This document shows, in pieces, positions 1-64,000 of a stretch of DNA of 64,000 bases (positions are counted from its first letter, which is position 1; the number at the start of each line of letters is the position of its first letter). The stretch covers positions 62,001 through 126,000 of the forward strand of contig NZ_FQYM01000006.1 of the NCBI RefSeq assembly GCF_900141705.1. The letters run 5' to 3'. A program made the translations under genes and the position numbers. Source of the stretch: Fibrobacter sp. UWP2. Its GTDB lineage: Bacteria > Fibrobacterota > Fibrobacteria > Fibrobacterales > Fibrobacteraceae. The notes below the pieces were generated by a model, which saw only the letters and a list, made by a program, of their open reading frames with translations, was not told where the DNA came from and did not search any database.

Positions 1-637
1 CGTTCTTGAGGCCCCATCCGTAGGCGTATTCGGGCTCGGCGCCCTTGGGCTTGGTGAGCGTCAAGGCGAGGTTGGTATCGAGGTTCGTGAGCGCCACGTT
101 CAAGGTGTCAAAGCCCTCGGCCACCACCTGCAGGTTTTCGCCGCCTTCCTTAGCGAGGCTACGCACCACAGGCTTCCCAAAAGAGGAACCGTAGCTGCCG
201 TTGGCAGTAAACTTGATGTTTTGCATAGCGGAGCCCATGCGCACGCGGGCAAAGTAAGTGCCCTCGGCCTTTACAAAGCCGCGCAGGTCCACCGAACCGG
301 AACCCGCAAAGACCTTGTTCAAAACGCGGTTGCCCACAGCGTCAAAAATCTGCACCTGCACCGGGTCAGAACTCGCCTGCAGGTACGAGAGCACGCCGTT
401 TTTCACGTTGACGAATCCCGGGACGAAGGCCGCGTTAAGCGCCATAATCTCAGTATCGCGGAGCGTAAACGCCCCCACGCCATCGGTTTTTGTCGAAAGA
501 TTGAGCCCGGTCAGGCTGACCGATGCGCCCTTGACGGCAGTTCCTTTTTCGTCCGACACTTTGCCGGTCAAAATAAATGCGTTAGCGGCAGTCGCCAAAA
601 TGGCGACAGATAATCCCATACAGAAAGAATATTTCAT
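1..637 (-). CDS. Secreted protein, N-terminal part (runs off window)
   Basis: The frame starts at ATG 637 and stays open to the window edge, giving about 212 N-terminal residues. A signal peptide (MKYSFCMGLSVAILATAANA) is followed by a beta-rich stretch beginning ILTGKVSDEKGTAVKGASVS, the pattern of a carboxypeptidase-regulatory-like (transthyretin-like) domain at about residues 21-70. Residues about 95-140 (VQIFDAVGNRVL, then GTYFARVRMG) resemble the beta-sandwich seen in type IX sorting domains, here placed internally. The last visible residues are YAYGWGLKN. In Fibrobacter such modules often precede a hydrolase domain, but that part lies outside the window, so no activity is assigned. It is divergent from mqnC, and an AGG-containing site lies just upstream of the ATG. 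Confidence 0.7.
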   Translation of the reverse strand, partial: MKYSFCMGLSVAILATAANAFILTGKVSDEKGTAVKGASVSLTGLNLSTKTDGVGAFTLRDTEIMALNAAFVPGFVNVKNGVLSYLQASSDPVQVQIFDAVGNRVLNKVFAGSGSVDLRGFVKAEGTYFARVRMGSAMQNIKFTANGSYGSSFGKPVVRSLAKEGGENLQVVAEGFDTLNVALTNLDTNLALTLTKPKGAEPEYAYGWGLKN

Positions 638-714
638 AAAACCTCCCTTATATTCCTTCATCATATAAAATATTCCCAAAACCCTTTTTCCCTTCTTTTG
701 CCGAGCCGTTTTCC

Positions 715-731
715 GTGGACAATTCGTCCAC
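715..731. repeat. Short palindrome upstream of mqnC
   Basis: GTGGAC-AATTC-GTCCAC forms a perfect 6-bp stem with a 5-nt loop. It lies between the two divergent genes, about 40 bp before the mqnC start. It could be an operator or a leader hairpin; nothing further can be said from sequence. Confidence 0.35.
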
Positions 732-772
732 AACACGGCCTCTTTTTCAAAATTTTTTTTACATTAAAACGC

Positions 773-1810
773 ATGGATTCCCTTTTGCAAAAAGTCGTTG
801 ACGGCGAAGCCCGCCTGACCTCCGCCAAAGCCCTGGACTTGCTCAAAAAAGCCCCGTGGACCGAGGTCGCCGAAGCGGCCCACGCCATGCGCCAAAAGCG
901 CCTCCCCGGAGGGCGCGTGGGCTATACCGCCTTCCGCATTGTGAACTACACGAACGTTTGCGAAGTCACTTGCAGTTTTTGCAGTTTTTGCCGCCCCGCC
1001 AAAAGCGCCGACGCCTACGTGCTTAGTTTGGACGAAATCCGGCAAAAGACAATCGAAGCGAAGGCGAAGGGCGCCGACCAGATTTTTTTGCAGGGCGGCG
1101 TCAACCGCGAGATTCCGCTCGGCTACTACACCGATGTGCTGAAAATGCTCACGCAAGAGATGGGCGTCAAGGTACGCGGTTTTTCGCCGGTGGAACTTGT
1201 TCGCATTGCGGAATTCAACCAAATGCCACTCGAACAATTGTTGGACCTTTTCAAGGGAGCGGGCCTCTCGAGCGTCCCAGGGGCCGGAGCCGAGATTCTC
1301 TCGGACCGCATGCGTGAATTCTTGAGCCCCCAAAAGCTCTCGGCAAAGGAATGGTGCGCCGCCATGGCCGCCTGCCACAAAAAGGGCCTCCCCGGCAGCG
1401 CAAACATCGTGTTCGGGAGCATCGAGACGCCCGAAGAAATCGTGGAGCACCTGGAATACGTGCGCTCCACGCAAGATATCGCGGGCGGTTTCAAGAGTTT
1501 TGTGGTGTGGACGTTCCAGCCGCAAACCAACAAGTTCCCCATCCGCCACGTGCGCGGCGATGAGTACCTCAAACTGCTCGCGCTCAGCCGCCTCTACCTC
1601 GACAACGTGCCGCACATCGAAGTCTCGCTCCTCGGCATGGGACTCTCCCTGGGCGAACTCGGGCTCCATGCGGGCGCCGACGACATCAACAGCATTGTGA
1701 TCGAGGAGAACGTGCTCAAAAACCACGGGGTCACCACCATCGAAGAGGCGGAATCGTTCATCAAGAACGCCGGGTTCACCCCCTACCGACGCTCCCTCAA
1801 CTTTGATTGA
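773..1810 (+). CDS. mqnC: Cyclic dehypoxanthinyl futalosine synthase (radical SAM)
   Basis: Probable MqnC, the radical-SAM enzyme that cyclises dehypoxanthine futalosine in the futalosine route to menaquinone. The CX3CX2C cluster motif is at residues 63-70 (CEVTCSFC). Family features follow: QGGVN, a VPGAGAEIL stretch, the VWTFQPQTN segment, and the C-terminal GADDINSIVIEENV segment that separates MqnC from CofH. The length (345 residues) is normal. I place the start at ATG 773; an upstream in-frame ATG at 698 would add a 25-residue tail rich in Phe and basic residues with no family match. MqnE/CofH-type relatives are the main alternative. Menaquinone suits an anaerobe that makes succinate by fumarate reduction. 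No other mqn gene is adjacent. Confidence 0.85.
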   Translation: MDSLLQKVVDGEARLTSAKALDLLKKAPWTEVAEAAHAMRQKRLPGGRVGYTAFRIVNYTNVCEVTCSFCSFCRPAKSADAYVLSLDEIRQKTIEAKAKGADQIFLQGGVNREIPLGYYTDVLKMLTQEMGVKVRGFSPVELVRIAEFNQMPLEQLLDLFKGAGLSSVPGAGAEILSDRMREFLSPQKLSAKEWCAAMAACHKKGLPGSANIVFGSIETPEEIVEHLEYVRSTQDIAGGFKSFVVWTFQPQTNKFPIRHVRGDEYLKLLALSRLYLDNVPHIEVSLLGMGLSLGELGLHAGADDINSIVIEENVLKNHGVTTIEEAESFIKNAGFTPYRRSLNFD

Positions 1811-1827
1811 CGCCGCAGGCATAAAAA

Positions 1828-1856
1828 AAACGCCCCGGTTTTCGCCGAGGTGTTTT
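1828..1856 (-). terminator. Rho-independent terminator of the 21-codon gene
   Basis: A GC-rich stem (ccccgg paired with ccgagg, extended by A/T pairs) surrounds a TTTTCG-type loop. Read on the minus strand it is followed by eight T, a strong terminator signature just beyond the small gene's stop codon. On the plus strand it may also end mqnC transcripts, although the T run there is shorter. Confidence 0.7.
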
Positions 1857-1875
1857 GAGAGAGTTAGAAAAATGA

Positions 1876-1941
1876 TTACTTGTATTGCTTAGCGTATTTT
1901 TTGAAGCCCTTGACCAAGAGGGCGGCGAGGATGCAGTACAT
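1876..1941 (-). CDS. 21-residue small protein (novel candidate)
   Basis: A complete 22-codon frame. The peptide begins MYCILAALLVKGF and ends KKYAKQYK: a hydrophobic N-terminal half and a strongly basic, Tyr-containing C-terminal half, as expected of a membrane-associated amphipathic peptide. AGGAG sits 6-7 nt before the ATG. The frame stands alone, and the stop is followed within 20-50 nt by a strong minus-strand terminator (1828-1856). Together these define a self-contained transcription unit of roughly 100-150 nt. I do not recognise a family. Possible roles include a type I toxin-like peptide, a regulatory membrane peptide, or an mRNA that also acts as an sRNA. The same transcript could instead be noncoding. 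Confidence 0.5.
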   Translation of the reverse strand: MYCILAALLVKGFKKYAKQYK

Positions 1942-2149
1942 TAAAGACTCCTTTTTTTTTCGTAAAATGACTTTTTATCGTCGTTTTTTTGCGTTTTTTC
2001 CGCATTTTCGTTCAACGGCGCCAATATTAACAAAATTTTACTAACGCGTCAAGGGAAAAAAATATATAAAGAGCGATTTTTTTAAAGAATTACACAAGTT
2101 TGACACTCCCCTTCTTTTTGCAAGTGGCATTTTTGGTAAATTTAAAGCC

Positions 2150-3964
2150 ATGAAACGTATTTTGCTGATTTGCCTCGCTTTTGCAGCTATAGCCAGCGCC
2201 CGCCCGAGCCTCCAAGTTGACAAGGACCGCATCGAGGCCGGCCAGACTTTCCATTTGCAGTTGATTATGCCCTTGCAGGAACTCCCTGAATCCAGGGGCG
2301 TGCCGCAGCTCGAAACCCGCAACGGCTTTACCTTCCTGAGTCTTGACAGTAGCGACCAGGTGATCCGCCCCGGCATGGAAGACATGTTCGAGTCGTTTTT
2401 TGGCGGCGGGGCACGAGCCTACAAGGCGCGCGTCTATTCGTTCAGCGTCCGCGCCCCTAAAAAGACGGGGCAGATCGACGTCGGTCAAATCACTTGGGAA
2501 ATAGGCGGCCAGCCGCAAGTCATCAGCAGCCGCATTCCCGTGAGCGTGCAAAAATCGTACAACGACGACGCAATCTCTGTGAGCCTCACGCCCAGCAAAA
2601 AGACCATTTACGAAGGCGAACAGTTCAGCGTGACCCTCGGGTTCCATACCTACGAGCACTTCGAAGGCGGTCTGCAGGCCACCGACATGAACACCGGCAA
2701 CGACTTCATTGTACACCGGAGCGACCTCAACAATATGGAATTCAAGCCCGTCGAAGGCGCCCGCCGCGAAATGCAGGCGAGCGCCAAGTTCGCCTGGCTC
2801 TCCCCCACCAAAAGCGGCACATTGCAAATCCCGCCGTTCAAGTTCAAGTACACCAAGCGCGGCGAGCCCAAGGTGGTCGAAGAGAAAAAGCAGATGGGCG
2901 GCATGTCGTTCACCAGCCGCAGCGTAAGGCAAGAATCGGTGGAGGCCGAGGCCAACTCGCCCACCATCAACATTACCGTAAAGCCGCTCCCCGCCGAGGG
3001 CAAGCCCGCCGATTTCTCGGGAATGGTGGGCGACTACAAATTCACAGCCGACTTTGACCGCACGCAACTCAAGGTGGGCGAAGCGCTCACACTCGCCATC
3101 GTAATCAAGGGCGACGGAACGCCGGGCACCATCACCGACCCCAAGCTTCCCGACTTTGGCGACTTCCGCTCGGTGCCGCCCGAGAACAACATCTCAAAAA
3201 AAATTGCCGGGAACAAGGTCATTACGACCAAAGAGATCAAGGTGTTCCTCTACCCCAAAAAGAAGGGTACATTCGAAATCCCCGCCATAAGCTACTCCTG
3301 GTTCAACCCTTCTAAAAAGAAGTACGAGTCCACCGTCGCGGGCCCCTGGACCATCGAAGTCGAAAAGGGTGAAGCCGTCGCCGAGGCCATGTTCCAATCC
3401 CCCGCCGCCGCAGTTGGCCCCGCCGCCGTGCAAAAGCAAGAAATCGAATCGCTGGGTTCCGACATCCGCTTCATTCACCAAGTCACGGGCAAGGCCGAGT
3501 CGGGCACCCCGCACAGGAACATCACCTTCTGGGTCGCCTTTGCCGCCGCCATCCCGTTCTACTTTATTGTATCGTTCCTCATCACGCGCCGCCGCAAGCA
3601 CAACAGCGACGCCGCCCTCGTGCGCAAGGGCAAAGCGAACAAGATGCTCAAAGAAAAGTTCGCGCACGCCCGCGCGGCATTGCAAAAGGGCGACGGCAAG
3701 GCATTTTTTGCCGCCCTCGAGAACGGGCTCATCGATTACCTGAGCAACCTCACGAACCAGGAATTCAAGGGCATGACCCGCCCGCAAATGAAGGAGGAAC
3801 TCGAAAAGCTCGGCGTGAAGGCGGAGACCGTCACGGCCATAGACAGCTGGCTCGAAAAATGCTCCTTTGTGCGATTCGCCCCGGTAACGGCGAGCGCCGA
3901 CGAACAGGCGCAAATGCTCAAGGACGTCGAAAAGCTCTGCGAAGGGCTGAACATTTTAAAATAG
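2150..3964 (+). CDS. batD: BatD-family periplasm-facing membrane protein
   Basis: Probable BatD ('oxygen tolerance' protein of the Bat operons). A signal peptide (MKRILLICLAFAAIASA) leads into repeated Ig-like beta domains. Family-typical wording includes RPSLQVDKDRIEAGQTF and KVGEALTLAIVIKGDGTPGTI. A single transmembrane helix lies near residues 463-482 (FWVAFAAAIPFYFIVSFLIT), followed by a cytoplasmic tail of about 120 residues. The length (604 residues) is normal for the family. It is followed 6 bp later by a BatE-like gene, so the two are co-transcribed. BatA/BatB (von Willebrand factor A) partners and the MoxR ATPase that usually accompany BatD are not in this window. The biochemical role of BatD is unsettled. 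Confidence 0.8.
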   Translation: MKRILLICLAFAAIASARPSLQVDKDRIEAGQTFHLQLIMPLQELPESRGVPQLETRNGFTFLSLDSSDQVIRPGMEDMFESFFGGGARAYKARVYSFSVRAPKKTGQIDVGQITWEIGGQPQVISSRIPVSVQKSYNDDAISVSLTPSKKTIYEGEQFSVTLGFHTYEHFEGGLQATDMNTGNDFIVHRSDLNNMEFKPVEGARREMQASAKFAWLSPTKSGTLQIPPFKFKYTKRGEPKVVEEKKQMGGMSFTSRSVRQESVEAEANSPTINITVKPLPAEGKPADFSGMVGDYKFTADFDRTQLKVGEALTLAIVIKGDGTPGTITDPKLPDFGDFRSVPPENNISKKIAGNKVITTKEIKVFLYPKKKGTFEIPAISYSWFNPSKKKYESTVAGPWTIEVEKGEAVAEAMFQSPAAAVGPAAVQKQEIESLGSDIRFIHQVTGKAESGTPHRNITFWVAFAAAIPFYFIVSFLITRRRKHNSDAALVRKGKANKMLKEKFAHARAALQKGDGKAFFAALENGLIDYLSNLTNQEFKGMTRPQMKEELEKLGVKAETVTAIDSWLEKCSFVRFAPVTASADEQAQMLKDVEKLCEGLNILK

Positions 3965-3970
3965 GCGAAT

Positions 3971-4738
3971 ATGATGAATAAAATAACGTTGATTTTTTTG
4001 ACTGCACTCGCCTTGGCCACAAGCGCCTTTGCCGCAAGCTCCTGCCCCGGGATCGAAGCGGGCACCAAGGCCTACAACGAGAGCGACTTTGAACGCGCCA
4101 TTGACGAATGGCGCACCTGCGTTGACAACGGCATGGCCGATGCCGACCTTTACTACAACTTGGGCAACGCCTATTTCCGCAACGGGAACCTGGGCTTTTC
4201 CATCTTCTATTACAAGCAGGCTTTGCGCCTGCGCGCCAATGACGACGACATACAGCACAACCTCAAATATGCCCAGGCCATGACCAAAGACAAGGTGGAC
4301 GAAGACGAAGAAGAGAACCCCATCCTCGCGACGCTCTTTAATGTCCATCACGCGCTTTCGCTCAAGGCCCAGCTTTTTGTGCTGCTCGTCATCTTTTGGA
4401 TTATCGCGTTCGTGTTCATCGCCCGCCGCCTGGTGGCAGGAGAGCGCAACAAGAACATTTGCACGGGAGTCGTTTTTGCGCTCTCGATTGTATTCTGCGT
4501 CGTTGGAGCCAGCGCCGCCTACAAGGTGATTGTGCTGGAGACCGACATCACAGGCGTTGTCACCGCCAAAGACGCCGACGTGACCAGCGCCCCGAGCGAC
4601 AAGTCCCAAACGCTCAACACGCTCTCCGAAGGCACGAGTTTCGAAGTCCTCGGCATCCAAGGCAACTTTGCCGAAATCCGCCTAGGCGAAAAAGTCAAGG
4701 GCTTTGTGAAACTCTCCGAAGTCGGAATCGTGAAGTAG
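3971..4738 (+). CDS. BatE-like TPR and SH3-domain membrane protein
   Basis: A signal peptide (MMNKITLIFLTALALATSAFA) is followed by about two TPR units (residues 33-105, including LYYNLGNAYFRNGNLGFSI). Two transmembrane helices follow (about 132-152 and 162-185), then a C-terminal bacterial SH3-like domain (about 190-255). This is the BatE layout: periplasmic TPRs anchored next to BatD, with the SH3 fold possibly contacting cell wall. The 6-bp spacing from batD supports translational coupling. A two-residue MM start is present; the second Met is equally possible. The gene converges on sprA, whose stop lies 31 bp away. Confidence 0.75.
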   Translation: MMNKITLIFLTALALATSAFAASSCPGIEAGTKAYNESDFERAIDEWRTCVDNGMADADLYYNLGNAYFRNGNLGFSIFYYKQALRLRANDDDIQHNLKYAQAMTKDKVDEDEEENPILATLFNVHHALSLKAQLFVLLVIFWIIAFVFIARRLVAGERNKNICTGVVFALSIVFCVVGASAAYKVIVLETDITGVVTAKDADVTSAPSDKSQTLNTLSEGTSFEVLGIQGNFAEIRLGEKVKGFVKLSEVGIVK

Positions 4739-4768
4739 CGCGAGGTCGGCGCCCGGGGGAAGACTCGG

Positions 4769-7700
4769 TTAGTTGAAGCGAAGCATCAACGCAATCTCGA
4801 ACTGCAGAATCTGCCGCAAGTGCGGCGTCTCGTCGTCCAGTTTTTCGTGGATCTGACGGTACTCAATGTAGCTGCTCATCGAGGCAATCCTGTTGAACAT
4901 GTAGGCGGCACTCGGCCTAATGAACCACTCGTGCGTACGCGAGGGCACCGTGCGGTCGGTGAGCGTGAGTTCTGGATTATACGCGACGTAGTTATAGCCC
5001 GTCGATCTGAAATCACGGAACACACCGTCAGTACCGCTTTCTTTGTTCCACATGGTGTAACCCGGATCGGGGTCATATTCCTTGCGGATAGTCTTGTTGT
5101 AGTCGTAGCCCGCAGTCAGCTTGAGGTCGATATCGTTTTCGAACTTGAAGTACCATTTGAAGAAGTTGAAGCCCTTCTTGAGCTTGAGCGGGTACGAAAT
5201 GCTAAAGTCGTCGCCAATGTTGAAGGCAAAATCGTTGTAGAGCGAGGTATGAATCCACGGCGTATCCCAGAAGTAGTCAGAGGTATCGAGGCCGTTGCCG
5301 GTGGAATCGGGCCAGCTGGTAATGCCAATGACTTCTTCCTTGGGTCTGCGATCGGTCGATTCGATCTTCATGCGGACGCTGTTCTCGATACGCATGTTCT
5401 TTTGCGTCAAGAACGTCACACGGATAAGCGGGTTGAAGTTAAGCTGGTCGCTCCAAGAATCTTCGGCGCTCTGGAACGGGCGCACCGTAGTAGTCCTGGT
5501 GTAGTCAAAGTGATGCGCGGCGCTCACGCTGCGGAAGCCATTGAGGAACGAAATACGTTGCGAGAAGTTGGGCACGTTAATGCCAATGCCAATCTTGGGC
5601 CACACGGTAGTCGTATCGAGGTATAGCGGGTACTCGCGGGCCTGCGAGAATTCCTCGCGCCACTGTAAATCGCCCGTCACGCCAATGTCCCAAATCGGGA
5701 GCGTGACACCCGTCCCCACCTGGAACTGACGCGCCACGGTATGGCGGAAGTTGCCCTGGTACACCAGCGTATCCACATGGCGGTTCCTGTACTCGGCAAA
5801 GTCGCGGTAATCGTCGCGGTGGTCAAGGCCCATGTCGCCCGTAACAATGTTATAGAAGCCGCGGTTGCGGTAGCCGTTGCCCAAGCCCAGGCCGTACAAG
5901 TAGTATTGCAGCGGCGTCACGTTCTGTTCTTCGTACAGCTGCGCCAGCGTAAAGTTCTCGCCTATGGTGTTGGTGCTGGTGGTCCAGTTAAAGCGGATTT
6001 CACGCCACTTGATTTTATCCAGCGCCTTGGCAATCGCATTCTCCTTGCCAAACGAATTGGCAAGGTCCAGAATCTTGAACGTCGGGCTGAACTCAAAGCG
6101 GTTGGTCTGCGAAATGGTCCAGAAGTTCTTCTCGATGCCCGTATGGTCGTAAAGGTCAAAGTCGTCGGGGATTGTCTTTTGCTGAGTGAAGTCCGAAGAG
6201 AACGTCGTGTTGAACGGCAAGAACGGAATCAGGCGCGGGTTAAAGCCAATCTTGAATTGCTGACTGCGGGAACGTTCGTTGCGCAAAATACCGTAGGAAC
6301 GTCCGTATTCACGACGGCCCACGCTATCGACCTTGTAGAACCGGGTGCTATCGTAAAGAATGGTGTAAGAATCCGGGTTCTGCATGTCAATGGCGAGTTC
6401 AGCACCGTCCTCATTCACCTTCGGGATGGTGTCGTACGGGATGATCACCAAGCTGTCGCTAGAAACGTAGACCTTGCGATCGGTGTGGTCATAGTCAAAA
6501 ATATAGTCGCTGGCAAAGAGGCCACCATCGTCGGGGCTAAAGAAGTTCTCCTTCACAAACGCCTCGCGGTCGCCGCCACCGTACATGTCGCGGCGAATAC
6601 TCAACGAGTAAGACGTAGAAAGGAACGAAAGGATGTTCCAACGCATGTTCAACTTGTGGTTCAAATCGGCAGTGTAGGTCACCACCTTGTCGACCTGCGG
6701 CTCCACAAAGTCCGGGTCACGGTCCTGGTCCACATGGCGCACGTAGGTGAAGTCGAACAGCGTGAGGTCAAAGGTCTGCGGCCACGGTTCAAACTCTGTT
6801 TTGGCAAACGCCTTCACAAACGAATTCTCCGATTTGGAGAGGGCGTCAAAAGGTTTGAACTTGAACATGGAGAAGGTTCCCAGCTTGTACTCCAACGTGG
6901 TGTGGTAAGAGTACGTGGAGTCGGCGCTGGTGGCGCCACGCCCTTCGGATTCGCTATACGAGTAGCTAATCGCAGGGCGTTCCAAGAGGGCCTGCGAAAG
7001 CACCTCGCCCAGCTTGGTATCGGCAGCAACGTAATCCTTGCTGTAGCTAATGCCAAACGTCTTGGTGCGCACATAGGTCTCGTAGCCCTTTGACTCGCCC
7101 TCGTCACGCAGTCTCTGTTCTTCCCTGGGATTGGTCACCGAGAGCTCGTTCTGGAACATGTCGCCTGTGAGGTCCGAGAAGCTACTGCGCTTGAGGATCA
7201 TGTCGTCGTTCGGCTTCATGTACGGACGGTCCGTGGTGCTGTTGTAACCCAGGTTCATGGGGATGTGGAATCCCATGCTGTCGTTCAGGAACTTGTTCAG
7301 GCTCACGTTAATGTCGGCAGCCACATCCAGCTGCGAAGCCGCTTCAGAGAGCTTGGGCTTGGGAGAGCCGCCCGTCGAGGAGAGCGTCGCAAAATTACCA
7401 TCCTGGTAGCGCACCGCACCCGAGAGTGAAATAAAGTCGGCGAAGTTCACCTGGGCGCCGGTACGTGCCGCATAGCCCCACTCGGTATCCATGTCGCCCA
7501 GGCGCAGGTCATCAATCCAGAACGTTCCCTTCAAGTCGTCCGGGCTCGCCGACGAATCGGCGATAATCACAAAGCGAATCCAGTCCACGCTCGTGATGGA
7601 GGGGTTACCCACCAGCTTGAGCTGTTCTTCCCTATCGCCTCCCAAGTCCTTGATGGTCGCCTCGGTAAAGGGCGGGTGGCGTCCGAGCTTCAAATCGGAG

Positions 7701-10700
7701 AAGTCCTCGATGTCCATGGCAAAGGCGTTGTCGATCCAGTTCTGTTCGTGGCAGTCCTGGGCGCGCTGCGAAGAGGCGCAGACGTAGTTCACCGGACGGA
7801 AGCTCCATTCGTAGTAATCGGAAGAGCCTTCGAGCGAGCCCTCGCCAAACTGCATGGCGAATCGCACCGGGACCGTCGTCGCGTCGGTCTGGTAATGGAT
7901 TTCGAGTTTCAAGGACTTGTACGCCGAAAAATCCTTCTTGTCGGTTTCAAAGATACGGGTCACGCCCACTTCTTGACCAGGCGACATGTTCTGGTAGTCG
8001 AGCACCAGGGCAGTCTCCTTGAGCGGGGCGTTGGAATCGGTATCGCGTTCCGTCTTGGTGTTGGGGGACTTAAAGTACTTGTTGGAATTTTCGCGGTTGT
8101 TGATGGTCGTCACCTTGATGAAGCTCGTATCGCGGGTCGCCACCGACTCCTTGATCTCGGTCTCCACTCCGTTGACTTCCACAATCTGCGAATTCTCGTT
8201 AGTGCTGGTCTTGTACAGGTCGGCGACCGTAGACTCTTCCCACGCGTTGCCCACAACGCTCAAGCTCACAATCTGGACCTTGGCCTCGGAGACGCCCGGG
8301 TTCAACTTGCCCACCCACAAACGCGTGAACAGCGCTTCGGAGAGAATCGTCTTGTAGTCGTTCCCCGTAGGCGAAACAATCGTATCGTACTGGTTCATGG
8401 GGATGCGCCACTTGCGCCAGCCGTTCTTGAGTTCCTCGAAGTTGGCGGGGTCCGTATCAGAGAGGTCAATGCGGTAACGCACAAAGCTGATGTCGGTATC
8501 CAGGGATCCGTTCTTGTTGATGTCTTCGGTATCGTAGGCGCGTTCACCCGAGTTGTTTTCGGTACCGTTGATGTTGACCGGCGGGTCACTTTCGTCCTCC
8601 AAGTCATCGTCGTAGTTATCGCGGGCGATGTCGGTCGTCGAAGCGTCAGCATTCAGCGTGTTGTAAGTCGTCGAAATACAGTCCGAGGTACGGCAGTCCC
8701 AAACCACGCGGTATTCGTCAGAGCCCGAGAGTCCGTCAATACCCTTGTCGTGCAGGGCTGTTGTGGACCCCAAATCGTTTTCACCGTCGTAGATGCCGTT
8801 CGGCTCTTCACCGTTAATCGAAATATCTTCGCTCATCAAACCCAAGTCGAGGTAAATGGAACCCACGTTGCCGCGCGCCACCACTTCAATGTACTTGCTC
8901 TCGCTCAAGTCCTGGTAATAGCTACTGTTGGGGCGCATCACGCCGCCCCAAGAATTGCCCGCCAGGTTGTCGTTGGCACGGAGCGTCATCTTTAAAACGG
9001 TGAGGTGCTGGTTGTCCACATCGGAGTTGCCCACATTGGGGTAAATGTACTTATAGAGTTCCGTCGAGTTGCTGTGCCAAATGAATTCACCCCTGTGACG
9101 GAAATCGAGGCTCGGGATGTAAGTGGACACATTGTCCTTCACGCCACCCGGAGGCGAAGCCTGGTACCAAGAAAGCCTTGAGAGCGGGAACACCAGGCCG
9201 TTGACGGTCGACTCGAAGTCTTCGACCAACGCCTCGGCATCGTCGCTCGTGTTGGCGTTGTGGCGGCTTGCGGCAAATTCCGCTTCAAAGAGCCAGCTCG
9301 AAACAGCAGAGGTGTTGATGAACGGGATCTTGTTCACCAGGTCGGTCAACGCCTGCACCGTATCTTGCAAGCGGAGGTTCATGCCCCAAAGGAAGCTGTT
9401 GAACGGTTCGTTGCCCAAAGTCGGGGTCTCGGCCGTGGTGCTCTGGCTCTTGTACAAGGCGGTCACGCCAAAAAGGGAGCCTTCGCCAAAGCCGTAGCGT
9501 TCCAACGGGAGCTCGGCACGGGCGCCCAGCAAAAGTTTGTTGTCGATTTCGAACAGCGGTTCGCACTCAAACGTGACCTTGATTTCCTTGTTCGGGTCAA
9601 GGGCGCGCTCGCTCAAAAGTTCAATCTGGCCAAGTTCGTAGTTGACTTCGTAGTCCACGCCGCGAGTGAGCGTCGTGGAACCGGCGGTCAGCTTTTCGGT
9701 TCCCGGCGAAATATCCATACAGGAGCCCGCGCTCACCGAGTAACTGGAGTTCGGGTCGCGCACGCTGATGGTGGAGTTGCGGCGCTTGCCCACCGACTCA
9801 AAGTAGAAACGACTCGTGTAGCGGTTCAAGTTATAGACAGGGAGCGTATAGAGTTGCGCCGTCGCCCCCGTGGAGTCCAGCAAGCGAAGCGGTTCCAAGC
9901 AGTTCTCACGGGCGCGCTCCGTAGTGCGGCTCCCCGTATATTCCGAGAGCGGCTTACAGGGCAGCCACATTTCGCCCGTAAAGTTACCCGAAGCATCCTT
10001 CTTGAAAATCGTGGCGTCGTTCACTAACGGACTGCCTGTGGTAGTGTCCGCGAGGCCGAGCGTCTTGAGGTAGGTTCCTGTCATGCCCGACTTGTTTTTC
10101 ATGCGCAAAATAAAGCCGCTGCTGCTCGCTTCGGTAATGCCCACCGAGTAAACATTGCGGAGCATCAACTTGTCGATGTCCGTCAGTTCCGAGAGCGTCG
10201 CGTCCCACTGGACCAGCACCACGCGGGCGCCGTCTCGAACCGTGGTCCCCGTACGTCCCGTGCCGTCGTTGCTCCAGCTCGCCGCCAACAAGGTGTTGCG
10301 GTTCACGCCGTTAATCTTGAGGATGCCCGTCTTGGGATCGTAGGTGTAATCGCTTTGGGGAATCTCCACCATGCGTTCCACCAGCTTTTCAACCGTCTTG
10401 CCGTTCGGCGCCTTGTACACCACCGTGATGTTGTCGAGCACGTCGTTCGAGGCGTTCAGGCCGCTCCTCTTGTACAGCTTGAGGTTCGTCGCCGGGAAAC
10501 TCGATGTGGTCCTGCCGGCAATGGCCGCATTGATGTAGTTGTCCCTCGCCTCGTGATTCAAGAAGTAGTAGCGGTAGGCAATGAACTGCTTGTCCAAGAT
10601 CTGAAACTCGGTAGTCGTCTCGCTCGCGTTGATGGTGTACTCCTCCTGGCTTCCGCCATCCTGGGAGGCGATAGTCGTGAGGCGCCAGTCGCCCAGCTTC

Positions 10701-11605
10701 CAGTCGGCCTTGATGCCGAACAAGCCCTGGTGGTTTTCGGAGTAACCCGTGAGCGCCGTACCCGTCAAGGAGAGGGACGTGGTACCGGCTTCCACGCGTT
10801 GCAATATGTAGTCTTCAAATTCATCCTTGTACGATTCCTCGTACACCACGCGCACCTGGTTCTGCACACCAAGCCCGCTCTCCACGTTGTTGATCTCCAC
10901 CGTGATGTAGGGGCCGATTTTACCCTTCACCATAAAGCTCGGGTCGTACGTAAGCGTGGGCGATGGCCACAGGCTCGTCTTGGTACTGCCTTCGGCATCG
11001 TCCTTCTCGCCATAGCCCTTCAGGCGAATGTCCATGGTTCCCTGCAGCATAAGCTTCGGCTTGTCGAGGCCAAAGTCCTTCATCCAAGCGGGCATCGACA
11101 CCGGGATCGTGATGTCGAACATGGAACCGGTCTCGGGCGCCTCGTAACCTTCGTCCCTCTGCCCCACAAGGCCATTCAGCCAAAGGTTCTTACGGCCCAC
11201 GTCGTACATGTCCGAGACGTAGTCCGTAAGTTCGGGGTAGTGCGCCGTCCACAATGTAGTCGTGTCGCGGGAGACGCCATTCACGCGCTTCTCGCTCACA
11301 TCGAGTTCACGCGTCGCGATGTTGATGTCGTGACTAAAGACCTGACCCTTGGTGGTCTTCATCAACCGCGGCGAAGAACCGATGCCGCCAAATGGGAGCA
11401 TGCTGTTGAGCGGCGTCGCCGAGGGAGGCAAAGGCATGTACTGGTACGTGGGCTGCCATTCTGTTTCGGCCGGGTCGGCTGGTTCTGCGGAGGGTACCGA
11501 CGTGGTATCGGTCTGGCCAAAAGCCAAACTACTTGCGCCCAGAAGCAGCGCACAAAAAGCAAATAAACCCACATGGGTCCTATGTAAGAACCTATTCAAA
11601 TTCAA
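4769..11605 (-). CDS. sprA: SprA-like type IX secretion outer-membrane translocon
   Basis: A 2278-residue protein matching SprA, the very large outer-membrane beta-barrel of the type IX secretion system known from Bacteroidota (usually about 2,300-2,500 residues). A signal peptide ends near LLLGASSLAFG. Family features include repeated amphipathic strands rich in aromatic-acidic pairs, the RVNGVSRDTTTLW and GGSQEEYTI segments, a domain with 'WRKWRIPMNQYDT', and a C-terminus ending ALMLRFN as expected of a terminal barrel strand. The frame begins at TTG 11605, with no in-frame ATG nearby. A GTG at 11572 has a better spaced AGGA but would remove the basic N-region of the signal peptide. SprA and gliding/T9SS genes have been reported in Fibrobacterota. 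It stands alone, convergent with the bat genes. Confidence 0.85.
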   Translation of the reverse strand: MNLNRFLHRTHVGLFAFCALLLGASSLAFGQTDTTSVPSAEPADPAETEWQPTYQYMPLPPSATPLNSMLPFGGIGSSPRLMKTTKGQVFSHDINIATRELDVSEKRVNGVSRDTTTLWTAHYPELTDYVSDMYDVGRKNLWLNGLVGQRDEGYEAPETGSMFDITIPVSMPAWMKDFGLDKPKLMLQGTMDIRLKGYGEKDDAEGSTKTSLWPSPTLTYDPSFMVKGKIGPYITVEINNVESGLGVQNQVRVVYEESYKDEFEDYILQRVEAGTTSLSLTGTALTGYSENHQGLFGIKADWKLGDWRLTTIASQDGGSQEEYTINASETTTEFQILDKQFIAYRYYFLNHEARDNYINAAIAGRTTSSFPATNLKLYKRSGLNASNDVLDNITVVYKAPNGKTVEKLVERMVEIPQSDYTYDPKTGILKINGVNRNTLLAASWSNDGTGRTGTTVRDGARVVLVQWDATLSELTDIDKLMLRNVYSVGITEASSSGFILRMKNKSGMTGTYLKTLGLADTTTGSPLVNDATIFKKDASGNFTGEMWLPCKPLSEYTGSRTTERARENCLEPLRLLDSTGATAQLYTLPVYNLNRYTSRFYFESVGKRRNSTISVRDPNSSYSVSAGSCMDISPGTEKLTAGSTTLTRGVDYEVNYELGQIELLSERALDPNKEIKVTFECEPLFEIDNKLLLGARAELPLERYGFGEGSLFGVTALYKSQSTTAETPTLGNEPFNSFLWGMNLRLQDTVQALTDLVNKIPFINTSAVSSWLFEAEFAASRHNANTSDDAEALVEDFESTVNGLVFPLSRLSWYQASPPGGVKDNVSTYIPSLDFRHRGEFIWHSNSTELYKYIYPNVGNSDVDNQHLTVLKMTLRANDNLAGNSWGGVMRPNSSYYQDLSESKYIEVVARGNVGSIYLDLGLMSEDISINGEEPNGIYDGENDLGSTTALHDKGIDGLSGSDEYRVVWDCRTSDCISTTYNTLNADASTTDIARDNYDDDLEDESDPPVNINGTENNSGERAYDTEDINKNGSLDTDISFVRYRIDLSDTDPANFEELKNGWRKWRIPMNQYDTIVSPTGNDYKTILSEALFTRLWVGKLNPGVSEAKVQIVSLSVVGNAWEESTVADLYKTSTNENSQIVEVNGVETEIKESVATRDTSFIKVTTINNRENSNKYFKSPNTKTERDTDSNAPLKETALVLDYQNMSPGQEVGVTRIFETDKKDFSAYKSLKLEIHYQTDATTVPVRFAMQFGEGSLEGSSDYYEWSFRPVNYVCASSQRAQDCHEQNWIDNAFAMDIEDFSDLKLGRHPPFTEATIKDLGGDREEQLKLVGNPSITSVDWIRFVIIADSSASPDDLKGTFWIDDLRLGDMDTEWGYAARTGAQVNFADFISLSGAVRYQDGNFATLSSTGGSPKPKLSEAASQLDVAADINVSLNKFLNDSMGFHIPMNLGYNSTTDRPYMKPNDDMILKRSSFSDLTGDMFQNELSVTNPREEQRLRDEGESKGYETYVRTKTFGISYSKDYVAADTKLGEVLSQALLERPAISYSYSESEGRGATSADSTYSYHTTLEYKLGTFSMFKFKPFDALSKSENSFVKAFAKTEFEPWPQTFDLTLFDFTYVRHVDQDRDPDFVEPQVDKVVTYTADLNHKLNMRWNILSFLSTSYSLSIRRDMYGGGDREAFVKENFFSPDDGGLFASDYIFDYDHTDRKVYVSSDSLVIIPYDTIPKVNEDGAELAIDMQNPDSYTILYDSTRFYKVDSVGRREYGRSYGILRNERSRSQQFKIGFNPRLIPFLPFNTTFSSDFTQQKTIPDDFDLYDHTGIEKNFWTISQTNRFEFSPTFKILDLANSFGKENAIAKALDKIKWREIRFNWTTSTNTIGENFTLAQLYEEQNVTPLQYYLYGLGLGNGYRNRGFYNIVTGDMGLDHRDDYRDFAEYRNRHVDTLVYQGNFRHTVARQFQVGTGVTLPIWDIGVTGDLQWREEFSQAREYPLYLDTTTVWPKIGIGINVPNFSQRISFLNGFRSVSAAHHFDYTRTTTVRPFQSAEDSWSDQLNFNPLIRVTFLTQKNMRIENSVRMKIESTDRRPKEEVIGITSWPDSTGNGLDTSDYFWDTPWIHTSLYNDFAFNIGDDFSISYPLKLKKGFNFFKWYFKFENDIDLKLTAGYDYNKTIRKEYDPDPGYTMWNKESGTDGVFRDFRSTGYNYVAYNPELTLTDRTVPSRTHEWFIRPSAAYMFNRIASMSSYIEYRQIHEKLDDETPHLRQILQFEIALMLRFN

Positions 11606-11684
11606 CCATCACAAAATACAGAATGTGACATCGCCAAATTCAGTAGAAAATGAGATTTTCGGGAAAATTAGCAAAAAAAGAGTT

Positions 11685-11715
11685 AAAAAATGCCCCCGGT
11701 TCTAAACCGAGGGCA
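11685..11715 (-). terminator. Terminator of the AIPR gene
   Basis: Stem tgccccCGG/CCGagggca with a short loop. On the minus strand it is followed by a T run (AAAAAA on the plus strand at 11685-11690). It lies 28 bp past the AIPR stop and about 80 bp before the sprA start. Confidence 0.7.
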
Positions 11716-11742
11716 AATTTGTAAGCATTGACTACCGAGCGG

Positions 11743-13632
11743 TTAGATAAACGCTTCGATACCACCCTGGCACTGGCGCCAAGACGAGTTCTTCTTAATG
11801 AGAAGTTCCAGCATCTTGTCGTAGGTCGCGGTGTTCGCAAAGCCCTTCCACAGGCGGCGTTCCACCGATTCACCGCTATCCTTGTCGATAGTCGTGATGG
11901 TGTCGTAGTAAGCCGGATTGTCCTTGAACTCGCTAATGAGAATACCCTTGAGGTCTTCGGTGTAAATCTTCGATGCGTACCTGAGGATGGAGTCGTTGAA
12001 GTTGAGTTCGTTTTCGACAAGCCATTCAAAGTCCTGGATCGGATCGCCAAACACAAGCCAGTGGCGGAGTGCCAAGGCGACCACCAGGTCCTTGACTGCG
12101 CTGCGGAAGATGAACTTGTCTTCCAAACGGCCATTGAAGGTAATCTTGGTCAGCGGGTTGTCGTCGTTCGCCTCGATGGAGACGCCCTTGCCCGGAGTCA
12201 CCTTGCGGATCTTGATCGGGAGGCGGCTCAAGAGCTGCCAAGCCTTGGTGAAGGCGATGGTCTTGCGGACAAAGTCCTTTTCTTTATCGGGGGCGACACG
12301 CACAAACGCGCCAAAGCAACGCTGGTAGAGTGTTTCCTTATCAAAGATGCAATCGCTGCTGCGGCATTCGCTAAGCTTGCCGTCCATCATGAACAAGGTC
12401 TTTGCCAGTTCGGGGCGCATACGCACTTCGAGCTTACGGGTACGGGCTTTGAGGCGCACGCCGTCCTTGTAAACGTAGGTGAAGCCTTCTTCCTGGTAAC
12501 GCTGCCAAATAAAGAACTGCAGGTCGTCGGCGGCACGCAGGTGGTAGCTAAACACCGGGTTCTGGCGGTTGTTCGCCATGGTCACTTGGTTCAGGAAGTT
12601 GTCTGCTCCCGGGTAGGGAACCACCACCTTCACAAGGACCTGCGGGTTCACGGGCTTCTTGCTCTTTTTGGCGTACTGCTCGTACGTAAAGAGGGACTGA
12701 GCACCGTTAATAATCTTGGGACGTTCAATCACAAGAACCTTCTTGCCGTCACGTTCCTTGGCGCGCAGGTCATCACCCGTAAGGGTCATGCCGTTGTGCA
12801 AGAACGGGAAGTCGTCGATGTTCACGTTCTCGTCGTCATTACGTTCCATGGTCTGGAAAGCGTCGATGAGGGCGGCGTTCGTGTGAGTGAGGTTGCCGAG
12901 GTAAGTACGGATGTTGCTACTGACAATGGCCATGTTGTGCTTTGTCTTGAGGCGCTTGCCGAGTGCTACGTGGTAATCGAAAATCGTGCGGATCGGGCAG
13001 AAACCGAGGAAGAGTTCGCCGTGATCGCTGGTGAGGTGCAAAGGTTCGGACTGCATGACGATTTCGAGCTTGTCGTCGGCAGAGCGCAAGTCCTTGGTGA
13101 GGTCGTCGTGTTCGGCGATGATTTCGAGTTTCGCCTTGACGTCGTTCTTCCAAATGTTCAGCTTGCGGCGCATGTCCTTGAGGGTGCGTTCCAATTCGCT
13201 GTCGGTAACGTCGCGGCTGCTGCGGGTGCGCAAGACCGTGATCTGCAGCGTTTCCATGTATGGACGGCTGGCCGGCGCGTCTTCGTCTTCATCCTCGTCG
13301 TCGTCAATCTTGTTGACGGCCCACGGGTCGGCTTCTTCGCGAAGCGAAAGGAAGAACGGGTTCGTGGGGTCGCTCGTACGGAAAACGGCGATTTGAAGCA
13401 TTTTGAGGTCGGCATTCAGGTGGGCAACCACTTTTTCGAGCGGAGTGTCTTCATCGAGGAAGATGAAGAATTCCATAAAGCCCTGGGAGTACTGGAATCC
13501 GTGAAAACATCCGTTTTCGTCTAGGTTCAGGTGCCGGAGAGCCTTTATTCGATCGTTCGGGTCGTTAGGGTTCAAACTCAAGAGGCTAGCGACAAATGCT
13601 AAGCGGCGTTCCTGCGATTTTGTTAGTTCCAT
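11743..13632 (-). CDS. AIPR-family putative phage-resistance protein
   Basis: A 629-residue cytosolic protein that I assign to the AIPR (abortive infection phage resistance) family. The core motif is near residues 240-330: NIRTYLGN, then FPFLHNGMTLTGDDL and PKIINGAQSLFTYEQY. This corresponds to the family's N-R-x-x-L-G, N-N-G-I and G-x-Q-T signatures, with HNGM in place of the usual NNGI. An acidic insert (DDDEDEDEDAP, about residues 109-120) separates an N-terminal region from the core. AIPR proteins accompany phage defence and some restriction loci, and their mechanism is not well defined. Here the gene is single, with its own terminator and a 9-bp inverted repeat upstream. No methylase, nuclease or toxin partner is adjacent. 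Confidence 0.7.
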   Translation of the reverse strand: MELTKSQERRLAFVASLLSLNPNDPNDRIKALRHLNLDENGCFHGFQYSQGFMEFFIFLDEDTPLEKVVAHLNADLKMLQIAVFRTSDPTNPFFLSLREEADPWAVNKIDDDEDEDEDAPASRPYMETLQITVLRTRSSRDVTDSELERTLKDMRRKLNIWKNDVKAKLEIIAEHDDLTKDLRSADDKLEIVMQSEPLHLTSDHGELFLGFCPIRTIFDYHVALGKRLKTKHNMAIVSSNIRTYLGNLTHTNAALIDAFQTMERNDDENVNIDDFPFLHNGMTLTGDDLRAKERDGKKVLVIERPKIINGAQSLFTYEQYAKKSKKPVNPQVLVKVVVPYPGADNFLNQVTMANNRQNPVFSYHLRAADDLQFFIWQRYQEEGFTYVYKDGVRLKARTRKLEVRMRPELAKTLFMMDGKLSECRSSDCIFDKETLYQRCFGAFVRVAPDKEKDFVRKTIAFTKAWQLLSRLPIKIRKVTPGKGVSIEANDDNPLTKITFNGRLEDKFIFRSAVKDLVVALALRHWLVFGDPIQDFEWLVENELNFNDSILRYASKIYTEDLKGILISEFKDNPAYYDTITTIDKDSGESVERRLWKGFANTATYDKMLELLIKKNSSWRQCQGGIEAFI

Positions 13633-13655
13633 TTTTTCCTCAATTTATAGACTGA

Positions 13656-13693
13656 AGACATATCATATATTTTTGTTATATATAGATATGTCT
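13656..13693 (-). promoter_or_regulatory. Inverted-repeat operator upstream of the AIPR gene
   Basis: AGACATATC and GATATGTCT are perfect 9-bp inverted arms separated by 20 bp of pure A/T. The site spans 24-61 bp upstream of the AIPR start codon, the usual place for a promoter/operator. Two half-sites about 29 bp apart centre to centre (close to three helical turns) would suit a dimeric repressor or a looping pair. Confidence 0.45.
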
Positions 13694-13774
13694 ATGCCGT
13701 ATTTCGCTACCTAAAAATAGCTTCAAAACACCATTTTTGGAACAAAAATCACAAATCTTTTGTAAAAACTATTG

Positions 13775-13808
13775 TTTACACGGACATTTTAGTGCACATC
13801 CGTGTAAA
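13775..13808. repeat. 10-bp inverted repeat (TTTACACGGA)
   Basis: TTTACACGGA and TCCGTGTAAA are perfect 10-bp arms around a 14-nt loop. It lies between the AIPR promoter and the terminator of the next gene. The half-site ACGGA/TCCGT recurs in the palindrome at 13829-13871. Confidence 0.5.
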
Positions 13809-13813
13809 TTTTA

Positions 13814-13871
13814 TAAAAAAAGCCCTCCTGTACGGATGACGGGCTTGTTTACACAAGGGCTCATCCGTACA
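13814..13871 (-). terminator. Terminator nested in an 11-bp inverted repeat
   Basis: On the minus strand an AAGCCC...GGGCTT stem followed by seven T forms a terminator for the 13909-15873 gene (stop 37 bp away). Overlapping it is a longer palindrome, TGTACGGATGA (13829-13839) with TCATCCGTACA (13861-13871), perfect over 11 bp and containing an inner CTTGT/ACAAG stem. The two folds use the same bases and are mutually exclusive. Confidence 0.6.
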
Positions 13872-13908
13872 TTTTGGGCAATCGGCGTATGGCGCTCTTT
13901 TTGGGGCT

Positions 13909-15873
13909 TTATTCGCGAGCTTCGGCAGAATCCTTGATGCAGCGGACGGAAACTGCAATGTTGCCTATACGCGCGTATCCTGCCGCATAATCAGAGCTAA
14001 TTACATAGAATGAGCCTCCCTGAAGAGCAAAAGTCGCCCCCTTACCTAAATTACATTCTTCAAACTGACAAATGTCCTCCCCGGCATAGCCCGCCGGAAG
14101 CGCATTGAACCCAACGGCATCGGCCCCTTCCAACATAAGGCGCCCTCCTACCCATGCTTCGGGCCATGTCGTCGATTTCATGACCACGCCAAATCGGCTT
14201 TTCCCAACCCACTTTTCAAGAGCTTTGAAATCCTGATCCGTCGGGAGTCTCCAACCTTCAGGGCAAATGCCCTGGGGCTGCAGGTGGTAAACGCTATCCT
14301 CGTCGGCGGCATAAAACATGGCGTAGCCTCCTTCCTCAGCCTTAAACCATCCGAAATCTCGTAATTCGCCAAACAAAACACCGCAGTAATCCTCTGCATC
14401 CTCGGTTGAAACACTGTCTTCCATATCGGTCACGCAACGATTGAGATTTCCATAAGCGTACTCGCCCCTATTATAGGTCCCGCCAACAACCAGATACGTT
14501 CCATCGAAATATTTCTCACAATGGGCGCGCCATTCGCTGGAATCTGCACCATCCTTCATCTCATCAAGGCAGTTTTCCATAGAGCCGAACCTTATAATAC
14601 CCAACGGGAACTTCTGCGTATTGGAGATTCCCATAGCCACATTCAACGGGTAAAGAGGCCCATAGGTATCGCAATTAGCGTTCTCTCCACCGGGGCACAG
14701 CAAACTATCAACACCGGCATAATTCAGATTTTCTGCCATCCAGGTTTGTACAACTCCGTCCACATCATAGGTGACCGTCTTGTATTCGTGATTGTCTCTC
14801 GAATCCACCATGGTACCTGTAGTGTAGCTCAAACCAAAGTCATAGTTGCTGTAATTCGCCTTCACGAGCCATAGCCCCGAGTCACAGCGTGCCACGTAAT
14901 ATTCCTTCAAGGTGACTTCAGTACCTTGGTTGGATTCCTGACACCGATCCAAATCAAATCCCACCAAAACATAGTTCTGCAAGTACTTTGCCACCCATTC
15001 GTTCGGCCACCTGTACATTCGAGCCCGAATCGCCATGTCAGCCAAATCTCCCTTACCTATGGTCGACTTGTTGTAAGTACCGCCCTGCAGGTCAAATTGC
15101 AACATGCGCGAATCATCTAGCCATTCCTCCCCACTGGCAATGTTTTGGGACAAGTACACCACATTCTGCGTATAATACAAGAAGTTCCGCAGCAGGTAAC
15201 TTACGGCATACAAGGCGCCGTCCGACCTAGTATTACCCGAAATGTCCATGGAATCAAAACTCGCAAGGCCATCGTAGATTCCAAAGGTTTTGAGCACGGC
15301 CTGTTCCGCATTCTTTTTTGCGTTGGCGAAACTAGAACCCGCCTTGACATTTTTCAAAATACCCTCAACAGCAAGGCCAGTCAAAACGTTGACATTCACG
15401 TCCTTAGAAGTTTGTAAGTCCACCAAGGCCCGGAGAGAAGCCGTGCGACCATCATCGTAATAGCCTTTATTGAGTTTTCCAGAAACCTCAACCAAAACAT
15501 ACGGGCACGTAATCGTAATACTATCGACCTTGTAGGCGCCCTCGTCATCATAGACATTACCCAGATAATCTCGTCCAGTTTCGTCGAACGTTTTGCAATC
15601 CAGTTCATGGAGGGTCACCACCGAACCCTTGTCAAAATTATTGAATATCGTAATCAACGGTTCTTCCCGCTGTACAGAATCAGATTCTTGGTCATCTTCC
15701 AAGATCAAGCCAACACGGGCCACGCCTGCAATGGAAATCTTTTCCAAGGCGATGATTCCCGTTTCTTCGGAGCTGTTGCCGGCGACGGAACCGTCACCGT
15801 CCGAGGAACAGCCTGCGAAATTTGATACAAGCGCCATGAGCGCTGCCGTTGTATAAATGCTAAACTTTTTCAT
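13909..15873 (-). CDS. FISUMP-domain lipoprotein
   Basis: A 654-residue lipoprotein with a signal peptide and lipobox at VSNFAGC. The N-terminal half (about residues 30-340) is a beta-rich region of unknown function. The C-terminal half is the Fibrobacter succinogenes major paralogous domain: YKTVTYDVDGVVQTWMAENLNY, then a PEGWRLPTDQDFKALEKWVG segment and a VRCIKD end. The domain resembles the C-type-lectin-like fold of formylglycine-generating-enzyme relatives and is thought to act at the surface; no catalytic role is established. It starts 15 bp after the stop of the TIGR02147 gene, so they form one operon. Surface display or binding is inference. Confidence 0.8.
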   Translation of the reverse strand: MKKFSIYTTAALMALVSNFAGCSSDGDGSVAGNSSEETGIIALEKISIAGVARVGLILEDDQESDSVQREEPLITIFNNFDKGSVVTLHELDCKTFDETGRDYLGNVYDDEGAYKVDSITITCPYVLVEVSGKLNKGYYDDGRTASLRALVDLQTSKDVNVNVLTGLAVEGILKNVKAGSSFANAKKNAEQAVLKTFGIYDGLASFDSMDISGNTRSDGALYAVSYLLRNFLYYTQNVVYLSQNIASGEEWLDDSRMLQFDLQGGTYNKSTIGKGDLADMAIRARMYRWPNEWVAKYLQNYVLVGFDLDRCQESNQGTEVTLKEYYVARCDSGLWLVKANYSNYDFGLSYTTGTMVDSRDNHEYKTVTYDVDGVVQTWMAENLNYAGVDSLLCPGGENANCDTYGPLYPLNVAMGISNTQKFPLGIIRFGSMENCLDEMKDGADSSEWRAHCEKYFDGTYLVVGGTYNRGEYAYGNLNRCVTDMEDSVSTEDAEDYCGVLFGELRDFGWFKAEEGGYAMFYAADEDSVYHLQPQGICPEGWRLPTDQDFKALEKWVGKSRFGVVMKSTTWPEAWVGGRLMLEGADAVGFNALPAGYAGEDICQFEECNLGKGATFALQGGSFYVISSDYAAGYARIGNIAVSVRCIKDSAEARE

Positions 15874-15888
15874 GATACTGCTCCTAGC

Positions 15889-16725
15889 CTATTGTTTTGA
15901 ATTTTTCTTTGTGATTTTTGTCATGGGGAAGAACTGCAAGTTCAAGCGGTACACTTGATCCGTCTCGCTCTGGGCGGTGGCGATGGCCACCACCCTTTTG
16001 CGGAAGGCGGCAATTTCTTCTACAATCTTTTGGTAGGCCTCCTGGGTAACGCCCAGCGTAAGGCCCGAAAAATGACGTTCCGAAAGGGGGACCCCCTCGA
16101 TGGCCTCGAGCGCGAACTCGCCCATTTCGCGATGAAGGCCGCGAACCGCGACGGGCGTGACCTCCATGGGTCCCGTCGTCACGGCCTTGTCGACCACGCT
16201 GTAGTTTCCGTTTTCGTCCTTGCGCAGTAACCCCACCTGGGTAAGGAACTTCAGTGTTTCGGAAACTTCGGCTGCCGTAATCTTGGGTCGACAAGCATGG
16301 GCGAGTTCCAGGGGCTTCGCGCCTGGCATGGCGTAGGCCAGTTCCCTGATCACCTGGTTTTTCCAGCTGCTAAAGAACTTGAAGGCGTCCCCCTCCAAAA
16401 CCTTCACCTTGCCATCGCCCGCAATCGAGAGCATCTCCTCGAAATACCGCTTTTTGTTGCGGTCATCGGGCGCATGGTTGAACTTGACCATGGCGCGAAA
16501 GTAGAGCAGCTCGAGCCCCGTAAGGCCCATGGCGGCGGCCACGCGCTCAACCGCCTCCGCGCTCAAGTTGAACTGGCCGTCACTCACCTGCTTCAAGTAC
16601 ACCGGCGAAGAGAACCCCGCATTACGGGCGAACTCGCGCCACGTGAACGCACCCTTCATTTTGCGCTCGGTGTAATAGTCCAATATGTAATGACGGTAAT
16701 CTGTGTATTCTGTAACCTGTTTCAT
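15889..16725 (-). CDS. TIGR02147 family putative regulator
   Basis: A 278-residue soluble protein of the TIGR02147 (DUF4423) family. The N-terminus YTDYRHYILDYYTERK and the following FTWREFARNAGFSSPVYLKQVSDGQFNLS have the spacing of a helix-turn-helix. The C-terminus ends in the family-typical YRLNLQFFPMTK. The upstream gap to the LRR gene (247 bp) holds its promoter. The downstream neighbour is a lipoprotein 15 bp away. A second family member at 57491-58339 has the same relation to another lipoprotein, suggesting a regulator that controls the gene behind it. DNA binding is inferred from the N-terminal helical pattern and not proven. Confidence 0.8.
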   Translation of the reverse strand: MKQVTEYTDYRHYILDYYTERKMKGAFTWREFARNAGFSSPVYLKQVSDGQFNLSAEAVERVAAAMGLTGLELLYFRAMVKFNHAPDDRNKKRYFEEMLSIAGDGKVKVLEGDAFKFFSSWKNQVIRELAYAMPGAKPLELAHACRPKITAAEVSETLKFLTQVGLLRKDENGNYSVVDKAVTTGPMEVTPVAVRGLHREMGEFALEAIEGVPLSERHFSGLTLGVTQEAYQKIVEEIAAFRKRVVAIATAQSETDQVYRLNLQFFPMTKITKKNSKQ

Positions 16726-16972
16726 GCCTATAAACTACCTCTTTCCCTAGAGGGATGCAAACAATAGTGCAATACAAATATTCGGTTTTTAGCAAAATTT
16801 ACGCAGTTTATGAGCAAAATTCAAAATTTTTTAATTTTGCAATACAATGAAAAACGGGTAATACCTAAACGGGGGCGTAAAAACGCCAAAACCATGTTTT
16901 TTTAGTTCCATGCCCTACGAGCCATTCCAAAAATGCTATGATTTATTGGGTAAGAACCCGAGGAGTTGCATT
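16726..16972. promoter_or_regulatory. Divergent promoter region with direct repeats
   Basis: An AT-rich 247-bp gap between the divergent TIGR02147 and LRR genes. TGCAATACAA occurs twice in direct orientation, at 16768-16777 and 16838-16847, exactly 70 bp apart. These could be binding sites for an autoregulating TIGR02147 protein. No terminator is seen. Confidence 0.35.
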
Positions 16973-17725
16973 ATGAATTTGATGGATGTGATTGCAAAAG
17001 CCAAAGCCGAGAAGGCCACTTCACTGGACCTGTCCCAGCAGGAACTCCGTATTGTACCGCCGGAAGTGTTCGAAATTGATTCCCTTGAAGAACTCAACCT
17101 CGACCGCAACAAGCTGGTGGAACTCCCCGACGACTTGGGAAAACTCAAAAAGCTCAAGAGCCTCTCGGTCAGCGAAAACGACTTGATGGAACTCCCCGAG
17201 ACCATCGGGAACCTCACCCAGCTCGACCACCTGTACCTGGGCTACAACAGCCTCTCTGAATTGCCGGCTTCCATCGGCAACCTCAAGAACCTGCACACGG
17301 TGAACATCGCCAAGAACCAGCTGATGGACCTCCCCACCGAGATTGGCAACTGGACCAAGGTCGTGAAGCTCTCGCTGCACGACAACATGCTCACGGAAAT
17401 TCCTGCCTCCATCGGCAACATGAAGAGCCTGGTGAAGCTCTACCTCGACAACAACGAGCTGACCAGCATCCCCAGCGCGCTCGGCCAACTCGAGAACCTC
17501 GAGATTTTGATGATCTCCGGGAACCAGCTGACCACGGTCCCCTCGGAATTCAGCAAGCTCGCCAAGCTTCGCGAACTCGTGCTCGACACGAACCAGCTTT
17601 CGACCCTCCCCGAGAGTCTCGCCGAATGCGAAAGCCTCAAGACCATCTCCATTATCGAGAACCCGATGGATGCCGGCGTGCCGCGCGTCCTCCTCGACAA
17701 AAAGAACTTGAGCATCGACCAGTAG
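16973..17725 (+). CDS. Leucine-rich-repeat protein
   Basis: About 250 residues composed almost wholly of 23-residue leucine-rich repeats of the L-P-x-x-I/L-G-N-L type (for example LSELPASIGNLKNLHTVNIA, repeated about eight to nine times from residue 25). No signal peptide, membrane segment or added enzymatic domain is present, so a cytosolic protein-binding scaffold is likely. I start at ATG 16973, which has AGGAG 7 nt upstream; an ATG at 16910 lacks a ribosome site. Partner unknown. It precedes the S41 genes by 61 bp, so possible co-transcription. Confidence 0.8.
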   Translation: MNLMDVIAKAKAEKATSLDLSQQELRIVPPEVFEIDSLEELNLDRNKLVELPDDLGKLKKLKSLSVSENDLMELPETIGNLTQLDHLYLGYNSLSELPASIGNLKNLHTVNIAKNQLMDLPTEIGNWTKVVKLSLHDNMLTEIPASIGNMKSLVKLYLDNNELTSIPSALGQLENLEILMISGNQLTTVPSEFSKLAKLRELVLDTNQLSTLPESLAECESLKTISIIENPMDAGVPRVLLDKKNLSIDQ

Positions 17726-17786
17726 GCACCGCCTTCGGCGAAGTTGATAGTCACTAGTTCTGAGTTACTAGAATTGCAGGTTTAGG

Positions 17787-19055
17787 ATGTTGAAATCTGA
17801 ACTCCGAACTATTCTTCTCCCTGCCCTCGTTTTACTTGCAGCGTGCAGCGACTTTTTACAGCCGGTAGAGAGCACTCCCACGCCGACGGAATTCGAATAC
17901 AATTACTGGTTGCTCCAGCGCACCTACCTCTTTGAAGACGAACTCCCAAACCTGGACCCCGAGGGCGACTCCGTGCAGACCCTGTACGAAGCGCTTAAAG
18001 ACCCCTACACGCGCTACGTGCCGCCCAGCAAAAGCGAAGCGGTTTCCATCAGCATCAACACGAGCATCGTGGAAGGGGACGTGGGCATGGAGTACATGCT
18101 CCTCGCCAACTCGCTGTACCCGATCTTCACCTACCGGGTCTACCCCGACGGCCCTGCCGGCAGGGCGGGCATCCCCCGCTACAGCAACATCAGGTCCGTC
18201 AACGGGGTCGAGCTGGCCGGGGACGACGCCTTTGCAACCTACAACGCCATTCTCGACACCAGCGCCCAGGTGGAGCTGGTCATTTACCGGGACTCCACCG
18301 AGACTACATACAACCTAACAAAAGAGACGGTGTACGCACCGACCGTTTTTGTGGACACCCTCAACAGCGTCATCTTTGTGACCATCACCGAATTCAAGCT
18401 CAATACCGCCGACAAAGACAGCGGAACCGTCGGGGAGCTCAAAGCTTACCTGGACTCCACCCAAAACGAAAAGTCAACGCGCGTCATCAACATCAGCAAA
18501 AACCCCGGCGGGCACGTTTCGCAATGCGTGCGCGCCGCCGACATGTTCGTAAGCCAAGGGACGCTATCGACACGCGAGTGGCGCACTTTTGCCCCCGATG
18601 GCAAAAACGCCTACAAAAAACTCTCCATGGAAGCGGTCAAAGGGGATCCCGGCGAAAAAGGCAAGTTCGTGATTCTCGCCAGCGGCGGCAGCGCGAGCTG
18701 TGCCGAAATTTTCGCCGCCTCGGTTTCGGAGCTCACCGACACGCCCATCCTGGGCAAGACCACTTTTGGCAAGGGAATCGGCCAGACCAACTGGAAAACA
18801 ATAGCCGGCGGACTCGCCATCATCACCAACCTGGAATTCAAGACACCCAAGGGCAATTCCTACCACAAAAAGGGTATCGTCCCCGACTACGAATGCGACG
18901 GGGACATGGTATTATGCGTTTCCGATTTTGTCAAATCCAAATCGGGGGCTCTTGCCAAACCAGGAAAAACGCCCGAGGACTTGTCGCCTTTCTCGATTAT
19001 CGAGAGAAATCCAAACGTTGGCGGAGCCATCCTCCAACAAAACGAACTTGAATAA
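17787..19055 (+). CDS. S41 (C-terminal processing) protease lipoprotein 1
   Basis: A 422-residue lipoprotein (lipobox LLAAC, Cys20) of peptidase family S41. A degenerate PDZ-like segment (about residues 85-180, DGPAGRAGIPRYSNIRSVNG) precedes the protease core. The probable nucleophile is Ser304 in GGSASCAE and the general base Lys329 in TTFGKG. The usual DLRGNPGG loop reads NISKNPGG, losing the acidic and Arg residues, so substrate handling may differ from typical CtpA. It lies 32 bp before a second S41 gene, suggesting an operon. Expected location is the periplasmic face of the outer or inner membrane. Confidence 0.85.
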   Translation: MLKSELRTILLPALVLLAACSDFLQPVESTPTPTEFEYNYWLLQRTYLFEDELPNLDPEGDSVQTLYEALKDPYTRYVPPSKSEAVSISINTSIVEGDVGMEYMLLANSLYPIFTYRVYPDGPAGRAGIPRYSNIRSVNGVELAGDDAFATYNAILDTSAQVELVIYRDSTETTYNLTKETVYAPTVFVDTLNSVIFVTITEFKLNTADKDSGTVGELKAYLDSTQNEKSTRVINISKNPGGHVSQCVRAADMFVSQGTLSTREWRTFAPDGKNAYKKLSMEAVKGDPGEKGKFVILASGGSASCAEIFAASVSELTDTPILGKTTFGKGIGQTNWKTIAGGLAIITNLEFKTPKGNSYHKKGIVPDYECDGDMVLCVSDFVKSKSGALAKPGKTPEDLSPFSIIERNPNVGGAILQQNELE

Positions 19056-19087
19056 TTATATTGACTTTGTAGCACAAGGAATTTCTC

Positions 19088-20599
19088 ATGAAAAAACATT
19101 CTCTTTTACTAGGCTCCCTGCTGTTTTTGGCCCTCCTGACATGCGCCTGCACCGTAGATAATGCGGACGACGAAATTGAATACAATGGCAAAGGCCTGGC
19201 GGCAATAGGCGATGCGCAATCCCAAGAAGAATACGACTATATTTGGAACAACCTTAGCGAAGACGAAAAAGAATTCGAGTACGCCTACGAGGTCCTGGGC
19301 TATTATTACCTGTTCGCCCACAGCGACTCCTTGAAACCCAATGGAACCACATGGTACAAACAGCTGCGCGAACGCACAGACTACATTGGCTTTGGAGAAA
19401 CCGCCATCCGCGCCGACATAAATATCTCCAACTCCATCAAGGACATCTATTTTATGTTCGCCACGCTGCGCGACGAATACACCGCCTACATAGACCCTTC
19501 CCAAATGAGTTTCGACGACTTTTTGGAAGACTTTGAATCCAGGGACTCCTCGTTCGACGTCGGCGTAAACGTCCACACTATCAACAACGGCGAAAAGTCC
19601 TCTGTTGTTGTAATGCAGGTTTACCACAATTCTCCGGCAGCCACGGCGGGGATCCAGGTTGGCGACACCATCCTTTCTATAGACGCAACCATCGTGGATT
19701 CCGAGGAACTGTTCAAACTCATTTCCCAAGGTTTTGCCGGGAACAAGAAGGCGGTGAACATCGCCCGCAACGTAAACGGCGAGCGCACGGAGCTGATCCT
19801 GGAAGTGACCATCACCCCGTACCTACAACCGTCCGTGACCTACAAGATTATCGATTCCGTTGCGGTCATCCGCATTCTGGAATACGCCAACGAGAACACC
19901 CCCAGCGACAGCGGTACCTATGGTGAATTTTTGGAAGCCCTGGAAGCGACGCAAAACACCAAGGCGACCATCATCGACCTGCGCGGGAACCCCGGTGGCG
20001 ACGGCAACCAGTGCCAAGCCATCGCCGCAGAAGTCCTGAAAAAAGACGACATCATCAGCTTTGAATACCACGCCACCGCAGACACCATCACTGGCGACCC
20101 CATCATCGCCATTGACACGATTTTTGTTACCGAAGACGGCATTGCCAAGGACCGTTACATTGTATTCCTCGCCGACGAGAACTCCGCGAGCTGCGCCGAA
20201 TACAACATCCTAGGCGTAGTCACCAATAAAAAGTCCCCGGTGGTCGGCAAACTGACCTACGGCAAGGGCGTTGGCTACAGCATGCTTCCCTCCTACCAAA
20301 AAGGCGCCATCATTTTCACAAACGCCATGGTCTTTGACCGCAACCACCAAACCTACCACATGTACGGCATCCTCCCCGATGTCGACGAGAGCATCTCCAC
20401 GGCCATGATGGACTCTGCTCTCGCCATAGCCAAGGAAGGCAAGCGCGAGCGCACGGCAGGCTACGCCTCCGTGGTGCAGAACAAATACATGGTCTTATCG
20501 AAAAAGGCGCCGGTCAAGCCAGTCATCCCGACTCGAAACAGCCTCGGCATGTACAAAAAGTCCAACAGCCGCCCGTTCGGGAAAATTGGCCGCAAATAA
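19088..20599 (+). CDS. S41 (C-terminal processing) protease lipoprotein 2
   Basis: A 503-residue secreted protease of family S41. The N-terminus MKKHSLLLGSLLFLALLTCAC suggests a lipoprotein, with a weak lipobox (TCAC, Cys21). A PDZ domain is at about residues 155-240 (YHNSPAATAGIQVGDTILSI). The core has the canonical IDLRGNPGG loop (about 296-304), probable nucleophile Ser368 in NSASCAE and base Lys393 in TYGKG. Overall architecture parallels the preceding S41 gene, so the pair probably arose by duplication and divergence. The stop is only 9 bp from the convergent M23 gene. Confidence 0.85.
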   Translation: MKKHSLLLGSLLFLALLTCACTVDNADDEIEYNGKGLAAIGDAQSQEEYDYIWNNLSEDEKEFEYAYEVLGYYYLFAHSDSLKPNGTTWYKQLRERTDYIGFGETAIRADINISNSIKDIYFMFATLRDEYTAYIDPSQMSFDDFLEDFESRDSSFDVGVNVHTINNGEKSSVVVMQVYHNSPAATAGIQVGDTILSIDATIVDSEELFKLISQGFAGNKKAVNIARNVNGERTELILEVTITPYLQPSVTYKIIDSVAVIRILEYANENTPSDSGTYGEFLEALEATQNTKATIIDLRGNPGGDGNQCQAIAAEVLKKDDIISFEYHATADTITGDPIIAIDTIFVTEDGIAKDRYIVFLADENSASCAEYNILGVVTNKKSPVVGKLTYGKGVGYSMLPSYQKGAIIFTNAMVFDRNHQTYHMYGILPDVDESISTAMMDSALAIAKEGKRERTAGYASVVQNKYMVLSKKAPVKPVIPTRNSLGMYKKSNSRPFGKIGRK

Positions 20600-20608
20600 A
20601 ATTTATCG

Positions 20609-21952
20609 CTAGTCCAAACGACGCATACGCACCATCACATCGGTGGTGTCGTTCGCCTTCACGGCAGGAGCCGCAAGCGTCAAGTCGATTTGCTTGCGGA
20701 TTTCCTTTACCTGCTCCTGCAAGCGAGCCAAGCGGGCACCCGCCAGCTTGGGAGTCGCAATCATCGTCTTGGAAGCTGGGTTGATCCAGGCGCCCTGCGC
20801 ATTCTTGAAACCAAAATGCAGATGCGGACCGGTGCTGCGGCCCGTCGAGCCCACGCGGCCAATCGCCTGGCCCGGCGAGACCTTGGAGCCCACGGCCACA
20901 CCGCGCGATTGCAGGTGCATGTACCAGCTCTCGGAATTGTCCCTATGGCGGATGGCGATCTTGTTGCCGCTGAACTCGTCGTAACCCGAAACCGTCACGT
21001 TGCCCTCGGCCACAGCATGCACCACCGTCCCCGTGGGGGCGCCGTAGTCAATACCGTAATGGACCTTGCGCTGGCCGGTAATGGGGTGGACTCGGGAACC
21101 GAAGGAACTCGTAATGCGGAGGTGCTCCAGGGGGTAACGGAGCCCGTCAAAAATCAAGGCGTCGCCATCTTCGGTGTAGTGGGCGTTATAAGAACTGCGA
21201 GGGTCTTCGTCTTCGTAGCGGAACGCCTCGTGATGGCCCACAATGCGGCCTTCGAACTCGGCGTAAATCACCTTGCCGCTCACCCAAATGGAATCCTGGT
21301 AATAGGTATCCTCGAGCAAAATGCGGAACCGGTCGCCGGCACGTGCCAGGGGGAACGCCACCTTGCACTGGAGCACTCCGCTCACGACGCCCACCATACG
21401 ACCCGGTATCCCCACCTTAAAGAGGATCCCGTTCAGGGTACTCCCCTCTTCGAGAACGCCCTCGTAAATGGAGTGCTTTTTGACCACGGGCTTGTCGACA
21501 AGCGAATAGACGAACCCCGTATCGGTGCGGCTCACCAAGTGCACGGTAATCGGGTTCACGGCGTAGCGGAACTTTTGGACGCGATTGTTGGAATCGACCA
21601 TCACGTAAAAGGTCTCGCCGACGCGGAGCTTAAACTCCACACTGTCTTGCATGGCGAGGTAGACCTTGCCGAGGTCCTCTTCGGCAATCTTGAAGAGAGC
21701 CGGGTCACCGCCGCTCACCTGCTGTTTTAAACGGGTAAAAACGTGAAACGGTCCTTCGCCAGCGCAAACGGTGTCGCTAATGACGCGGGTGTTGCTAATA
21801 AGATTTTGCCCCTTTTGGATCTCGGCTTTCAGGGAATCCACCTGTCGCGTTAACACCGATTGTTCCTGGGCCAACCTTTGAATTTGCACCTCTTCTCGGC
21901 AACCGGCAAGGCATAGCACCAGGGAGAGCAAAACAAACAAGCAACGAATCAC
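20609..21952 (-). CDS. M23-family peptidoglycan endopeptidase lipoprotein
   Basis: A 447-residue lipoprotein (LVLCLAGC lipobox) with a short N-terminal coiled coil (about residues 24-55), a middle region of unclear fold, and a C-terminal M23/LytM domain (about 285-395). The zinc motifs are intact: VHYGIDYG (H-x3-D) and HLHFG (H-x-H), with GNKIAIRHRDNSESWYMHLQ between. An intact site argues for real cell-wall hydrolysis. A second helix (LARLQEQVKEIRKQI) follows the domain. Monocistronic and convergent with the S41 pair. Confidence 0.85.
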   Translation of the reverse strand: MIRCLFVLLSLVLCLAGCREEVQIQRLAQEQSVLTRQVDSLKAEIQKGQNLISNTRVISDTVCAGEGPFHVFTRLKQQVSGGDPALFKIAEEDLGKVYLAMQDSVEFKLRVGETFYVMVDSNNRVQKFRYAVNPITVHLVSRTDTGFVYSLVDKPVVKKHSIYEGVLEEGSTLNGILFKVGIPGRMVGVVSGVLQCKVAFPLARAGDRFRILLEDTYYQDSIWVSGKVIYAEFEGRIVGHHEAFRYEDEDPRSSYNAHYTEDGDALIFDGLRYPLEHLRITSSFGSRVHPITGQRKVHYGIDYGAPTGTVVHAVAEGNVTVSGYDEFSGNKIAIRHRDNSESWYMHLQSRGVAVGSKVSPGQAIGRVGSTGRSTGPHLHFGFKNAQGAWINPASKTMIATPKLAGARLARLQEQVKEIRKQIDLTLAAPAVKANDTTDVMVRMRRLD

Positions 21953-22000
21953 GGGGACCTCAAATAAAACGGATTATTTTAATCAGCACAAAAATAAAAA

Positions 22001-22023
22001 ACACCTCTCACAGAGAGAGGTGC
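22001..22023 (-). terminator. Terminator of the FKBP gene
   Basis: CACCTCTC and GAGAGGTG form a stem with a short loop. On the minus strand it is followed by a T-rich run. It lies 23 bp past the stop codon at 22046. Confidence 0.7.
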
Positions 22024-22045
22024 CTTTTGAAATTTCAACACGAAA

Positions 22046-23143
22046 TTACTTGGCAGCCGGTGCAGCCGGTGCAGCAGCCGGAGCGGCAGCCGGCTTGGCA
22101 GCTTCGGCCTTCGGAGCGGCAGCCGGAGCGGCGGCGGCAGGCTTGGCTTCGGCCTTCGGAGCGGCGGCAGCGGGCTTGGCTTCGGCCTTGGCGGCAGGAG
22201 CAGCAGCCGGGGCGGCAGCGGCAGGCTTGGCTTCGGCCTTGGCGGCAGGAGCGGCAGCCGGAGCGGCGGCAGCGGGCTTGGCTTCGGCCTTGGCGGCAGG
22301 AGCGGCAGCCGGCTTGGCAGCTTCGGCCTTCGGAGCGGCCTTCTTTTCGGCAGCAGGCTTGGCTTCGGCCTTGGCAGGTTCAGCCTTAGCAGGTTCGGCG
22401 GCCGGAGCGGCGGCAGCGTGAGTATCAATCAATTCCATCTCGAACACGAGGAGGCTGTTGCCCGGAATCTGCGGGCCACGGCCATGCGGACCGTAAGCGA
22501 GGTCGCTCGGAATCCAAGCGGTGACCTTGCCGCCCACCTTCATGAGCTTGAGCATTTCGGTCCAACCCGGAATCACGGCGTTGATCGGGAATTCAAGCGG
22601 CTGGCCACGGTCGATAGAGCTATCGAACTTGGTACCGTCAAGGAGCGTACCCGTGTAGTTGACCTTGACAATGTCGGAATCGCCCGGAACGGCACCGGTA
22701 CCTTCGGTAATAACCTTGTACTGAAGACCACTGGCGGTAGTCACAACGCCTTCGGCAGTCTTGTTGCTGGCGAGGAAGGCTTCGCCGGCGGCCTTGTTGG
22801 CTTCGGCAGCGAGGCTATCCTTCTTCATCTTTTCGGCCTGACGGTTCTGGGAGAGTTCCGTGAGGGTCTGGAAAATGACGGAATCGTTCATCAAGAAAGC
22901 AGCGGAATCGTCGTTGTAGCGTTCCTTGAAGGCCTGGATGAAGAGGTCGATGTCCAAATCAATGGAGTCACGGGTCACCAGCTGGAAATGGGCCTGATTA
23001 CCAAAATGGGCGCCGAGGGCATAGCTGTACTTGTCCTTTTCGGTCACCAAGGTCTTTTTGGTCTGGGTACCCTGGCACAGCTGATCACAACCAGCCATAA
23101 GCAAGGCAATAGCGCTTGCAGCAACAATCAATTTAGTCTTCAT
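22046..23143 (-). CDS. FKBP-type peptidyl-prolyl isomerase lipoprotein with Ala/Lys/Pro tail
   Basis: A 365-residue lipoprotein (LLMAGC). Residues about 35-120 are a helical FkpA/Mip-like dimerisation region. The FKBP domain spans about 125-245 with family motifs VKVNYTGTLLDGTKFDSS, a VIPGWTE segment and AYGPHGRGPQIPGNS. The remaining 115 or so residues are a low-complexity tail built from AKAEAKPAAAAP-like units. The catalytic domain appears intact, so a periplasmic protein-folding role is likely. The tail may span or bind the peptidoglycan layer, in the manner of Pro/Ala/Lys-rich linkers; that is inference. Confidence 0.85.
   Translation of the reverse strand: MKTKLIVAASAIALLMAGCDQLCQGTQTKKTLVTEKDKYSYALGAHFGNQAHFQLVTRDSIDLDIDLFIQAFKERYNDDSAAFLMNDSVIFQTLTELSQNRQAEKMKKDSLAAEANKAAGEAFLASNKTAEGVVTTASGLQYKVITEGTGAVPGDSDIVKVNYTGTLLDGTKFDSSIDRGQPLEFPINAVIPGWTEMLKLMKVGGKVTAWIPSDLAYGPHGRGPQIPGNSLLVFEMELIDTHAAAAPAAEPAKAEPAKAEAKPAAEKKAAPKAEAAKPAAAPAAKAEAKPAAAAPAAAPAAKAEAKPAAAAPAAAPAAKAEAKPAAAAPKAEAKPAAAAPAAAPKAEAAKPAAAPAAAPAAPAAK
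22050..22420 (-). repeat. Coding tandem repeats (Ala/Lys/Pro tail)
   Basis: Tandem degenerate copies of a unit coding AKAEAKPAAAAPAAAP. Copies between about 22135 and 22320 are almost identical at the nucleotide level, so the number of units is likely to vary between strains by slippage or recombination. Confidence 0.75.
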
Positions 23144-23234
23144 AAGAATCCTCTTTTTTTAAACTGACATGTTTAAAATAGCAAAACAAGTGTGATTTAT
23201 CGCACAAAAAATTAATTTTTACACAATCTTTTCG

Positions 23235-23243
23235 TATATTTTG
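23235..23243 (+). promoter_or_regulatory. Possible promoter element upstream of glmS
   Basis: TATATTTTG lies 62 bp before the glmS start. It resembles the TAnnTTTG -7 box of Bacteroidota promoters. Similar words occur before pheS (TAAATTTG, 63028-63035) and, on the minus strand, before the GNAT gene (59019-59027). This is suggestive only. Confidence 0.3.
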
Positions 23244-23304
23244 CGCGTAATACATAGTACCGTAAAGGAATACGGGAAAAACTTCCTCTTTCAAGGAAAT
23301 TTAT

Positions 23305-25134
23305 ATGTGCGGAATCGTAGGCTATATCGGTCAAAATGAAGCCCTGCCAGTGCTTGTCAACGGTCTCAAAAAGATGGAGTACCGCGGCTACGACAGCTCG
23401 GGCGTTGCCCTGGTCGAAAACGGGAAAATTGACGTTGTCCGAGCCTCGGGAAAAATCAGCGCCCTTGAACAGAAACTCAAGGCCCGTTCCCTCAAGGGGA
23501 CCGTTGGCATCGCCCACACCCGTTGGGCCACCCATGGTGCCCCGACCGAGGAAAACGCCCACCCGCACACGAGCTTTGACGGGAAAATCTCGATTGTCCA
23601 CAACGGCATCATCGAGAACTATGCAAGCCTCAAGGGCAAGCTCATCAGCGAAGGCGTCCAGTTCAAGTCCGAGACCGACACCGAAGTCGTCGCTCACCTG
23701 ATTGCCAAGTACTACAGCGGCAACCTCAAGGCTGCCGTCCTCAAGGCACTCTCCAAAGTCGAGGGGACCTTTGGCATCGCCGTCATCTGCAGCGAGGAAC
23801 CGGGGACCCTGGTTGGTGCCCGCCGCGGAAGCCCGCTCATTTTGGGCATCGGCAACAACAACGAATTCTTTTTGGCGAGTGACGTCTCTGCCATCATCAA
23901 CTACACGCAAAAAGTGGTTTACCTCGATGACAACGACGTTGTCGAGATCAAGGACGGACACTACAACATTGTGACCCTGAACAGCAACGAAGTGCAGCGC
24001 GAAGTCGAGAACGTGGAATTTGACGCCGACGCCGTCGCCAAGGGCGGGTTCGCCCACTTTATGCTCAAGGAAATTTTCGAGCAGCCCGAAGTGCTCCGCA
24101 ACACCATGCGCGGACGCCTGCTCACCGCCGAAGGCAACGCCAAACTCGCAGGCCTTGACACCAACATCAAGGAACTGAGGAACATCAACCGCATCATCAT
24201 TACCGCCTGCGGCACCAGCTACTACGCCGGCATGGTCGGCGAATACATGATCGAGGATTTGGCAGGCGTGCCTGTTGAAGTGGAATACGCCTCCGAGTTC
24301 CGCTACAGGAACCCCATTATCAAGCCGGGCACGCTCGTGCTCGCCATTAGCCAGAGCGGAGAAACCGCCGACACCCTCGCCGCATTGAGGGAAGCCCAGC
24401 AAAAGGGCGCCACGGCGCTTGCCATTTGTAACGGCGTGGGCTCCACCATCGCCCGTACAAGCGACGGCGGCGTGTACCTACACGCCGGTCCCGAAATCGG
24501 CGTTGCGAGCACCAAGGCGTTCACCTCCCAGGTAGCAGTGCTCGCCATGATTGCACTTTTGCTCGGACGCCAGCGCAGGCTCTCGATCGAGAACGGCACC
24601 GACATCGCGAAAGCCATGCTCGAACTCCCGACCCTTGTCGAGAAGACCCTGAAGCTCTCCGACGACATCGCGGCGATAGCCAAGCAGTACTCCAAGGCGG
24701 GCAACTTCCTTTACCTGGGCCGCCACTTCAACTACCCGGTCGCCATGGAAGGCGCGCTCAAGCTCAAGGAAATCAGCTACATCCACGCCGAGGGCTACCC
24801 CGCCGCCGAAATGAAGCACGGACCGATTGCCCTCATTGACGAGAACATGCCGGTGGTGGTCATCGCCCCGAAGGACTCCCTCTTTGACAAGGTGATCAGC
24901 AACGTCCGCGAAATCAAGGCACGCGGTGGACGCGTGATTGCCGTGACCACCGAAGACTGCCACCCCCTCGACGAGATTGCCGACCACATCATCAAGGTGC
25001 CGCAGACGCTCCCGATGCTCATGCCGATTGTCACCTGCGTGCCGCTGCAGCTGCTTGCCTACCACATTGCCGTGCTCCGCGGCAACGACGTGGACCAGCC
25101 GCGCAACCTCGCCAAGAGCGTGACGGTGGAGTAG
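23305..25134 (+). CDS. glmS: Glutamine-fructose-6-phosphate aminotransferase
   Basis: GlmS converts fructose-6-phosphate and glutamine to glucosamine-6-phosphate, the entry to peptidoglycan and lipopolysaccharide amino sugars. The N-terminal glutaminase domain begins MCGIVGYIG with Cys2 as the nucleophile. HTRWATHGAP and NGIIENY follow, then two SIS isomerase domains (about 290-430 and 460-600) with TACGTSYYAG and SQSGETADT. The C-terminus LAKSVTVE is canonical, and 609 residues is full length. No glmS ribozyme-like leader is apparent in the 160 bp upstream. It precedes scpA by 40 bp. Confidence 0.97.
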   Translation: MCGIVGYIGQNEALPVLVNGLKKMEYRGYDSSGVALVENGKIDVVRASGKISALEQKLKARSLKGTVGIAHTRWATHGAPTEENAHPHTSFDGKISIVHNGIIENYASLKGKLISEGVQFKSETDTEVVAHLIAKYYSGNLKAAVLKALSKVEGTFGIAVICSEEPGTLVGARRGSPLILGIGNNNEFFLASDVSAIINYTQKVVYLDDNDVVEIKDGHYNIVTLNSNEVQREVENVEFDADAVAKGGFAHFMLKEIFEQPEVLRNTMRGRLLTAEGNAKLAGLDTNIKELRNINRIIITACGTSYYAGMVGEYMIEDLAGVPVEVEYASEFRYRNPIIKPGTLVLAISQSGETADTLAALREAQQKGATALAICNGVGSTIARTSDGGVYLHAGPEIGVASTKAFTSQVAVLAMIALLLGRQRRLSIENGTDIAKAMLELPTLVEKTLKLSDDIAAIAKQYSKAGNFLYLGRHFNYPVAMEGALKLKEISYIHAEGYPAAEMKHGPIALIDENMPVVVIAPKDSLFDKVISNVREIKARGGRVIAVTTEDCHPLDEIADHIIKVPQTLPMLMPIVTCVPLQLLAYHIAVLRGNDVDQPRNLAKSVTVE

Positions 25135-25174
25135 CTGCGCCTATGGCGCAGTTGCTAGTTACTACATTTATCCC

Positions 25175-26392
25175 ATGATGCAAGAAGTCGAAGAGCAAGA
25201 AGACTACGAAGTACGCATAGGGTCGTTCAACGGCCCCATGGACTTGCTCCTGTACCTGGTCCAAAAAAAGGAAATGTCTTTGGACCAAATCCCCATTGCC
25301 GAAATCGCCGACGATTTTTGCAAATGGGTGGACCGTATCGGCGACACAGACCTCTCGAAGGCGGGGGACTTTTTGTACATGGCGAGCCGTCTCATGGCAC
25401 TCAAGGTGCAAGAGCTTTTGCCCGCCGAAGAGCGCGACCCAGAACTGGTCGAGGAGTTCAACGCCGACCGCGAACAGCTGATGAAGGAGATGCTGGAGTA
25501 CCAGCGCTACAAGCAGGTCGCCAGCGGTCTCCAAGAAATGGAAGGCGAGAACTTTGGCACCTACAGCCGCGGGCGCCTCGAAAAAACGCAGAATGAGGAC
25601 GACACCCTCGCCGACGCCAATATTTGGCAGCTGTTCCGCGCCTATACCAAGAGTTTGAAGACCAAGATTTCGGAAACGGTCCACCACATTGAGCTGGACT
25701 ACGTAACCATCCAGGACCGTCAGCAAGCCATCAACAACTACCTGAGCGTAAACGGACGTGCCCTCTTTGAGGACCTGCTCGACAACGACTCCCACCCCAT
25801 CGTGGCGGCGGTGACGTTCATGGCCCTGTTGGAGATGATCAAGACCGACGAGCTGGTGTTCCGCCAGAGCGAGCTCTTTGGACCTATCTGGATTTACCGC
25901 AAAAAGAACAACGCGGAATACGCCGAAGAAATGGCTAACGAAACCGTGTTCTTCTCCAAAGACCCCGACGTGAAACCCGGCCTTGTGGAAGAGATTCGCA
26001 ACCAAGCGCTTGCCCGCAGCCAGCAGGGCAGCGTAGGCGACATCGCCGCGGTGATGAAGGAAGCGGTGCTGTGGACCACCCGCGGCAGGAACGTGACCGA
26101 GGACGATTTGCAGGCAATGCTCGAGGGCCGCGAAGACCTGAGCGAAGTGCAGGAGAACCCGTTTGCCGACCTGATGCAGGACGATAATCCCGCCGTCCCT
26201 AGAACAGAATCGGTGGCCGCACCCGAGGTCGCCGCCTCACCCGAGACCCCAACGCCAGTTACAGAGCCTATCGCAGAACCCGCCGAACAGAACGTCGCGC
26301 AGCCTGCAACCGAAACTGCCGCGGAATCTGCCAGCGACGAAAGCAATTCCGACGACGAAGAAGGCCCCGTGATTTACGGAGCCCAGGAATAA
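25175..26392 (+). CDS. scpA: Segregation and condensation protein A
   Basis: ScpA is the kleisin subunit that bridges SMC heads in bacterial chromosome condensation. The N-terminus is characteristic: FNGPMDLLLYLVQKKEMSLD followed by IPIAEIADDF, then YMASRLMALKVQELLP. The domain ends near residue 250 (FVALLEMIKTDELVF-like segment). A further 150 residues form an extension that turns Pro/Ala/Glu-rich near the end (about residues 345-395), longer than the usual 230-280-residue ScpA. scpB is not in the window. The gene converges on the zinc-ribbon gene with 12 bp between stops. Confidence 0.9.
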   Translation: MMQEVEEQEDYEVRIGSFNGPMDLLLYLVQKKEMSLDQIPIAEIADDFCKWVDRIGDTDLSKAGDFLYMASRLMALKVQELLPAEERDPELVEEFNADREQLMKEMLEYQRYKQVASGLQEMEGENFGTYSRGRLEKTQNEDDTLADANIWQLFRAYTKSLKTKISETVHHIELDYVTIQDRQQAINNYLSVNGRALFEDLLDNDSHPIVAAVTFMALLEMIKTDELVFRQSELFGPIWIYRKKNNAEYAEEMANETVFFSKDPDVKPGLVEEIRNQALARSQQGSVGDIAAVMKEAVLWTTRGRNVTEDDLQAMLEGREDLSEVQENPFADLMQDDNPAVPRTESVAAPEVAASPETPTPVTEPIAEPAEQNVAQPATETAAESASDESNSDDEEGPVIYGAQE

Positions 26393-26404
26393 ATTCAATA
26401 CAAG

Positions 26405-26689
26405 TTAATCCCAGTTGATGCTCGGCGGAGGATCCTTGAGGTCCTTGTTCTGCTTGGCAGCATCAAACTTCTTTTGCAAGAGCTCGGCGCGGTTCTTTTG
26501 CGCCTCCTGCGCCGCGGCAAATTTCGCCTCGAGGTCGGAACTGCGCGTTTTTTGTTCCTTGAGGAAGTCGTCAAACGACTTGACCTCTTTTTTGTATTCC
26601 TTATGCGAGAGGACTTCGCCCGTATCGGCGTCCACGACGATTTCGCCCTTGCACATGGGGCATTCGATGGTAAGCGTCTTTACAGCCAT
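26405..26689 (-). CDS. Small single-zinc-ribbon coiled-coil protein
   Basis: A 94-residue protein beginning MAVKTLTIECPMCKGEIVVD. The CPMC knuckle with the following beta strands looks like half of a zinc ribbon, which would need a second CxxC from a partner or dimer. The rest (about 45-85) is a charged, probably coiled helix. I start at ATG 26689, which has AGGAGG 4-5 nt upstream; a longer frame from 26740 lacks this. It directly follows the YugP-like gene (8 bp after its stop), so they share a transcript. No function assigned. Confidence 0.65.
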   Translation of the reverse strand: MAVKTLTIECPMCKGEIVVDADTGEVLSHKEYKKEVKSFDDFLKEQKTRSSDLEAKFAAAQEAQKNRAELLQKKFDAAKQNKDLKDPPPSINWD

Positions 26690-26697
26690 AAGGCCTC

Positions 26698-27411
26698 CTA
26701 GTCCCTGCGCCCGCCGAGAAGCCCCGCGCGGTACGCCCAATAGAGCAGTTGCAGAATGGAAGAAATCGCGGCAGCCACGTACGTGAGGCCCGCGGCAAAG
26801 AGCACGCCCGAGACCGTGTTGTATTCACGACCCTGCGCCACCACGTCCATGCGGGCAAGCGCCTTCTTGGCACGGGAACTGGCGTCGAACTCCACAGGGA
26901 CCGTCACCAACGTAAAGAGCGTGGCGGCAGCAAAGAGAACGACTCCCGCCAGAGCAAGAGAATAGCCGAGAGCGCGTCCGGCACCCATCAGCACGATTCC
27001 GATAATTACGAGCCACGGACCGAGATTGCTGCCAATGTTCGCAACAGGCACAATGGCAGATCGCAGCCACATTGGGAAATACCCCTGCGCATGCTGGATG
27101 GCATGCCCCACCTCGTGCGCGGCGACACCGGCAGCGCTGGCGTTGCGACCGTAATAAACTTCCTTGGAGAGGTTCAGCGTTTTGTTGAGCGGATTGTAAT
27201 GGTCCGAAAGGAATCCATGGTGTTCCAGGACCTTCACGTCGGTAATCCCGGCATCCATGAGGATGGCCTTGGCGACATCGGCACCGGTGAGCCCGCTGGA
27301 GATGGCTACCTTTTGTCCGGCAGCGAAGCGGGTTTTAACGAGCATGGAGACAATGCCCGAGAGGGCAAGCGTCACCAATAGGATGGTCATATATAAAGGA
27401 TCAAACATCAT
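26698..27411 (-). CDS. YugP-type zinc metalloprotease (membrane)
   Basis: A 237-residue integral membrane protein matching the YugP/neutral zinc metallopeptidase family. An N-terminal transmembrane helix is followed by a soluble segment, the zinc motif HEVGH (about residues 98-102, within AAGVAAHEVGHAIQHAQ), and two or three further helices (about 125-190 and near the C-terminus). The conserved YNPLNKTLNLS and FDASSRAKK segments match the family. Substrates are not known. Forms a two-gene unit with the downstream zinc-ribbon gene. Confidence 0.8.
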   Translation of the reverse strand: MMFDPLYMTILLVTLALSGIVSMLVKTRFAAGQKVAISSGLTGADVAKAILMDAGITDVKVLEHHGFLSDHYNPLNKTLNLSKEVYYGRNASAAGVAAHEVGHAIQHAQGYFPMWLRSAIVPVANIGSNLGPWLVIIGIVLMGAGRALGYSLALAGVVLFAAATLFTLVTVPVEFDASSRAKKALARMDVVAQGREYNTVSGVLFAAGLTYVAAAISSILQLLYWAYRAGLLGGRRD

Positions 27412-27422
27412 AGAAGTAAACT

Positions 27423-27450
27423 GTGGTTAGTGATTAGTGGTTAGTGATTA
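27423..27450. repeat. Tandem 14-bp repeat
   Basis: GTGGTTAGTGATTA occurs twice in perfect tandem. Related words (AGTCACTAG, AGTTACTAG, GCTAGTTACTA) appear in the gaps at about 17747-17772 and 25150-25165, so this may be a small family of intergenic repeats. Confidence 0.5.
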
Positions 27451-27524
27451 GAATCCTTATCGCTATAAAAATACAATCTTTCGTCCTTCGTATGTAGGCC
27501 CATAGGGGCATTCTTTCGTCTAAA

Positions 27525-28715
27525 TCACATGTCGCCCGTAAGGAGACGCGAGTCGTCGCGCACGTGCGTCAAAAGAAGCCCAAGCAGCAGGTAAAACACG
27601 GCCTGGCTCGCAAGCGGGATCAACAGCCCCGCCGCATCAAAGATATCGGCGCCGCGCTGCTCAATCGAAAGCCACGCGGGCACGGCGAACGTCGAAGGGA
27701 GCAAGCACGAGAAGCCGCGCATCCATGCCGGCATCAGGGCGGTAGGCCAGCTGAAGTTCGTGAGGAAGAGTATCGGGATGGATGCGTAGAGGAATATCTG
27801 CATCGCCGTTTCACGGCGCAAAAAGACTTGCGAAATCACCATCCCAAAGTTGATGACCGCGAAGAGGAAAACGATGGCGAACGCCACCATCGGGAGCACT
27901 TCTCCGCGGCGCGGGAAATCAAAGACGTTGTAAATGACACAGTGGTAGAACAAAATGAACGTGCAGTAATGCAAAAAGTATGCGAGCGACCGACCAAAAT
28001 AGCGGTAAGGGAGAGTCTCGTTCTCCACCGGGCTTTCACGGTGCTTGCGGCGGAACCTGCGGTGGGCGCGGGCGCCTCCCAAAATGCAGATGCCAATGAC
28101 CAGCGTTTGCTGGAGGATCACCACAAGCACGCTAGGAACCACGTAATTGGAATAGCTGCCAGTATTGTTGTAGAGCGTCTGGATGCTGAGCGGGACCGGG
28201 TCACGCATCGCCATCGCCTTTGCCGCTGGCACCTTTTTGCCGAGCGCAATGCGCTTTACCTTGGTGGTCGCCCCCACCGTGAGGGCGCACGTCGTGAACG
28301 CCGTGCCGATATTGCCGTGGAGCATCACGTAGGCTCCGTGGGTAAACACGTTCACGTTTACACTCTCGCCATTGCGCAGGTTTTTCTCCATATCCTGCGG
28401 GATGACCATGAAGCCATAGATGTCCTCGCTTGCAAGCGCCATCTCGGCTTCGCGAATTTCGGAGTAGATGTAGCGCACCTCGACCTGCTGCGTCGAAGCC
28501 GCCATCTGGGTCAGTTCGCGCGACATCATCGTATGGTCCAAATCCACAACGGCAACGGGGATTTTCGTCACCGTCTGCTTTACGTAAGGCGTGGGGTAAT
28601 AGAACGCGTAGAGCACTCCCGCCACCACAAGCAAAAGCACCGCTGCCGGATCCGTATAAAAAAGCTTCCATTCGGCAAACGCCACGCGGAATATGCGCCT
28701 AAAGAGTTCAATCAT
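27525..28715 (-). CDS. ABC-2 type transporter permease (2)
   Basis: A 396-residue YhhJ/YhiH-type permease. One N-terminal helix (LLLVVAGVLYAFYYP) is followed by a periplasmic domain (about residues 45-170, starting VAVVDLDHTMMSRELTQM), then five to six C-terminal helices, ending near LLLGLLLTH. This is the ABC2_membrane_3 layout. It overlaps the preceding permease gene by 8 nt, so the two are translationally coupled and probably form a heterodimer. No ATP-binding-cassette gene is found within the cluster or beside it, so the nucleotide-binding subunit must be encoded elsewhere or shared. Confidence 0.85.
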   Translation of the reverse strand: MIELFRRIFRVAFAEWKLFYTDPAAVLLLVVAGVLYAFYYPTPYVKQTVTKIPVAVVDLDHTMMSRELTQMAASTQQVEVRYIYSEIREAEMALASEDIYGFMVIPQDMEKNLRNGESVNVNVFTHGAYVMLHGNIGTAFTTCALTVGATTKVKRIALGKKVPAAKAMAMRDPVPLSIQTLYNNTGSYSNYVVPSVLVVILQQTLVIGICILGGARAHRRFRRKHRESPVENETLPYRYFGRSLAYFLHYCTFILFYHCVIYNVFDFPRRGEVLPMVAFAIVFLFAVINFGMVISQVFLRRETAMQIFLYASIPILFLTNFSWPTALMPAWMRGFSCLLPSTFAVPAWLSIEQRGADIFDAAGLLIPLASQAVFYLLLGLLLTHVRDDSRLLTGDM

Positions 28716-29916
28716 GCGGAGCCTCCTCCACCATGGCGGATGCGGGCTTGATTTCGGTCCCCGTCAAAGTGTTGTACTGAGGAAGGTTGCGAGCGGCCTC
28801 CCTCTTCGCGGCACGCTTCCAACGCATAAACATAAGGCGTCCGCCCAAAAGATTCCAGAAAAGCGCCATGGCGAGGAGAACCACAATGGGGTCCCAGGCC
28901 TGCGCCTTCCCTATGGGGCCAAGCAACATGGCCGCCTGCACCTTGAGAAGGTGGGTAAGCGGGAGGATCATCGCAAAAAGCTTTACTGCCAAAGGCATCG
29001 CCATGAGCGGGAACGTTTGCCCGGCAAAGGCAAAGGCGGGGCTCCCGATAACGCCCGCGACACTCGTGCCCATGCGCATGTTGCCCGTAATGCCCACAAA
29101 CGAAATCCCGGCACCGACGCAAGCGAGCACCATGGCGAGCTGTGCCACCGAGACAACGATGAATTCGTCAAAAGTCATTGGCGAGAGCGTGCGGTGGGCG
29201 TAGGCATACGTGCCTACCAGCGAAAGCCATTGCACCAGCACCAACGGGAGAGCCGTCGCAAGCCCGAGCGTCACGCGGGAATTGCCCGCTGCGGCGAGGA
29301 ATTCGCGAACGCGATGGTCGCGGAACGGCAGGCTCATCACGTAAACCGCCACCAGCATGCTAGCCAAGTGGAAAATGGACGTGATGAGGCCCATCGCCAA
29401 AAAGCCCTGGTAGTTGCCCAGGGTGTTGCCCACGGACTTGAGTTCCACGCGCACGGGTTCTTCCATGGCGCGAGTAAAAAGGTCTCCGCCGATTGTCGAG
29501 AATATAGAACGGACTTCCTTGGCGGCAAAGGTATTCGTGAGGTAGTTCTGCCCGCTAGAATACACCGGCACCACGGGAGTTTCAAGCCGGAGCGCCCGAC
29601 GTTCCATGTCGTAGGGGAACACGATGAACGCCTGGAGTTCTCCGCGAATTACCGCATGTTCGCAATCCGACAGTTGTTCGCACTCCAGCACAACGTCAAG
29701 CACAGGGCTCGCATCGAGCGCACGCGAAAGCCTATCGGCAAGCTCGGAACGGTCCTGCTTGACAATGCCTATGGGGATGTGCTGAATAATCTCGGCCGAG
29801 AAAACGTCGAGCATGAACACCGAAACGCCAACGGGCAAAATGAGCGCAATCAGCCACAGCACAATGTTGTGGCTGAAATAAATCTTGCGGACAGCCCTAA
29901 AGAAATCCCGGAACAC
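28708..29916 (-). CDS. ABC-2 type transporter permease (1)
   Basis: A 402-residue permease with the same layout as the next gene: an N-terminal helix (IVLWLIALILPVGVSVFML), a periplasmic domain (about 45-170, with PIGIVKQDRSELADRLSRAL), and about five C-terminal helices. Such proteins form the inner-membrane core of HlyD/TolC-linked exporters for drugs, lipids or glycans. It sits 8 bp after the HlyD gene and overlaps the next permease by 8 nt. Substrate unknown. Confidence 0.85.
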   Translation of the reverse strand: MFRDFFRAVRKIYFSHNIVLWLIALILPVGVSVFMLDVFSAEIIQHIPIGIVKQDRSELADRLSRALDASPVLDVVLECEQLSDCEHAVIRGELQAFIVFPYDMERRALRLETPVVPVYSSGQNYLTNTFAAKEVRSIFSTIGGDLFTRAMEEPVRVELKSVGNTLGNYQGFLAMGLITSIFHLASMLVAVYVMSLPFRDHRVREFLAAAGNSRVTLGLATALPLVLVQWLSLVGTYAYAHRTLSPMTFDEFIVVSVAQLAMVLACVGAGISFVGITGNMRMGTSVAGVIGSPAFAFAGQTFPLMAMPLAVKLFAMILPLTHLLKVQAAMLLGPIGKAQAWDPIVVLLAMALFWNLLGGRLMFMRWKRAAKREAARNLPQYNTLTGTEIKPASAMVEEAPHD

Positions 29917-29924
29917 AGGAATGC

Positions 29925-30944
29925 CTACGGGTTGACGATGTTCTCTGCCTGGATGCTAGCCACGGGGAAGAGCGCGCTCATACCTGGGCGGAGGTTTTCG
30001 ATTACGGCCTTCGGGCGCATGCGGACTTCAAATGACTTGAGGTCGAACCCGCCGCTTTCCTTGGAGCTGCGCCAGGTGGCGTAGTCGCCCACAGAGGCAA
30101 TGTAGCTCACTTCCATCTCAACAGTCTTGCCGAGCGCCGGGATAAAGATTTCAAAAGTCTTGCCCTTCGAGACGTTCTTGAGCAGGTCCTCGCGGAGGTG
30201 GAAAGTCGCCCAGGAATCGGAGAGATCGGTAATGGCGACCACCGGCATGCCCGAGCCCACGACCTCGCCTTCTTCGGCGAGCTTCACGGAAACTTCACCG
30301 GCGATGGGGGCGCGGATCTTGGTCTCTTCCAAGTACGCGTCCACTTCGGCGGTGGCACCGCGGGCCTGCATCACAAGCGCGTTGGCGGCGGCCTTGTCTT
30401 CGCTGCGGGCGCCGGCGACAGCCTGGTTGTACTGGGCCCTGGCGGCGTCGGCAGCGCTCTGCGTCGCCTTCATTTGCGTTTCGGCCTCATCCCTCTTTTG
30501 CAGGGGAATCACACCTTCGTTAAAAAGCTTCTGCACACGGTCATAAGTATTCTTGGCCAGGTTGGCGGCATCTTGCGCGCGGTCGGCCATGGCCTTGAGC
30601 GCAGTGATGTCTTCGCTGCGAGCACCATTCTTTGCCTTGGAGGCCTGCGCACGGGCGGCACCCAAAGCGCCTTGAGCCTGCATCTTTTTCGCCTCGATTT
30701 CGGGGCTACTAATCACCGCCACAATGGCGCCCTTCTCGACCATGTCGCCTTCGCGGAAGAACAAGTTCTCGACACGACCGGGGACCTTGCCAGCAACCAG
30801 CACGCGGCGGGCTTCAATTTGCCCTTGCAAGTAGGCTTCGCGCGGTTCCGTCGCGAACTTTTGCAAAGCGAGAATCCCAAGAACTACAAGCGCAATCAAA
30901 GCGAAAACGACCAGGACTTTTCCGATGAGTTTCAATACGTTCAT
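29925..30944 (-). CDS. HlyD-family membrane-fusion protein (ABC-2 cassette)
   Basis: A 339-residue periplasmic adaptor with a single N-terminal helix (VLVVFALIALVVLGILAL). A barrel-sandwich half-site (EARRVLVAGKVPGRVENLFFREGDMVEKG) is followed by an alpha-helical hairpin (about residues 85-200), the second half-site (IRAPIAGEVSVKLAEEGEVV) and a beta-barrel. The layout matches YbhG/YhiI-type adaptors that join ABC-2 permeases to TolC. It lies 3 bp after the TolC gene's stop and 8 bp before the first permease. Confidence 0.88.
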   Translation of the reverse strand: MNVLKLIGKVLVVFALIALVVLGILALQKFATEPREAYLQGQIEARRVLVAGKVPGRVENLFFREGDMVEKGAIVAVISSPEIEAKKMQAQGALGAARAQASKAKNGARSEDITALKAMADRAQDAANLAKNTYDRVQKLFNEGVIPLQKRDEAETQMKATQSAADAARAQYNQAVAGARSEDKAAANALVMQARGATAEVDAYLEETKIRAPIAGEVSVKLAEEGEVVGSGMPVVAITDLSDSWATFHLREDLLKNVSKGKTFEIFIPALGKTVEMEVSYIASVGDYATWRSSKESGGFDLKSFEVRMRPKAVIENLRPGMSALFPVASIQAENIVNP

Positions 30945-30947
30945 CTA

Positions 30948-32723
30948 TTACTCTCCTTTAATTTCTTTTGGCGCAGGTTCGGCAGCGGGCGTTCCCTCGG
31001 GAGCGGCCACCGGGTTAGCGGCAGGTTCAGCAGCGGGCGTTCCCTCGGGAGCGGCCACCGGGTTAGCGGCAGGTTCAGCAGGGGCTGCGGCAGGAGTCTG
31101 GATAGGCGTTTCGGCTGGAGCCTGCGCCGGGATTTGCTCGGGCACAACTTCTGCCGGTTTCTCGACCGGACGCTGCTTGGCGGCAAGCATCGTGCCCGCA
31201 TCGGCCACCTCGCCCGCAGCCTCCAGCAATCCGAGCCATGCAATCACGGCATCAAAATGCGCCTTCAAATCGGCAACCTGCAAACGCGACAAAGCCAGTT
31301 CGGCATCGACCACGTCGAGACCCGTCGCAAGGCCCGCCTCGTAGGCTCTCGTTTGGCTGCGGAGCGCTTCGTCGGCAAGCTCGCGAGTCTTCACCAAGCT
31401 CGCGAGGCGTCCTTTGGCATGCTCCAGTTCGCGCCAACGCTTTTCCACGAGCAAGTCGATGTTGTCCAAAGTCTGTTCTTCCATGCTCGAGAGCGAGCGG
31501 TCCAAAGCCTTGGCGTTACTCACCTTCGAGCGGGTCTCGCCACCCTTGAACAAATCCCACTGTGCCTTGGCTCCAATCGCCCATTCCGGTTCCAAAATCG
31601 TCAAATCCTTGGTGTAGAGTTCCTTGTAGCCAAAGAGGGCAATAGTCGGGAAGTAATCGGCACGGGCAGCGCCAATCGCCGCCTGGCTGCGTTTGCGTTC
31701 GGTACGCAGTTGACGAAGCCCAGGATGTTTTTCCTTGGCAATCTCCTTAAAATCTTCCATGGAGCGCACGTTCTCGGGGGCTTCCACCGGCGTTGTCGCC
31801 GTGAGGCTCGTATCGGTGTGGAGCAGGCTCGCCAGGGCCATGCGGGCAAGCGACTGATCGCGCAGAGCATCCTCGTAGGCGTTCTCGGCCTCGGCCAGGG
31901 CCACCTCGGCACGCAGGCGTTCCGCCTTGCTAATCTGCCCACCCGCTTCCAGCTTCTTGGAGCGTTCCAAATGCTCGGCCAGGTTCTTCTTGGTCGTCTC
32001 GCGCATCACCGAGAGCTCCTCGGCAAGGCGGAGCGTAAAGTACTTGGTCGCCACATCAAGCAAAATGGAGTTTTGCGCCATGTCGAACTCAGCCTTGCGG
32101 GCGTTCACGTTCTCCTTGGCGGCGTCATACGCCGAATAAATCTTGAGGCCCGTAAAAATCGGCCAAACCACGCTCAGCCTGGCGTTAAAGAACCAGTCGT
32201 CCTGAACCTTCTTTTTAAAGTCGGCGTTATCAATTTGAGCCTGGGCGCCCGCCATCTTTTGCGTGGCATCCTTGGCATAGGTGTCGGCGTTTTCTTGCGC
32301 CATCTCCTTCGCCTTGCTCTCGGCCATGCCGGTAGCCGTCGCGGCATCAAGTCCGGCGCCTGTCGCCTGCGCGTAAACCTGCTGGTACGCCTGGTTGTAA
32401 GTGTCAATGTAGGCCTTGGAGTAGGCTGCAGCCCCTGCGGCAGAGCCCAGCCCGCTAGCAAGGCCGCTCATCGCCGTTTGCACTTCGGTCAAATCAATGT
32501 ATATGGGGTCGTCAATTCTAGTAATGCCCGCGCTCAAGGTAACCGTCGGCATAAAACGGGAACGGGCCTCGCTCTGCCCGCTCTCCGCCATCTCGACCTT
32601 GGCTTTCTCTGCCTTGATTTGAGAGTTTCCCGCCTTGGCCATTTCCAGCGCATCTTGCAGAGACAAAGACGCCGCTTGCGCCAAAGCACTCCCCAAAGCT
32701 ATGTAAAGTAAACTCTTTTTCAT
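30948..32723 (-). CDS. TolC-family outer-membrane efflux protein with Pro/Ala tail
   Basis: A 591-residue TolC-like protein. The signal peptide MKKSLLYIALGSALAQA is followed by SLQDALEMAKAGNSQIKAEKAKVEMAES, the classical OEP start. A second OEP unit starts near residue 300 (APENVRSMEDFKEIAKEKHPGLRQLRTE). After about residue 500 a 70-residue Ala/Pro/Glu tail carries 16-residue repeats and ends in KEIKGE. I start at ATG 32723 because the signal peptide begins there; an earlier frame start adds 37 unlikely residues. The start lies 62 bp after the terminator at 32785-32810, so it has its own promoter and heads a four-gene exporter operon. Confidence 0.88.
   Translation of the reverse strand: MKKSLLYIALGSALAQAASLSLQDALEMAKAGNSQIKAEKAKVEMAESGQSEARSRFMPTVTLSAGITRIDDPIYIDLTEVQTAMSGLASGLGSAAGAAAYSKAYIDTYNQAYQQVYAQATGAGLDAATATGMAESKAKEMAQENADTYAKDATQKMAGAQAQIDNADFKKKVQDDWFFNARLSVVWPIFTGLKIYSAYDAAKENVNARKAEFDMAQNSILLDVATKYFTLRLAEELSVMRETTKKNLAEHLERSKKLEAGGQISKAERLRAEVALAEAENAYEDALRDQSLARMALASLLHTDTSLTATTPVEAPENVRSMEDFKEIAKEKHPGLRQLRTERKRSQAAIGAARADYFPTIALFGYKELYTKDLTILEPEWAIGAKAQWDLFKGGETRSKVSNAKALDRSLSSMEEQTLDNIDLLVEKRWRELEHAKGRLASLVKTRELADEALRSQTRAYEAGLATGLDVVDAELALSRLQVADLKAHFDAVIAWLGLLEAAGEVADAGTMLAAKQRPVEKPAEVVPEQIPAQAPAETPIQTPAAAPAEPAANPVAAPEGTPAAEPAANPVAAPEGTPAAEPAPKEIKGE
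30976..31071 (-). repeat. Coding 48-bp tandem repeat in the TolC tail
   Basis: A 48-bp unit occurs twice in perfect phase (30976-31023 and 31024-31071) with one base difference, and a third copy starts at 31072. It encodes AEPAANPVAAPEGTPA. Copy number is probably variable. Confidence 0.75.
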
Positions 32724-32784
32724 ACCGGTAATAAAATAAAAAAAAGCCCTTTTGCAAGCAACTCCGCCACTGACCAACAAAAAA

Positions 32785-32810
32785 GAAAACCCGACCAACG
32801 TCGGGTTTTC
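32785..32810 (-). terminator. Terminator between the two envelope cassettes
   Basis: GAAAACCCGAC and GTCGGGTTTTC form an 11-bp stem with a 4-nt loop. On the minus strand it is followed by a T-rich run. It lies 34 bp past the lamin-tail gene's stop and ends the DUF4956-VTC operon before the tolC promoter. Confidence 0.8.
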
Positions 32811-32843
32811 TCGAATGAAATACAAAACAACCAATACTACAAT

Positions 32844-34529
32844 TTACTTACCCATGGTCGGGGCTGCAGCAGTCCACGCATTTTCCTCGTAACCCATGGT
32901 CGTCTTGTCGCTACGCTGCAGGCTATAGCCAAAACCGTCAGCTTCCTTGAGCGTTGGCCAGCAATCGGAATAAAGCGTGGCATCGTGCCAAGTATAGAAG
33001 ATTTTTTCGTTTGTAGTGCCGGGGTTTTCAATAGCGTAAGGCTCCTTAATGGCAATGGTTTCGCTGCGGTTCGAGAGCTTGCCCTTGTAGTAGGCTATGG
33101 GAATCGTTTCTGCAATCTTGAACGCCGAGCGCACCTTGGCTCCCTGGCTTGCCATGGAGTCCGGCAAAAGCACCATCATCGAGTTCGCCGGGATAACATC
33201 AGACGAACCGAACGTCATGTTGATGCCTTCAATTTTCCAGCCCCTGCCAATCGTCGCATTGTAAAGTTTGAGGTCGGCAGCGGTGTTGTTCACGATTTCC
33301 ATAAATTCAAATCCCAAGCCTGCGTTGTTCGTTTCGGCGGGGTGGTAATGGATTTCGTTGATGTACACGGAACCAATCTTGAAAGAAGAATTGGCAGCAC
33401 CCGGAGTCGCCGTGGTCATGGGACCCTGGGCAATGGAACCATCGGCCAAGTCAAGAACGCCAGTCGTATACTGGCCAGCAGAGACCCAAATGCTCGATTC
33501 CTGACCCGGAACAGCACCATAGAGGTAAATTTCACCACCCTGGTCGCTCACGACCAGTTCCTTGTCAAAGTTCTCGGTGGCATTCAATACAAGGAAGCCC
33601 TTGGCCGGGACTGACCCGCTTGTGATGGTCAAGGTCTCGCCACGGCGCTGGACATAGACAGTCCAACCCGTGATGTCGACCGCCTCATCGCCCGAATTGT
33701 AAAGTTCAAGCCAGGCATTGGCACCGGTTGCATTCGGGGAAACTTCGTTGATGCGGACCGTATTCGAAACCTCTACGCAGGCGTCTCCACCCACACCGGG
33801 GTTACCGCCTGCTGTTTTGCTGGCGCACCAAGCCACAGACTGAGCCGCGTTGCCACCCACATAAACCAGGGAACTTCCCTTGCCGTTGGCGAGGCTCGGC
33901 CAAGGAGGTTCGTTGCTAAAGGCGCAGCTCACGTCGCCCTCGCCACGGATTTTCACGTTCACCACGTCGCCTTCGTTCACAAGTTTGTACGTATCAGGGT
34001 CCGTCCAGGGACCAAACACGCGGCCGGCAAACTGGGGATAAACCGTCTTGAACAAGTTGACATCGTTTGCCACAACAATGTATTCGCCCTTCTTCAAAGG
34101 TTCTGCAGGGAACACATAGTCGACCGCACCACTCAAGTGCATTTCGAAATTCGTCATGGCGTCCATGTCCATGCCGCCCGCAATGTAGATTTCAATCCAT
34201 TCCAAAGCAGAGCCGTCACCTTCCGGGGCGTTGTACATAATCTCGGAGCAGGCCATTTGCGGAGCGTCCGTATCGGACATCGAAGAGCTATAGATGGAGG
34301 AGCCCTTGGAGCTCGAAGATCCAGGCGTAGCCGCCGACGCCGGGGTGGAACCCGAAGAACTAGGATCATTACCTGCAGAAGCCGGAGTCGCGCCCGACGA
34401 AAGCACCGGGGTGTCGCCTCCTTGAACCGGGTTGTTTTCTTCTTCGCTGCTATCATCGCTGGAGCAGGCAACCATAGCGCTCATCAAGGAGATACAGGCG
34501 CCAGTCCATAACCACTTTTTCATGTTCAT
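32844..34529 (-). CDS. Lamin-tail-domain lipoprotein
   Basis: A 561-residue lipoprotein (lipobox AMVAC). A Ser/Pro/Thr/Ala-rich linker (about residues 25-90) connects it to three lamin-tail (LTD) domains. These start at ACSEIMYNAPEGDG (about 93), NTVRINEVSPNATG (about 258) and VYINEIHYHPAETN (about 398), with the telltale EWIEIYI, AWLELYN and EFMEIVN segments. Bacterial LTD proteins are exported, surface-associated and often encoded with CotH-type kinases and VTC-domain proteins. The Ser-rich linker suggests extension through the wall or from the outer membrane. A GAGGA site sits 7 nt before the ATG. It is the last gene of the five-gene cassette, 41 bp after the VTC gene. Confidence 0.8.
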   Translation of the reverse strand: MNMKKWLWTGACISLMSAMVACSSDDSSEEENNPVQGGDTPVLSSGATPASAGNDPSSSGSTPASAATPGSSSSKGSSIYSSSMSDTDAPQMACSEIMYNAPEGDGSALEWIEIYIAGGMDMDAMTNFEMHLSGAVDYVFPAEPLKKGEYIVVANDVNLFKTVYPQFAGRVFGPWTDPDTYKLVNEGDVVNVKIRGEGDVSCAFSNEPPWPSLANGKGSSLVYVGGNAAQSVAWCASKTAGGNPGVGGDACVEVSNTVRINEVSPNATGANAWLELYNSGDEAVDITGWTVYVQRRGETLTITSGSVPAKGFLVLNATENFDKELVVSDQGGEIYLYGAVPGQESSIWVSAGQYTTGVLDLADGSIAQGPMTTATPGAANSSFKIGSVYINEIHYHPAETNNAGLGFEFMEIVNNTAADLKLYNATIGRGWKIEGINMTFGSSDVIPANSMMVLLPDSMASQGAKVRSAFKIAETIPIAYYKGKLSNRSETIAIKEPYAIENPGTTNEKIFYTWHDATLYSDCWPTLKEADGFGYSLQRSDKTTMGYEENAWTAAAPTMGK

Positions 34530-34570
34530 AAGGATATCCTCGTTAATGTCCTAATCCTATATATATTTTT

Positions 34571-35389
34571 TTAAAAGTTTCCGCAAAGCTTTGTCCAATA
34601 TGGACTCTTGAAACGGCGTGGATTTTCGTATACTCGTTTCCATTCGGCGGCGGCATTGCCAAATTTAGAGAACGCCCCGTGCTTCAAATTCAAAGTCTTG
34701 ATGAGGTCGAACATCCAATACGGCATTTGGGAAGCCGGGCACTTGAGCTCCAGCACGGCATCACAGCCCGGCTGGAAGAACCTCGGGATGCCCGTTGAGT
34801 GCATGTAGTGCGGATCCACCGTGTAATCAAAACCATTCTCTTCACGGAACCGCATGCCCGTATCGATGGTCACGCGGGAGTACTCTTCGCGAAGTCCGAA
34901 CCAGGCACGACGCTTGTATTGCGTGAGGAGCCTCGGGTGCGCATTGTGGAGCCTGGTCTTGTAAATGAAGTCGTTCAGGTACATGCGGTCCTTGTCGGTT
35001 TTGCATGGCCATTCCTCGGGCTTCATGTTCCAAACCTCACCAGGGTTAATGCCCTTGATAGTCGCACGGCTCTTGTAGCAAATGTTCCTAATTTTGCGTT
35101 TGCATTCAAAGTGGAACGTGCCATCTTGCGCCGGATGCTCGCCATAGGTGCGCACACGCATGTTAAAGCGGTCCAAAAGCTGTTTCTTTTTCCAGCCCAA
35201 AAACGTCCAGCTGGGCGAATCCAAATACAAGTTCGTAATCCAGTAAAAGTGCCCCGGCGTAATCTGCGAATAATGGTCCTCTTCACAATACGGCTTAAGG
35301 AAGTCCCCGATCCGGTCCGCCCATTCGACGGGGATATGGTACTTGAGCTCGAACCGCTCGAGAAGGCTGAATCCGCGGGCTTCTGCCAT
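34571..35389 (-). CDS. VTC-domain (polyphosphate-polymerase-like) protein
   Basis: A 272-residue soluble protein of the VTC superfamily, whose eukaryotic member Vtc4 polymerises polyphosphate from ATP inside a basic beta-tunnel. The tunnel motifs are all visible: ELKY (14-17), YLDSP (55-59), RVR (78-80), ECKRK (95-99), YKRRAW (158-163), RVTID (172-176) and ELKCP (214-218). The charged pattern is complete, which argues for a working triphosphate-tunnel enzyme. No transmembrane segment is present. Bacterial VTC proteins are repeatedly found beside DUF4956 membrane proteins, as here. The product (polyphosphate or another phosphate polymer or modification) is inference. It begins 1 bp after the upstream TolC-like gene. 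Confidence 0.85.
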   Translation of the reverse strand: MAEARGFSLLERFELKYHIPVEWADRIGDFLKPYCEEDHYSQITPGHFYWITNLYLDSPSWTFLGWKKKQLLDRFNMRVRTYGEHPAQDGTFHFECKRKIRNICYKSRATIKGINPGEVWNMKPEEWPCKTDKDRMYLNDFIYKTRLHNAHPRLLTQYKRRAWFGLREEYSRVTIDTGMRFREENGFDYTVDPHYMHSTGIPRFFQPGCDAVLELKCPASQMPYWMFDLIKTLNLKHGAFSKFGNAAAEWKRVYENPRRFKSPYWTKLCGNF

Positions 35390-35390
35390 A

Positions 35391-36770
35391 TTACTTCAAT
35401 CCTTCGCGAAGATGGTTGTGGATACTCGTGTTGGCAAACACGCCCGCATAGTCCAAAAGCATGAGGTAGCGGTCGAAAATGTCGGCTTCGAGCTTGACCG
35501 CCTTCATGTCACTTTCAAGGGCGCTCTCGCGAGCGCGGAGCAACAGGAGCGGGTCGGAACCGGCGCTCTGGGCAAAGTCCTCGAAAATGCTTCCGGCGTT
35601 CACCTTTTGAACAAATTCCTTTTGCACCTTCCATTGGGCAACAAGCGCCACGATTTCTTCGGAAAGGCGCCCCACCCTCTGGTTCACTTGACGGACGGCA
35701 TCCAGGTAATCGCTCTCGGCATCGAGCTCTGCCACCTGGTTCTTGATGGCGCTGCCGTTATTGCTGTCGAAGAACGGGAGTTTTACAGCCAAATTCACAA
35801 AGAACTTGTCGGCAGTCTTGCGGTTGTCGTAATCGGGCACCAGGATATTGGCCGTTTCGGTACAGCCCATCACGCCATCGCAGCCCGTTTCCTTTTCAAA
35901 GTCGTCCACGTAGTCGGCGTAGGCGCCAGTACCATAAACATCGGCCGGTTCCAGTGTCTTGTACTTTTCCATGAGGGACTCAATCTTGAGCTCGTAGCCA
36001 ATGCCAATATGCGAAATGTAGTCGCGGTTTTTCGCCAAATCCTGCTTGGCCTTAGCGCGCTCGCTTTCCATCTTGCTCTTCGCCTTCATAATAAGCGGGG
36101 CGTTCTCGTCAATTTCAAAGCCCTTCTCGAGACTGGTCGCCAGTTCGTCCATGGTCGGGAGGAAGGAGCTGTCCAGTTCGACGCCTTCAAAGTCCGAGAC
36201 CCACGACTTCATCTTGAGTTCGGCATCGCGGAGAGCGGCACTGTCGCTCATGAGTTCGGCACGGAGGGTCGCCTCGCGTTCAATGGCCGAGATCAGGTCC
36301 TGCGTGTTGAAGGAGGAGGCGCCCGCCTTGAGGTGGAGCACCTCGATGCGGTCCTGGTTCACCTGGTAAACCTGCTGGTTCAGCGCGGCAATCTTGCGGC
36401 GATTCGTATAACGCAGGGCGCGCTCGTAGCGCTCGTAAAGCACCAAGGAACGGTCCACCGCCAAGCGGGCGTTCTGGTAATTCTTTTGGCTTTCGTAATA
36501 CGCCTTGTCGGCACTACCCGAGCCAAACGACTTGGGCTTAAAGCGGAGTTCAAAGTCGTGCGTTGCAAAAGAGAAACCGTCCAGCTTGTAGCGCAGTTCA
36601 ACGTTTTCCCACAGCTTGACAGGGGCTCCCGTGGAGGCCGCAGTGGAACGTTTTTCGGACGCCTGCAGTACGGGGTCATCTTTAACAGAATTGATCAACA
36701 TGTCCCATGTGAGCGGGCCCGCGAAAACGGAGGCCGCCGCCAACAGAGGGAGAATAGCAAAAGACTTCAT
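35391..36770 (-). CDS. TolC-family outer-membrane protein (VTC cassette)
   Basis: A 459-residue OEP-family protein. The signal peptide MKSFAILPLLAAASVFA precedes GPLTWDMLINSVKDDPVLQASEK, the usual first helix of TolC-like proteins. Long helical stretches at about 110-260 and 320-430 (NQVAELDAESDYLDAVRQVN) fit the periplasmic tunnel. A two-Cys insert (ETGCDGVMGC, about 290-300) is unusual for the family. The start overlaps the HlyD gene's stop by one nucleotide (TAATG), so translation is coupled. Together with that HlyD protein it would give the VTC cassette a channel through the outer membrane. Confidence 0.82.
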   Translation of the reverse strand: MKSFAILPLLAAASVFAGPLTWDMLINSVKDDPVLQASEKRSTAASTGAPVKLWENVELRYKLDGFSFATHDFELRFKPKSFGSGSADKAYYESQKNYQNARLAVDRSLVLYERYERALRYTNRRKIAALNQQVYQVNQDRIEVLHLKAGASSFNTQDLISAIEREATLRAELMSDSAALRDAELKMKSWVSDFEGVELDSSFLPTMDELATSLEKGFEIDENAPLIMKAKSKMESERAKAKQDLAKNRDYISHIGIGYELKIESLMEKYKTLEPADVYGTGAYADYVDDFEKETGCDGVMGCTETANILVPDYDNRKTADKFFVNLAVKLPFFDSNNGSAIKNQVAELDAESDYLDAVRQVNQRVGRLSEEIVALVAQWKVQKEFVQKVNAGSIFEDFAQSAGSDPLLLLRARESALESDMKAVKLEADIFDRYLMLLDYAGVFANTSIHNHLREGLK

Positions 36771-37858
36771 TACTTGCCCTTGAGGATTTTGTTGGATTCA
36801 GAAATGGTCACCATTTCGCCCAACAGGAACGGGTTCTGTTCAGGAATCTTGATCGTGACTTCACGACCGTAGACCGGCATTTCGGCCATTTTCCACATGC
36901 GGGTCGGGAACGGCACAATGCGGCTCGAAAGACCGACGACCTCGCCTTCCACAGCCTTGCCCGTGCCGCCGAGAGTCATCACCTTGACCGTCTCGCCAAC
37001 GTCCATGCGCTGGTAAACTTGTTCGTTGATGTAACCGCGAACGAGCGTCGGGGATTTGCGGGTGAGCGTCACCACCGGGGTAAAGCTCGAGACCTTTTCA
37101 CCTTCGCGGACGTTCACATCGCCCACGACCCAATTTTCCTTGCTCACCACGGTCAGTTCCTGGAATTCCTTTTGGAGGGATTCCAATTCCTTGCGAAGGG
37201 TTTCGGCTTCGCTCTTGCCCGTCGACTTTTGAAGGTTGCTGCTGCCGCGGAGGAGGGCGATTTGTTCGTTCGCGCTCTTTTGCACCAAGGCAAGTTCGTT
37301 CTTGAGGCTGTTGATCTGCATGGTCATGGCGTCATTGCCATCGCCACTAGCCTTCGAAGAAGACAGGCTCTTGAGCTTCGCCGAGATTTCCTTGTTCTTT
37401 TTGTATTCGGTTTCTAGGCGGTTGATCTCGGAGCGGAGGTTCGAACTGCGGGAGGCGGCGTCGGCCTTGATGGCCGCCACCTTCTGGTTGATTTCGGCAG
37501 TGCCCAGACTGCTACGGCCCTCGATGGCGTCAAGTTCGCGGTTAAGTTCGGCAATGCGGAGGTTCAGGTCCGGGCGGTTCAGTTCAATGATGGTGTCACC
37601 AGCCTGGATTTCTTGACCGGGAACCACATGGATTTTCACAATCTCGGTAGCAGCCGGAGCGCTGATGATGGTTTCACTCGCTTCGGCAATGCCCTGGAAC
37701 ATGGCGATTTTACCCTGATAAAGGAGACCTAGACCAATGGCAGCAATAAGAGCCAGGATCCAAGCGAGGGAGAGTTTGTGGCCATACACGTAAGCCACTC
37801 CGGCGTTGGACTTGTGGGCGTTCCAAAAATTATCGAGGAGATCTTCAAGCTTATTCAT
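36770..37858 (-). CDS. HlyD-family membrane-fusion protein (VTC cassette)
   Basis: A 362-residue adaptor. One transmembrane helix (about residues 30-47, LAWILALIAAIGLGLLYQG) is followed by a biotinyl-lipoyl-like half-motif (PAATEIVKIHVVPGQEIQAGDTI), a long coiled-coil hairpin (about 105-235) and a beta-barrel segment (EKVSSFTPVVTLTRKSPTLVRGYI). The sequence is clearly different from the HlyD protein at 29925-30944. It is the second gene of the cassette, 11 bp after DUF4956 and overlapping the outer-membrane gene by one nucleotide. No pump protein is encoded with it; DUF4956 is the only multi-pass membrane partner. Confidence 0.83.
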   Translation of the reverse strand: MNKLEDLLDNFWNAHKSNAGVAYVYGHKLSLAWILALIAAIGLGLLYQGKIAMFQGIAEASETIISAPAATEIVKIHVVPGQEIQAGDTIIELNRPDLNLRIAELNRELDAIEGRSSLGTAEINQKVAAIKADAASRSSNLRSEINRLETEYKKNKEISAKLKSLSSSKASGDGNDAMTMQINSLKNELALVQKSANEQIALLRGSSNLQKSTGKSEAETLRKELESLQKEFQELTVVSKENWVVGDVNVREGEKVSSFTPVVTLTRKSPTLVRGYINEQVYQRMDVGETVKVMTLGGTGKAVEGEVVGLSSRIVPFPTRMWKMAEMPVYGREVTIKIPEQNPFLLGEMVTISESNKILKGK

Positions 37859-37869
37859 TTTTCATCTCC

Positions 37870-38553
37870 TTACATTTCCGTGGTGGCGTCTTGCATCATG
37901 AACTGTACGTCCGAGATGCCCTCGACCTTAGACAACATCGTGAGAATTTCGGCCGCGGGCTTGGTTGCACGCAGGCGAATCTGGTAGGCCACGTCCAAGC
38001 GCGCCCCGCCGTCCACTTCACGCATGGTAATGAGGATGAACGTCTTGAGGTTCCCCTTCATAATATCTTCGATCTGGCCGCGCACATGCGGTTCGTTCGG
38101 GAGGGCAAAGCGGAGCATGCCATCAAAGAAGTGCTTAGTGCCGAGGCCCGTGCGGGAAAGCAAGAAGGCGACACAGCAGAAGGCGATGGTACCGCCGAGG
38201 GCGGCTCCCCAACTGAACACACCGCAACCAATGCCTGCACCCAGACTCATAAATATGAACATGATGTCGCGAGGGTCCTTGAAGCTCGTACGGAAGCGCA
38301 CAATGGAGAGGGCGCCCAACATACCGAGGCCACGGCCTACGTTATCGCCAATGGCCTGCATCACCGTGCAGGCGACCATGGAGCTCAGCACAAGGGCCTG
38401 AACAAAGTTACGGGAATAAGAAAGTCCAAGGAAGGTCTTTTCGTAAGTCCAACCGATAATGGAAGAAAGGATGAACGCTAAAAGCAGTGAGTAGACCAAG
38501 GTTATGATGGTGGCATTAGCGCCGCTGGATTGGACCGCAAGAAGGTCGAGCAT
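37870..38553 (-). CDS. DUF4956 multi-pass membrane protein
   Basis: A 227-residue protein with three to four transmembrane helices in its first 130 residues (for example TIITLVYSLLLAFILSSIIG and GGTIAFCCVAFLLS). A conserved loop GLGMLGALSIVRFRTSFKDPRDI is the hallmark of DUF4956. The C-terminal 90 residues form a soluble ferredoxin-like or ACT-like domain. I start at ATG 38553, which has GGAG 6 nt upstream, rather than at the longer frame from 38592. DUF4956 genes sit beside VTC-domain genes across bacteria, and a membrane channel or synthase-linked role is often supposed but not shown. It is the first gene of the five-gene cassette. Confidence 0.85.
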   Translation of the reverse strand: MLDLLAVQSSGANATIITLVYSLLLAFILSSIIGWTYEKTFLGLSYSRNFVQALVLSSMVACTVMQAIGDNVGRGLGMLGALSIVRFRTSFKDPRDIMFIFMSLGAGIGCGVFSWGAALGGTIAFCCVAFLLSRTGLGTKHFFDGMLRFALPNEPHVRGQIEDIMKGNLKTFILITMREVDGGARLDVAYQIRLRATKPAAEILTMLSKVEGISDVQFMMQDATTEM

Positions 38554-38840
38554 AGTTACTCCGTATATGGTTTTACCCGCGATTTCTCGCAAGCATCATT
38601 TTATGTTTTTCGCTTCCATAATCTACTTAAAAAACGAACTTTTTAGAGCCGTCCAATGTAAAAATGGCAGAACAAAAAACTTGCAAAACTCCTAAAAACA
38701 GCTCAAACGGGGGATTTTCGCCCCATTTTTGCAGCTTTTGGATCCCATACGTCAAATCCAAGAGTAAAAATAGCTTTTGTACCCCCAAAAAGTTTGAAAA
38801 AAGAAAGATACACGTTGCACCGGTTAACAACGGAGATAGC
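38554..38840 (-). promoter_or_regulatory. Long leader of the DUF4956-VTC operon
   Basis: About 290 bp without a convincing gene. On the minus strand it contains a TTGACG word near 38752 and a GGGGCGAAAATCCCC hairpin (38710-38724) lying about 160 nt before the DUF4956 start. The region is AT-rich except for that hairpin. A leader-level control such as attenuation is possible. A minus-strand open frame through it (38627-38863) lacks a start with a ribosome site and is not called. Confidence 0.3.
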
Positions 38841-38871
38841 AAAAAAAGGATGGCCGGAGCCATCCTTTTTT
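38841..38871 (-). terminator. Terminator of the nfnAB operon
   Basis: AAGGATGGC and GCCATCCTT form a 9-bp stem with a 3-nt loop. It is flanked by A7 on one side and T5 on the other, so it can act in both directions. It is 26 bp past the nfnB stop on the minus strand. Confidence 0.85.
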
Positions 38872-38896
38872 ATCAAATCCAAGATTTGAGGAAGAA

Positions 38897-40396
38897 TTAC
38901 TTCTTCAGGAATTCGTTGATGCCTGCAGCAGCGCGACGACCTTCGCCCATAGCGAGGATCACGGTTGCAGCGCCGAGCACGATGTCACCACCGGCATAAA
39001 CCTTCTCCATGAAGGTCTTGTTGGCGGCGGCATCTTCGAGAAGGATGTGCCCCTTCTTGTCGACAGAGAGTTCCGGCGTGGTATTGCTGATAAGCGGGTT
39101 GGAACCGTTACCGATAGCAACCAGCACGGTGTCGCATTCGATTTCGAAGCTTGCACCTTCGACCTTGACCGGACGCGGACGGCCCTTTTCATCGGGTTCG
39201 CCGAGTTCGTACTTGTCGACGAGCATGCCGCGCACGTGGCCGGCTTCGTCGCCAAGGATCTTGGCCGGGTTCTGCAGAACGCAGAATTCGACACCCTCTT
39301 CCTGGGCATGGAGAACTTCTTCCTTACGGGCTGGGAGTTCGTTCATGCTGCGGCGGTAAACGATGCGGACCTTTTCGGCACCAAGACGGAGGGCCATACG
39401 GGCAGCGTCCATGGCGACGTTACCGCCACCGAGAACCACCACGTTCTTGCCGGGCCACATCGGGGTATCGGCATGTTCCTTGTCGTAGGCGCGCATGAGG
39501 TTAGCGCGGGTCAGGTATTCGTTAGCGGCGAACACACCCACCAGGTTTTCACCTTCGATGTTCATGAAGAGCGGGAGGCCAGCACCGGTACCGACGAACA
39601 CGGCATCGAAACCGTCCTTTTCAATCAGATCCTTGAGCTTGCGGGTACGGCCAATCACAAAGTTGGTCTCGAACTTCACGCCCATGGCAGCGAGGGATTC
39701 AATTTCGTTGTCCACAATCTTCTTGGGCAGACGGAATTCAGGAATACCGTAACGGACCACACCACCCAGCTTGTGGAATGCTTCGAAGATGGTCACGTCG
39801 TGGCCTTCGCGGCGCACGTCGGCGGCAACCACCAGGCCGGCAGGACCGGAACCGATCACAGCCACCTTCTTGCCAGTAGCGGGCTTCACGGCCGGCACAG
39901 AGGCGCCACCGTTGTTGCGTTCGTAGTCGGCAGCAAAGCGTTCCAGACGGCCAATGGCCACAGCCTGGTTCACGTCCTTGTGCATCTTGCCCATGGTGCA
40001 GTTCATCTGGCACTGGCGTTCCTGCGGGCAAACACGGCCGCAGATTGCCGGAAGCAAGCTGGTTTCCTTAATCTTTGCGATAGCGGCCTTGAAGTCGCCT
40101 TCGGCAATCTTCGCGATGAAGGCCGGAATGTCGATGTGCACCGGACAGCTTTCGACGCAAGGCTGGTTCTTACAAGCGAGGCAGCGGTTAGCTTCAACAA
40201 TGGCCTGAGCTTCGGTGTAACCCTGGGCGACTTCTTCCATCACGCGGGCACGGTAGCTGGGTTCCAGCTGCGGCATGGGCTGTGCCGGAATGGCAGTCTT
40301 GTCCTTGGGCTTGAGCGGCTTCGGAAGGGCATTAATCTTTTCAAGTTCCACCTTGGCGGCGGCGTCCAACTGTTCACGAGTCAAATGTTCAGACAT
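38897..40396 (-). CDS. nfnB: NADP-dependent ferredoxin:NAD oxidoreductase large subunit (NfnB / GltD-like)
   Basis: A 499-residue flavoprotein of the glutamate-synthase-small-subunit family. The iron-sulfur Cys set is at C72, C75, C80 and C84 (CLACKNQPCVESC), with further Cys at ICGRVCPQERQCQMNC (about 113-128). An FAD-binding GSGPAGL is at about 176-182 and an NADP-binding GGGNVAMD near 320. Alone it could be GltD or SudA. Because an NfnA-like gene precedes it with a TAATG overlap and no large GltB subunit is present, I favour the electron-bifurcating NfnAB complex, which couples NADPH, NADH and ferredoxin in anaerobes. Confidence 0.82.
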   Translation of the reverse strand: MSEHLTREQLDAAAKVELEKINALPKPLKPKDKTAIPAQPMPQLEPSYRARVMEEVAQGYTEAQAIVEANRCLACKNQPCVESCPVHIDIPAFIAKIAEGDFKAAIAKIKETSLLPAICGRVCPQERQCQMNCTMGKMHKDVNQAVAIGRLERFAADYERNNGGASVPAVKPATGKKVAVIGSGPAGLVVAADVRREGHDVTIFEAFHKLGGVVRYGIPEFRLPKKIVDNEIESLAAMGVKFETNFVIGRTRKLKDLIEKDGFDAVFVGTGAGLPLFMNIEGENLVGVFAANEYLTRANLMRAYDKEHADTPMWPGKNVVVLGGGNVAMDAARMALRLGAEKVRIVYRRSMNELPARKEEVLHAQEEGVEFCVLQNPAKILGDEAGHVRGMLVDKYELGEPDEKGRPRPVKVEGASFEIECDTVLVAIGNGSNPLISNTTPELSVDKKGHILLEDAAANKTFMEKVYAGGDIVLGAATVILAMGEGRRAAAGINEFLKK

Positions 40397-41283
40397 TACT
40401 TGCTCTCCTTGGCCTTTGCGTCAGCCATCTTATCAATGTTGCACTTGTGGCCGTCATTGGCACCGAAGCGGTGCAAGGCTTCCTGTTCCTGGGGCTTGAA
40501 GGCGCCCATGCGCTGGAGCATGTTGTTCCAGTCGACTTCGTGGCCGTCGAATTCCGGGCCGTCGACGCAGACGAACTTGGTCTTGCCGCCGATAGTCACG
40601 CGGCAGCCACCGCACATGCCGGTCCCGTCCACCATGATGCTGTTGAGGCTCACGACGGTCTTCACGCCGTAGGGCTTGGTGGTGAGGGCGCAGAACTTCA
40701 TCATGATCGGAGGACCGATGGCGAGCACCATGTCGGGCTTGCCCTTCGTGTCTTCGCAGAGTTCCTTCAGCGGTTCGGTCACGAGACCCTTGCGGCCGTA
40801 GGAGCCGTCGTCGGTCATGAAAATGATTTCGTCGGCGAGGGCGGTCATTTCTTCCTTCATGAGGAAGAGGCTCTCGTTACGGGCACCCATGATGATGGTG
40901 ACCTTGTTGCCGGCCTTCTTCATGGCCTGAACGATGGGGTGCATCGGGGCAATGCCCACGCCACCGCACACGCAAACCACGTGGCCAAAATTCTCGATGT
41001 GGGTCGGGGAACCGAGCGGGCCCACGAGCACCGGGATATCGTCACCGACTTCGAACTTGGAGAGTTCGGTGGTGGTCTTACCGACGGTCTGGAAAATCAG
41101 GGTGATGGAGCCTTCAGTCGTGTCGGCATCGGCGATGGTGAGGGGCACGCGTTCGCCGTTGTCCTTGTTCGTCTGGAGGATGATGAACTGGCCGGCCTTA
41201 CGCTCTTGGGCGATCAGCGGGGCCTCGACGCGGAATTGGAATACCGCAGGAGATAACTGTTTTTTAAAGAGAATTTTTGCCAT
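40396..41283 (-). CDS. nfnA: NfnA-like small subunit (ferredoxin-NADP reductase family)
   Basis: A 295-residue protein with an FAD-binding reductase domain and an NAD-binding domain: RVPLTIAD, then GHVVCVCGGVGIAPMHPIV, then a C-terminal iron-sulfur motif NSIMVDGTGMCGGCRVTIGGKTKFVCVDGPEFDGH. The CGGC and downstream Cys are the [2Fe-2S] ligands typical of NfnA and dihydroorotate-dehydrogenase electron-transfer subunits. The gene order (nfnA then nfnB, one-nucleotide overlap) marks the complex. I start at ATG 41283 (MAKILFKKQLS). SudB of sulfide dehydrogenase is the near relative. Confidence 0.85.
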   Translation of the reverse strand: MAKILFKKQLSPAVFQFRVEAPLIAQERKAGQFIILQTNKDNGERVPLTIADADTTEGSITLIFQTVGKTTTELSKFEVGDDIPVLVGPLGSPTHIENFGHVVCVCGGVGIAPMHPIVQAMKKAGNKVTIIMGARNESLFLMKEEMTALADEIIFMTDDGSYGRKGLVTEPLKELCEDTKGKPDMVLAIGPPIMMKFCALTTKPYGVKTVVSLNSIMVDGTGMCGGCRVTIGGKTKFVCVDGPEFDGHEVDWNNMLQRMGAFKPQEQEALHRFGANDGHKCNIDKMADAKAKESK

Positions 41284-41353
41284 AGTGGTCTGTAAAATAG
41301 AAAGGTTTGGGGACTCGGGCACCCAAGGTCCGGCAAAAACGAGCCCAAAAAGG

Positions 41354-42061
41354 TCATTTTTTCAAACTCCGCAAGTAGTCCTTTTGGCTGTCGGTGATGC
41401 GATAGCTTTCGACTGCCTTTTGTATTGCCTTGTTATGCGTCCAGAGGGCCAGTTTCTGCTTTTCTATATAGGGAATCGTCGCAGTCCACTGCTTGGCAAG
41501 CGCCGTCGCAAAGAACCAAGCGACCATCATCTTTACATAGTAGTCCTCGCCGCGTGCTGCCGCGGGCAATTTGAGGTACTCAGGCTTAAAGTCCGCATCG
41601 AGGAAATACTTCATCAGCATTTCGAGGCCAAAGCGGCAAGTGTACACGTCATTGCTCCCAGCCCACTCGCGGATTTTTTTGAGGAGTTCCGGTTTGTGCT
41701 TTTTGAAAACCTTCGGGCTCATGATGTCGCATACGGCCCAGTTGTCTACAAAGGGGAGAAAATCGTCAACCGCGGCAACACACGTGTCAAAGTCTTCCAT
41801 CTCAGAGATCAGAAGCCCGTGCAGCATGTTCTCGTCGTAATACTTGTGCGGAAGCTGGGAGAGAAACTTGGATACCGCGGTCTGCGCGAATTTCGTTGGT
41901 TTGTATTGCGAGGACTTTACGAGTTCCTTCGCGAGGGTCCGCACCTGCGGCACGCGCACGCCAATGAAAAGTTCCGCCGGCACCGTCGGCGTGAGTTTCG
42001 CCTGGAAGGCGGCGTACTCAACATCACGCAAATCAAAAAGTTTCTTCTGGAATTCCGTCAT
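41354..42061 (-). CDS. AlkD-like DNA alkylation repair protein
   Basis: A 235-residue all-helical protein of the DNA alkylation-repair (AlkD/HEAT-like) family. Typical segments are FIGVRVPQVRTLAKEL near the N-terminus, then EMEDFDTCVAAVDDFLPFVDNWAVCDIM, WAGSNDVYTCRFGLEMLMKYFLD, and YYVKMMVAWFFATAL. The invariant D and W in VDNWAVCD fit the active-site region. It removes N3- and N7-alkylpurines in characterised members. I start at ATG 42061 (MTEFQKKL); the upstream extension overlaps the vsr tail. It sits 17 bp after vsr, probably in the same operon. Confidence 0.85.
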   Translation of the reverse strand: MTEFQKKLFDLRDVEYAAFQAKLTPTVPAELFIGVRVPQVRTLAKELVKSSQYKPTKFAQTAVSKFLSQLPHKYYDENMLHGLLISEMEDFDTCVAAVDDFLPFVDNWAVCDIMSPKVFKKHKPELLKKIREWAGSNDVYTCRFGLEMLMKYFLDADFKPEYLKLPAAARGEDYYVKMMVAWFFATALAKQWTATIPYIEKQKLALWTHNKAIQKAVESYRITDSQKDYLRSLKK

Positions 42062-42077
42062 CGTTTTCCATCCCGCT

Positions 42078-42512
42078 TTAAATTTCAATCGTCTCCTCGT
42101 CGCTTTTAATGAAGGCAACGAGGCGTTCTATGGCGTGGTCAAAGTCCACAGCCAAGGAACATTCCCAGACAGTCGCCACGCGGTAGCCCAAAAGCGAAAG
42201 TTTCCAGGCGGTCTTTACGTCACGCACAATGTTGTTGTCGAACTTGTTATTCCAAAAACTGGAATTACTCTTGGGGCGCGAGGTGAACTTGCAGCCGTGC
42301 TGGTGCCAAAAACAGCCATTGACGAACACGACCACACCATATTTCAAAATGAACAGGTCGGGAGTGCCCGGCAAGTCACGGCGGTGCAAGCGGTAGCGGA
42401 ACCCTTCCTTGAAAAGTTCTCTACGCACACGCACTTCGGGCTTCGTATTTTCGGAATGTACCGCCTGCATCATTTGCGAGCGGGTCAACGGAGCTCGCTT
42501 TTTCTTCATCAA
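42078..42512 (-). CDS. vsr: Very-short-patch mismatch repair endonuclease (Vsr)
   Basis: A 144-residue Vsr endonuclease, close to the usual 130-156. Characteristic words: RSQMMQAVHSENTKPEVRVRREL, then YRLHRRDLPGTPDLFILKYGVVVFVNGCFWHQHGCKF. The Asp in GTPD, the downstream His in CFWHQH and the Cys pair are the catalytic and zinc residues of the family. Vsr nicks at T:G mismatches created by deamination of 5-methylcytosine, so it normally accompanies a cytosine methylase. None is encoded next to it. It overlaps the dcu stop by 4 nt. Confidence 0.88.
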   Translation of the reverse strand: MMKKKRAPLTRSQMMQAVHSENTKPEVRVRRELFKEGFRYRLHRRDLPGTPDLFILKYGVVVFVNGCFWHQHGCKFTSRPKSNSSFWNNKFDNNIVRDVKTAWKLSLLGYRVATVWECSLAVDFDHAIERLVAFIKSDEETIEI

Positions 42513-43882
42513 TAGAAAACCTTCACAATGAGCGTCCCCACGATGGTCGAAACGACAACCGAAATGAGGCCCGGCATCATGAAACTATGGTTCAACAGGT
42601 ACTTGCCAATGACGGTCGTGCCCGAACGGTCGAAGTTCACCGTCGCTATATCGGACGGGTAGTTCGGGATAAAGAAGTAGCCGTAGACGCTCGGCAAGAT
42701 TCCGAGAAGCACCGGCCCCTCGATGCCGAGCTTGTAGGCAAGCGGGAGCATGGCGACCACGACCGCACCTTGCGAGTTGATGAGCACACTCACCGCAAAA
42801 AAGGCGAACGCCATCGCCCACGGGTAATGTTCCACGACGCCCTTGAGGCCGCCCTGCATCACGTCCATGTAGTTCGTAAAGTAGGTGTCGGCGAGCCATG
42901 CGATGCCGTAAATGGCAATGACCGCTACCATGCCGCTCTGCCACACGGCGCCGGCCACGGCCTTCTTGGGGTTCGCCTTGCAAAAGACGATCATGAGGCC
43001 CGCCGCAGAAATCATTATTATCTGGATGATGATGTTCATGGCCAAGGGTTTCATCTGGGCGACTCCGTCGACTACCTTCCCCGTCGGGATCAGCGGGCGG
43101 ATGTCGTGACCGAGAATTTGGCAAATGGAGAACAGCACGATGATGGCGAGCGCCCCAAGGAAAATGAACACCGCCGCCTTTGCGGACTTCGGGACTTCCT
43201 TGTCGAGCACGGAAACGGTGTTCCCGTACATGTAGTTCTTTGTTTCGGGATCGGCGAGGCGCGCTTGGAATGCAGGATCCTTGTCGAGGTCGAGCCCGCG
43301 CTTATACGAGGCCGCAGCCGCAGCCATGAGCCCGCAAAGGCACGCCGGGATGGTGATGGCGATGACCTGCAGGTTGTTCACGCCAAAACCGTTCGCGTTC
43401 GAGATGATGACGAACGAAGCGACCGCCGCCGCAATCGGGGAGCACGTGATGCCCACCTGCGATGCGATGGAAGCGACGCCGCATGGGCGCTCGGGACGGA
43501 TGCCCTTTTTAAGGGAGATGTCGCAGATGATAGGCATGAGGGTATAGACCACATGGCCCGTACCCACGAGTACCGTGAGGAAGAACGTGCAAAGTGGGGC
43601 GAGGAACGTAATGTGGTTCGGGTGCTTGCGCAAAAGCCGCTCGGCCAGCTGAATCAGCCAATCCATGCCGCCCGACGCCTGCATCACGCCTGCGCACGTG
43701 ACCGCCGCGATGATGATGTAGATAACATCGGAAGGCGGCTTCCCCGGCGTCATGCCAACGCAGAGTACCAAAATGGCAAGGCCGATTCCCGAGATGGCAC
43801 CCAAGGCGAGACTTCCGTAACGGGAGCCTACGTAAAGAGCCAAAAGGACCACCAGAAGTTCCAAAATCATCGCGATTGTCAT
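42509..43882 (-). CDS. Anaerobic C4-dicarboxylate transporter (DcuA/DcuB family)
   Basis: A 457-residue inner-membrane protein with about twelve hydrophobic helices. Signature regions are the N-terminal LELLVVLLALYVGSRYGSLALGAISGIGLAIL, the GTGHVVYTLMPIICDISLKKGIRPERP loop and the ILPSVYGYFFIPNYPSDIATVNFDRSGTT segment. Dcu carriers exchange fumarate for succinate or export succinate in anaerobic fumarate respiration. That fits a succinate-producing Fibrobacter with menaquinone (see mqnC). DcuA and DcuB cannot be told apart here. It is followed with a 4-nt overlap by vsr and then the alkD-like gene. Confidence 0.9.
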   Translation of the reverse strand: MTIAMILELLVVLLALYVGSRYGSLALGAISGIGLAILVLCVGMTPGKPPSDVIYIIIAAVTCAGVMQASGGMDWLIQLAERLLRKHPNHITFLAPLCTFFLTVLVGTGHVVYTLMPIICDISLKKGIRPERPCGVASIASQVGITCSPIAAAVASFVIISNANGFGVNNLQVIAITIPACLCGLMAAAAASYKRGLDLDKDPAFQARLADPETKNYMYGNTVSVLDKEVPKSAKAAVFIFLGALAIIVLFSICQILGHDIRPLIPTGKVVDGVAQMKPLAMNIIIQIIMISAAGLMIVFCKANPKKAVAGAVWQSGMVAVIAIYGIAWLADTYFTNYMDVMQGGLKGVVEHYPWAMAFAFFAVSVLINSQGAVVVAMLPLAYKLGIEGPVLLGILPSVYGYFFIPNYPSDIATVNFDRSGTTVIGKYLLNHSFMMPGLISVVVSTIVGTLIVKVFY

Positions 43883-43978
43883 GCATTACCTCTCAATTTC
43901 TTGTAAAGATATACTCGAAAAAGCGAAAAGGGGAACAAATTTTCTTAATATATTGATATAAACGAACGGAGTTTCCCT

Positions 43979-44866
43979 ATGAAAATGACTTTTATTGCCG
44001 TGAGCGCGCTCGCGGGACTGCTCGCCGCCTGCAGTTCGAATACCGAGAACAAGGCCGAAAGCGCGGCACAGATTGAAAGCGCCACACCCGCCGCGAAGGC
44101 CGAAAATGCGACACAAATCACCGACACTAAGATTGTCACATTGAGCGACGCTTCGACCTTCACCTGGATCAAGGACAACGAAGGCACCAAGCTGAACCCG
44201 CGCACGCTCTTTAGCGACGCGAGCGATTCGCTGTACGCAAGCATCGGCATGCCCGACGGCATCCCGGCGACGGTGAGCACGTTCCTCGCCAAAATCGACG
44301 GCGAGCACATTCTGTTCGACGCAGGCCTCGGCGATTTTGGCGGGCAGCTCGCGCGGCACCTGGGCGAACTCGGCGTGAACCCCGACGACATCAAGCTCAT
44401 TTACCTCACGCACCTGCACATGGACCACATTTCAGGACTTGTCAAAAAGACGGACGCCGGCATGGAGCGAGTATTCAAGAACGCCGCAGTATATTTGAGC
44501 CAAGTGGAGCATGACGCCTGGATGAACGACATCGAAAAGAACGACATGCAGAAGGCGATTCTCGGCGTCTACGCCGACAGCCTGCACTTGTTCGCGTTCG
44601 GCGACAGCCTCCCCCACAAGGTGCTTACAATTGACGCCGTGGGCCACACGCCTGGGCATACCGCCTTCCGTTACGGCGAGATGCTAATCATCGGCGACCT
44701 GATGCACGGTTTCGCCCTGCAAATAAACCACCCCGAAATCAATTCGAACTACGACATGGATAAGGCCAAATCCATCGAAAGCCGCAAGCGCATTCTTGAT
44801 TACGCCAAACAGAACAACCTCACTATGGCAGGGATGCATTTGCCGGAACCCGGCTTCGCCAAGTAA
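43979..44866 (+). CDS. Metallo-beta-lactamase-fold lipoprotein
   Basis: A 295-residue lipoprotein (lipobox LLAAC). A 40-residue Ala/Glu/Lys linker precedes a metallo-beta-lactamase domain. The zinc motif is YLTHLHMDHISG (H-x-H-x-D-H), with a further GHTPGHTAF and the metal-bridging Asp in IIGDLMHG. The layout fits an exported hydrolase such as an MBL-type lactonase or phosphodiesterase; substrate unknown. The C-terminus reads LTMAGMHLPEPGFAK. A diverged copy of this C-terminus lies at 48367-48414, behind the GH44 gene. Confidence 0.85.
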   Translation: MKMTFIAVSALAGLLAACSSNTENKAESAAQIESATPAAKAENATQITDTKIVTLSDASTFTWIKDNEGTKLNPRTLFSDASDSLYASIGMPDGIPATVSTFLAKIDGEHILFDAGLGDFGGQLARHLGELGVNPDDIKLIYLTHLHMDHISGLVKKTDAGMERVFKNAAVYLSQVEHDAWMNDIEKNDMQKAILGVYADSLHLFAFGDSLPHKVLTIDAVGHTPGHTAFRYGEMLIIGDLMHGFALQINHPEINSNYDMDKAKSIESRKRILDYAKQNNLTMAGMHLPEPGFAK

Positions 44867-44899
44867 AGCACTTCAACGCGTCGGTATGACGCGGGCACA

Positions 44900-45709
44900 T
44901 TACCCCTTCCTGAAAAACGCGAGCAGGCGGTCCTTGTAGTCGGGGGCTTCGTCGTAAACGGCGTGCCCATAGCCCTCGTACATGTAGAGTTCGCAGGGAA
45001 CGCCTTCGCTTTTGAGTTTGTCGTAAATTTCGAGGGAAGCCTCGGGAGTCACCACATGGTCTTCCGACGCACCGATGACGAGCACCGGGCACTTGATTTC
45101 ACCCAGGCGGTCCTGCGTGTTGATGAGTCCGCAGGTGCTGGAAATCTTGGCGAAGCGGTCCAGCTCGGCATCCGAAATGTGGCTGTACATTTTGAGTAAC
45201 GCCCGACGGAAGCGTTCCAAATAAGCCTTAGAGAACGCATTGTCCACAAACGATTCCACAAGGTCGGTAGTCCTACCCTCGCGGGCGGCAGCCGTCCAGC
45301 CGCCAATCACTTCGAGCTGGAGTTTTTTTGCACGGGACGTAGACGAGCCCAGCACCAGGCGGCGTACCTTCTCGGGATGCTCTATGGCCAGTAACTGCGA
45401 AATCATTCCGCCCTGCGACGTTCCAAAGACATCGGCAGTTTGTATGTGGAGGGCGTCCATTGTAGCCGAGATGTCGTCCGCCATCATTTGAAGCGAAAAG
45501 TCCTCGGGCACATCCTTACGGCGATCCAGCAAATAAACCGTATAATCTTCCTCAAACATGCGGTAGGCTTTCTCGACGAAAGCCGCCGAAGCCGTAATGG
45601 GCTTAAGGCTCAGCCCCGGGACAATGACCAGGTTTTTGGGCCCCGAACCAAAGCGCACGTAGTCCATCTCGAATGTTTCCGTTGAAACCGTATGTACCAA
45701 ATTTTCCAT
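44900..45709 (-). CDS. Alpha/beta hydrolase
   Basis: A 269-residue cytosolic alpha/beta-hydrolase. The nucleophile motif is FGTSQGGMISQLL (G-T-S-Q-G), the acid is probably the Asp in VIGASEDHVVTPE, and the His is in YEGYGHAVYDEAP. FIVPGLSLKP-like and LLDRRKDVPEDFS segments supply the oxyanion side and cap. Esterase or lipase-like action on a small substrate is the best guess. I start at ATG 45709, with AGAGG about 7 nt upstream; GTG 45718 would add three residues. It lies 11 bp after the uracil-glycosylase-like gene on the same strand. Confidence 0.8.
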   Translation of the reverse strand: MENLVHTVSTETFEMDYVRFGSGPKNLVIVPGLSLKPITASAAFVEKAYRMFEEDYTVYLLDRRKDVPEDFSLQMMADDISATMDALHIQTADVFGTSQGGMISQLLAIEHPEKVRRLVLGSSTSRAKKLQLEVIGGWTAAAREGRTTDLVESFVDNAFSKAYLERFRRALLKMYSHISDAELDRFAKISSTCGLINTQDRLGEIKCPVLVIGASEDHVVTPEASLEIYDKLKSEGVPCELYMYEGYGHAVYDEAPDYKDRLLAFFRKG

Positions 45710-45720
45710 ATTCAACACCT

Positions 45721-46308
45721 CTAAAACACTTTAAACCCAATAGTGCGGAACATCGCCGCGTAGTATTCCGCCTTCTTTTCGAGCTTCATGGGATACGCGC
45801 GGCTCGAGCTCGGCATGCGGAACTGCAAGAATTTCTCACCCTTATAGGTGAACCGGCTGAAGCTACCTACGGCGGGCTTCTCGGCGCCGCTCCACTCGCA
45901 CAGCACATCGGTCGCCTTCTCCCCCGTCGTCACGATGGCGCGGCACTCCGGGATTTTTTTCAAAAGCTTGGCGATGTCGGTATTCTCGGCGACTTCCAAA
46001 AACTGATCCGCCGCGTTCGCCTTGAGGCGCCGCACGGCACAAGCGGTATCGTACAGTGCTACACCCGTTTGCAAAACGAATTCGACCACACGTTCGCGGT
46101 TGAATGTGCGATTGTCCTCGTTCAAAAAATGCGTCTTGTCCCCGAAAAAAACATGCCCAAAAATCCGCCACATGTCGTTTTGCGGATTCGGGTAGTAAAA
46201 GTCCATGCACCAGCGATGCCGCGGCGGCGGAAAACTCCCGAGCATCAGGAGTTTGGCGTTTGCCGGCAAAAACGGCTTGAGCGGATGTTTTTCGACGGGG
46301 ATTTCCAT
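45721..46308 (-). CDS. Uracil/deoxyinosine-DNA glycosylase-like protein
   Basis: A 195-residue protein with the uracil-DNA-glycosylase fold. The N-terminal LLMLGSFPPPRHRWCMDFYYPNPQN-type motif (G-S-F-P-P, then FYYPNPQNDMWRIFG) and a C-terminal MPSSSRA segment match the Mug / hypoxanthine-DNA-glycosylase branch (motif GSxPG...Y..P.N.FW). The changed GSFPPP in place of GSxPG is noteworthy. It would excise deaminated bases (uracil or hypoxanthine). The exact subfamily cannot be set without alignment. Confidence 0.65.
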   Translation of the reverse strand: MEIPVEKHPLKPFLPANAKLLMLGSFPPPRHRWCMDFYYPNPQNDMWRIFGHVFFGDKTHFLNEDNRTFNRERVVEFVLQTGVALYDTACAVRRLKANAADQFLEVAENTDIAKLLKKIPECRAIVTTGEKATDVLCEWSGAEKPAVGSFSRFTYKGEKFLQFRMPSSSRAYPMKLEKKAEYYAAMFRTIGFKVF

Positions 46309-46594
46309 GCCGTGAATGTAGCTTTATATATTGTTCAAAAAACAAGAATCCATTATGAGTGAAGTGAATTTCAGCGAAAAACTCGCCACAAAAATCGCCT
46401 TTTTTTTTGTAAATTTTCTAGTAAAACAAAGTGCTTTATCTCACACCTCAAAATCCGTAAGTTTTTCGTAAGTTTGCTTGATACTGCAGCAAATGCAAAT
46501 CAACATCAATGTCCACAAACACCCTCCGGCCTCATAACCGCTTTTTAAAAAAGAGATTATTTTAAAGAATGGTTGTTTTTTAAAGGGGTGTTTT
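46309..46594. promoter_or_regulatory. Promoter region of the GH44 gene
   Basis: A 286-bp AT-rich gap between divergent genes, with long T/A runs (46401-46409) and TAAATTTT near 46411. No terminator, and no gene is called. A 38-codon frame from ATG 46356 lacks a ribosome site and is rejected. Confidence 0.3.
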
Positions 46595-48361
46595 ATGAAA
46601 CGTATTCTAGCCGCAATCGTCGCAGGCGCTGCGACATTGTCCACCGCCGCCATCGACATTTCCGTTGACGCGCAAAAAGGCATCAAGAAGATTTCGCCAT
46701 ACATTTACGGGCGTAACATCGATAAAATCAGTGACACCAAGGCCGAAAGCGACTCCACCGAAGAGGCGTTTATCGCACAGATGCTCGACGCGGGCATCCA
46801 CATGATGCGCGCGAACAACGGCAACAACTCCACGCGCTACAACTGGCGCCACAAAATGACGGTTCACCCGGACTGGTTCAACAACGTGTATGCGCACGAC
46901 TGGGACATCACCGCAAAAAAGGTGCTCGACAAGATGCCGGGCGTCGACGCGATGTACGCCTTCCAGCTCACGGGCTACGCGGCAAGCAGCACCGAATACA
47001 ACTTCCCCGACTGGAACTGGAAACAGGAACACGGCTCGTATCCGTCACGGTCATTCGACCTCGCGGGCGGTGGCGAAGTATCGGAAGACGGCCAGACGCT
47101 CATCAAGGCGGGCGACGCCTCGCTCTACAACATGGAATGGCCTGCCGATTCTACGGTCGGAATCATCCCGCACTGGAAGGATGAACTCAAGTACGACATG
47201 AGCCGTTTTAAATACTGGAGCATGGACAACGAGATAGAAATCTGGCGCGGCACGCACAACGACTTGGACCTGCCCGTCACGGGAGACTTTCTCGTAGAGC
47301 GCTATATCGACGTGGCCAAGAAGGCGCGCGCCGCCTGGGGCGATATCAAGCTCACCGGCCCGGTGGTCGCTAATGAATGGCAATGGTGCCACATCAATGC
47401 CTACAACGACGAAAGCAGGCCCAAGATCGACGGCCAGGAATACTGCTGGCTCGAGTTCTTCACCAAGAAAATCGCCGAAGCGCAAAAGGCGAGCGGCATG
47501 CGGCTCCTCGACGTATTTGACATCCACTGGTACCCCACCGAAAAGGACTACGAAAGCCGCGTCAACTGGCACCGCGTTCTGTTCGACACCACCTACTACT
47601 ACAAGGGCGGTAACGGTGTGCGCTGCGCCACAGGCAAGTGCGACTGGAGCGACAAGGAGAAGGGCTACAGGTCCTACATCTTCGTGCGCATCAACAACTG
47701 GCTCGAAAAATACTTTGGCAAGGATCACGGAATCACGCTCGGCATCACCGAGACAGACCTGAACGATTCTGATCCTATGGTGACAGCGCTCATCTATGCG
47801 TCTTTCCTCGGAACCATGCAGGACAACGGTGTTGAGATTTTCACCCCGTGGACATGGGGCGACGGCATGTACGAAACGGTGCACCTGTTCAGCCGCTACG
47901 GCCACCCGAACCGCGTGCAGTCCACCTCCAGCAATGACTCGCTGGTGTCCGCCTACAGTTCCATCAGCAACAAGGGCGACTCGCTCACGGTCATCTTCGT
48001 GAACCGCGCCGAAAAAGACGCCCAAGACGTGAACCTCAGTCTCGCAAACTTCGCCTCCGACGGAAAGGTCAAAACGCTCACCTTGCAAAATCTCCAAGGC
48101 GAAACATTCGTTTCGCACACAAGCAACGCGCTACAGGCAGGAACCGCGACAGCCTCCGACAACAAGGTTGCACTCAAACTCCCCGCAAAGTCAATTACTG
48201 CGGTATTGCTCACTACGGCAACGCCGATCGTCGTAGACGCCATCAGGCCAAAAGCCACGATTCGCCCCGCGCCCCAATACGGAACCACAAGGATCTTCGA
48301 CACCAAGGGCCGAAACGTCACGCACACCCGCACAAGCCCCGGGTATTATATTCTGCGATAA
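46595..48361 (+). CDS. Glycoside hydrolase family 44 endoglucanase (secreted)
   Basis: A 588-residue secreted glucanase. The signal peptide is MKRILAAIVAGAATLSTAA. The GH44 catalytic domain covers about residues 22-520: KKISPYIYGRN, NNGNNSTRYNWRH, the acid/base Glu213 in MDNEIEIW, and the likely nucleophile Glu386 in GITETD. GH44 enzymes act on xyloglucan and carboxymethylcellulose. The last 45 residues, from about 545, are basic (RPKATIRPAPQYG) and end TRIFDTKGRNV...SPGYYILR. This resembles a type IX secretion sorting tail and the 'basic terminal domain' of Fibrobacter glycanases. Monocistronic, with a terminator at 48465-48499. Confidence 0.88.
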   Translation: MKRILAAIVAGAATLSTAAIDISVDAQKGIKKISPYIYGRNIDKISDTKAESDSTEEAFIAQMLDAGIHMMRANNGNNSTRYNWRHKMTVHPDWFNNVYAHDWDITAKKVLDKMPGVDAMYAFQLTGYAASSTEYNFPDWNWKQEHGSYPSRSFDLAGGGEVSEDGQTLIKAGDASLYNMEWPADSTVGIIPHWKDELKYDMSRFKYWSMDNEIEIWRGTHNDLDLPVTGDFLVERYIDVAKKARAAWGDIKLTGPVVANEWQWCHINAYNDESRPKIDGQEYCWLEFFTKKIAEAQKASGMRLLDVFDIHWYPTEKDYESRVNWHRVLFDTTYYYKGGNGVRCATGKCDWSDKEKGYRSYIFVRINNWLEKYFGKDHGITLGITETDLNDSDPMVTALIYASFLGTMQDNGVEIFTPWTWGDGMYETVHLFSRYGHPNRVQSTSSNDSLVSAYSSISNKGDSLTVIFVNRAEKDAQDVNLSLANFASDGKVKTLTLQNLQGETFVSHTSNALQAGTATASDNKVALKLPAKSITAVLLTTATPIVVDAIRPKATIRPAPQYGTTRIFDTKGRNVTHTRTSPGYYILR

Positions 48362-48366
48362 AAAAA

Positions 48367-48414
48367 CTCCTGATGGCCGGCATGCACCTGCCCCCTCCGG
48401 GATTCGCGGAGTAA
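48367..48414 (+). pseudogene. C-terminal remnant of a metallo-beta-lactamase lipoprotein gene
   Basis: Immediately after the GH44 stop, another frame reads LLMAGMHLPPPGFAE and stops at TAA 48412-48414. It matches the last residues of the intact gene at 43979-44866 (LTMAGMHLPEPGFAK) at about 11 of 14 positions, with many silent base differences. No upstream part survives. It is therefore the tail of a diverged paralogue, not a recent duplication of the neighbour. Confidence 0.7.
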
Positions 48415-48464
48415 GGGCTTTGCCGCTTAGTTGCAACTTGACTAAAATCGCACAGATTAAAAAA

Positions 48465-48499
48465 GACCGCAGCGGAGTGCTACGGTCAAAATTTTTTTT
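48465..48499 (+). terminator. Terminator of the GH44 gene
   Basis: GACCGCAGC and GCTACGGTC form a 9-bp stem with one mismatch, followed by A3 and then T8 on the plus strand. It lies about 105 bp past the GH44 stop and beyond the lactamase remnant. Confidence 0.75.
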
Positions 48500-48505
48500 G
48501 GCGTT

Positions 48506-48618
48506 CCCTTGCCTACGGCAAGGGCGAGCTATATTGCAAGGCGCCCCGTGCGCACCTGCGGCACACCCGCGCCGCTCTTGCAACCAAGCCTCGCTTCGCG
48601 AGTCTTGTCCCCAAGGGG
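48506..48618. repeat. GC-rich palindrome cluster at the island edge
   Basis: Three perfect small palindromes lie within 113 bp: CCCTTGCC-tac-GGCAAGGG (48506-48524), CTCGC-ttc-GCGAG (48590-48602) and CCCCAAGGGG (48609-48618). The stretch is much more GC-rich than the AT-rich genes that follow. It may be a REP-like element, a structured transcript or a recombination scar. Confidence 0.45.
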
Positions 48619-48658
48619 TCACTATCCCTAACGATTAATAACCAAAATAACTTTAAGT

Positions 48659-49276
48659 TTATTCTTCTATACACCTGACTCGTAAATAAACGGCCCAACC
48701 TCCTTTTGGACATTCGACAGGTGATAGTCCCAATCCACTTACTTTATAACACTCAAAAGCTGTTTCACCAACCTTTCTATTCTTGCCACCATTAACTTGG
48801 CCATAATATACAGGTCCTACATTGTCGAACATACATGATGCATTGAAACCAACAGAATTTTTTCCGCCCTTGCATGACGTTGAACTAAGACGGCTGCCGA
48901 TTTCACTCCATATACGCCTTTCTTGTTTTGCAGTCATATTTTCTGTCACTAAATCAGAAGCTACAAACTGCGTTAATTTCATAAAATCATTGGTTGTTGG
49001 CAATCTCCACCCCTTAGGACAGATATTCTCATCTGAATCAATTGTTGAAAGAAAATCATACTCCCTAATGCAATCGTCAGGATCCACACCACGGTAATCT
49101 GCACATTTTGAAAATTTTGTTTCAAACCTGTAATCTTCAGCCATCCAATGTTGCTTTCCTATTTTTACAGTCTTGTATTTGTATCCGTCCCTATCGGAAA
49201 CGGTTCCTGCTAATGCAAAAGATGTTGTGGCTAATATTGTAACCATACACAATATTATTTTATTTATTTTTCTCAT
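48659..49276 (-). CDS. Short FISUMP-domain secreted protein
   Basis: A 205-residue protein. The signal peptide MRKINKIILCMVTILATTSFALA precedes a near-complete Fibrobacter succinogenes major paralogous domain: DGYKYKTVKIGKQHWMAEDYRF, then ICPKGWRLPTTNDFMKLTQFV and a GWAVYLRVRCIEE end. There is no lipobox and no extra N-terminal domain, unlike the 13909-15873 protein. I start at ATG 49276, which has AGGAGTC 6 nt upstream. Codon and base use is AT-rich compared with most of the window, like its neighbours up to 51.2 kb. Confidence 0.78.
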   Translation of the reverse strand: MRKINKIILCMVTILATTSFALAGTVSDRDGYKYKTVKIGKQHWMAEDYRFETKFSKCADYRGVDPDDCIREYDFLSTIDSDENICPKGWRLPTTNDFMKLTQFVASDLVTENMTAKQERRIWSEIGSRLSSTSCKGGKNSVGFNASCMFDNVGPVYYGQVNGGKNRKVGETAFECYKVSGLGLSPVECPKGGWAVYLRVRCIEE

Positions 49277-49313
49277 GATTGACTCCTTGTTTGTTGTTAA
49301 ATACATTTGAAAT

Positions 49314-49931
49314 TCACTTGGAGGAAATGCTATCTGCTGAAGCATAAAGACAAACTTCTAGGACACGAATCTTAGAACATTTAGCAGGAATAAAGTTTTT
49401 TCGCACAAGTTCTTTTTTGATTCTTGAAATCTTTGTGATATTTTTTCTATCCATTACAAGAGATCTTAACTTATTCGTGTAACTTATGTAGTTGTTAATA
49501 TCTTTTGAAAGATTATGTTTCGGCTTGCCAAGAATCGTTTTATAAACTCTTGAATCGTATATCGGATACAATTCAGGATTGACAAAGTGAAGAAGTTTAC
49601 TAGCACCAACAATAGAGTCGTTGGTTAGCCGAGTGACCTCTGAAAGAAAAGAGCCATCAACACAGCCTTTAGTAATTTGTTTTTTCCATTCGCTAGGATT
49701 TCCTTCCAATGCTATATTCTGAATCATTGTCGGCATCCAACCATATGCCATATGGGCTAAACCAACTAACATTGTTTTGTCAAATTTGCTTATAGCACGT
49801 TGCGCAAATTCAAGCATCGGACCATATGTTGTCAACAGTTGGTTGTTAGGAGACAGTTCTTCTAGCCCGTAAGCCAAATTGATAAAAAAGTCTAATGAGA
49901 GAACTTCAACTTTTGCTATAAATTTGTTCAT
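49314..49931 (-). CDS. Hypothetical protein of the accessory island
   Basis: A 205-residue cytosolic protein, AT-rich in sequence. No function is assigned. The segment VGASKLLHFVNPELYPIYDSRVYKTI (about residues 108-133) is a motif found in several accessory-genome proteins with a helical, DNA-glycosylase-like bundle, but I cannot name the family with confidence. The C-terminus is basic and helical. The start at ATG 49931 has AAGGAG upstream. It is 37 bp before the FISUMP gene on the same strand, so they may be one transcript. Confidence 0.55.
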   Translation of the reverse strand: MNKFIAKVEVLSLDFFINLAYGLEELSPNNQLLTTYGPMLEFAQRAISKFDKTMLVGLAHMAYGWMPTMIQNIALEGNPSEWKKQITKGCVDGSFLSEVTRLTNDSIVGASKLLHFVNPELYPIYDSRVYKTILGKPKHNLSKDINNYISYTNKLRSLVMDRKNITKISRIKKELVRKNFIPAKCSKIRVLEVCLYASADSISSK

Positions 49932-49991
49932 TGCAATCTCCTTGCTTGTCAATCTTCAGAATTGAAAGCCTTGAAATCATAGTCTTAATGA

Positions 49992-50168
49992 ATTCCGCCC
50001 CTGCTCAACAAGGAACTTCGCCAAATTTTGTATGAATACAAAAAAGGCGCAGATCGTTGCATTTATCCAAACGGGGCTCTAGACTGCCTCTACACGATAA
50101 ACACAAACGACCCACGCCCCAAAAGGGCTGTTGCCATTGGTCGATACGACCATAAATCAGCCGAATAG
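49992..50168 (+). pseudogene. Orphan 58-codon frame, possible gene remnant
   Basis: This frame is open from the TGA at 49989 to TAG 50166-50168. It encodes a plausible mixed-composition peptide, with NKELRQILYEYKKGADRC and a C-terminus RAVAIGRYDHKSAE. It has no ATG and no ribosome site. It reads like the end of a truncated protein gene, but I do not recognise the parent. It could equally be a chance open frame. Confidence 0.3.
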
Positions 50169-50184
50169 CTGACACGACAAACCG

Positions 50185-50208
50185 AGATATGCCGAAAACG
50201 GCATATCT
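50185..50208. repeat. Perfect 10-bp hairpin
   Basis: AGATATGCCG-aaaa-CGGCATATCT is a perfect 10-bp stem with a four-base loop. No T run follows on either strand, so it is not a simple terminator. It could be part of a structured RNA or an operator. Confidence 0.5.
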
Positions 50209-50303
50209 GCGTGAGCGTTCGCCTTGTCCTCGTGTATTTGGAAGTGTCTAGATTCCGTTTGGAGAACAAGAGCAAAAACTCTTTTACTCTTTAAAAATAA
50301 CAT

Positions 50304-50322
50304 AAAAACGGGCGAAAAGCCC
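50304..50322 (-). terminator. Terminator of the toxin-antitoxin operon
   Basis: GGGC-gaaaa-GCCC with five T on the minus strand. It lies about 105 bp past the DUF3368 stop. The stem is short (4 bp), so efficiency may be modest. Confidence 0.5.
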
Positions 50323-50426
50323 TGATAGTTTACAAAAAAGTTCTTTTTTGCAATGAAAATGGCGATTCTTCGCTATTTTGTAAAGAGGAAAGAGTGTTTT
50401 TAGGGAGAAAAAGGAATAGAAAGGGC

Positions 50427-50927
50427 CTATTTCTTATCGTGGACCAACGACAACAGCAAATTAAAAAGTTTTTCACCGATAAAGCGGTTCATGCCCCTAA
50501 GCATAGTAACGCTTTGGTCAATTTCATCTGCAGTAAGCAACTTCTTCTGATATGCGGCAAAGAGAATGCCTATGCTTCCGGTAATCGTCAGTTTCATGCT
50601 CTCTGCAACAACACGCCCCTTGCTTTCATCAATCAGCAAAAGACTCGGTTGTTTTTCATCTGCCAAGATAATCGCTTCACTTTCGCCCAGACCCAAACCA
50701 GTCGCTCGTTGCAATAGGGATACTCTTTCTGCGGAAAGTTCCGAATGAACTTCTAAAAACGGGCAATTCCTAAAATACTCTGCTTCTTCAGGGTATTCAG
50801 TATTACGAGTCAGTTCTTCAAATACAGCAAAAGGGATGTGAACGGAATTATATAGTTTATTCAAAACATCGATCCGTCCAATTTTGAACAGAGTCAGTAA
50901 TGGTGTCGTGTCAGAGACAACTATCAC
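50427..50927 (-). CDS. DUF3368 PIN-like toxin
   Basis: A 166-residue protein of DUF3368, a PIN-domain relative. The acidic residues expected for a PIN nuclease are visible: Asp6 in VVSDTTPLLTL, Glu38 in VFEELTRN, the GLGESEAIILADE motif, and Asp in LLLIDESKGR. The C-terminal NRFIGEKLFNLLLSLV is family-typical. With the UPF0175 gene directly upstream (4-nt ATGA overlap) it forms a type II toxin-antitoxin-like pair; the toxin presumably cleaves RNA. Low GC, in an accessory island. Confidence 0.82.
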   Translation of the reverse strand: MIVVSDTTPLLTLFKIGRIDVLNKLYNSVHIPFAVFEELTRNTEYPEEAEYFRNCPFLEVHSELSAERVSLLQRATGLGLGESEAIILADEKQPSLLLIDESKGRVVAESMKLTITGSIGILFAAYQKKLLTADEIDQSVTMLRGMNRFIGEKLFNLLLSLVHDKK

Positions 50928-51193
50928 TTAGACTCTCCACATGCAGCAAGGGCGTTTGCAATGTCACGCTCAAGTTCCGCTTCGTCCATGTCAATATACG
51001 GAATGCCCATAGAACCATACAACTGGATAAGAGACCACTTGTCCATTTCAAGGATCTCGGCGGCACGGCCATGCGAAATCGTCCCGTTCTGGATATAGGG
51101 GTACAGGAGCATCGCACGTTGCTTCAGCCACATGTCACGCTTATTTACATAAGGTTCCATCGCAGTCGTTATTTCAATTGTTGCGGTTTGCAT
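50924..51193 (-). CDS. UPF0175 antitoxin
   Basis: An 89-residue UPF0175 protein. A variable N-terminus is followed by a helix-turn-helix-like segment, LLYPYIQNGTISHGRAAEILEMDKWSLIQLYGSMGIPYIDMDEAELERDI, where the 'GIPYIDMDEAELERD' signature names the family. It is probably the DNA-binding antitoxin that represses the operon and neutralises DUF3368. I prefer ATG 51193, 7 nt after GAGG; ATG 51199 is too close to the ribosome site. Confidence 0.8.
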   Translation of the reverse strand: MQTATIEITTAMEPYVNKRDMWLKQRAMLLYPYIQNGTISHGRAAEILEMDKWSLIQLYGSMGIPYIDMDEAELERDIANALAACGESK

Positions 51194-51246
51194 ATTCATA
51201 CCTCATCTATAAATATACACTTTTTCAAACAAAAGACCAAATAAAG

Positions 51247-51278
51247 AAAACGCCCTTTCGCAAGGAAAGAGCGTTTTT
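51247..51278 (-). terminator. Terminator of ileS
   Basis: AAAACGCCCTTTC and GGAAAGAGCGTTTT form a stem with a GCAA loop region and flanking A/T tracts on both sides. It is 20 bp past the ileS stop on the minus strand and 50 bp upstream of the antitoxin start. Confidence 0.7.
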
Positions 51279-51297
51279 AGAATCTTTTTGAGAGTAT

Positions 51298-54200
51298 TTA
51301 GGCTTTTACCGTCGTGAAGCTGAATGCCTCTCCATCGGCGTCGTTGGCTTCGAGGCCATCGGCAGCGGCAGCCCACTTGATAGCGACTGCTTGCGTCTCG
51401 CCGGCGATGTAAGCCTCGTTCTCCGCGACTGCTTGCTTGAATACGTCGCTTGCAGAGAACAGCGTCACTTCGATTTTGTCGGTGATGGCGTAGTTCTGAT
51501 CTTTACGGCGGTTCTGGATGCGGTTCACGAGTTCGCGGGCCACGCAGGCGCGGCGGAGTTCGTCCGTGATCTTGAGGTCCAGAGCCACGGTGAAGTGCTG
51601 GTTGGCTTCCACGGCCATGCCATCGGCCACGATGCGGTTGAGCATCAGGCAGTCGGCACCGACTTCACCGAAGTCGAACTTAATCGTCTCGCCATTCTGC
51701 AGAGCCTTGATTTCATCGACGCTCAGCGAATTCAGCTTGGCAGAAATCACCTTCATGTTCTTCGCGTAATCCGGGCCCTTCGCCTTGATAGCGAGGAAGT
51801 TCGGCTTGGCGGAGAGCTGCACGAGCTTCGTCTCGTCTTCCAGGAACTTCATTTCGCGAACGTTGAGTTCTTCGAGGATCAAGTCCTTCATGGTCTCAGC
51901 GACGTTCTTTTCTTCGGTGCCGTGAGCAACCACCGTCATGCTAGCAATCGGCATACGGTTCTTTACGTTGTTCGTAGCGCGAATCACGCGGCCCATTTCG
52001 ACCATGCCACGCACCATGGCGATGCGTTCCACGAGCTTTTCGTCCATGAGGGACTTGTCGGCGCTGGGGAATTCGCAGAGGTGTACGCTCACCGGAGCAT
52101 TGGCATCCACTTCGCGCACGAGAATCTGATAGATTTCTTCGGCGAGGAGCGGGAGGAACGGGGCGAGAATCTTGGAGAAGTCCACCAGCACCTTGTACAT
52201 GGTAGCGTAGGCGGCGTTCTTGTCGCCATCGTTTTCGGACTTCCAGAAACGGCGACGGCTGCGGCGCACGTACCAGTTCGTGAGGTCATCGACCGCGGCA
52301 ATCACGGCGGGCACCACGTTGTACAGGCGGTAAGCCTTCATTTCCACTTCAACCTTGGCGGCCAAATCCTGCAGCGTTGCAAGCATCCAGCGGTCAAGTT
52401 CATTCTCGCTCTTGACTTCCTGACCGGGGCGCCAGTTGAGCTGGCCCTTGGCGGCGTCAGCGTTGTGGTTAGAGACAAAGAATGCAACAGCGTTCCAAAG
52501 CGGCAGCATCACCTGCTTCACGATGCCCTTCACCCCTTCTTCGCTGAAGCGCAGGTCTTCGGCCTTCAAAGCGGCGGAGTTGATCATGAACAAGCGGATG
52601 GCGTCGGCACCCGTGCGTTCGATAAGATCGTTCGGGTCCGGGTAGTTGCGCTTGGACTTACTCATCTTGGAGCCGTCTTCGGCCAAGATAATACCGTTCA
52701 CAATAACGTTCTTGAATGCCGGCTTCTGGAACAGTGCGTTAGAAAGCACCGTCAGCGTGTAGAACCAACCGCGGGTCTGGTCCAAACCTTCGGCAATGAA
52801 GTCGGCCGGGAAGCTGCGTTCCACGAGTTCCTTGTTTTCGAACGGGTAATGGCGGCTGGCATACGGCATAGAGCCGGATTCAAACCAGCAGTCGAACACT
52901 TCCGGCGTGCGGCGGTAAACCTTGCCGTTCTTTTCGATGGTGAGCTTATCGACAAAATGCTTGTGCAAGTCATCGAGCTTCACGCCGGTGAGCTGCTGGA
53001 GTTCTTCGATGGAGCCCACGGCAATCATGTCGCCGTCGTCGGCAATCCACACCGGGATCGGCGTACCCCAGAAGCGGTTACGCGAGAGGTTCCAGTCGCG
53101 TGCGCCTTCGAGCCACTTGCCGAAGCGTCCGTTCTTGATGTGGTCCGGAACCCAGTTCACCGTCTGGTTGTTCTCGACCATCCATTCCTTCAAAGTCTTG
53201 GTCACGCCTTCCTTGCTCGTGACAGGGGCGTCGATCTTGAGGAACCACGTCTTGAGGGCGCGGTACAGCAGAGGCACGCCGGTACGCCAGCAGTGCGGGT
53301 AGCTATGCACGAAGGTCTCGTGCTTGAACACGCGGCCCTGTTCCTTGAGGTAGGCGATAATGCTCTTGTCGGCTTCCTTCGCGCCGAGGCCCTTCCACAT
53401 CGGGACCTTGTCCGTGAACTTGCCTTCGGTATCGAGCGGGTCGAAAAGGCCAAGCCCGATGGAAGCACCGAGCTGGAAGTCCTCTTCACCGAAGCTCGGG
53501 GCGATATGCACCGCACCGGCACCGTCTTCGGTACTCACGAAGTCGGCCGGGTAAATCTTGTAACGCTTTTCGAGTTCTTCCTTGCTGGCGTAGGCGTCGC
53601 TCAGGTGGAACAGCGCCTCGTAGCTCAAACCCACGAGGTCGGAACCCTTGCAGGTATCCACGATGTTGGGGTTCTTGAAGTAGGCGGCGGTACGCGTAGC
53701 GGCACACCAGTACTTCTTGCCGTCCTGTTCAACCAGGTTGTAGTCCATGTCCGGGCCAACCGCAATCGCGAAGTTGGACGGGAGCGTCCACGGAGTCGTC
53801 GTCCACACGAGGATGCTCGTGTCCTTGAACTTGGCGTTGTCCGTGATCAGCGGGAAAATCAAAGTGAGGGACGGGTCCTGACGGTCCTTATAGCCCTGGT
53901 TCGTTTCGAAGTTCGAAAGCGGAGTCGCGAGAGCCGGGCTGTACGGCTGGATGCGGTAGCCCTGGTAGATGAGGCCCTTGTCGAAGCACTGCTTGAACAC
54001 CCACCACACAGATTCCATGAAGTTCTTGTCCATGGTCTTGTAGCCCTTGTCGAAGTCGACCCAGCGGCCCATGCGGCGAACGGTCTTCTTCCATTCGCTC
54101 GTGTACTTGAGCACCTTGCTACGGCAGGTTTCGTTGAACTTGTCGACGCCCAGCTTCTGGATTTCGGCAACGCCCGCGAGACCGAGTTCGTTCTGCACAA

Positions 54201-54483
54201 GAGATTCAATGGGGAGTCCGTGGCAGTCCCAACCGAAACCGCGCGGAACCTTCTTGCCCTTCATGGTCCAGTAACGCGGAACGATGTCCTTGATGGTACC
54301 GGCAAGCAAGTGACCGTAGTGCGGGAGGCCCGTTGCAAACGGAGGGCCATCGTAGAAAGTGTACGGTTCGGTTTCCGGACGGGAGTCCAGCGACTTCTTG
54401 AACGATTCATCCTTATCCCACAAGCCGAGCACGCGCTCTTCGATCTGCGGGAAGGTCTCTTCTTTCTTTACTTCACGAAACAT
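51298..54483 (-). CDS. ileS: Isoleucyl-tRNA synthetase
   Basis: A 1061-residue class I aminoacyl-tRNA synthetase that charges tRNA-Ile. HYGH is at residues 55-58 (GLPHYGHLLAGTIKD) and the KMSKS loop near 605-609 (GSKMSKSKRNYPDPN). The editing (CP1) domain lies between, including the TTPWTLPSN segment, and the anticodon-binding domain follows from about 650. The N-terminus, PYTFYDGPPFATGLPH, and the long C-terminal domain place it in the 'type 2', eukaryote-like IleS group common in FCB bacteria. No T-box is expected or seen. Monocistronic, divergent from the sugar porter. Confidence 0.97.
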   Translation of the reverse strand: MFREVKKEETFPQIEERVLGLWDKDESFKKSLDSRPETEPYTFYDGPPFATGLPHYGHLLAGTIKDIVPRYWTMKGKKVPRGFGWDCHGLPIESLVQNELGLAGVAEIQKLGVDKFNETCRSKVLKYTSEWKKTVRRMGRWVDFDKGYKTMDKNFMESVWWVFKQCFDKGLIYQGYRIQPYSPALATPLSNFETNQGYKDRQDPSLTLIFPLITDNAKFKDTSILVWTTTPWTLPSNFAIAVGPDMDYNLVEQDGKKYWCAATRTAAYFKNPNIVDTCKGSDLVGLSYEALFHLSDAYASKEELEKRYKIYPADFVSTEDGAGAVHIAPSFGEEDFQLGASIGLGLFDPLDTEGKFTDKVPMWKGLGAKEADKSIIAYLKEQGRVFKHETFVHSYPHCWRTGVPLLYRALKTWFLKIDAPVTSKEGVTKTLKEWMVENNQTVNWVPDHIKNGRFGKWLEGARDWNLSRNRFWGTPIPVWIADDGDMIAVGSIEELQQLTGVKLDDLHKHFVDKLTIEKNGKVYRRTPEVFDCWFESGSMPYASRHYPFENKELVERSFPADFIAEGLDQTRGWFYTLTVLSNALFQKPAFKNVIVNGIILAEDGSKMSKSKRNYPDPNDLIERTGADAIRLFMINSAALKAEDLRFSEEGVKGIVKQVMLPLWNAVAFFVSNHNADAAKGQLNWRPGQEVKSENELDRWMLATLQDLAAKVEVEMKAYRLYNVVPAVIAAVDDLTNWYVRRSRRRFWKSENDGDKNAAYATMYKVLVDFSKILAPFLPLLAEEIYQILVREVDANAPVSVHLCEFPSADKSLMDEKLVERIAMVRGMVEMGRVIRATNNVKNRMPIASMTVVAHGTEEKNVAETMKDLILEELNVREMKFLEDETKLVQLSAKPNFLAIKAKGPDYAKNMKVISAKLNSLSVDEIKALQNGETIKFDFGEVGADCLMLNRIVADGMAVEANQHFTVALDLKITDELRRACVARELVNRIQNRRKDQNYAITDKIEVTLFSASDVFKQAVAENEAYIAGETQAVAIKWAAAADGLEANDADGEAFSFTTVKA

Positions 54484-54520
54484 GGGTTACCTCAAACCCC
54501 GCGGCACTCTGCCACGGGTA

Positions 54521-54552
54521 CTAAATTTTCGGGCGTAAATGTAGAAATTTAG
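54521..54552. repeat. 8-bp inverted repeat in the ileS/porter divergent region
   Basis: CTAAATTT (54521-54528) and AAATTTAG (54545-54552) are perfect inverted arms, 16 bp apart, about 40 bp upstream of the ileS start. Possible operator; AT-rich sequence makes chance occurrence plausible. Confidence 0.25.
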
Positions 54553-54675
54553 CGGAGGAGCCCCACCCCCTATTCCAACTTGGAATATCGTTTTGTGCTA
54601 TTTATTCTTTTCATAGTGGCTTTTTTGCCCATTTTCAATAGTTTACCTTTAAAGCAATTCAAAAAAGGAGACTCA

Positions 54676-56067
54676 ATGTCAAAAGACAATCCGCATATGG
54701 GACATATCGTCCTGATTACGCTCTCCGCTGCCATTGGCGGATTCCTGTTCGGCTTCGACTCCTCCGTTATCAACGGGGCAAATGGTGCGCTCAAGGCGCA
54801 CTTCAACGCGACTGACTATCAGCTCGCCTGGGCCGTTTCGCTTGCACTGATTAGCGCCGCCATCGGCGCATTCTTTGCAGGCCGCATTGCCGACGCCTTC
54901 GGGCGCGTGCGCTGCATGCTCTTTGCTTCGGACCTGTTTCTGATAAGCGCAATCGGTTCCGGCATTCCCTTCGGAATGTCCGACTTTATCCTGTGGCGCG
55001 TCATTGGCGGCTTTGGCATCGGCATGGCAAGCATCATCGCCCCAATCTACATCGCCGAGACTGCACCGGCCCACTTGCGAGGGCGACTAGGCTCCATGCA
55101 GCAGTTCGCCATCGTGATAGGCATTTTCGTGGCGCTCCTTTCGAACTACGTAATCGTGCGCATCGCGGGGTCCGCGAACAACGCGATTATCGGCAATATC
55201 AAGGCATGGCAGGTCATGTTCTGGGTCGAAATCATCCCGGCGGTACTCTACGGGTACGCCGCCTGGAAACTTCCCGAATCGCCGCGTTACCTTATCCACA
55301 AGGGGTTCATCGACCAGGCCAGGGACGTGCTCGCGAAGATTAACCCCGAGGGCGTCGAAAAGGAAGTGGAAATCATCCAGGCTTCCTTCAAGAACAAGAA
55401 GCAACCCAAGTTTACCGACCTGCTCGAAATCATCAACGGCAGGGAGCGCATTTCCCCGATTCTGTGGGCGGGCCTCGGCCTTGCAATACTGCAGCAGCTG
55501 GTGGGCATCAACGTGATTTTCTACTACGGCACGATGCTCTGGCAGAGCGTGGGCTTCGGCGAGAGCGACGCATTCCTCACGAGCGTAATTTCGAGCGCCG
55601 TGAACCTGGTAATGACCGTAGTCGCCATCCTGCTTATCGACAAGATCGGGCGCAAGCCGCTCCTGCTAATCGGTAGCATAGGCATGGCAATTACCCTGAG
55701 CACGCTTACCGTATGCTTCATGAGTGCGGGTGCCGACGGGAGCCTCCCGGGAACTGCGGCCGTAATCGCCCTGATTGCGGCGAACCTCTACATTACCTTC
55801 TTCGCGGCAACTTGGGGCCCGGTCATGTGGGTAATGCTCGGTGAGATGTTCAACAACCGCATCCGCACCATCGCCATCGCCATCTGCGGGCTTGCACAGT
55901 GGTTCGCTAACTTCGTGGTTACCTGGACGTTCCCGGTGCTTACCGGCAAGGACGGCATCGGCGTGGGCCCGACATATGCCATCTATTCGTTCTTCGCCAT
56001 CTTCAGCATATTCTTCGTGGCAAAGTTTATCAAGGAAACGAAGGGCAAGGAACTCGAAGATATGTAG
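54676..56067 (+). CDS. Sugar porter family (MFS) transporter
   Basis: A 463-residue MFS symporter with twelve helices. Sugar-porter signatures are present: FLFGFDSSVINGA near the N-terminus, RIADAFGR (GR-motif after helix 2), the IAETAPAHLRGRLGSMQQ motif after helix 4, PESPRYL after helix 6, ILQQLVGINVIFYY in helix 7 and the DKIGRKPLL motif after helix 8. Relatives carry glucose, xylose or arabinose with protons; the substrate here is not fixed. I start at ATG 54676, 6 nt after AGGAG. The terminator at 56148-56177 follows. Confidence 0.9.
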   Translation: MSKDNPHMGHIVLITLSAAIGGFLFGFDSSVINGANGALKAHFNATDYQLAWAVSLALISAAIGAFFAGRIADAFGRVRCMLFASDLFLISAIGSGIPFGMSDFILWRVIGGFGIGMASIIAPIYIAETAPAHLRGRLGSMQQFAIVIGIFVALLSNYVIVRIAGSANNAIIGNIKAWQVMFWVEIIPAVLYGYAAWKLPESPRYLIHKGFIDQARDVLAKINPEGVEKEVEIIQASFKNKKQPKFTDLLEIINGRERISPILWAGLGLAILQQLVGINVIFYYGTMLWQSVGFGESDAFLTSVISSAVNLVMTVVAILLIDKIGRKPLLLIGSIGMAITLSTLTVCFMSAGADGSLPGTAAVIALIAANLYITFFAATWGPVMWVMLGEMFNNRIRTIAIAICGLAQWFANFVVTWTFPVLTGKDGIGVGPTYAIYSFFAIFSIFFVAKFIKETKGKELEDM

Positions 56068-56095
56068 CGAGGAAACGCAGCGCGAAGAATCTTTG

Positions 56096-56123
56096 CGCAA
56101 AGAAATATAACGCAAAGAAATAT
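56096..56123 (+). repeat. Direct repeat behind the sugar porter
   Basis: CGCAAAGAAATAT occurs twice (56096-56108 and 56111-56123), 15 bp apart, just before the terminator. Short tandem repeat of unknown role. Confidence 0.4.
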
Positions 56124-56147
56124 TGCGCGAGTCAATCCAAAAACAGA

Positions 56148-56177
56148 AAGGCCGGCAGAAAAATCTGCCGGCTTTTT
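56148..56177 (+). terminator. Terminator of the sugar porter gene
   Basis: GCCGGCAG-aaaaat-CTGCCGGC is a perfect 8-bp GC-rich stem followed by TTTTT on the plus strand. Confidence 0.9.
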
Positions 56178-56195
56178 CATACACCAAACTTTCGG

Positions 56196-57494
56196 TTATT
56201 CCTCGATGCGGTAGATTTTCACGTCCTTGATGTAGAACGTGCGTTCCATCTTGCCGAGGTTCAATTCGAACCTTGCAAACGGAGTGCTTTCGCTCGGGGT
56301 AAATTCCTTCTCGAACGACTGGCCCGAAGTCTTCACAATCGGATGTTCCATGAAGCCCACGGTCTCGTAATCATCGTAGGTGCCAATGCGTGCGGTAATC
56401 TGACCTTCGACATTCGACCAGATCGTGAACACGCACTTGTACTTCTTGCCAGCGACAAGGGCGATATCTTCCTGAATCAGTTGCACGCTGTACGACTTGC
56501 TGCCGCCATTGGTCACATCCACTTTCAAGATGTGGCTACCATCCTTCTCGTCGGTAATAGTCGCCGTGGCCTCGCCATAAAGCTGCTTGAAGAAAATCCA
56601 ATGATCCAAGCCGTCCGAGAAGTCGCCATTTTCAATCGTATTGTCACTCATGGCGCCAACGACGCCTTCCCAAATATCGGCAACGTAATCTTCAAGAGCA
56701 TTGCCCTGGGCATTGACATAGTTGAAGCGGAGCGGCCTGAAGCTTGGCAAGAAACGCTGGTTCAACCTGTTCCAAAGAGCCGCATTGTCGGTATTGTTGA
56801 AGTGAATCACTCCATCTTCCGAAACCTCGGCCTCGGTCAAGTTCAGTCCATCGACAAGGTAGCGAACATAGAACACCACCGAGAGGTTCACAAGGCTATC
56901 GGTCACCCACTCGACCTGCGAGAAGTGGTAGCGGAGCATCACCTTTTGGAAGGCGCTCAGCGAATACTCGAACGGCACATACTCGCCATCAACCAAAATC
57001 CGACCGTACATGGAGCCCTTGCCATCGAGAGGCTTGAGGCCAACGCCAATTTCTTTTAAATAGCCGCCGTCTTCCAGGTTGATGTTGTTGAACGCCTCAT
57101 CGACCATGGATCCTTCGGTAAACGAAATGGTAATCGAGGTATCGAGGTCCGCCTCGTCGGGCCACACCTGCAAACCGTCGGTGGGGTCTACCGAAACCGC
57201 GACATAGTAGCTAGAATAGGAACGGACCTCCGAGAGCGTCATGGAGAACGAATCCAAAAGCACCGGTTCGTCCTTCGCCGCCTTCTTGGCGAGAACGGCC
57301 TGTTCCACGTCATCGTAATCCACCGAGAAGTCGGCAGTCAAAGCCAAAACCACGGGCTCTTGCGACACCGTATCCGTATCCGCAATCTCCGGGTTGCCAA
57401 TCTCAATGCCGGCAGTATCCTTGGAATCGGAACAACCGACAAGGATTAACGCGCTTACGCAGCAACCGACTATGGATTTCAAAAATCGCATCAC
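56196..57494 (-). CDS. Lipoprotein with C-terminal carbohydrate-binding-like domain
   Basis: A 432-residue lipoprotein (lipobox ALILVGC). Residues about 25-280 are a beta-rich region of unknown function with a DUF4382-like feel (LDSFSMTLSEVRSYS). Residues about 290-432 resemble a CBM4/9 or CenC-type domain: NTIENGDFSDGLDHWIFF, then the LQLIQEDIALVAGKKYKCVFTIWS-like segment and FARFELNLGKMERTFYIKDVKIYR. Surface-exposed polysaccharide binding is likely but unproven. Its start overlaps the stop of the TIGR02147 gene by 4 nt, so the two are translationally coupled. Confidence 0.72.
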   Translation of the reverse strand: MMRFLKSIVGCCVSALILVGCSDSKDTAGIEIGNPEIADTDTVSQEPVVLALTADFSVDYDDVEQAVLAKKAAKDEPVLLDSFSMTLSEVRSYSSYYVAVSVDPTDGLQVWPDEADLDTSITISFTEGSMVDEAFNNINLEDGGYLKEIGVGLKPLDGKGSMYGRILVDGEYVPFEYSLSAFQKVMLRYHFSQVEWVTDSLVNLSVVFYVRYLVDGLNLTEAEVSEDGVIHFNNTDNAALWNRLNQRFLPSFRPLRFNYVNAQGNALEDYVADIWEGVVGAMSDNTIENGDFSDGLDHWIFFKQLYGEATATITDEKDGSHILKVDVTNGGSKSYSVQLIQEDIALVAGKKYKCVFTIWSNVEGQITARIGTYDDYETVGFMEHPIVKTSGQSFEKEFTPSESTPFARFELNLGKMERTFYIKDVKIYRIEE

Positions 57495-58339
57495 ACTCCT
57501 CGTGTCAACGGGAACAACTGGATGTTTACCTGAACGACGTCATCACCCTCACCCGGTTTCGCAGAGAAATCTAGTAGTTCTTTGCGCATTAGTTGGATGT
57601 GCTTTTTCAAATTGGGGAAGTCTTGGCGCTTAATACTGAACGTAAGAGCAGAAAAATCGCGTTCCTGGCTTGGCAGATCGCCCAACATGTTGGCAGAAAT
57701 GCGCAACATCTGCTGGTGGTACAGTTTGACCATCATGTCCTGGACCTCGTCGTCCGTGGTAATCATGGGGTCGCGCTGGCGGTAGCCGTTGGCAGTTTTG
57801 ACCAAAAGGCCAGCCTCAACTAAAATATTCAAGGATTCTTGGACCTGGGAAGCAGAAACCATGCCCCTAAGCCTCTTGGAAATCTGGTCGGGGATGGGGC
57901 GGAAGTTCTTCAGGGCGACCATCTCGAGAATCACTGAGTGGTGCCACTCCCTAAAGATGCGGAACTGAGCCTTGTCCATCTTGTGCAACTTGGAACGAGG
58001 GCTGCTCTTTACAAGTTGTTCGTAATAGGCATGCTTTTCTTCGTCGGTCTCGGCCTGGTTAAAGAACACCAGGTTTTCAAAATAGGCGGCACGCTGCTTT
58101 TCGAGCCCAATGCCGTGGATAAGCTTGGTCACCGTCCCCTTGGTGATATTACGCTTTCCGTCAATAGTCAACTTAAGGTGCGCATGGCTCGAGAGGCCCG
58201 CCTTCTCCGCAAAATAACGAAGACTGAAGGCCGGCAAGGTCTTCTTTTTGAACTCGTAGTAGTCGCGCAGGTACACCCTAAAATTGGTGTACTGGAGCAC
58301 ATCGGGTTCAACTAACTTTATGTTTTCTCCATTTTCCAT
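57491..58339 (-). CDS. TIGR02147 family putative regulator (second copy)
   Basis: A 282-residue paralogue of 15889-16725. The start segment YTNFRVYLRDYYEFKKKTLPAFSLRYFAEKAGLSSHAHLKLTIDGKRN and the C-terminal QVNIQLFPLT line up with the family. I start at ATG 58339 (MENGENIKL); an earlier frame start at 58411 would read through the operator-like palindrome. It overlaps the lipoprotein gene by 4 nt. Confidence 0.82.
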   Translation of the reverse strand: MENGENIKLVEPDVLQYTNFRVYLRDYYEFKKKTLPAFSLRYFAEKAGLSSHAHLKLTIDGKRNITKGTVTKLIHGIGLEKQRAAYFENLVFFNQAETDEEKHAYYEQLVKSSPRSKLHKMDKAQFRIFREWHHSVILEMVALKNFRPIPDQISKRLRGMVSASQVQESLNILVEAGLLVKTANGYRQRDPMITTDDEVQDMMVKLYHQQMLRISANMLGDLPSQERDFSALTFSIKRQDFPNLKKHIQLMRKELLDFSAKPGEGDDVVQVNIQLFPLTRGV

Positions 58340-58393
58340 GCTTATAAAATAGCTGTATTGGCCTGCAAATAGACAATTTAGCAAGCAATTATC

Positions 58394-58409
58394 GTTTACC
58401 CAAGTAAAC
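58394..58409. promoter_or_regulatory. GTTTAC palindrome upstream of TIGR02147 gene 2
   Basis: GTTTAC-CCAA-GTAAAC, perfect 6-bp arms with a 4-bp spacer, 55-70 bp before the start codon. A candidate operator for the TIGR02147-lipoprotein unit. It lies in the 96-bp gap between that gene and the GNAT gene. Confidence 0.45.
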
Positions 58410-58435
58410 AATTGTTAGAGCTACGCAACCCCAAA

Positions 58436-59014
58436 TCAGGGGTCCCCGGCCAGGCGCGACAAACGCACGTGATCCACAAAAATCCCGTTAATCCGTTCAA
58501 ATTCGCGACATTTGCCCTCTTCGACAAACCCTGCGCGGCAGGCGACGGCAATGCTTTTGGGGTTGGTTACCGACGCCGTGATCTCGAGCCTGTTCACGCC
58601 CAACGAAAACATTTTTTTTGAAACCATTTTTACGGCTTCGGTGGCGAGACCTTCCCCGGTGAAAGATTCACCCAACCAGTAACTGAGAGTCGCCGAGCGG
58701 TTCGTCCACTGGACCCAGCCCACAACAACGCAACCGGCGACCCGGCCTGTCGATTTCTCGAAAATGCCCCAGCAGGCCCCGTTCCCCATTTGTGCCTGCA
58801 ACTCCCAGCTCTCGGCACGGGAGGCTACGTCGCTTGCCGAGAGGCACTCACCCGGCCACGGCAAATGGGCCGAGAGGAACCCGCGGCAGCCGTCAATCAG
58901 GGCGTACAGCGGGGCAAAGTCGGGCTCGGCAAGCGGGCGCAAAACAACGCGCTCGCCCACAATTTCATCAACAGGAATTTCGCCTACGGGAATTTCTTCG
59001 TGGGAGTCTAGCAT
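58436..59014 (-). CDS. RimJ/RimL-type GNAT acetyltransferase
   Basis: A 192-residue acetyl-CoA-dependent N-acetyltransferase. The sequence ERVVLRPLAEPDFAPLYALID opens the GNAT domain; WTNRSATLSYWLGESFTGEGLATEAVKMV holds the R/Q-x-x-G-x-G/A-like acetyl-CoA site (here EGLATEA); and NRLEITASVTNPKSIAVACRAGFVEEGKCRE is typical of RimL/YjaB-like members. Acceptor unknown (protein N-terminus, antibiotic or small amine). The N-terminus has a small EIPVGEIPVDEIVGE repeat. No Shine-Dalgarno is evident; TATATTTTG lies 5 bp before the ATG. Confidence 0.8.
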   Translation of the reverse strand: MLDSHEEIPVGEIPVDEIVGERVVLRPLAEPDFAPLYALIDGCRGFLSAHLPWPGECLSASDVASRAESWELQAQMGNGACWGIFEKSTGRVAGCVVVGWVQWTNRSATLSYWLGESFTGEGLATEAVKMVSKKMFSLGVNRLEITASVTNPKSIAVACRAGFVEEGKCREFERINGIFVDHVRLSRLAGDP

Positions 59015-59052
59015 CGGTCAAAATATAAGAATCCTGCCGAATACAAAAGAAA

Positions 59053-59074
59053 ACCCGCCAATCGCTCGGCGGGT
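59053..59074 (-). terminator. Terminator of the tRNA-Leu gene
   Basis: ACCCGCC and GGCGGGT form a 7-bp stem with an 8-nt loop. On the minus strand it is followed by a TTTTCTTTT run. It lies 7 bp past the 3' end of the tRNA. Confidence 0.75.
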
Positions 59075-59081
59075 CTTCAAT

Positions 59082-59164
59082 GCGGATGAAAGGACTTGAA
59101 CCTTCATGCCCTCGCAGGCACTAGAACCTGAATCTAGCGTGTCTACCAGTTCCACCACATCCGC
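59082..59164 (-). tRNA. tRNA-Leu (CAG)
   Basis: An 83-nt class II tRNA. The acceptor stem is GCGGATG paired with CATCCGC. The anticodon stem CTAGA/TCTAG holds the loop TTCAGGT, giving anticodon CAG (Leu). A variable arm of TGCC...GGCA and a T-arm loop TTCAAGT complete the cloverleaf. The 3' CCA is not encoded (next bases TTG after the discriminator A). The long variable arm is typical of leucine tRNAs. Confidence 0.93.
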
Positions 59165-59200
59165 GTGGTAAGCCAAATTTTGAAAAATATGCCTGTTTTG

Positions 59201-59947
59201 TCAAGGGGTGGCGGGCAAAATAGCGTCCTTGATCCACATAAGGCGGTTCAATTTCCAGTATTGCCAGTCGTGCTCGCCCGCGGGGTCGTACTGGAGGTCG
59301 CAATCCACCCCCACATTCTTGCAAAAGGACTGTATCCACGGGAGCGTTTGGGCGGCGGGGTAAAGGCGGTCGGAGCCACCCTGCAAAAAACGCCAGCGGC
59401 CCGACTTGAGCTTGGGCTCGGCCGCCACCGCCGAAGCTTCGCCGAGGGAAGCCCCGTAAGAGCTCATGAGCAGGCGGTTCCCGATGCGGCGCTTGCCCGA
59501 AAGCGAGTACATAATGACGCCGAGGGCCCCGTCCGAAATGCCGACCAGGTCCACCTTGTTCACAGGCGCCTTGCGGCGGGCGGCGACGGAGTCGAGGGCG
59601 GCGTCCACGGCGGCGAGCGCCTGTGGCGTCGCCCAATGATTTTGCCTGCAGGCCGAGGCACTTACCACAATGCGGTCGGGGAACAGCTGGGCAAAATCAT
59701 CGCCCGCCACAAACCCCTTGGCGCAGTTGCCGCTGGTCATGCCTCCATGGAACCATACGACCACGGGCGCCTCCGAACGCCCCTTGAGCAACCCTTTCGC
59801 CCCACCCGAGGAATTTGCGCTAGGCCACCACACGCCGGTCGCGCTCTCCATGCCGGGGGCGCGAACCATGAGCGAATCCGGGGCAGCCCAGGTGGTGGCC
59901 ACCAGGGATACAAACAAAATAAAATATAGAGCCGATCGAAAAAGCAT
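59201..59947 (-). CDS. Secreted alpha/beta hydrolase (esterase-like)
   Basis: A 248-residue exported protein. The signal peptide MLFRSALYFILFVSLVATTWA is followed by an alpha/beta-hydrolase fold: VVVWFHGGMTSGN (oxyanion HGG), a nucleophile motif VGISDGALG (G-x-S-x-G), and a terminal GEHDWQYW carrying the His. The motif order resembles esterase D / feruloyl-esterase-like enzymes, but substrate is not fixed. It abuts the preceding membrane-protein gene exactly (stop 59948, start 59947), third of an operon of three. Confidence 0.75.
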   Translation of the reverse strand: MLFRSALYFILFVSLVATTWAAPDSLMVRAPGMESATGVWWPSANSSGGAKGLLKGRSEAPVVVWFHGGMTSGNCAKGFVAGDDFAQLFPDRIVVSASACRQNHWATPQALAAVDAALDSVAARRKAPVNKVDLVGISDGALGVIMYSLSGKRRIGNRLLMSSYGASLGEASAVAAEPKLKSGRWRFLQGGSDRLYPAAQTLPWIQSFCKNVGVDCDLQYDPAGEHDWQYWKLNRLMWIKDAILPATP

Positions 59948-60463
59948 TTACCGTTTGGATCTGATGCCCAAAATAAGGAACGTCAACATTCCGGCCAAGG
60001 TCGCCCCCACAATGCCAAGCCCAATGAGGCTGTAGTATACGTGGTATTCAAAGAGAGTGTCCCAATCCAGTTCGGCTTCGTTCGTCGCCAAAGACGTCAC
60101 CACAAAGCGGTCCGGGGCAATGCGGACGGCGTTCACCTCGATGGGGACGTCCTCGACGTTCTTTGCCGCAAAGCTAAACCACTCCGCCATATCTTCGTTC
60201 ATTTCTTGGGAGGCGTAAAGCACGAAGGTCGCTCCGGTATCGCCGTTAAGCTGGAAAAACGTCTTGTCGAGGAAGGGGATGTTCGACCCGCCAAAAAGGC
60301 TCGGGATGGCGGCGTAGCTCACCTTACCATAGAACAAGTGCTCTTCTTTAAAAAAGCTCCGCAGCACAGGCTGCATGTACGACAGGCACCAGACCGCAAT
60401 CAGCAAAAACAATAGCGATATGTTGATATAGACCGAACGACGAGTGCGAAAATAGCGGGGCAT
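59948..60463 (-). CDS. Hypothetical membrane protein (two helices)
   Basis: A 171-residue protein with an N-terminal helix (VYINISLLFLLIAVWCLSYM) and a C-terminal helix (YYSLIGLGIVGATLAGMLTFLILG), and a 90-residue periplasmic domain between, with FLDKTFFQLNGDTGATFVLYAS. No family recognised. Second gene of the three-gene operon; its start follows the stop of the upstream gene by 2 bp. Confidence 0.65.
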   Translation of the reverse strand: MPRYFRTRRSVYINISLLFLLIAVWCLSYMQPVLRSFFKEEHLFYGKVSYAAIPSLFGGSNIPFLDKTFFQLNGDTGATFVLYASQEMNEDMAEWFSFAAKNVEDVPIEVNAVRIAPDRFVVTSLATNEAELDWDTLFEYHVYYSLIGLGIVGATLAGMLTFLILGIRSKR

Positions 60464-60465
60464 AA

Positions 60466-61254
60466 TTACAATTTAGACCTAAAGAGGAAGAAGAACGTCG
60501 AGAGCATCAAGACCAGCGACAAAAAGTAGAACACCATCGGGATCTTGGACTTGAGGGACATTTCGTTCAAGGATTCCATTTGAAAGAACTGCGCCAAGTC
60601 CACGCTGATCATGAGGGCGACCTCGTTGTCGAACTTGCTCCACGCAATGGCGAGGTCGTTGTTCTCGGCAAACAGGGCGTCCACCTCGTGCGAGAGTGAA
60701 TCGGGCAAAATCATTTCGGGCTTGCGGAACACGGGGAAGCCCACTCTCGCCGAATCCAAGATGTCTTCTACAAGCAGAGCCTGTTCCACCGGGAGTTCGT
60801 GTACCTTGGACTTCACCAGGTTCCACTTTTCCAGCCACGCCACACGCGAAACGGTATAGCGGCGCATCCCCGACACCTTGCTCAAGACCTCGCGTTCAAA
60901 GTGGGCTGTCATGGAGGAAGGCGGCGTCGCCGTCCCCAAAACGTTCAGTTCGTCCATCTGTCGCGAAAAAGAAACCGTCATCTCGCGGAGCGTCATGGTC
61001 TGCGAATGCATGAGCATGGTGTCTGCGCCATAGCCCGTACGCACGCGATCCATGGTCCGCATCAAGTTCGCCTCCAACAGCTGGTATTCCGAAAGCGACT
61101 TGATGTACTGGGAATACATGACAATCTGCGGTTTTTGCGAAAAATAAAAAAGGATGGTGAGGCCGATGGTCAACACAAGGACCAGCCAGACCCAAGGCGT
61201 TTTGAGTTTGGCGTTAAAGGTATCGGCAATAGATTTATTCTTGGATTCTTCCAC
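60466..61254 (-). CDS. Hypothetical membrane protein (periplasmic helical domain)
   Basis: A 262-residue protein read from GTG 61254 (about 10 nt after AAGG). An upstream ATG would require overlap with the divergent lipoprotein gene. A helix near residues 21-38 (VWLVLVLTIGLTILFYFS) and a C-terminal helix (IPMVFYFLSLVLMLSTFFFLF) flank a long helical periplasmic region (about 45-235). The layout resembles the sensor part of two-helix membrane proteins, but no catalytic, HAMP or signalling domain follows. First gene of the operon with 59948-60463 and 59201-59947. Function unknown. Confidence 0.6.
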   Translation of the reverse strand: MEESKNKSIADTFNAKLKTPWVWLVLVLTIGLTILFYFSQKPQIVMYSQYIKSLSEYQLLEANLMRTMDRVRTGYGADTMLMHSQTMTLREMTVSFSRQMDELNVLGTATPPSSMTAHFEREVLSKVSGMRRYTVSRVAWLEKWNLVKSKVHELPVEQALLVEDILDSARVGFPVFRKPEMILPDSLSHEVDALFAENNDLAIAWSKFDNEVALMISVDLAQFFQMESLNEMSLKSKIPMVFYFLSLVLMLSTFFFLFRSKL

Positions 61255-61288
61255 ACTTTGAAGATACCTTTTTTCTACTTTAAAAGAT

Positions 61289-62503
61289 ATGCGCGTTTTT
61301 ACTTTTGCACCTTTTTTTGCCCTTTGCTCCATTTTTGGAGCTCTCTTGAGCGCTTGCACCATAGAGCACGCCGAAGAGCAAGTGTTGGCCAGGCACGTGA
61401 ACGGCATCAAGAAGACCTCCGTTTGGGTCTACCCTGACGGCGAAATTTTAAAGCGCAACGAGTGGTACAACGACGGCATCAAGGAATTCGAAATCCCGTA
61501 CAAGAACGGGGAACCACACGGCGATTTCAAGCGGTGGACCGGCTTTGGCGACGTGGTGCTCACGGGCACTTACAAAAAAGGGAAGCGCCACGGAAAGTGG
61601 ACCGGGTTCTATAGCGACAAAAAAGTGGAATCGTACCGCTACTACAAGGACGACCACCCCGTGGGCGACTGGGAAGGCTGGCACTACAACCGCAACAAGG
61701 CATTCGAGGAGCATTTCGACGACAATGGCGATACCGTGGGCGTCTGGAAAAAATGGTTCGCGAACGGAAACCTCGCCGAAGAAAAAACGTGCTTTGGCAA
61801 CAACGCCAACGGCTACACCAAAACCTTTTTGGAAAACGGACGCAAAGACGTTTTTACCGACTGCAAGAACGGCAAACGGGACGGAACCGTCACCGTGTTC
61901 ATTGACAACGGCGCCAACACAGTCAAGGAAAAATCTCATTACAAACAAGGTATCTTAGACGGCACGCGCGAAGTGTTCAACGCCGACGGCAAAGTCGTCA
62001 AGCGGGAATTCTGGAGCAACGGCAGCCGAGAAGGCACCTGGGAATGGTTCGACAACGACGGTCAAAAAATCGCCGAAGAAACTTTTGAAAGCGGCAATGG
62101 CAAAGCCCACGGTCTGGACGACTTTGGCAAATTCTGCGCCGAGACGACTTTTGTCGCCGGAGTACCGACCCAGCTATGGTACTACCGGGCAGGGCACTCC
62201 CTCAGGTACGAGGAAACCTGGCGCGACGGCGAGATTGCCGAGAGCAGGAGCTTCTACCCCGACAGCATGGGCGGCAGAATGGCGAGCGAGGGCTTTTGGC
62301 AGAGAAACCTAGACGGTTCTAAACGCCACGGCATATGGCGCAACTGGTACCCAAGCGGAATACTGCGAGACAGCCTCACCTACGTGAATGGCGAACGCGT
62401 GGGCGAACAGTTCAGTTACGACAGCACCGGCAAGCTCACGATACATAAAACCGAAGCCGGGAAGAACAGACCTGTAATCATGCACAAGCTGTGGGAAGAA
62501 TAA
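61289..62503 (+). CDS. YwqK-like MORN-repeat lipoprotein
   Basis: A 404-residue lipoprotein (LLSAC) composed of repeats of the type YKNGEPHGDFKRWTGFGDVV, the MORN-variant repeats of the YwqK (COG2849) family. Each repeat pairs a G-x-x-x-G-x-W turn with an alternating strand. About twelve repeats can be counted between residues 40 and 385. YwqK-family proteins were first described as antitoxins in Bacillus, but exported lipoprotein members are common in FCB bacteria and probably act at the outer membrane. It is divergent from the three-gene operon and overlaps none of its translated part. Confidence 0.8.
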   Translation: MRVFTFAPFFALCSIFGALLSACTIEHAEEQVLARHVNGIKKTSVWVYPDGEILKRNEWYNDGIKEFEIPYKNGEPHGDFKRWTGFGDVVLTGTYKKGKRHGKWTGFYSDKKVESYRYYKDDHPVGDWEGWHYNRNKAFEEHFDDNGDTVGVWKKWFANGNLAEEKTCFGNNANGYTKTFLENGRKDVFTDCKNGKRDGTVTVFIDNGANTVKEKSHYKQGILDGTREVFNADGKVVKREFWSNGSREGTWEWFDNDGQKIAEETFESGNGKAHGLDDFGKFCAETTFVAGVPTQLWYYRAGHSLRYEETWRDGEIAESRSFYPDSMGGRMASEGFWQRNLDGSKRHGIWRNWYPSGILRDSLTYVNGERVGEQFSYDSTGKLTIHKTEAGKNRPVIMHKLWEE

Positions 62504-62505
62504 GT

Positions 62506-63018
62506 ATGCGACGTAAAGACCGTGAAGTGTTGGGCGACGAGAATATCGTAAAAATTATCGAGCAGTGCACGACATGCCACATTGCGATGGTGGACGATGC
62601 GGATGCGGGCATGCCCTACGTGATTCCGATGTCGTTCGGGTATAGTTTGAAGGACGGCGTCCTGGAGCTGTACTTCCACTGCGCGCATGTTGGCAAGAAA
62701 CTCGACTGCATCCTCAAGAATCCGAATATCGCGTTCAGCATGTGCGTCGAGAACCGCATCGAGATTCACGAAGATGTTTATTGCAAGAGCGGTCGCTTTT
62801 ACGCAAGCGTCGTCGGGCAGGGCAAGGCCGAAATCGTCGAAGATGTTGCCGAGAAATGCCGCGGGCTCTCGCTCCTGATGGAACGGCAGGCTGCAGGAGC
62901 CTCGCAGTCTATGCAGGCCGCCCCGCACAAGTTTGAATTCACGCCCGCGCAGGCCGCCGCCGTGACCGTATTGAAGATAACGAGCACGAACTATACCGGG
63001 AAAGCAAAGTCGGAATAA
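62506..63018 (+). CDS. Pyridoxamine-5'-phosphate-oxidase-fold protein (NimA-like)
   Basis: A 170-residue FMN-binding split-barrel protein. MRRKDREVLGDENIVKIIEQCTTCHIAMVDDADAGMPYVIPMSFGY and LYFHCAHVGKKLDCILKNPNIAFSMCVE are the family signature: the GKK-D-L/I-x-x-N motif seen in Nim nitroimidazole-resistance proteins. It may act as a flavin-linked reductase in an anaerobe. I start at ATG 62506, 2 bp after the YwqK stop, preceded by GGGAAG. Confidence 0.82.
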   Translation: MRRKDREVLGDENIVKIIEQCTTCHIAMVDDADAGMPYVIPMSFGYSLKDGVLELYFHCAHVGKKLDCILKNPNIAFSMCVENRIEIHEDVYCKSGRFYASVVGQGKAEIVEDVAEKCRGLSLLMERQAAGASQSMQAAPHKFEFTPAQAAAVTVLKITSTNYTGKAKSE

Positions 63019-63043
63019 TTTTTTTGCTAAATTTGTGGTCACT

Positions 63044-64000
63044 ATGAGTGAAGCTATTAACAATGTGAAGCAGGCGTTTGACGCAGAACTTGCGCAAACC
63101 GACCTTACGAACCAAGAAGCCGTCAACAACCTCCGCGTGAAGTACCTGGGCAAGAAGGGGGCCGTCACCGACCTCATGAAGCAGATGGGGAGCCTCAGCG
63201 CCGAGGAACGTCCGGCTTACGGCAAGCTCGTGAACGAACTTAAGGTCGCCGTCTCCGAGGCCATCGACAAGGCTATCGAAACGGCAAAGGCAGCCGCCCT
63301 CCAAAAGAAACTGGACAGTGGCAGCGTCGACGTTTCGCTCCCGGGTGCCGGAATCGGCGCCGGCAGCACGCACCCGCTTTACGACGTGCGCGAAGAGATT
63401 ATCGACTTCTTCAGCCAGATGGGTTTCGAGGTGGACTTCGGCCGCGACATCGAAACGGACTGGTATAACTTCGAAGCTTTGAATACGCCGCCCGACCACC
63501 CGAGCCGCGACATGCAGGATACGTTCTACGTGGACGACAAGGTGATGCTGCGTACGCACACCTCCGGCACGCAGATCCACTACATGGAAACGCACAAGCC
63601 GCCGTTCCGCATGATTGCTCCGGGCCACGTGTTCCGCGTCGATAACGATGCGACCCACGCCCCCATGTTCCAGCAGTGCGAAGGCCTCGTGGTCGACGAA
63701 AACATCAGCTTTGCAGACCTCAAGGGCGTGCTCCAGGTGTTCATGAACAAGCTGTTCGGCGAAGGCGTCAAGACGCGTTTCCGCCCGAGCTTCTTCCCCT
63801 TCACGGAGCCCAGCGCCGAAATGGACGTGAGCTGCGTGTTCTGCGGTGGCAAGGGCTGCCGTCGCTGCAAGGGAACCGGCTGGATGGAAATCGGCGGTTG
63901 CGGTTCAGTGGACCCGAACGTGTTCAAGAACTGCGGCATTGATTCCGAGAAGTACACGGGCTTTGCGTTTGGCTTCGGTCTCGACCGTATCGCCATGCTC
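63044..64000 (+). CDS. pheS: Phenylalanyl-tRNA synthetase alpha subunit (partial)
   Basis: The first 319 residues of PheS, running off the window. The N-terminal helical region (residues 1-95) gives way to the class II catalytic core from about 105: HPLYDVREEIIDFFSQMGFEV, then TPPDHPSRDMQDTFY, RTHTSGTQIHYME (motif 2 region) and FRPSFFPFTEPSAEMDVSCVFC. A four-Cys CVFCGGKGCRRCKGTGWMEI segment (about 264-283) matches a zinc-ribbon-like insert found in many PheS. The frame is open at the edge near GFGLDRIAML (motif 3). pheT is expected downstream. TAAATTTG 9 nt before the start may be a promoter element. Confidence 0.95.
   Translation, partial: MSEAINNVKQAFDAELAQTDLTNQEAVNNLRVKYLGKKGAVTDLMKQMGSLSAEERPAYGKLVNELKVAVSEAIDKAIETAKAAALQKKLDSGSVDVSLPGAGIGAGSTHPLYDVREEIIDFFSQMGFEVDFGRDIETDWYNFEALNTPPDHPSRDMQDTFYVDDKVMLRTHTSGTQIHYMETHKPPFRMIAPGHVFRVDNDATHAPMFQQCEGLVVDENISFADLKGVLQVFMNKLFGEGVKTRFRPSFFPFTEPSAEMDVSCVFCGGKGCRRCKGTGWMEIGGCGSVDPNVFKNCGIDSEKYTGFAFGFGLDRIAML

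Follow-up and report, generated by a model that had tools for sequence, protein, structure and literature searches.

The question raised by this locus of Fibrobacter sp. UWP2 is why a gene for a VTC-domain, polyphosphate-polymerase-like enzyme stands in one run with genes for a DUF4956 membrane protein, an HlyD adaptor and a TolC-like channel, and whether the last two form an envelope path belonging to the enzyme. Bacterial polyphosphate is usually regarded as a reserve that PPK enzymes build up in the cytoplasm. In the window, that is, the whole 64 000-nucleotide stretch of DNA analysed, the five open reading frames named in the original prediction were all confirmed in place on the minus strand, in the order DUF4956, HlyD adaptor, TolC-like channel, VTC and lamin-tail-domain (LTD) lipoprotein, and the closing terminator, predicted at 32785–32810, was found with slightly wider limits:

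37870–38553, minus strand: DUF4956 integral membrane protein, 227 aa (PF16316, 50.9 bits)
36770–37858, minus strand: HlyD/EmrA-type periplasmic adaptor, 362 aa (PF13437, 48.9 bits)
35391–36770, minus strand: TolC-like outer-membrane channel protein, 459 aa (AlphaFold2 model, Foldseek match to TolC)
34571–35389, minus strand: VTC-domain (triphosphate tunnel) polyphosphate-polymerase-like enzyme, 272 aa (PF09359, 102.8 bits against a cut-off of 23)
32844–34529, minus strand: LTD lipoprotein (PF00932, 94.5 bits, three stretches)
32783–32812, minus strand: intrinsic terminator at the end of the cassette (13-pair stem with six GC pairs, T-run)
about 38865–38841, minus strand: hairpin and T-run (GGATGGC-TCCG-GCCATCC-TTTTTTT) at the end of the gltD-like gene 5′ of the cassette

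No strong terminator was found between any of the five genes; the stretch between VTC and LTD is 41 bp long and AT-rich. The last feature listed, which was read directly in the sequence (38841–38865) and is absent from the list given by the terminator scan, would terminate the upstream gltD-like gene, so that the cassette begins as a unit of its own. An unrelated OEP-HlyD-ABC2 operon (28708–32723) lies directly downstream.

HlyD and TolC genes are common, and the neighbouring operon provides another such set, so ordinary efflux genes might have come to lie beside the VTC gene by chance. The comparative data refute this explanation, to which we attach practically no probability. Counting the DUF4956–VTC loci gave, in Fibrobacterota, 94 loci with the HlyD/TolC version (type A, as opposed to type B, in which VTC occurs without the conduit), spread over 19 genera and five families, with nearly every gap at or below 100 bp. 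Within the genus itself, the linkage was present in 66 of the 66 loci examined (64 complete, two cut by contig ends). Nor is the arrangement a feature of Fibrobacter only, because the DUF4956-HlyD-TolC-VTC core, often accompanied by CotH, was also found in Desulfobacterota, in Bdellovibrionota (including B. bacteriovorus) and in Myxococcota, where OEP-positive channel genes follow HlyD; a partial core stands at a planctomycete contig end. The four genes are permuted between Desulfobacterota, Bdellovibrionota and Myxococcota, and linkage that is kept despite such rearrangement points to function. The cluster is thus real and conserved over several bacterial phyla, and the known neighbourhood of VTC and DUF4956 holds at the window locus, in Fibrobacterota and beyond.

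The conduit also follows a particular kind of VTC. In the VTC tree, nearly all type-A proteins fall, across phyla, in one clade (89/97 support), and in a sample of Bdellovibrionota picked by VTC alone HlyD adjoins VTC in 19/19 type-A loci, compared with 0/21 of the other type (Fisher p 8e-12, uncorrected for shared ancestry). In the close relatives f1/g2 and f1/g4, the VTCs without a conduit belong to a different VTC clade, and no unlinking of the cassette VTC from HlyD/TolC was seen. This segregation by subfamily, together with the conservation, leads us to reject the idea of chance neighbours. The original prediction had interpreted the conduit as a dedicated path by which a VTC product, or something modified by it, is moved across or anchored at the outer membrane; the dedication of HlyD/TolC to the cassette VTC is strongly supported by these genomic comparisons, whereas the product and its crossing of the envelope are matters that we infer.

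The prediction that the VTC protein carries a complete set of tunnel motifs was borne out by the profile match and by residue conservation. Although phmmer of the window VTC alone against the PDB returned no match, the family profile found Vtc4 as its best PDB match (E 4e-11), ahead of Vtc2/Vtc3. All 14 of the Vtc4-type tunnel residues tested are invariant in 140/140 cassette VTCs, including the equivalents of Vtc4 K200, R264, R266, R361, R373, E426 and K458; in yeast, R264 and R266 are essential for polyphosphate synthesis (PMC8749416). In the window protein, the Arg pair is R78 and R80. The window protein consists of the VTC domain only, without SPX, and is cytoplasmic. Neither PPK1 nor PPK2 was found in the window genome, which makes VTC the sole recognised candidate for a polyphosphate synthase there. 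The tunnel-enzyme superfamily also includes hydrolases, such as triphosphatases, and the genome encodes one PPX/GppA, both of which could suit a bacterial VTC that degrades phosphate polymers or transfers from them, with a conduit that imports or clears them. We regard such a role as very improbable, since the profile is closer to the active polymerase Vtc4 than to any other solved structure, Vtc2/Vtc3 included, and since HlyD/TolC systems export. Our literature searches found neither characterised bacterial VTC proteins nor a paper on VTC in Bdellovibrio or on DUF4956 together with VTC, and the main text of a Tn-seq paper on B. bacteriovorus makes no mention of HlyD or VTC. A plasmid collection held only five VTCs, all of them distant.

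By sequence, the profiles of the TolC-like and DUF4956 proteins showed no relatives in the PDB, and structure models were therefore used. The TolC-like protein itself matches OEP at E 0.0074 (16.6 bits, below the cut-off of 22), and 12 of 24 homologues do so at E ≤ 0.05. In its AlphaFold2 model (pLDDT 81.5), the best Foldseek match is E. coli TolC (E 1.5e-11), and all 41 matches at E ≤ 0.001 are TolC/OprM-type channels; the modelling thus confirms a predicted TolC fold for the third gene product. The adaptor has one N-terminal membrane helix, and its profile matches EmrA (8zar, 3.1e-7) and MacA (about 1e-5). In most other phyla its homologues bear an extra C-terminal phytase-like propeller domain, lost in Fibrobacter, for which a profile search of solved structures found no relative. 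To our knowledge, TolC-family channels serve proteins and small molecules, not long polyanions, a record that counts against export of a polymer.

No ABC, MFS or RND pump is found among the five cassette genes, and in most relatives the intergenic gaps are too small for a pump gene. DUF4956 is the sole inner-membrane protein of the core that could stand in for a transporter. It is also the most conserved part of the cassette: across phyla, its sequences are 36–53% identical to the window protein, and 23 alignment columns, including R86, R88 and R178, are invariant. Its AlphaFold2 model (pLDDT 76.8) shows four predicted membrane helices, with an ACT-like domain at the C-terminus; residues 84–88, containing the conserved RFR, are the part modelled with lowest confidence. 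The modelled C-terminus matches ACT domains, including that of M. tuberculosis MgtC (2lqj), whereas the membrane part has no PDB match and the sequence similarity to MgtC/SapB-like proteins is weak (E about 0.03). A pore role for DUF4956 is a guess, because the protein resembles MgtC-type proteins and not the Vtc1 channel. This resemblance, the frequent service of such domains as ligand sensors and the HlyD propeller present in most phyla fit a different account, in which the conduit exports some other cargo (protein, lipid or ion), DUF4956 is an MgtC-like regulator or carrier, and cytoplasmic VTC controls the conduit while sensing or buffering ATP or phosphate. We consider that account unlikely: the catalytic tunnel residues are retained without exception, and sensing alone would not call for them; moreover, VTC with DUF4956 is the core common to type B, so that the conduit seems to have joined the VTC pair rather than the pair the conduit.

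The fifth gene is mostly a Fibrobacterota addition, and in that phylum LTD adjoins VTC in 90/91 of the type-A loci bearing it. In the sequence of its product we read the lipobox SAMVAC and a Ser-rich linker besides the three lamin-tail-domain stretches. The usual CotH kinase gene had been noted as absent, and it is indeed missing from the cassette, but ten CotH genes occur elsewhere in the window genome, so that loss from the genome is rejected; at least 8/10 of their products have a lipobox or signal peptide. CotH is the first gene of the cassette in Fibrobacterota members of f7, f10 and f5, and in Desulfobacterota it lies beside the cassette, in some cases fused to LTD. By genus, 27 Fibrobacterota have both VTC and CotH, one has VTC only, two have CotH only and 11 have neither, and in Gram-positive Pel loci CotH, polyphosphate polymerase and DUF4956 are found together (PMC7112168). 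These associations could mean that CotH kinases, which have no ATP available outside the cytoplasm, take their phosphate from the exported VTC product, and that the cassette powers surface phosphorylation. However, B. bacteriovorus, Halobacteriovorax and a third Bdellovibrionota genome keep the core without any CotH, so CotH is not required and we reject it as an obligatory partner; CotH also travels with type-B VTC, without the conduit. We know of no CotH that uses polyphosphate, and we think donor supply rather improbable as the function of the cassette.

From the gene content, deep linkage, distinct VTC clade, tunnel residues and modelled TolC and ACT folds, we infer a polymer product and an outward direction, with DUF4956 as a possible pore and a role for LTD; the probable function of the cluster is to synthesise a phosphate polymer and deliver it to the cell surface. 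Cytoplasmic VTC would use ATP to make polyphosphate, or a phosphate polymer much like it, and pass it to DUF4956 as inner-membrane pore or dock; from there the adaptor and channel would form its route to the surface, across the periplasm and outer membrane. Transport would be driven by polymer synthesis and membrane potential, in the way suggested for the VTC complex of yeast; this would explain the absence of an ABC, MFS or RND pump. In Fibrobacterota, the LTD lipoprotein may take up the product at the outer membrane or hold it there, and any CotH-type kinases on the surface may draw on it. That the cassette is such a polymerase-coupled trans-envelope exporter we hold to be an evenly balanced proposition.

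In the yeast complex (Vtc4/Vtc3/Vtc1), the polymerase is placed at the entrance to a membrane channel lined with basic residues, and translocation is tied to synthesis (PMC9911596), a coupling that the cassette may share. The tunnel-enzyme domains have the same active-site residues, and each enzyme works beside a small multi-helix membrane protein, but the cassette has neither SPX nor a Vtc1-type channel, its membrane partner being DUF4956, and it adds HlyD and TolC for the second membrane. Among bacterial systems, the accessory set of the Gram-positive Pel loci has VTC, DUF4956 and CotH as neighbours, like those cassettes that include CotH, and VTC neighbours CotH in C. perfringens NELoc-2 (PMC2879425); in contrast to the cassette, both belong to a single membrane, lack HlyD/TolC and lie beside exopolysaccharide synthases, and they probably correspond to the type-B arrangement. 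Tripartite exporters (EmrAB-TolC, MacAB-TolC, type I secretion) share the EmrA/MacA-related adaptor and the modelled TolC-fold channel, whereas the cassette has DUF4956 and VTC in the place of the ABC, MFS or RND pump and its type of adaptor is often fused to a beta-propeller. The synthase-dependent polysaccharide exporters (Pel, Bcs, Alg) offer a working analogy, an inner-membrane polymerase feeding a dedicated envelope path, but the cassette has a TolC-type channel, without a glycosyltransferase or TPR/beta-barrel exporter, and its polymer is expected to be of phosphate, not sugar.

Somewhat more tentatively, we propose that in several phyla VTC synthesis powers one-step export of polyphosphate via DUF4956, HlyD and TolC over both membranes, giving a surface or secreted polymer, and we suggest, with a like reserve, that a machine of that kind is previously undescribed. 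The cluster is directly testable, because B. bacteriovorus, in which genes can feasibly be deleted one at a time, has the core. If the proposal is true, a cluster of VTC with a two-membrane conduit would make the exported polyphosphate of Gram-negative bacteria accessible to genetics, give the widespread DUF4956 family a role and account for the repeated association of VTC and CotH genes.

The window's minus strand carries all five genes of the proposed cassette consecutively, in the order originally described, and the single closing terminator was likewise located:

37870-38553, minus strand, DUF4956 protein
36770-37858, minus strand, HlyD adaptor
35391-36770, minus strand, TolC-like channel
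34571-35389, minus strand, VTC, similar to the polymerase Vtc4
32844-34529, minus strand, lamin-tail domain (LTD) lipoprotein
32783-32812, terminator bounding the cassette unit
38865-38841, hairpin and T-run (read in the sequence) ending the upstream gltD-like gene, the other boundary of the cassette

The only weak sequence-level call in the cassette was that of the TolC-like protein (outer-membrane channel family OEP, E 0.0074); its AlphaFold2 model, computed with 24 homologues as input (pLDDT 81.5), gave 41 matches at E <= 0.001, every one a TolC/OprM-type channel (best E 1.5e-11). Downstream, also on the minus strand, the neighbouring operon (28708-32723) encodes an OEP channel whose tail is a Pro/Ala repeat, an HlyD and an ABC2 permease. 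It is an ordinary efflux set, set off from the cassette by the terminator; roughly half of the genus has a similar HlyD at a comparable distance.

VTC is present in 136/168 Fibrobacterota genomes, and gene order, mapped at 121 loci (120 fetched VTC neighbourhoods and the window), fell into two arrangements. The count that had been suggested of HlyD, TolC and LTD genes beside DUF4956 and VTC gave 94 loci, in 19 genera and five families, with the order DUF4956-HlyD-TolC-VTC (type A), to which LTD is added in nearly all; junction gaps were <=100 bp in 91/91, 89/94, 94/94 and 90/91 cases. Within Fibrobacter, all 66 loci examined were type A (64 complete, two truncated at contig ends). Type B is usually VTC-DUF4956 alone, with neither HlyD nor TolC adjoining among the 121 loci; such loci (L083, L098, L104, L078 and others) represent a second VTC subfamily, often with CotH. 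Some genomes (G015, G034, G159) hold both types.

Outside the phylum, GTDB species genomes were scanned with a VTC profile, the confirming sequence being taken from a non-type-A locus. Of 53 loci returned, 43 were non-Fibrobacterota, from Desulfobacterota (Desulfonema, Desulfoluna), Bdellovibrionota (including Bdellovibrio bacteriovorus kdesi), Myxococcota and others, with HlyD within 4.5 kb in 36 and DUF4956 in 35, many of the others being cut by contig ends; one planctomycete locus, at a contig end, reads TolC-VTC-CotH. Bdellovibrionota share the order DUF4956-HlyD-TolC-VTC with Fibrobacterota, Desulfobacterota have HlyD-TolC-VTC-DUF4956, and in Myxococcota an OEP gene comes after VTC-DUF4956-HlyD; the four genes have therefore been kept together through rearrangement.

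As an unbiased sample, we took the VTC genes of 192 Bdellovibrionota genomes (39 positive) and fetched 40 neighbourhoods. VTC scores were bimodal, with 19 genes scoring 276-325 and the other 21 scoring 90-168. HlyD adjoined 19/19 of the high-scoring genes, TolC was detected at 17/19 and DUF4956 at 18/19 (one cut by a contig end), and HlyD or TolC adjoined 0/21 of the low-scoring genes (for HlyD, Fisher p 8e-12, uncorrected for shared ancestry). In a tree of 99 VTCs, 54/55 type-A rows formed one group (support 89/97), which also holds two Bdellovibrionota rows whose TolC had been missed by the first model. The conduit-linked VTC therefore forms a subfamily of its own.

The best match of the VTC family profile was Vtc4, the catalytic yeast subunit (E 4e-11). 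Fourteen tunnel positions are invariant in 140/140 type-A VTCs (a few loci sampled twice), including the equivalents of Vtc4 K200, R264, R266, R361, R373, E426, K428, S457 and K458, the numbering of all but R264, R266 and E426 being assigned tentatively by alignment. In yeast, polyP synthesis requires both R264 and R266 (PMC8749416), and the cryo-EM structure was obtained with the inactivated form R264A/R266A/E426N (PMC9911596). Neither PPK1 nor PPK2 was found when looked for in the window genome, which has one PPX/GppA, and PPK2 was not found in 13/13 Fibrobacter genomes tested. Across the genus, PPK1 is missing from nearly all genomes (3 carry it) and VTC is nearly universal.

DUF4956 is the most conserved part of the cassette (36-53% identity to the window protein across phyla, 23 invariant columns). 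In its model, four membrane helices are joined to an ACT-like domain at the C-terminus. Most of its PDB matches were ACT domains, among them the MgtC C-terminal domain from M. tuberculosis, in agreement with weak sequence matches to MgtC. The HlyD is of the EmrA/MacA type. In Desulfobacterota, Bdellovibrionota, Myxococcota and deeper Fibrobacterota it is fused to a domain of ~290 residues (fused genes at L088:6191-8167, L176:5520-7715, L162:6060-7820, L181:10444-12543 and other loci). In genus g27 the domain stands as its own gene between HlyD and TolC; it is a separate gene at L096:7212-8168. Weak, sub-threshold matches to phytase-like PF13449 (11/14 members) or DUF3616 suggest a propeller, and its invariant acidic residues point to binding of metal or phosphate; it is lost in Fibrobacter.

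Beyond the anatomy of the cassette, all is what we infer: most likely, it couples phosphate-polymer synthesis to outward passage. By analogy with the yeast VTC complex, whose polymerase stands over a basic channel and couples synthesis to translocation (PMC9911596), VTC would make the polymer on the cytoplasmic side and DUF4956 would take it into the inner membrane, from where the HlyD adaptor and TolC-like channel would pass it outward; in Fibrobacterota, the LTD lipoprotein would receive or anchor it. Such polymerase-coupled transport would account for the missing pump; one main rival is that VTC is regulatory and the conduit exports another substrate.

A further main contender is a special version of polymer export, in which surface CotH kinases would take their phosphate from the polymer. 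CotH, originally called absent, is indeed absent from the cassette, but ten CotH genes lie elsewhere in the window genome, at least eight of the proteins having a lipobox or signal peptide. In f5, f7 and f10 members, CotH lies immediately upstream of the cassette; in Desulfobacterota it adjoins the cassette, sometimes fused to LTD. VTC and CotH co-occur across Fibrobacterota genera (both in 27, VTC alone in 1, CotH alone in 2, neither in 11). Because the core also occurs in the CotH-free genomes of B. bacteriovorus, Halobacteriovorax and one other, CotH was ruled out as an obligatory partner. Upstream of one type-A cassette, L088:617-5409 encodes an arylsulfotransferase-like protein bearing a Por secretion tail, a protein that combines an FGE-sulfatase domain and a carboxypeptidase-regulatory domain, and then CotH; these proteins are possible surface substrates of the system.

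The association of VTC, DUF4956 and CotH is already known from Gram-positive loci (PMC7112168, PMC2879425); we found no paper tying it to HlyD/TolC in a literature search of incomplete coverage. B. bacteriovorus kdesi carries DUF4956, the HlyD-propeller, a 387-aa TolC-like gene and VTC in one run (L162:5387-9762), in a genome with PPK1 and no CotH, and offers a tractable host for tests of the cassette.
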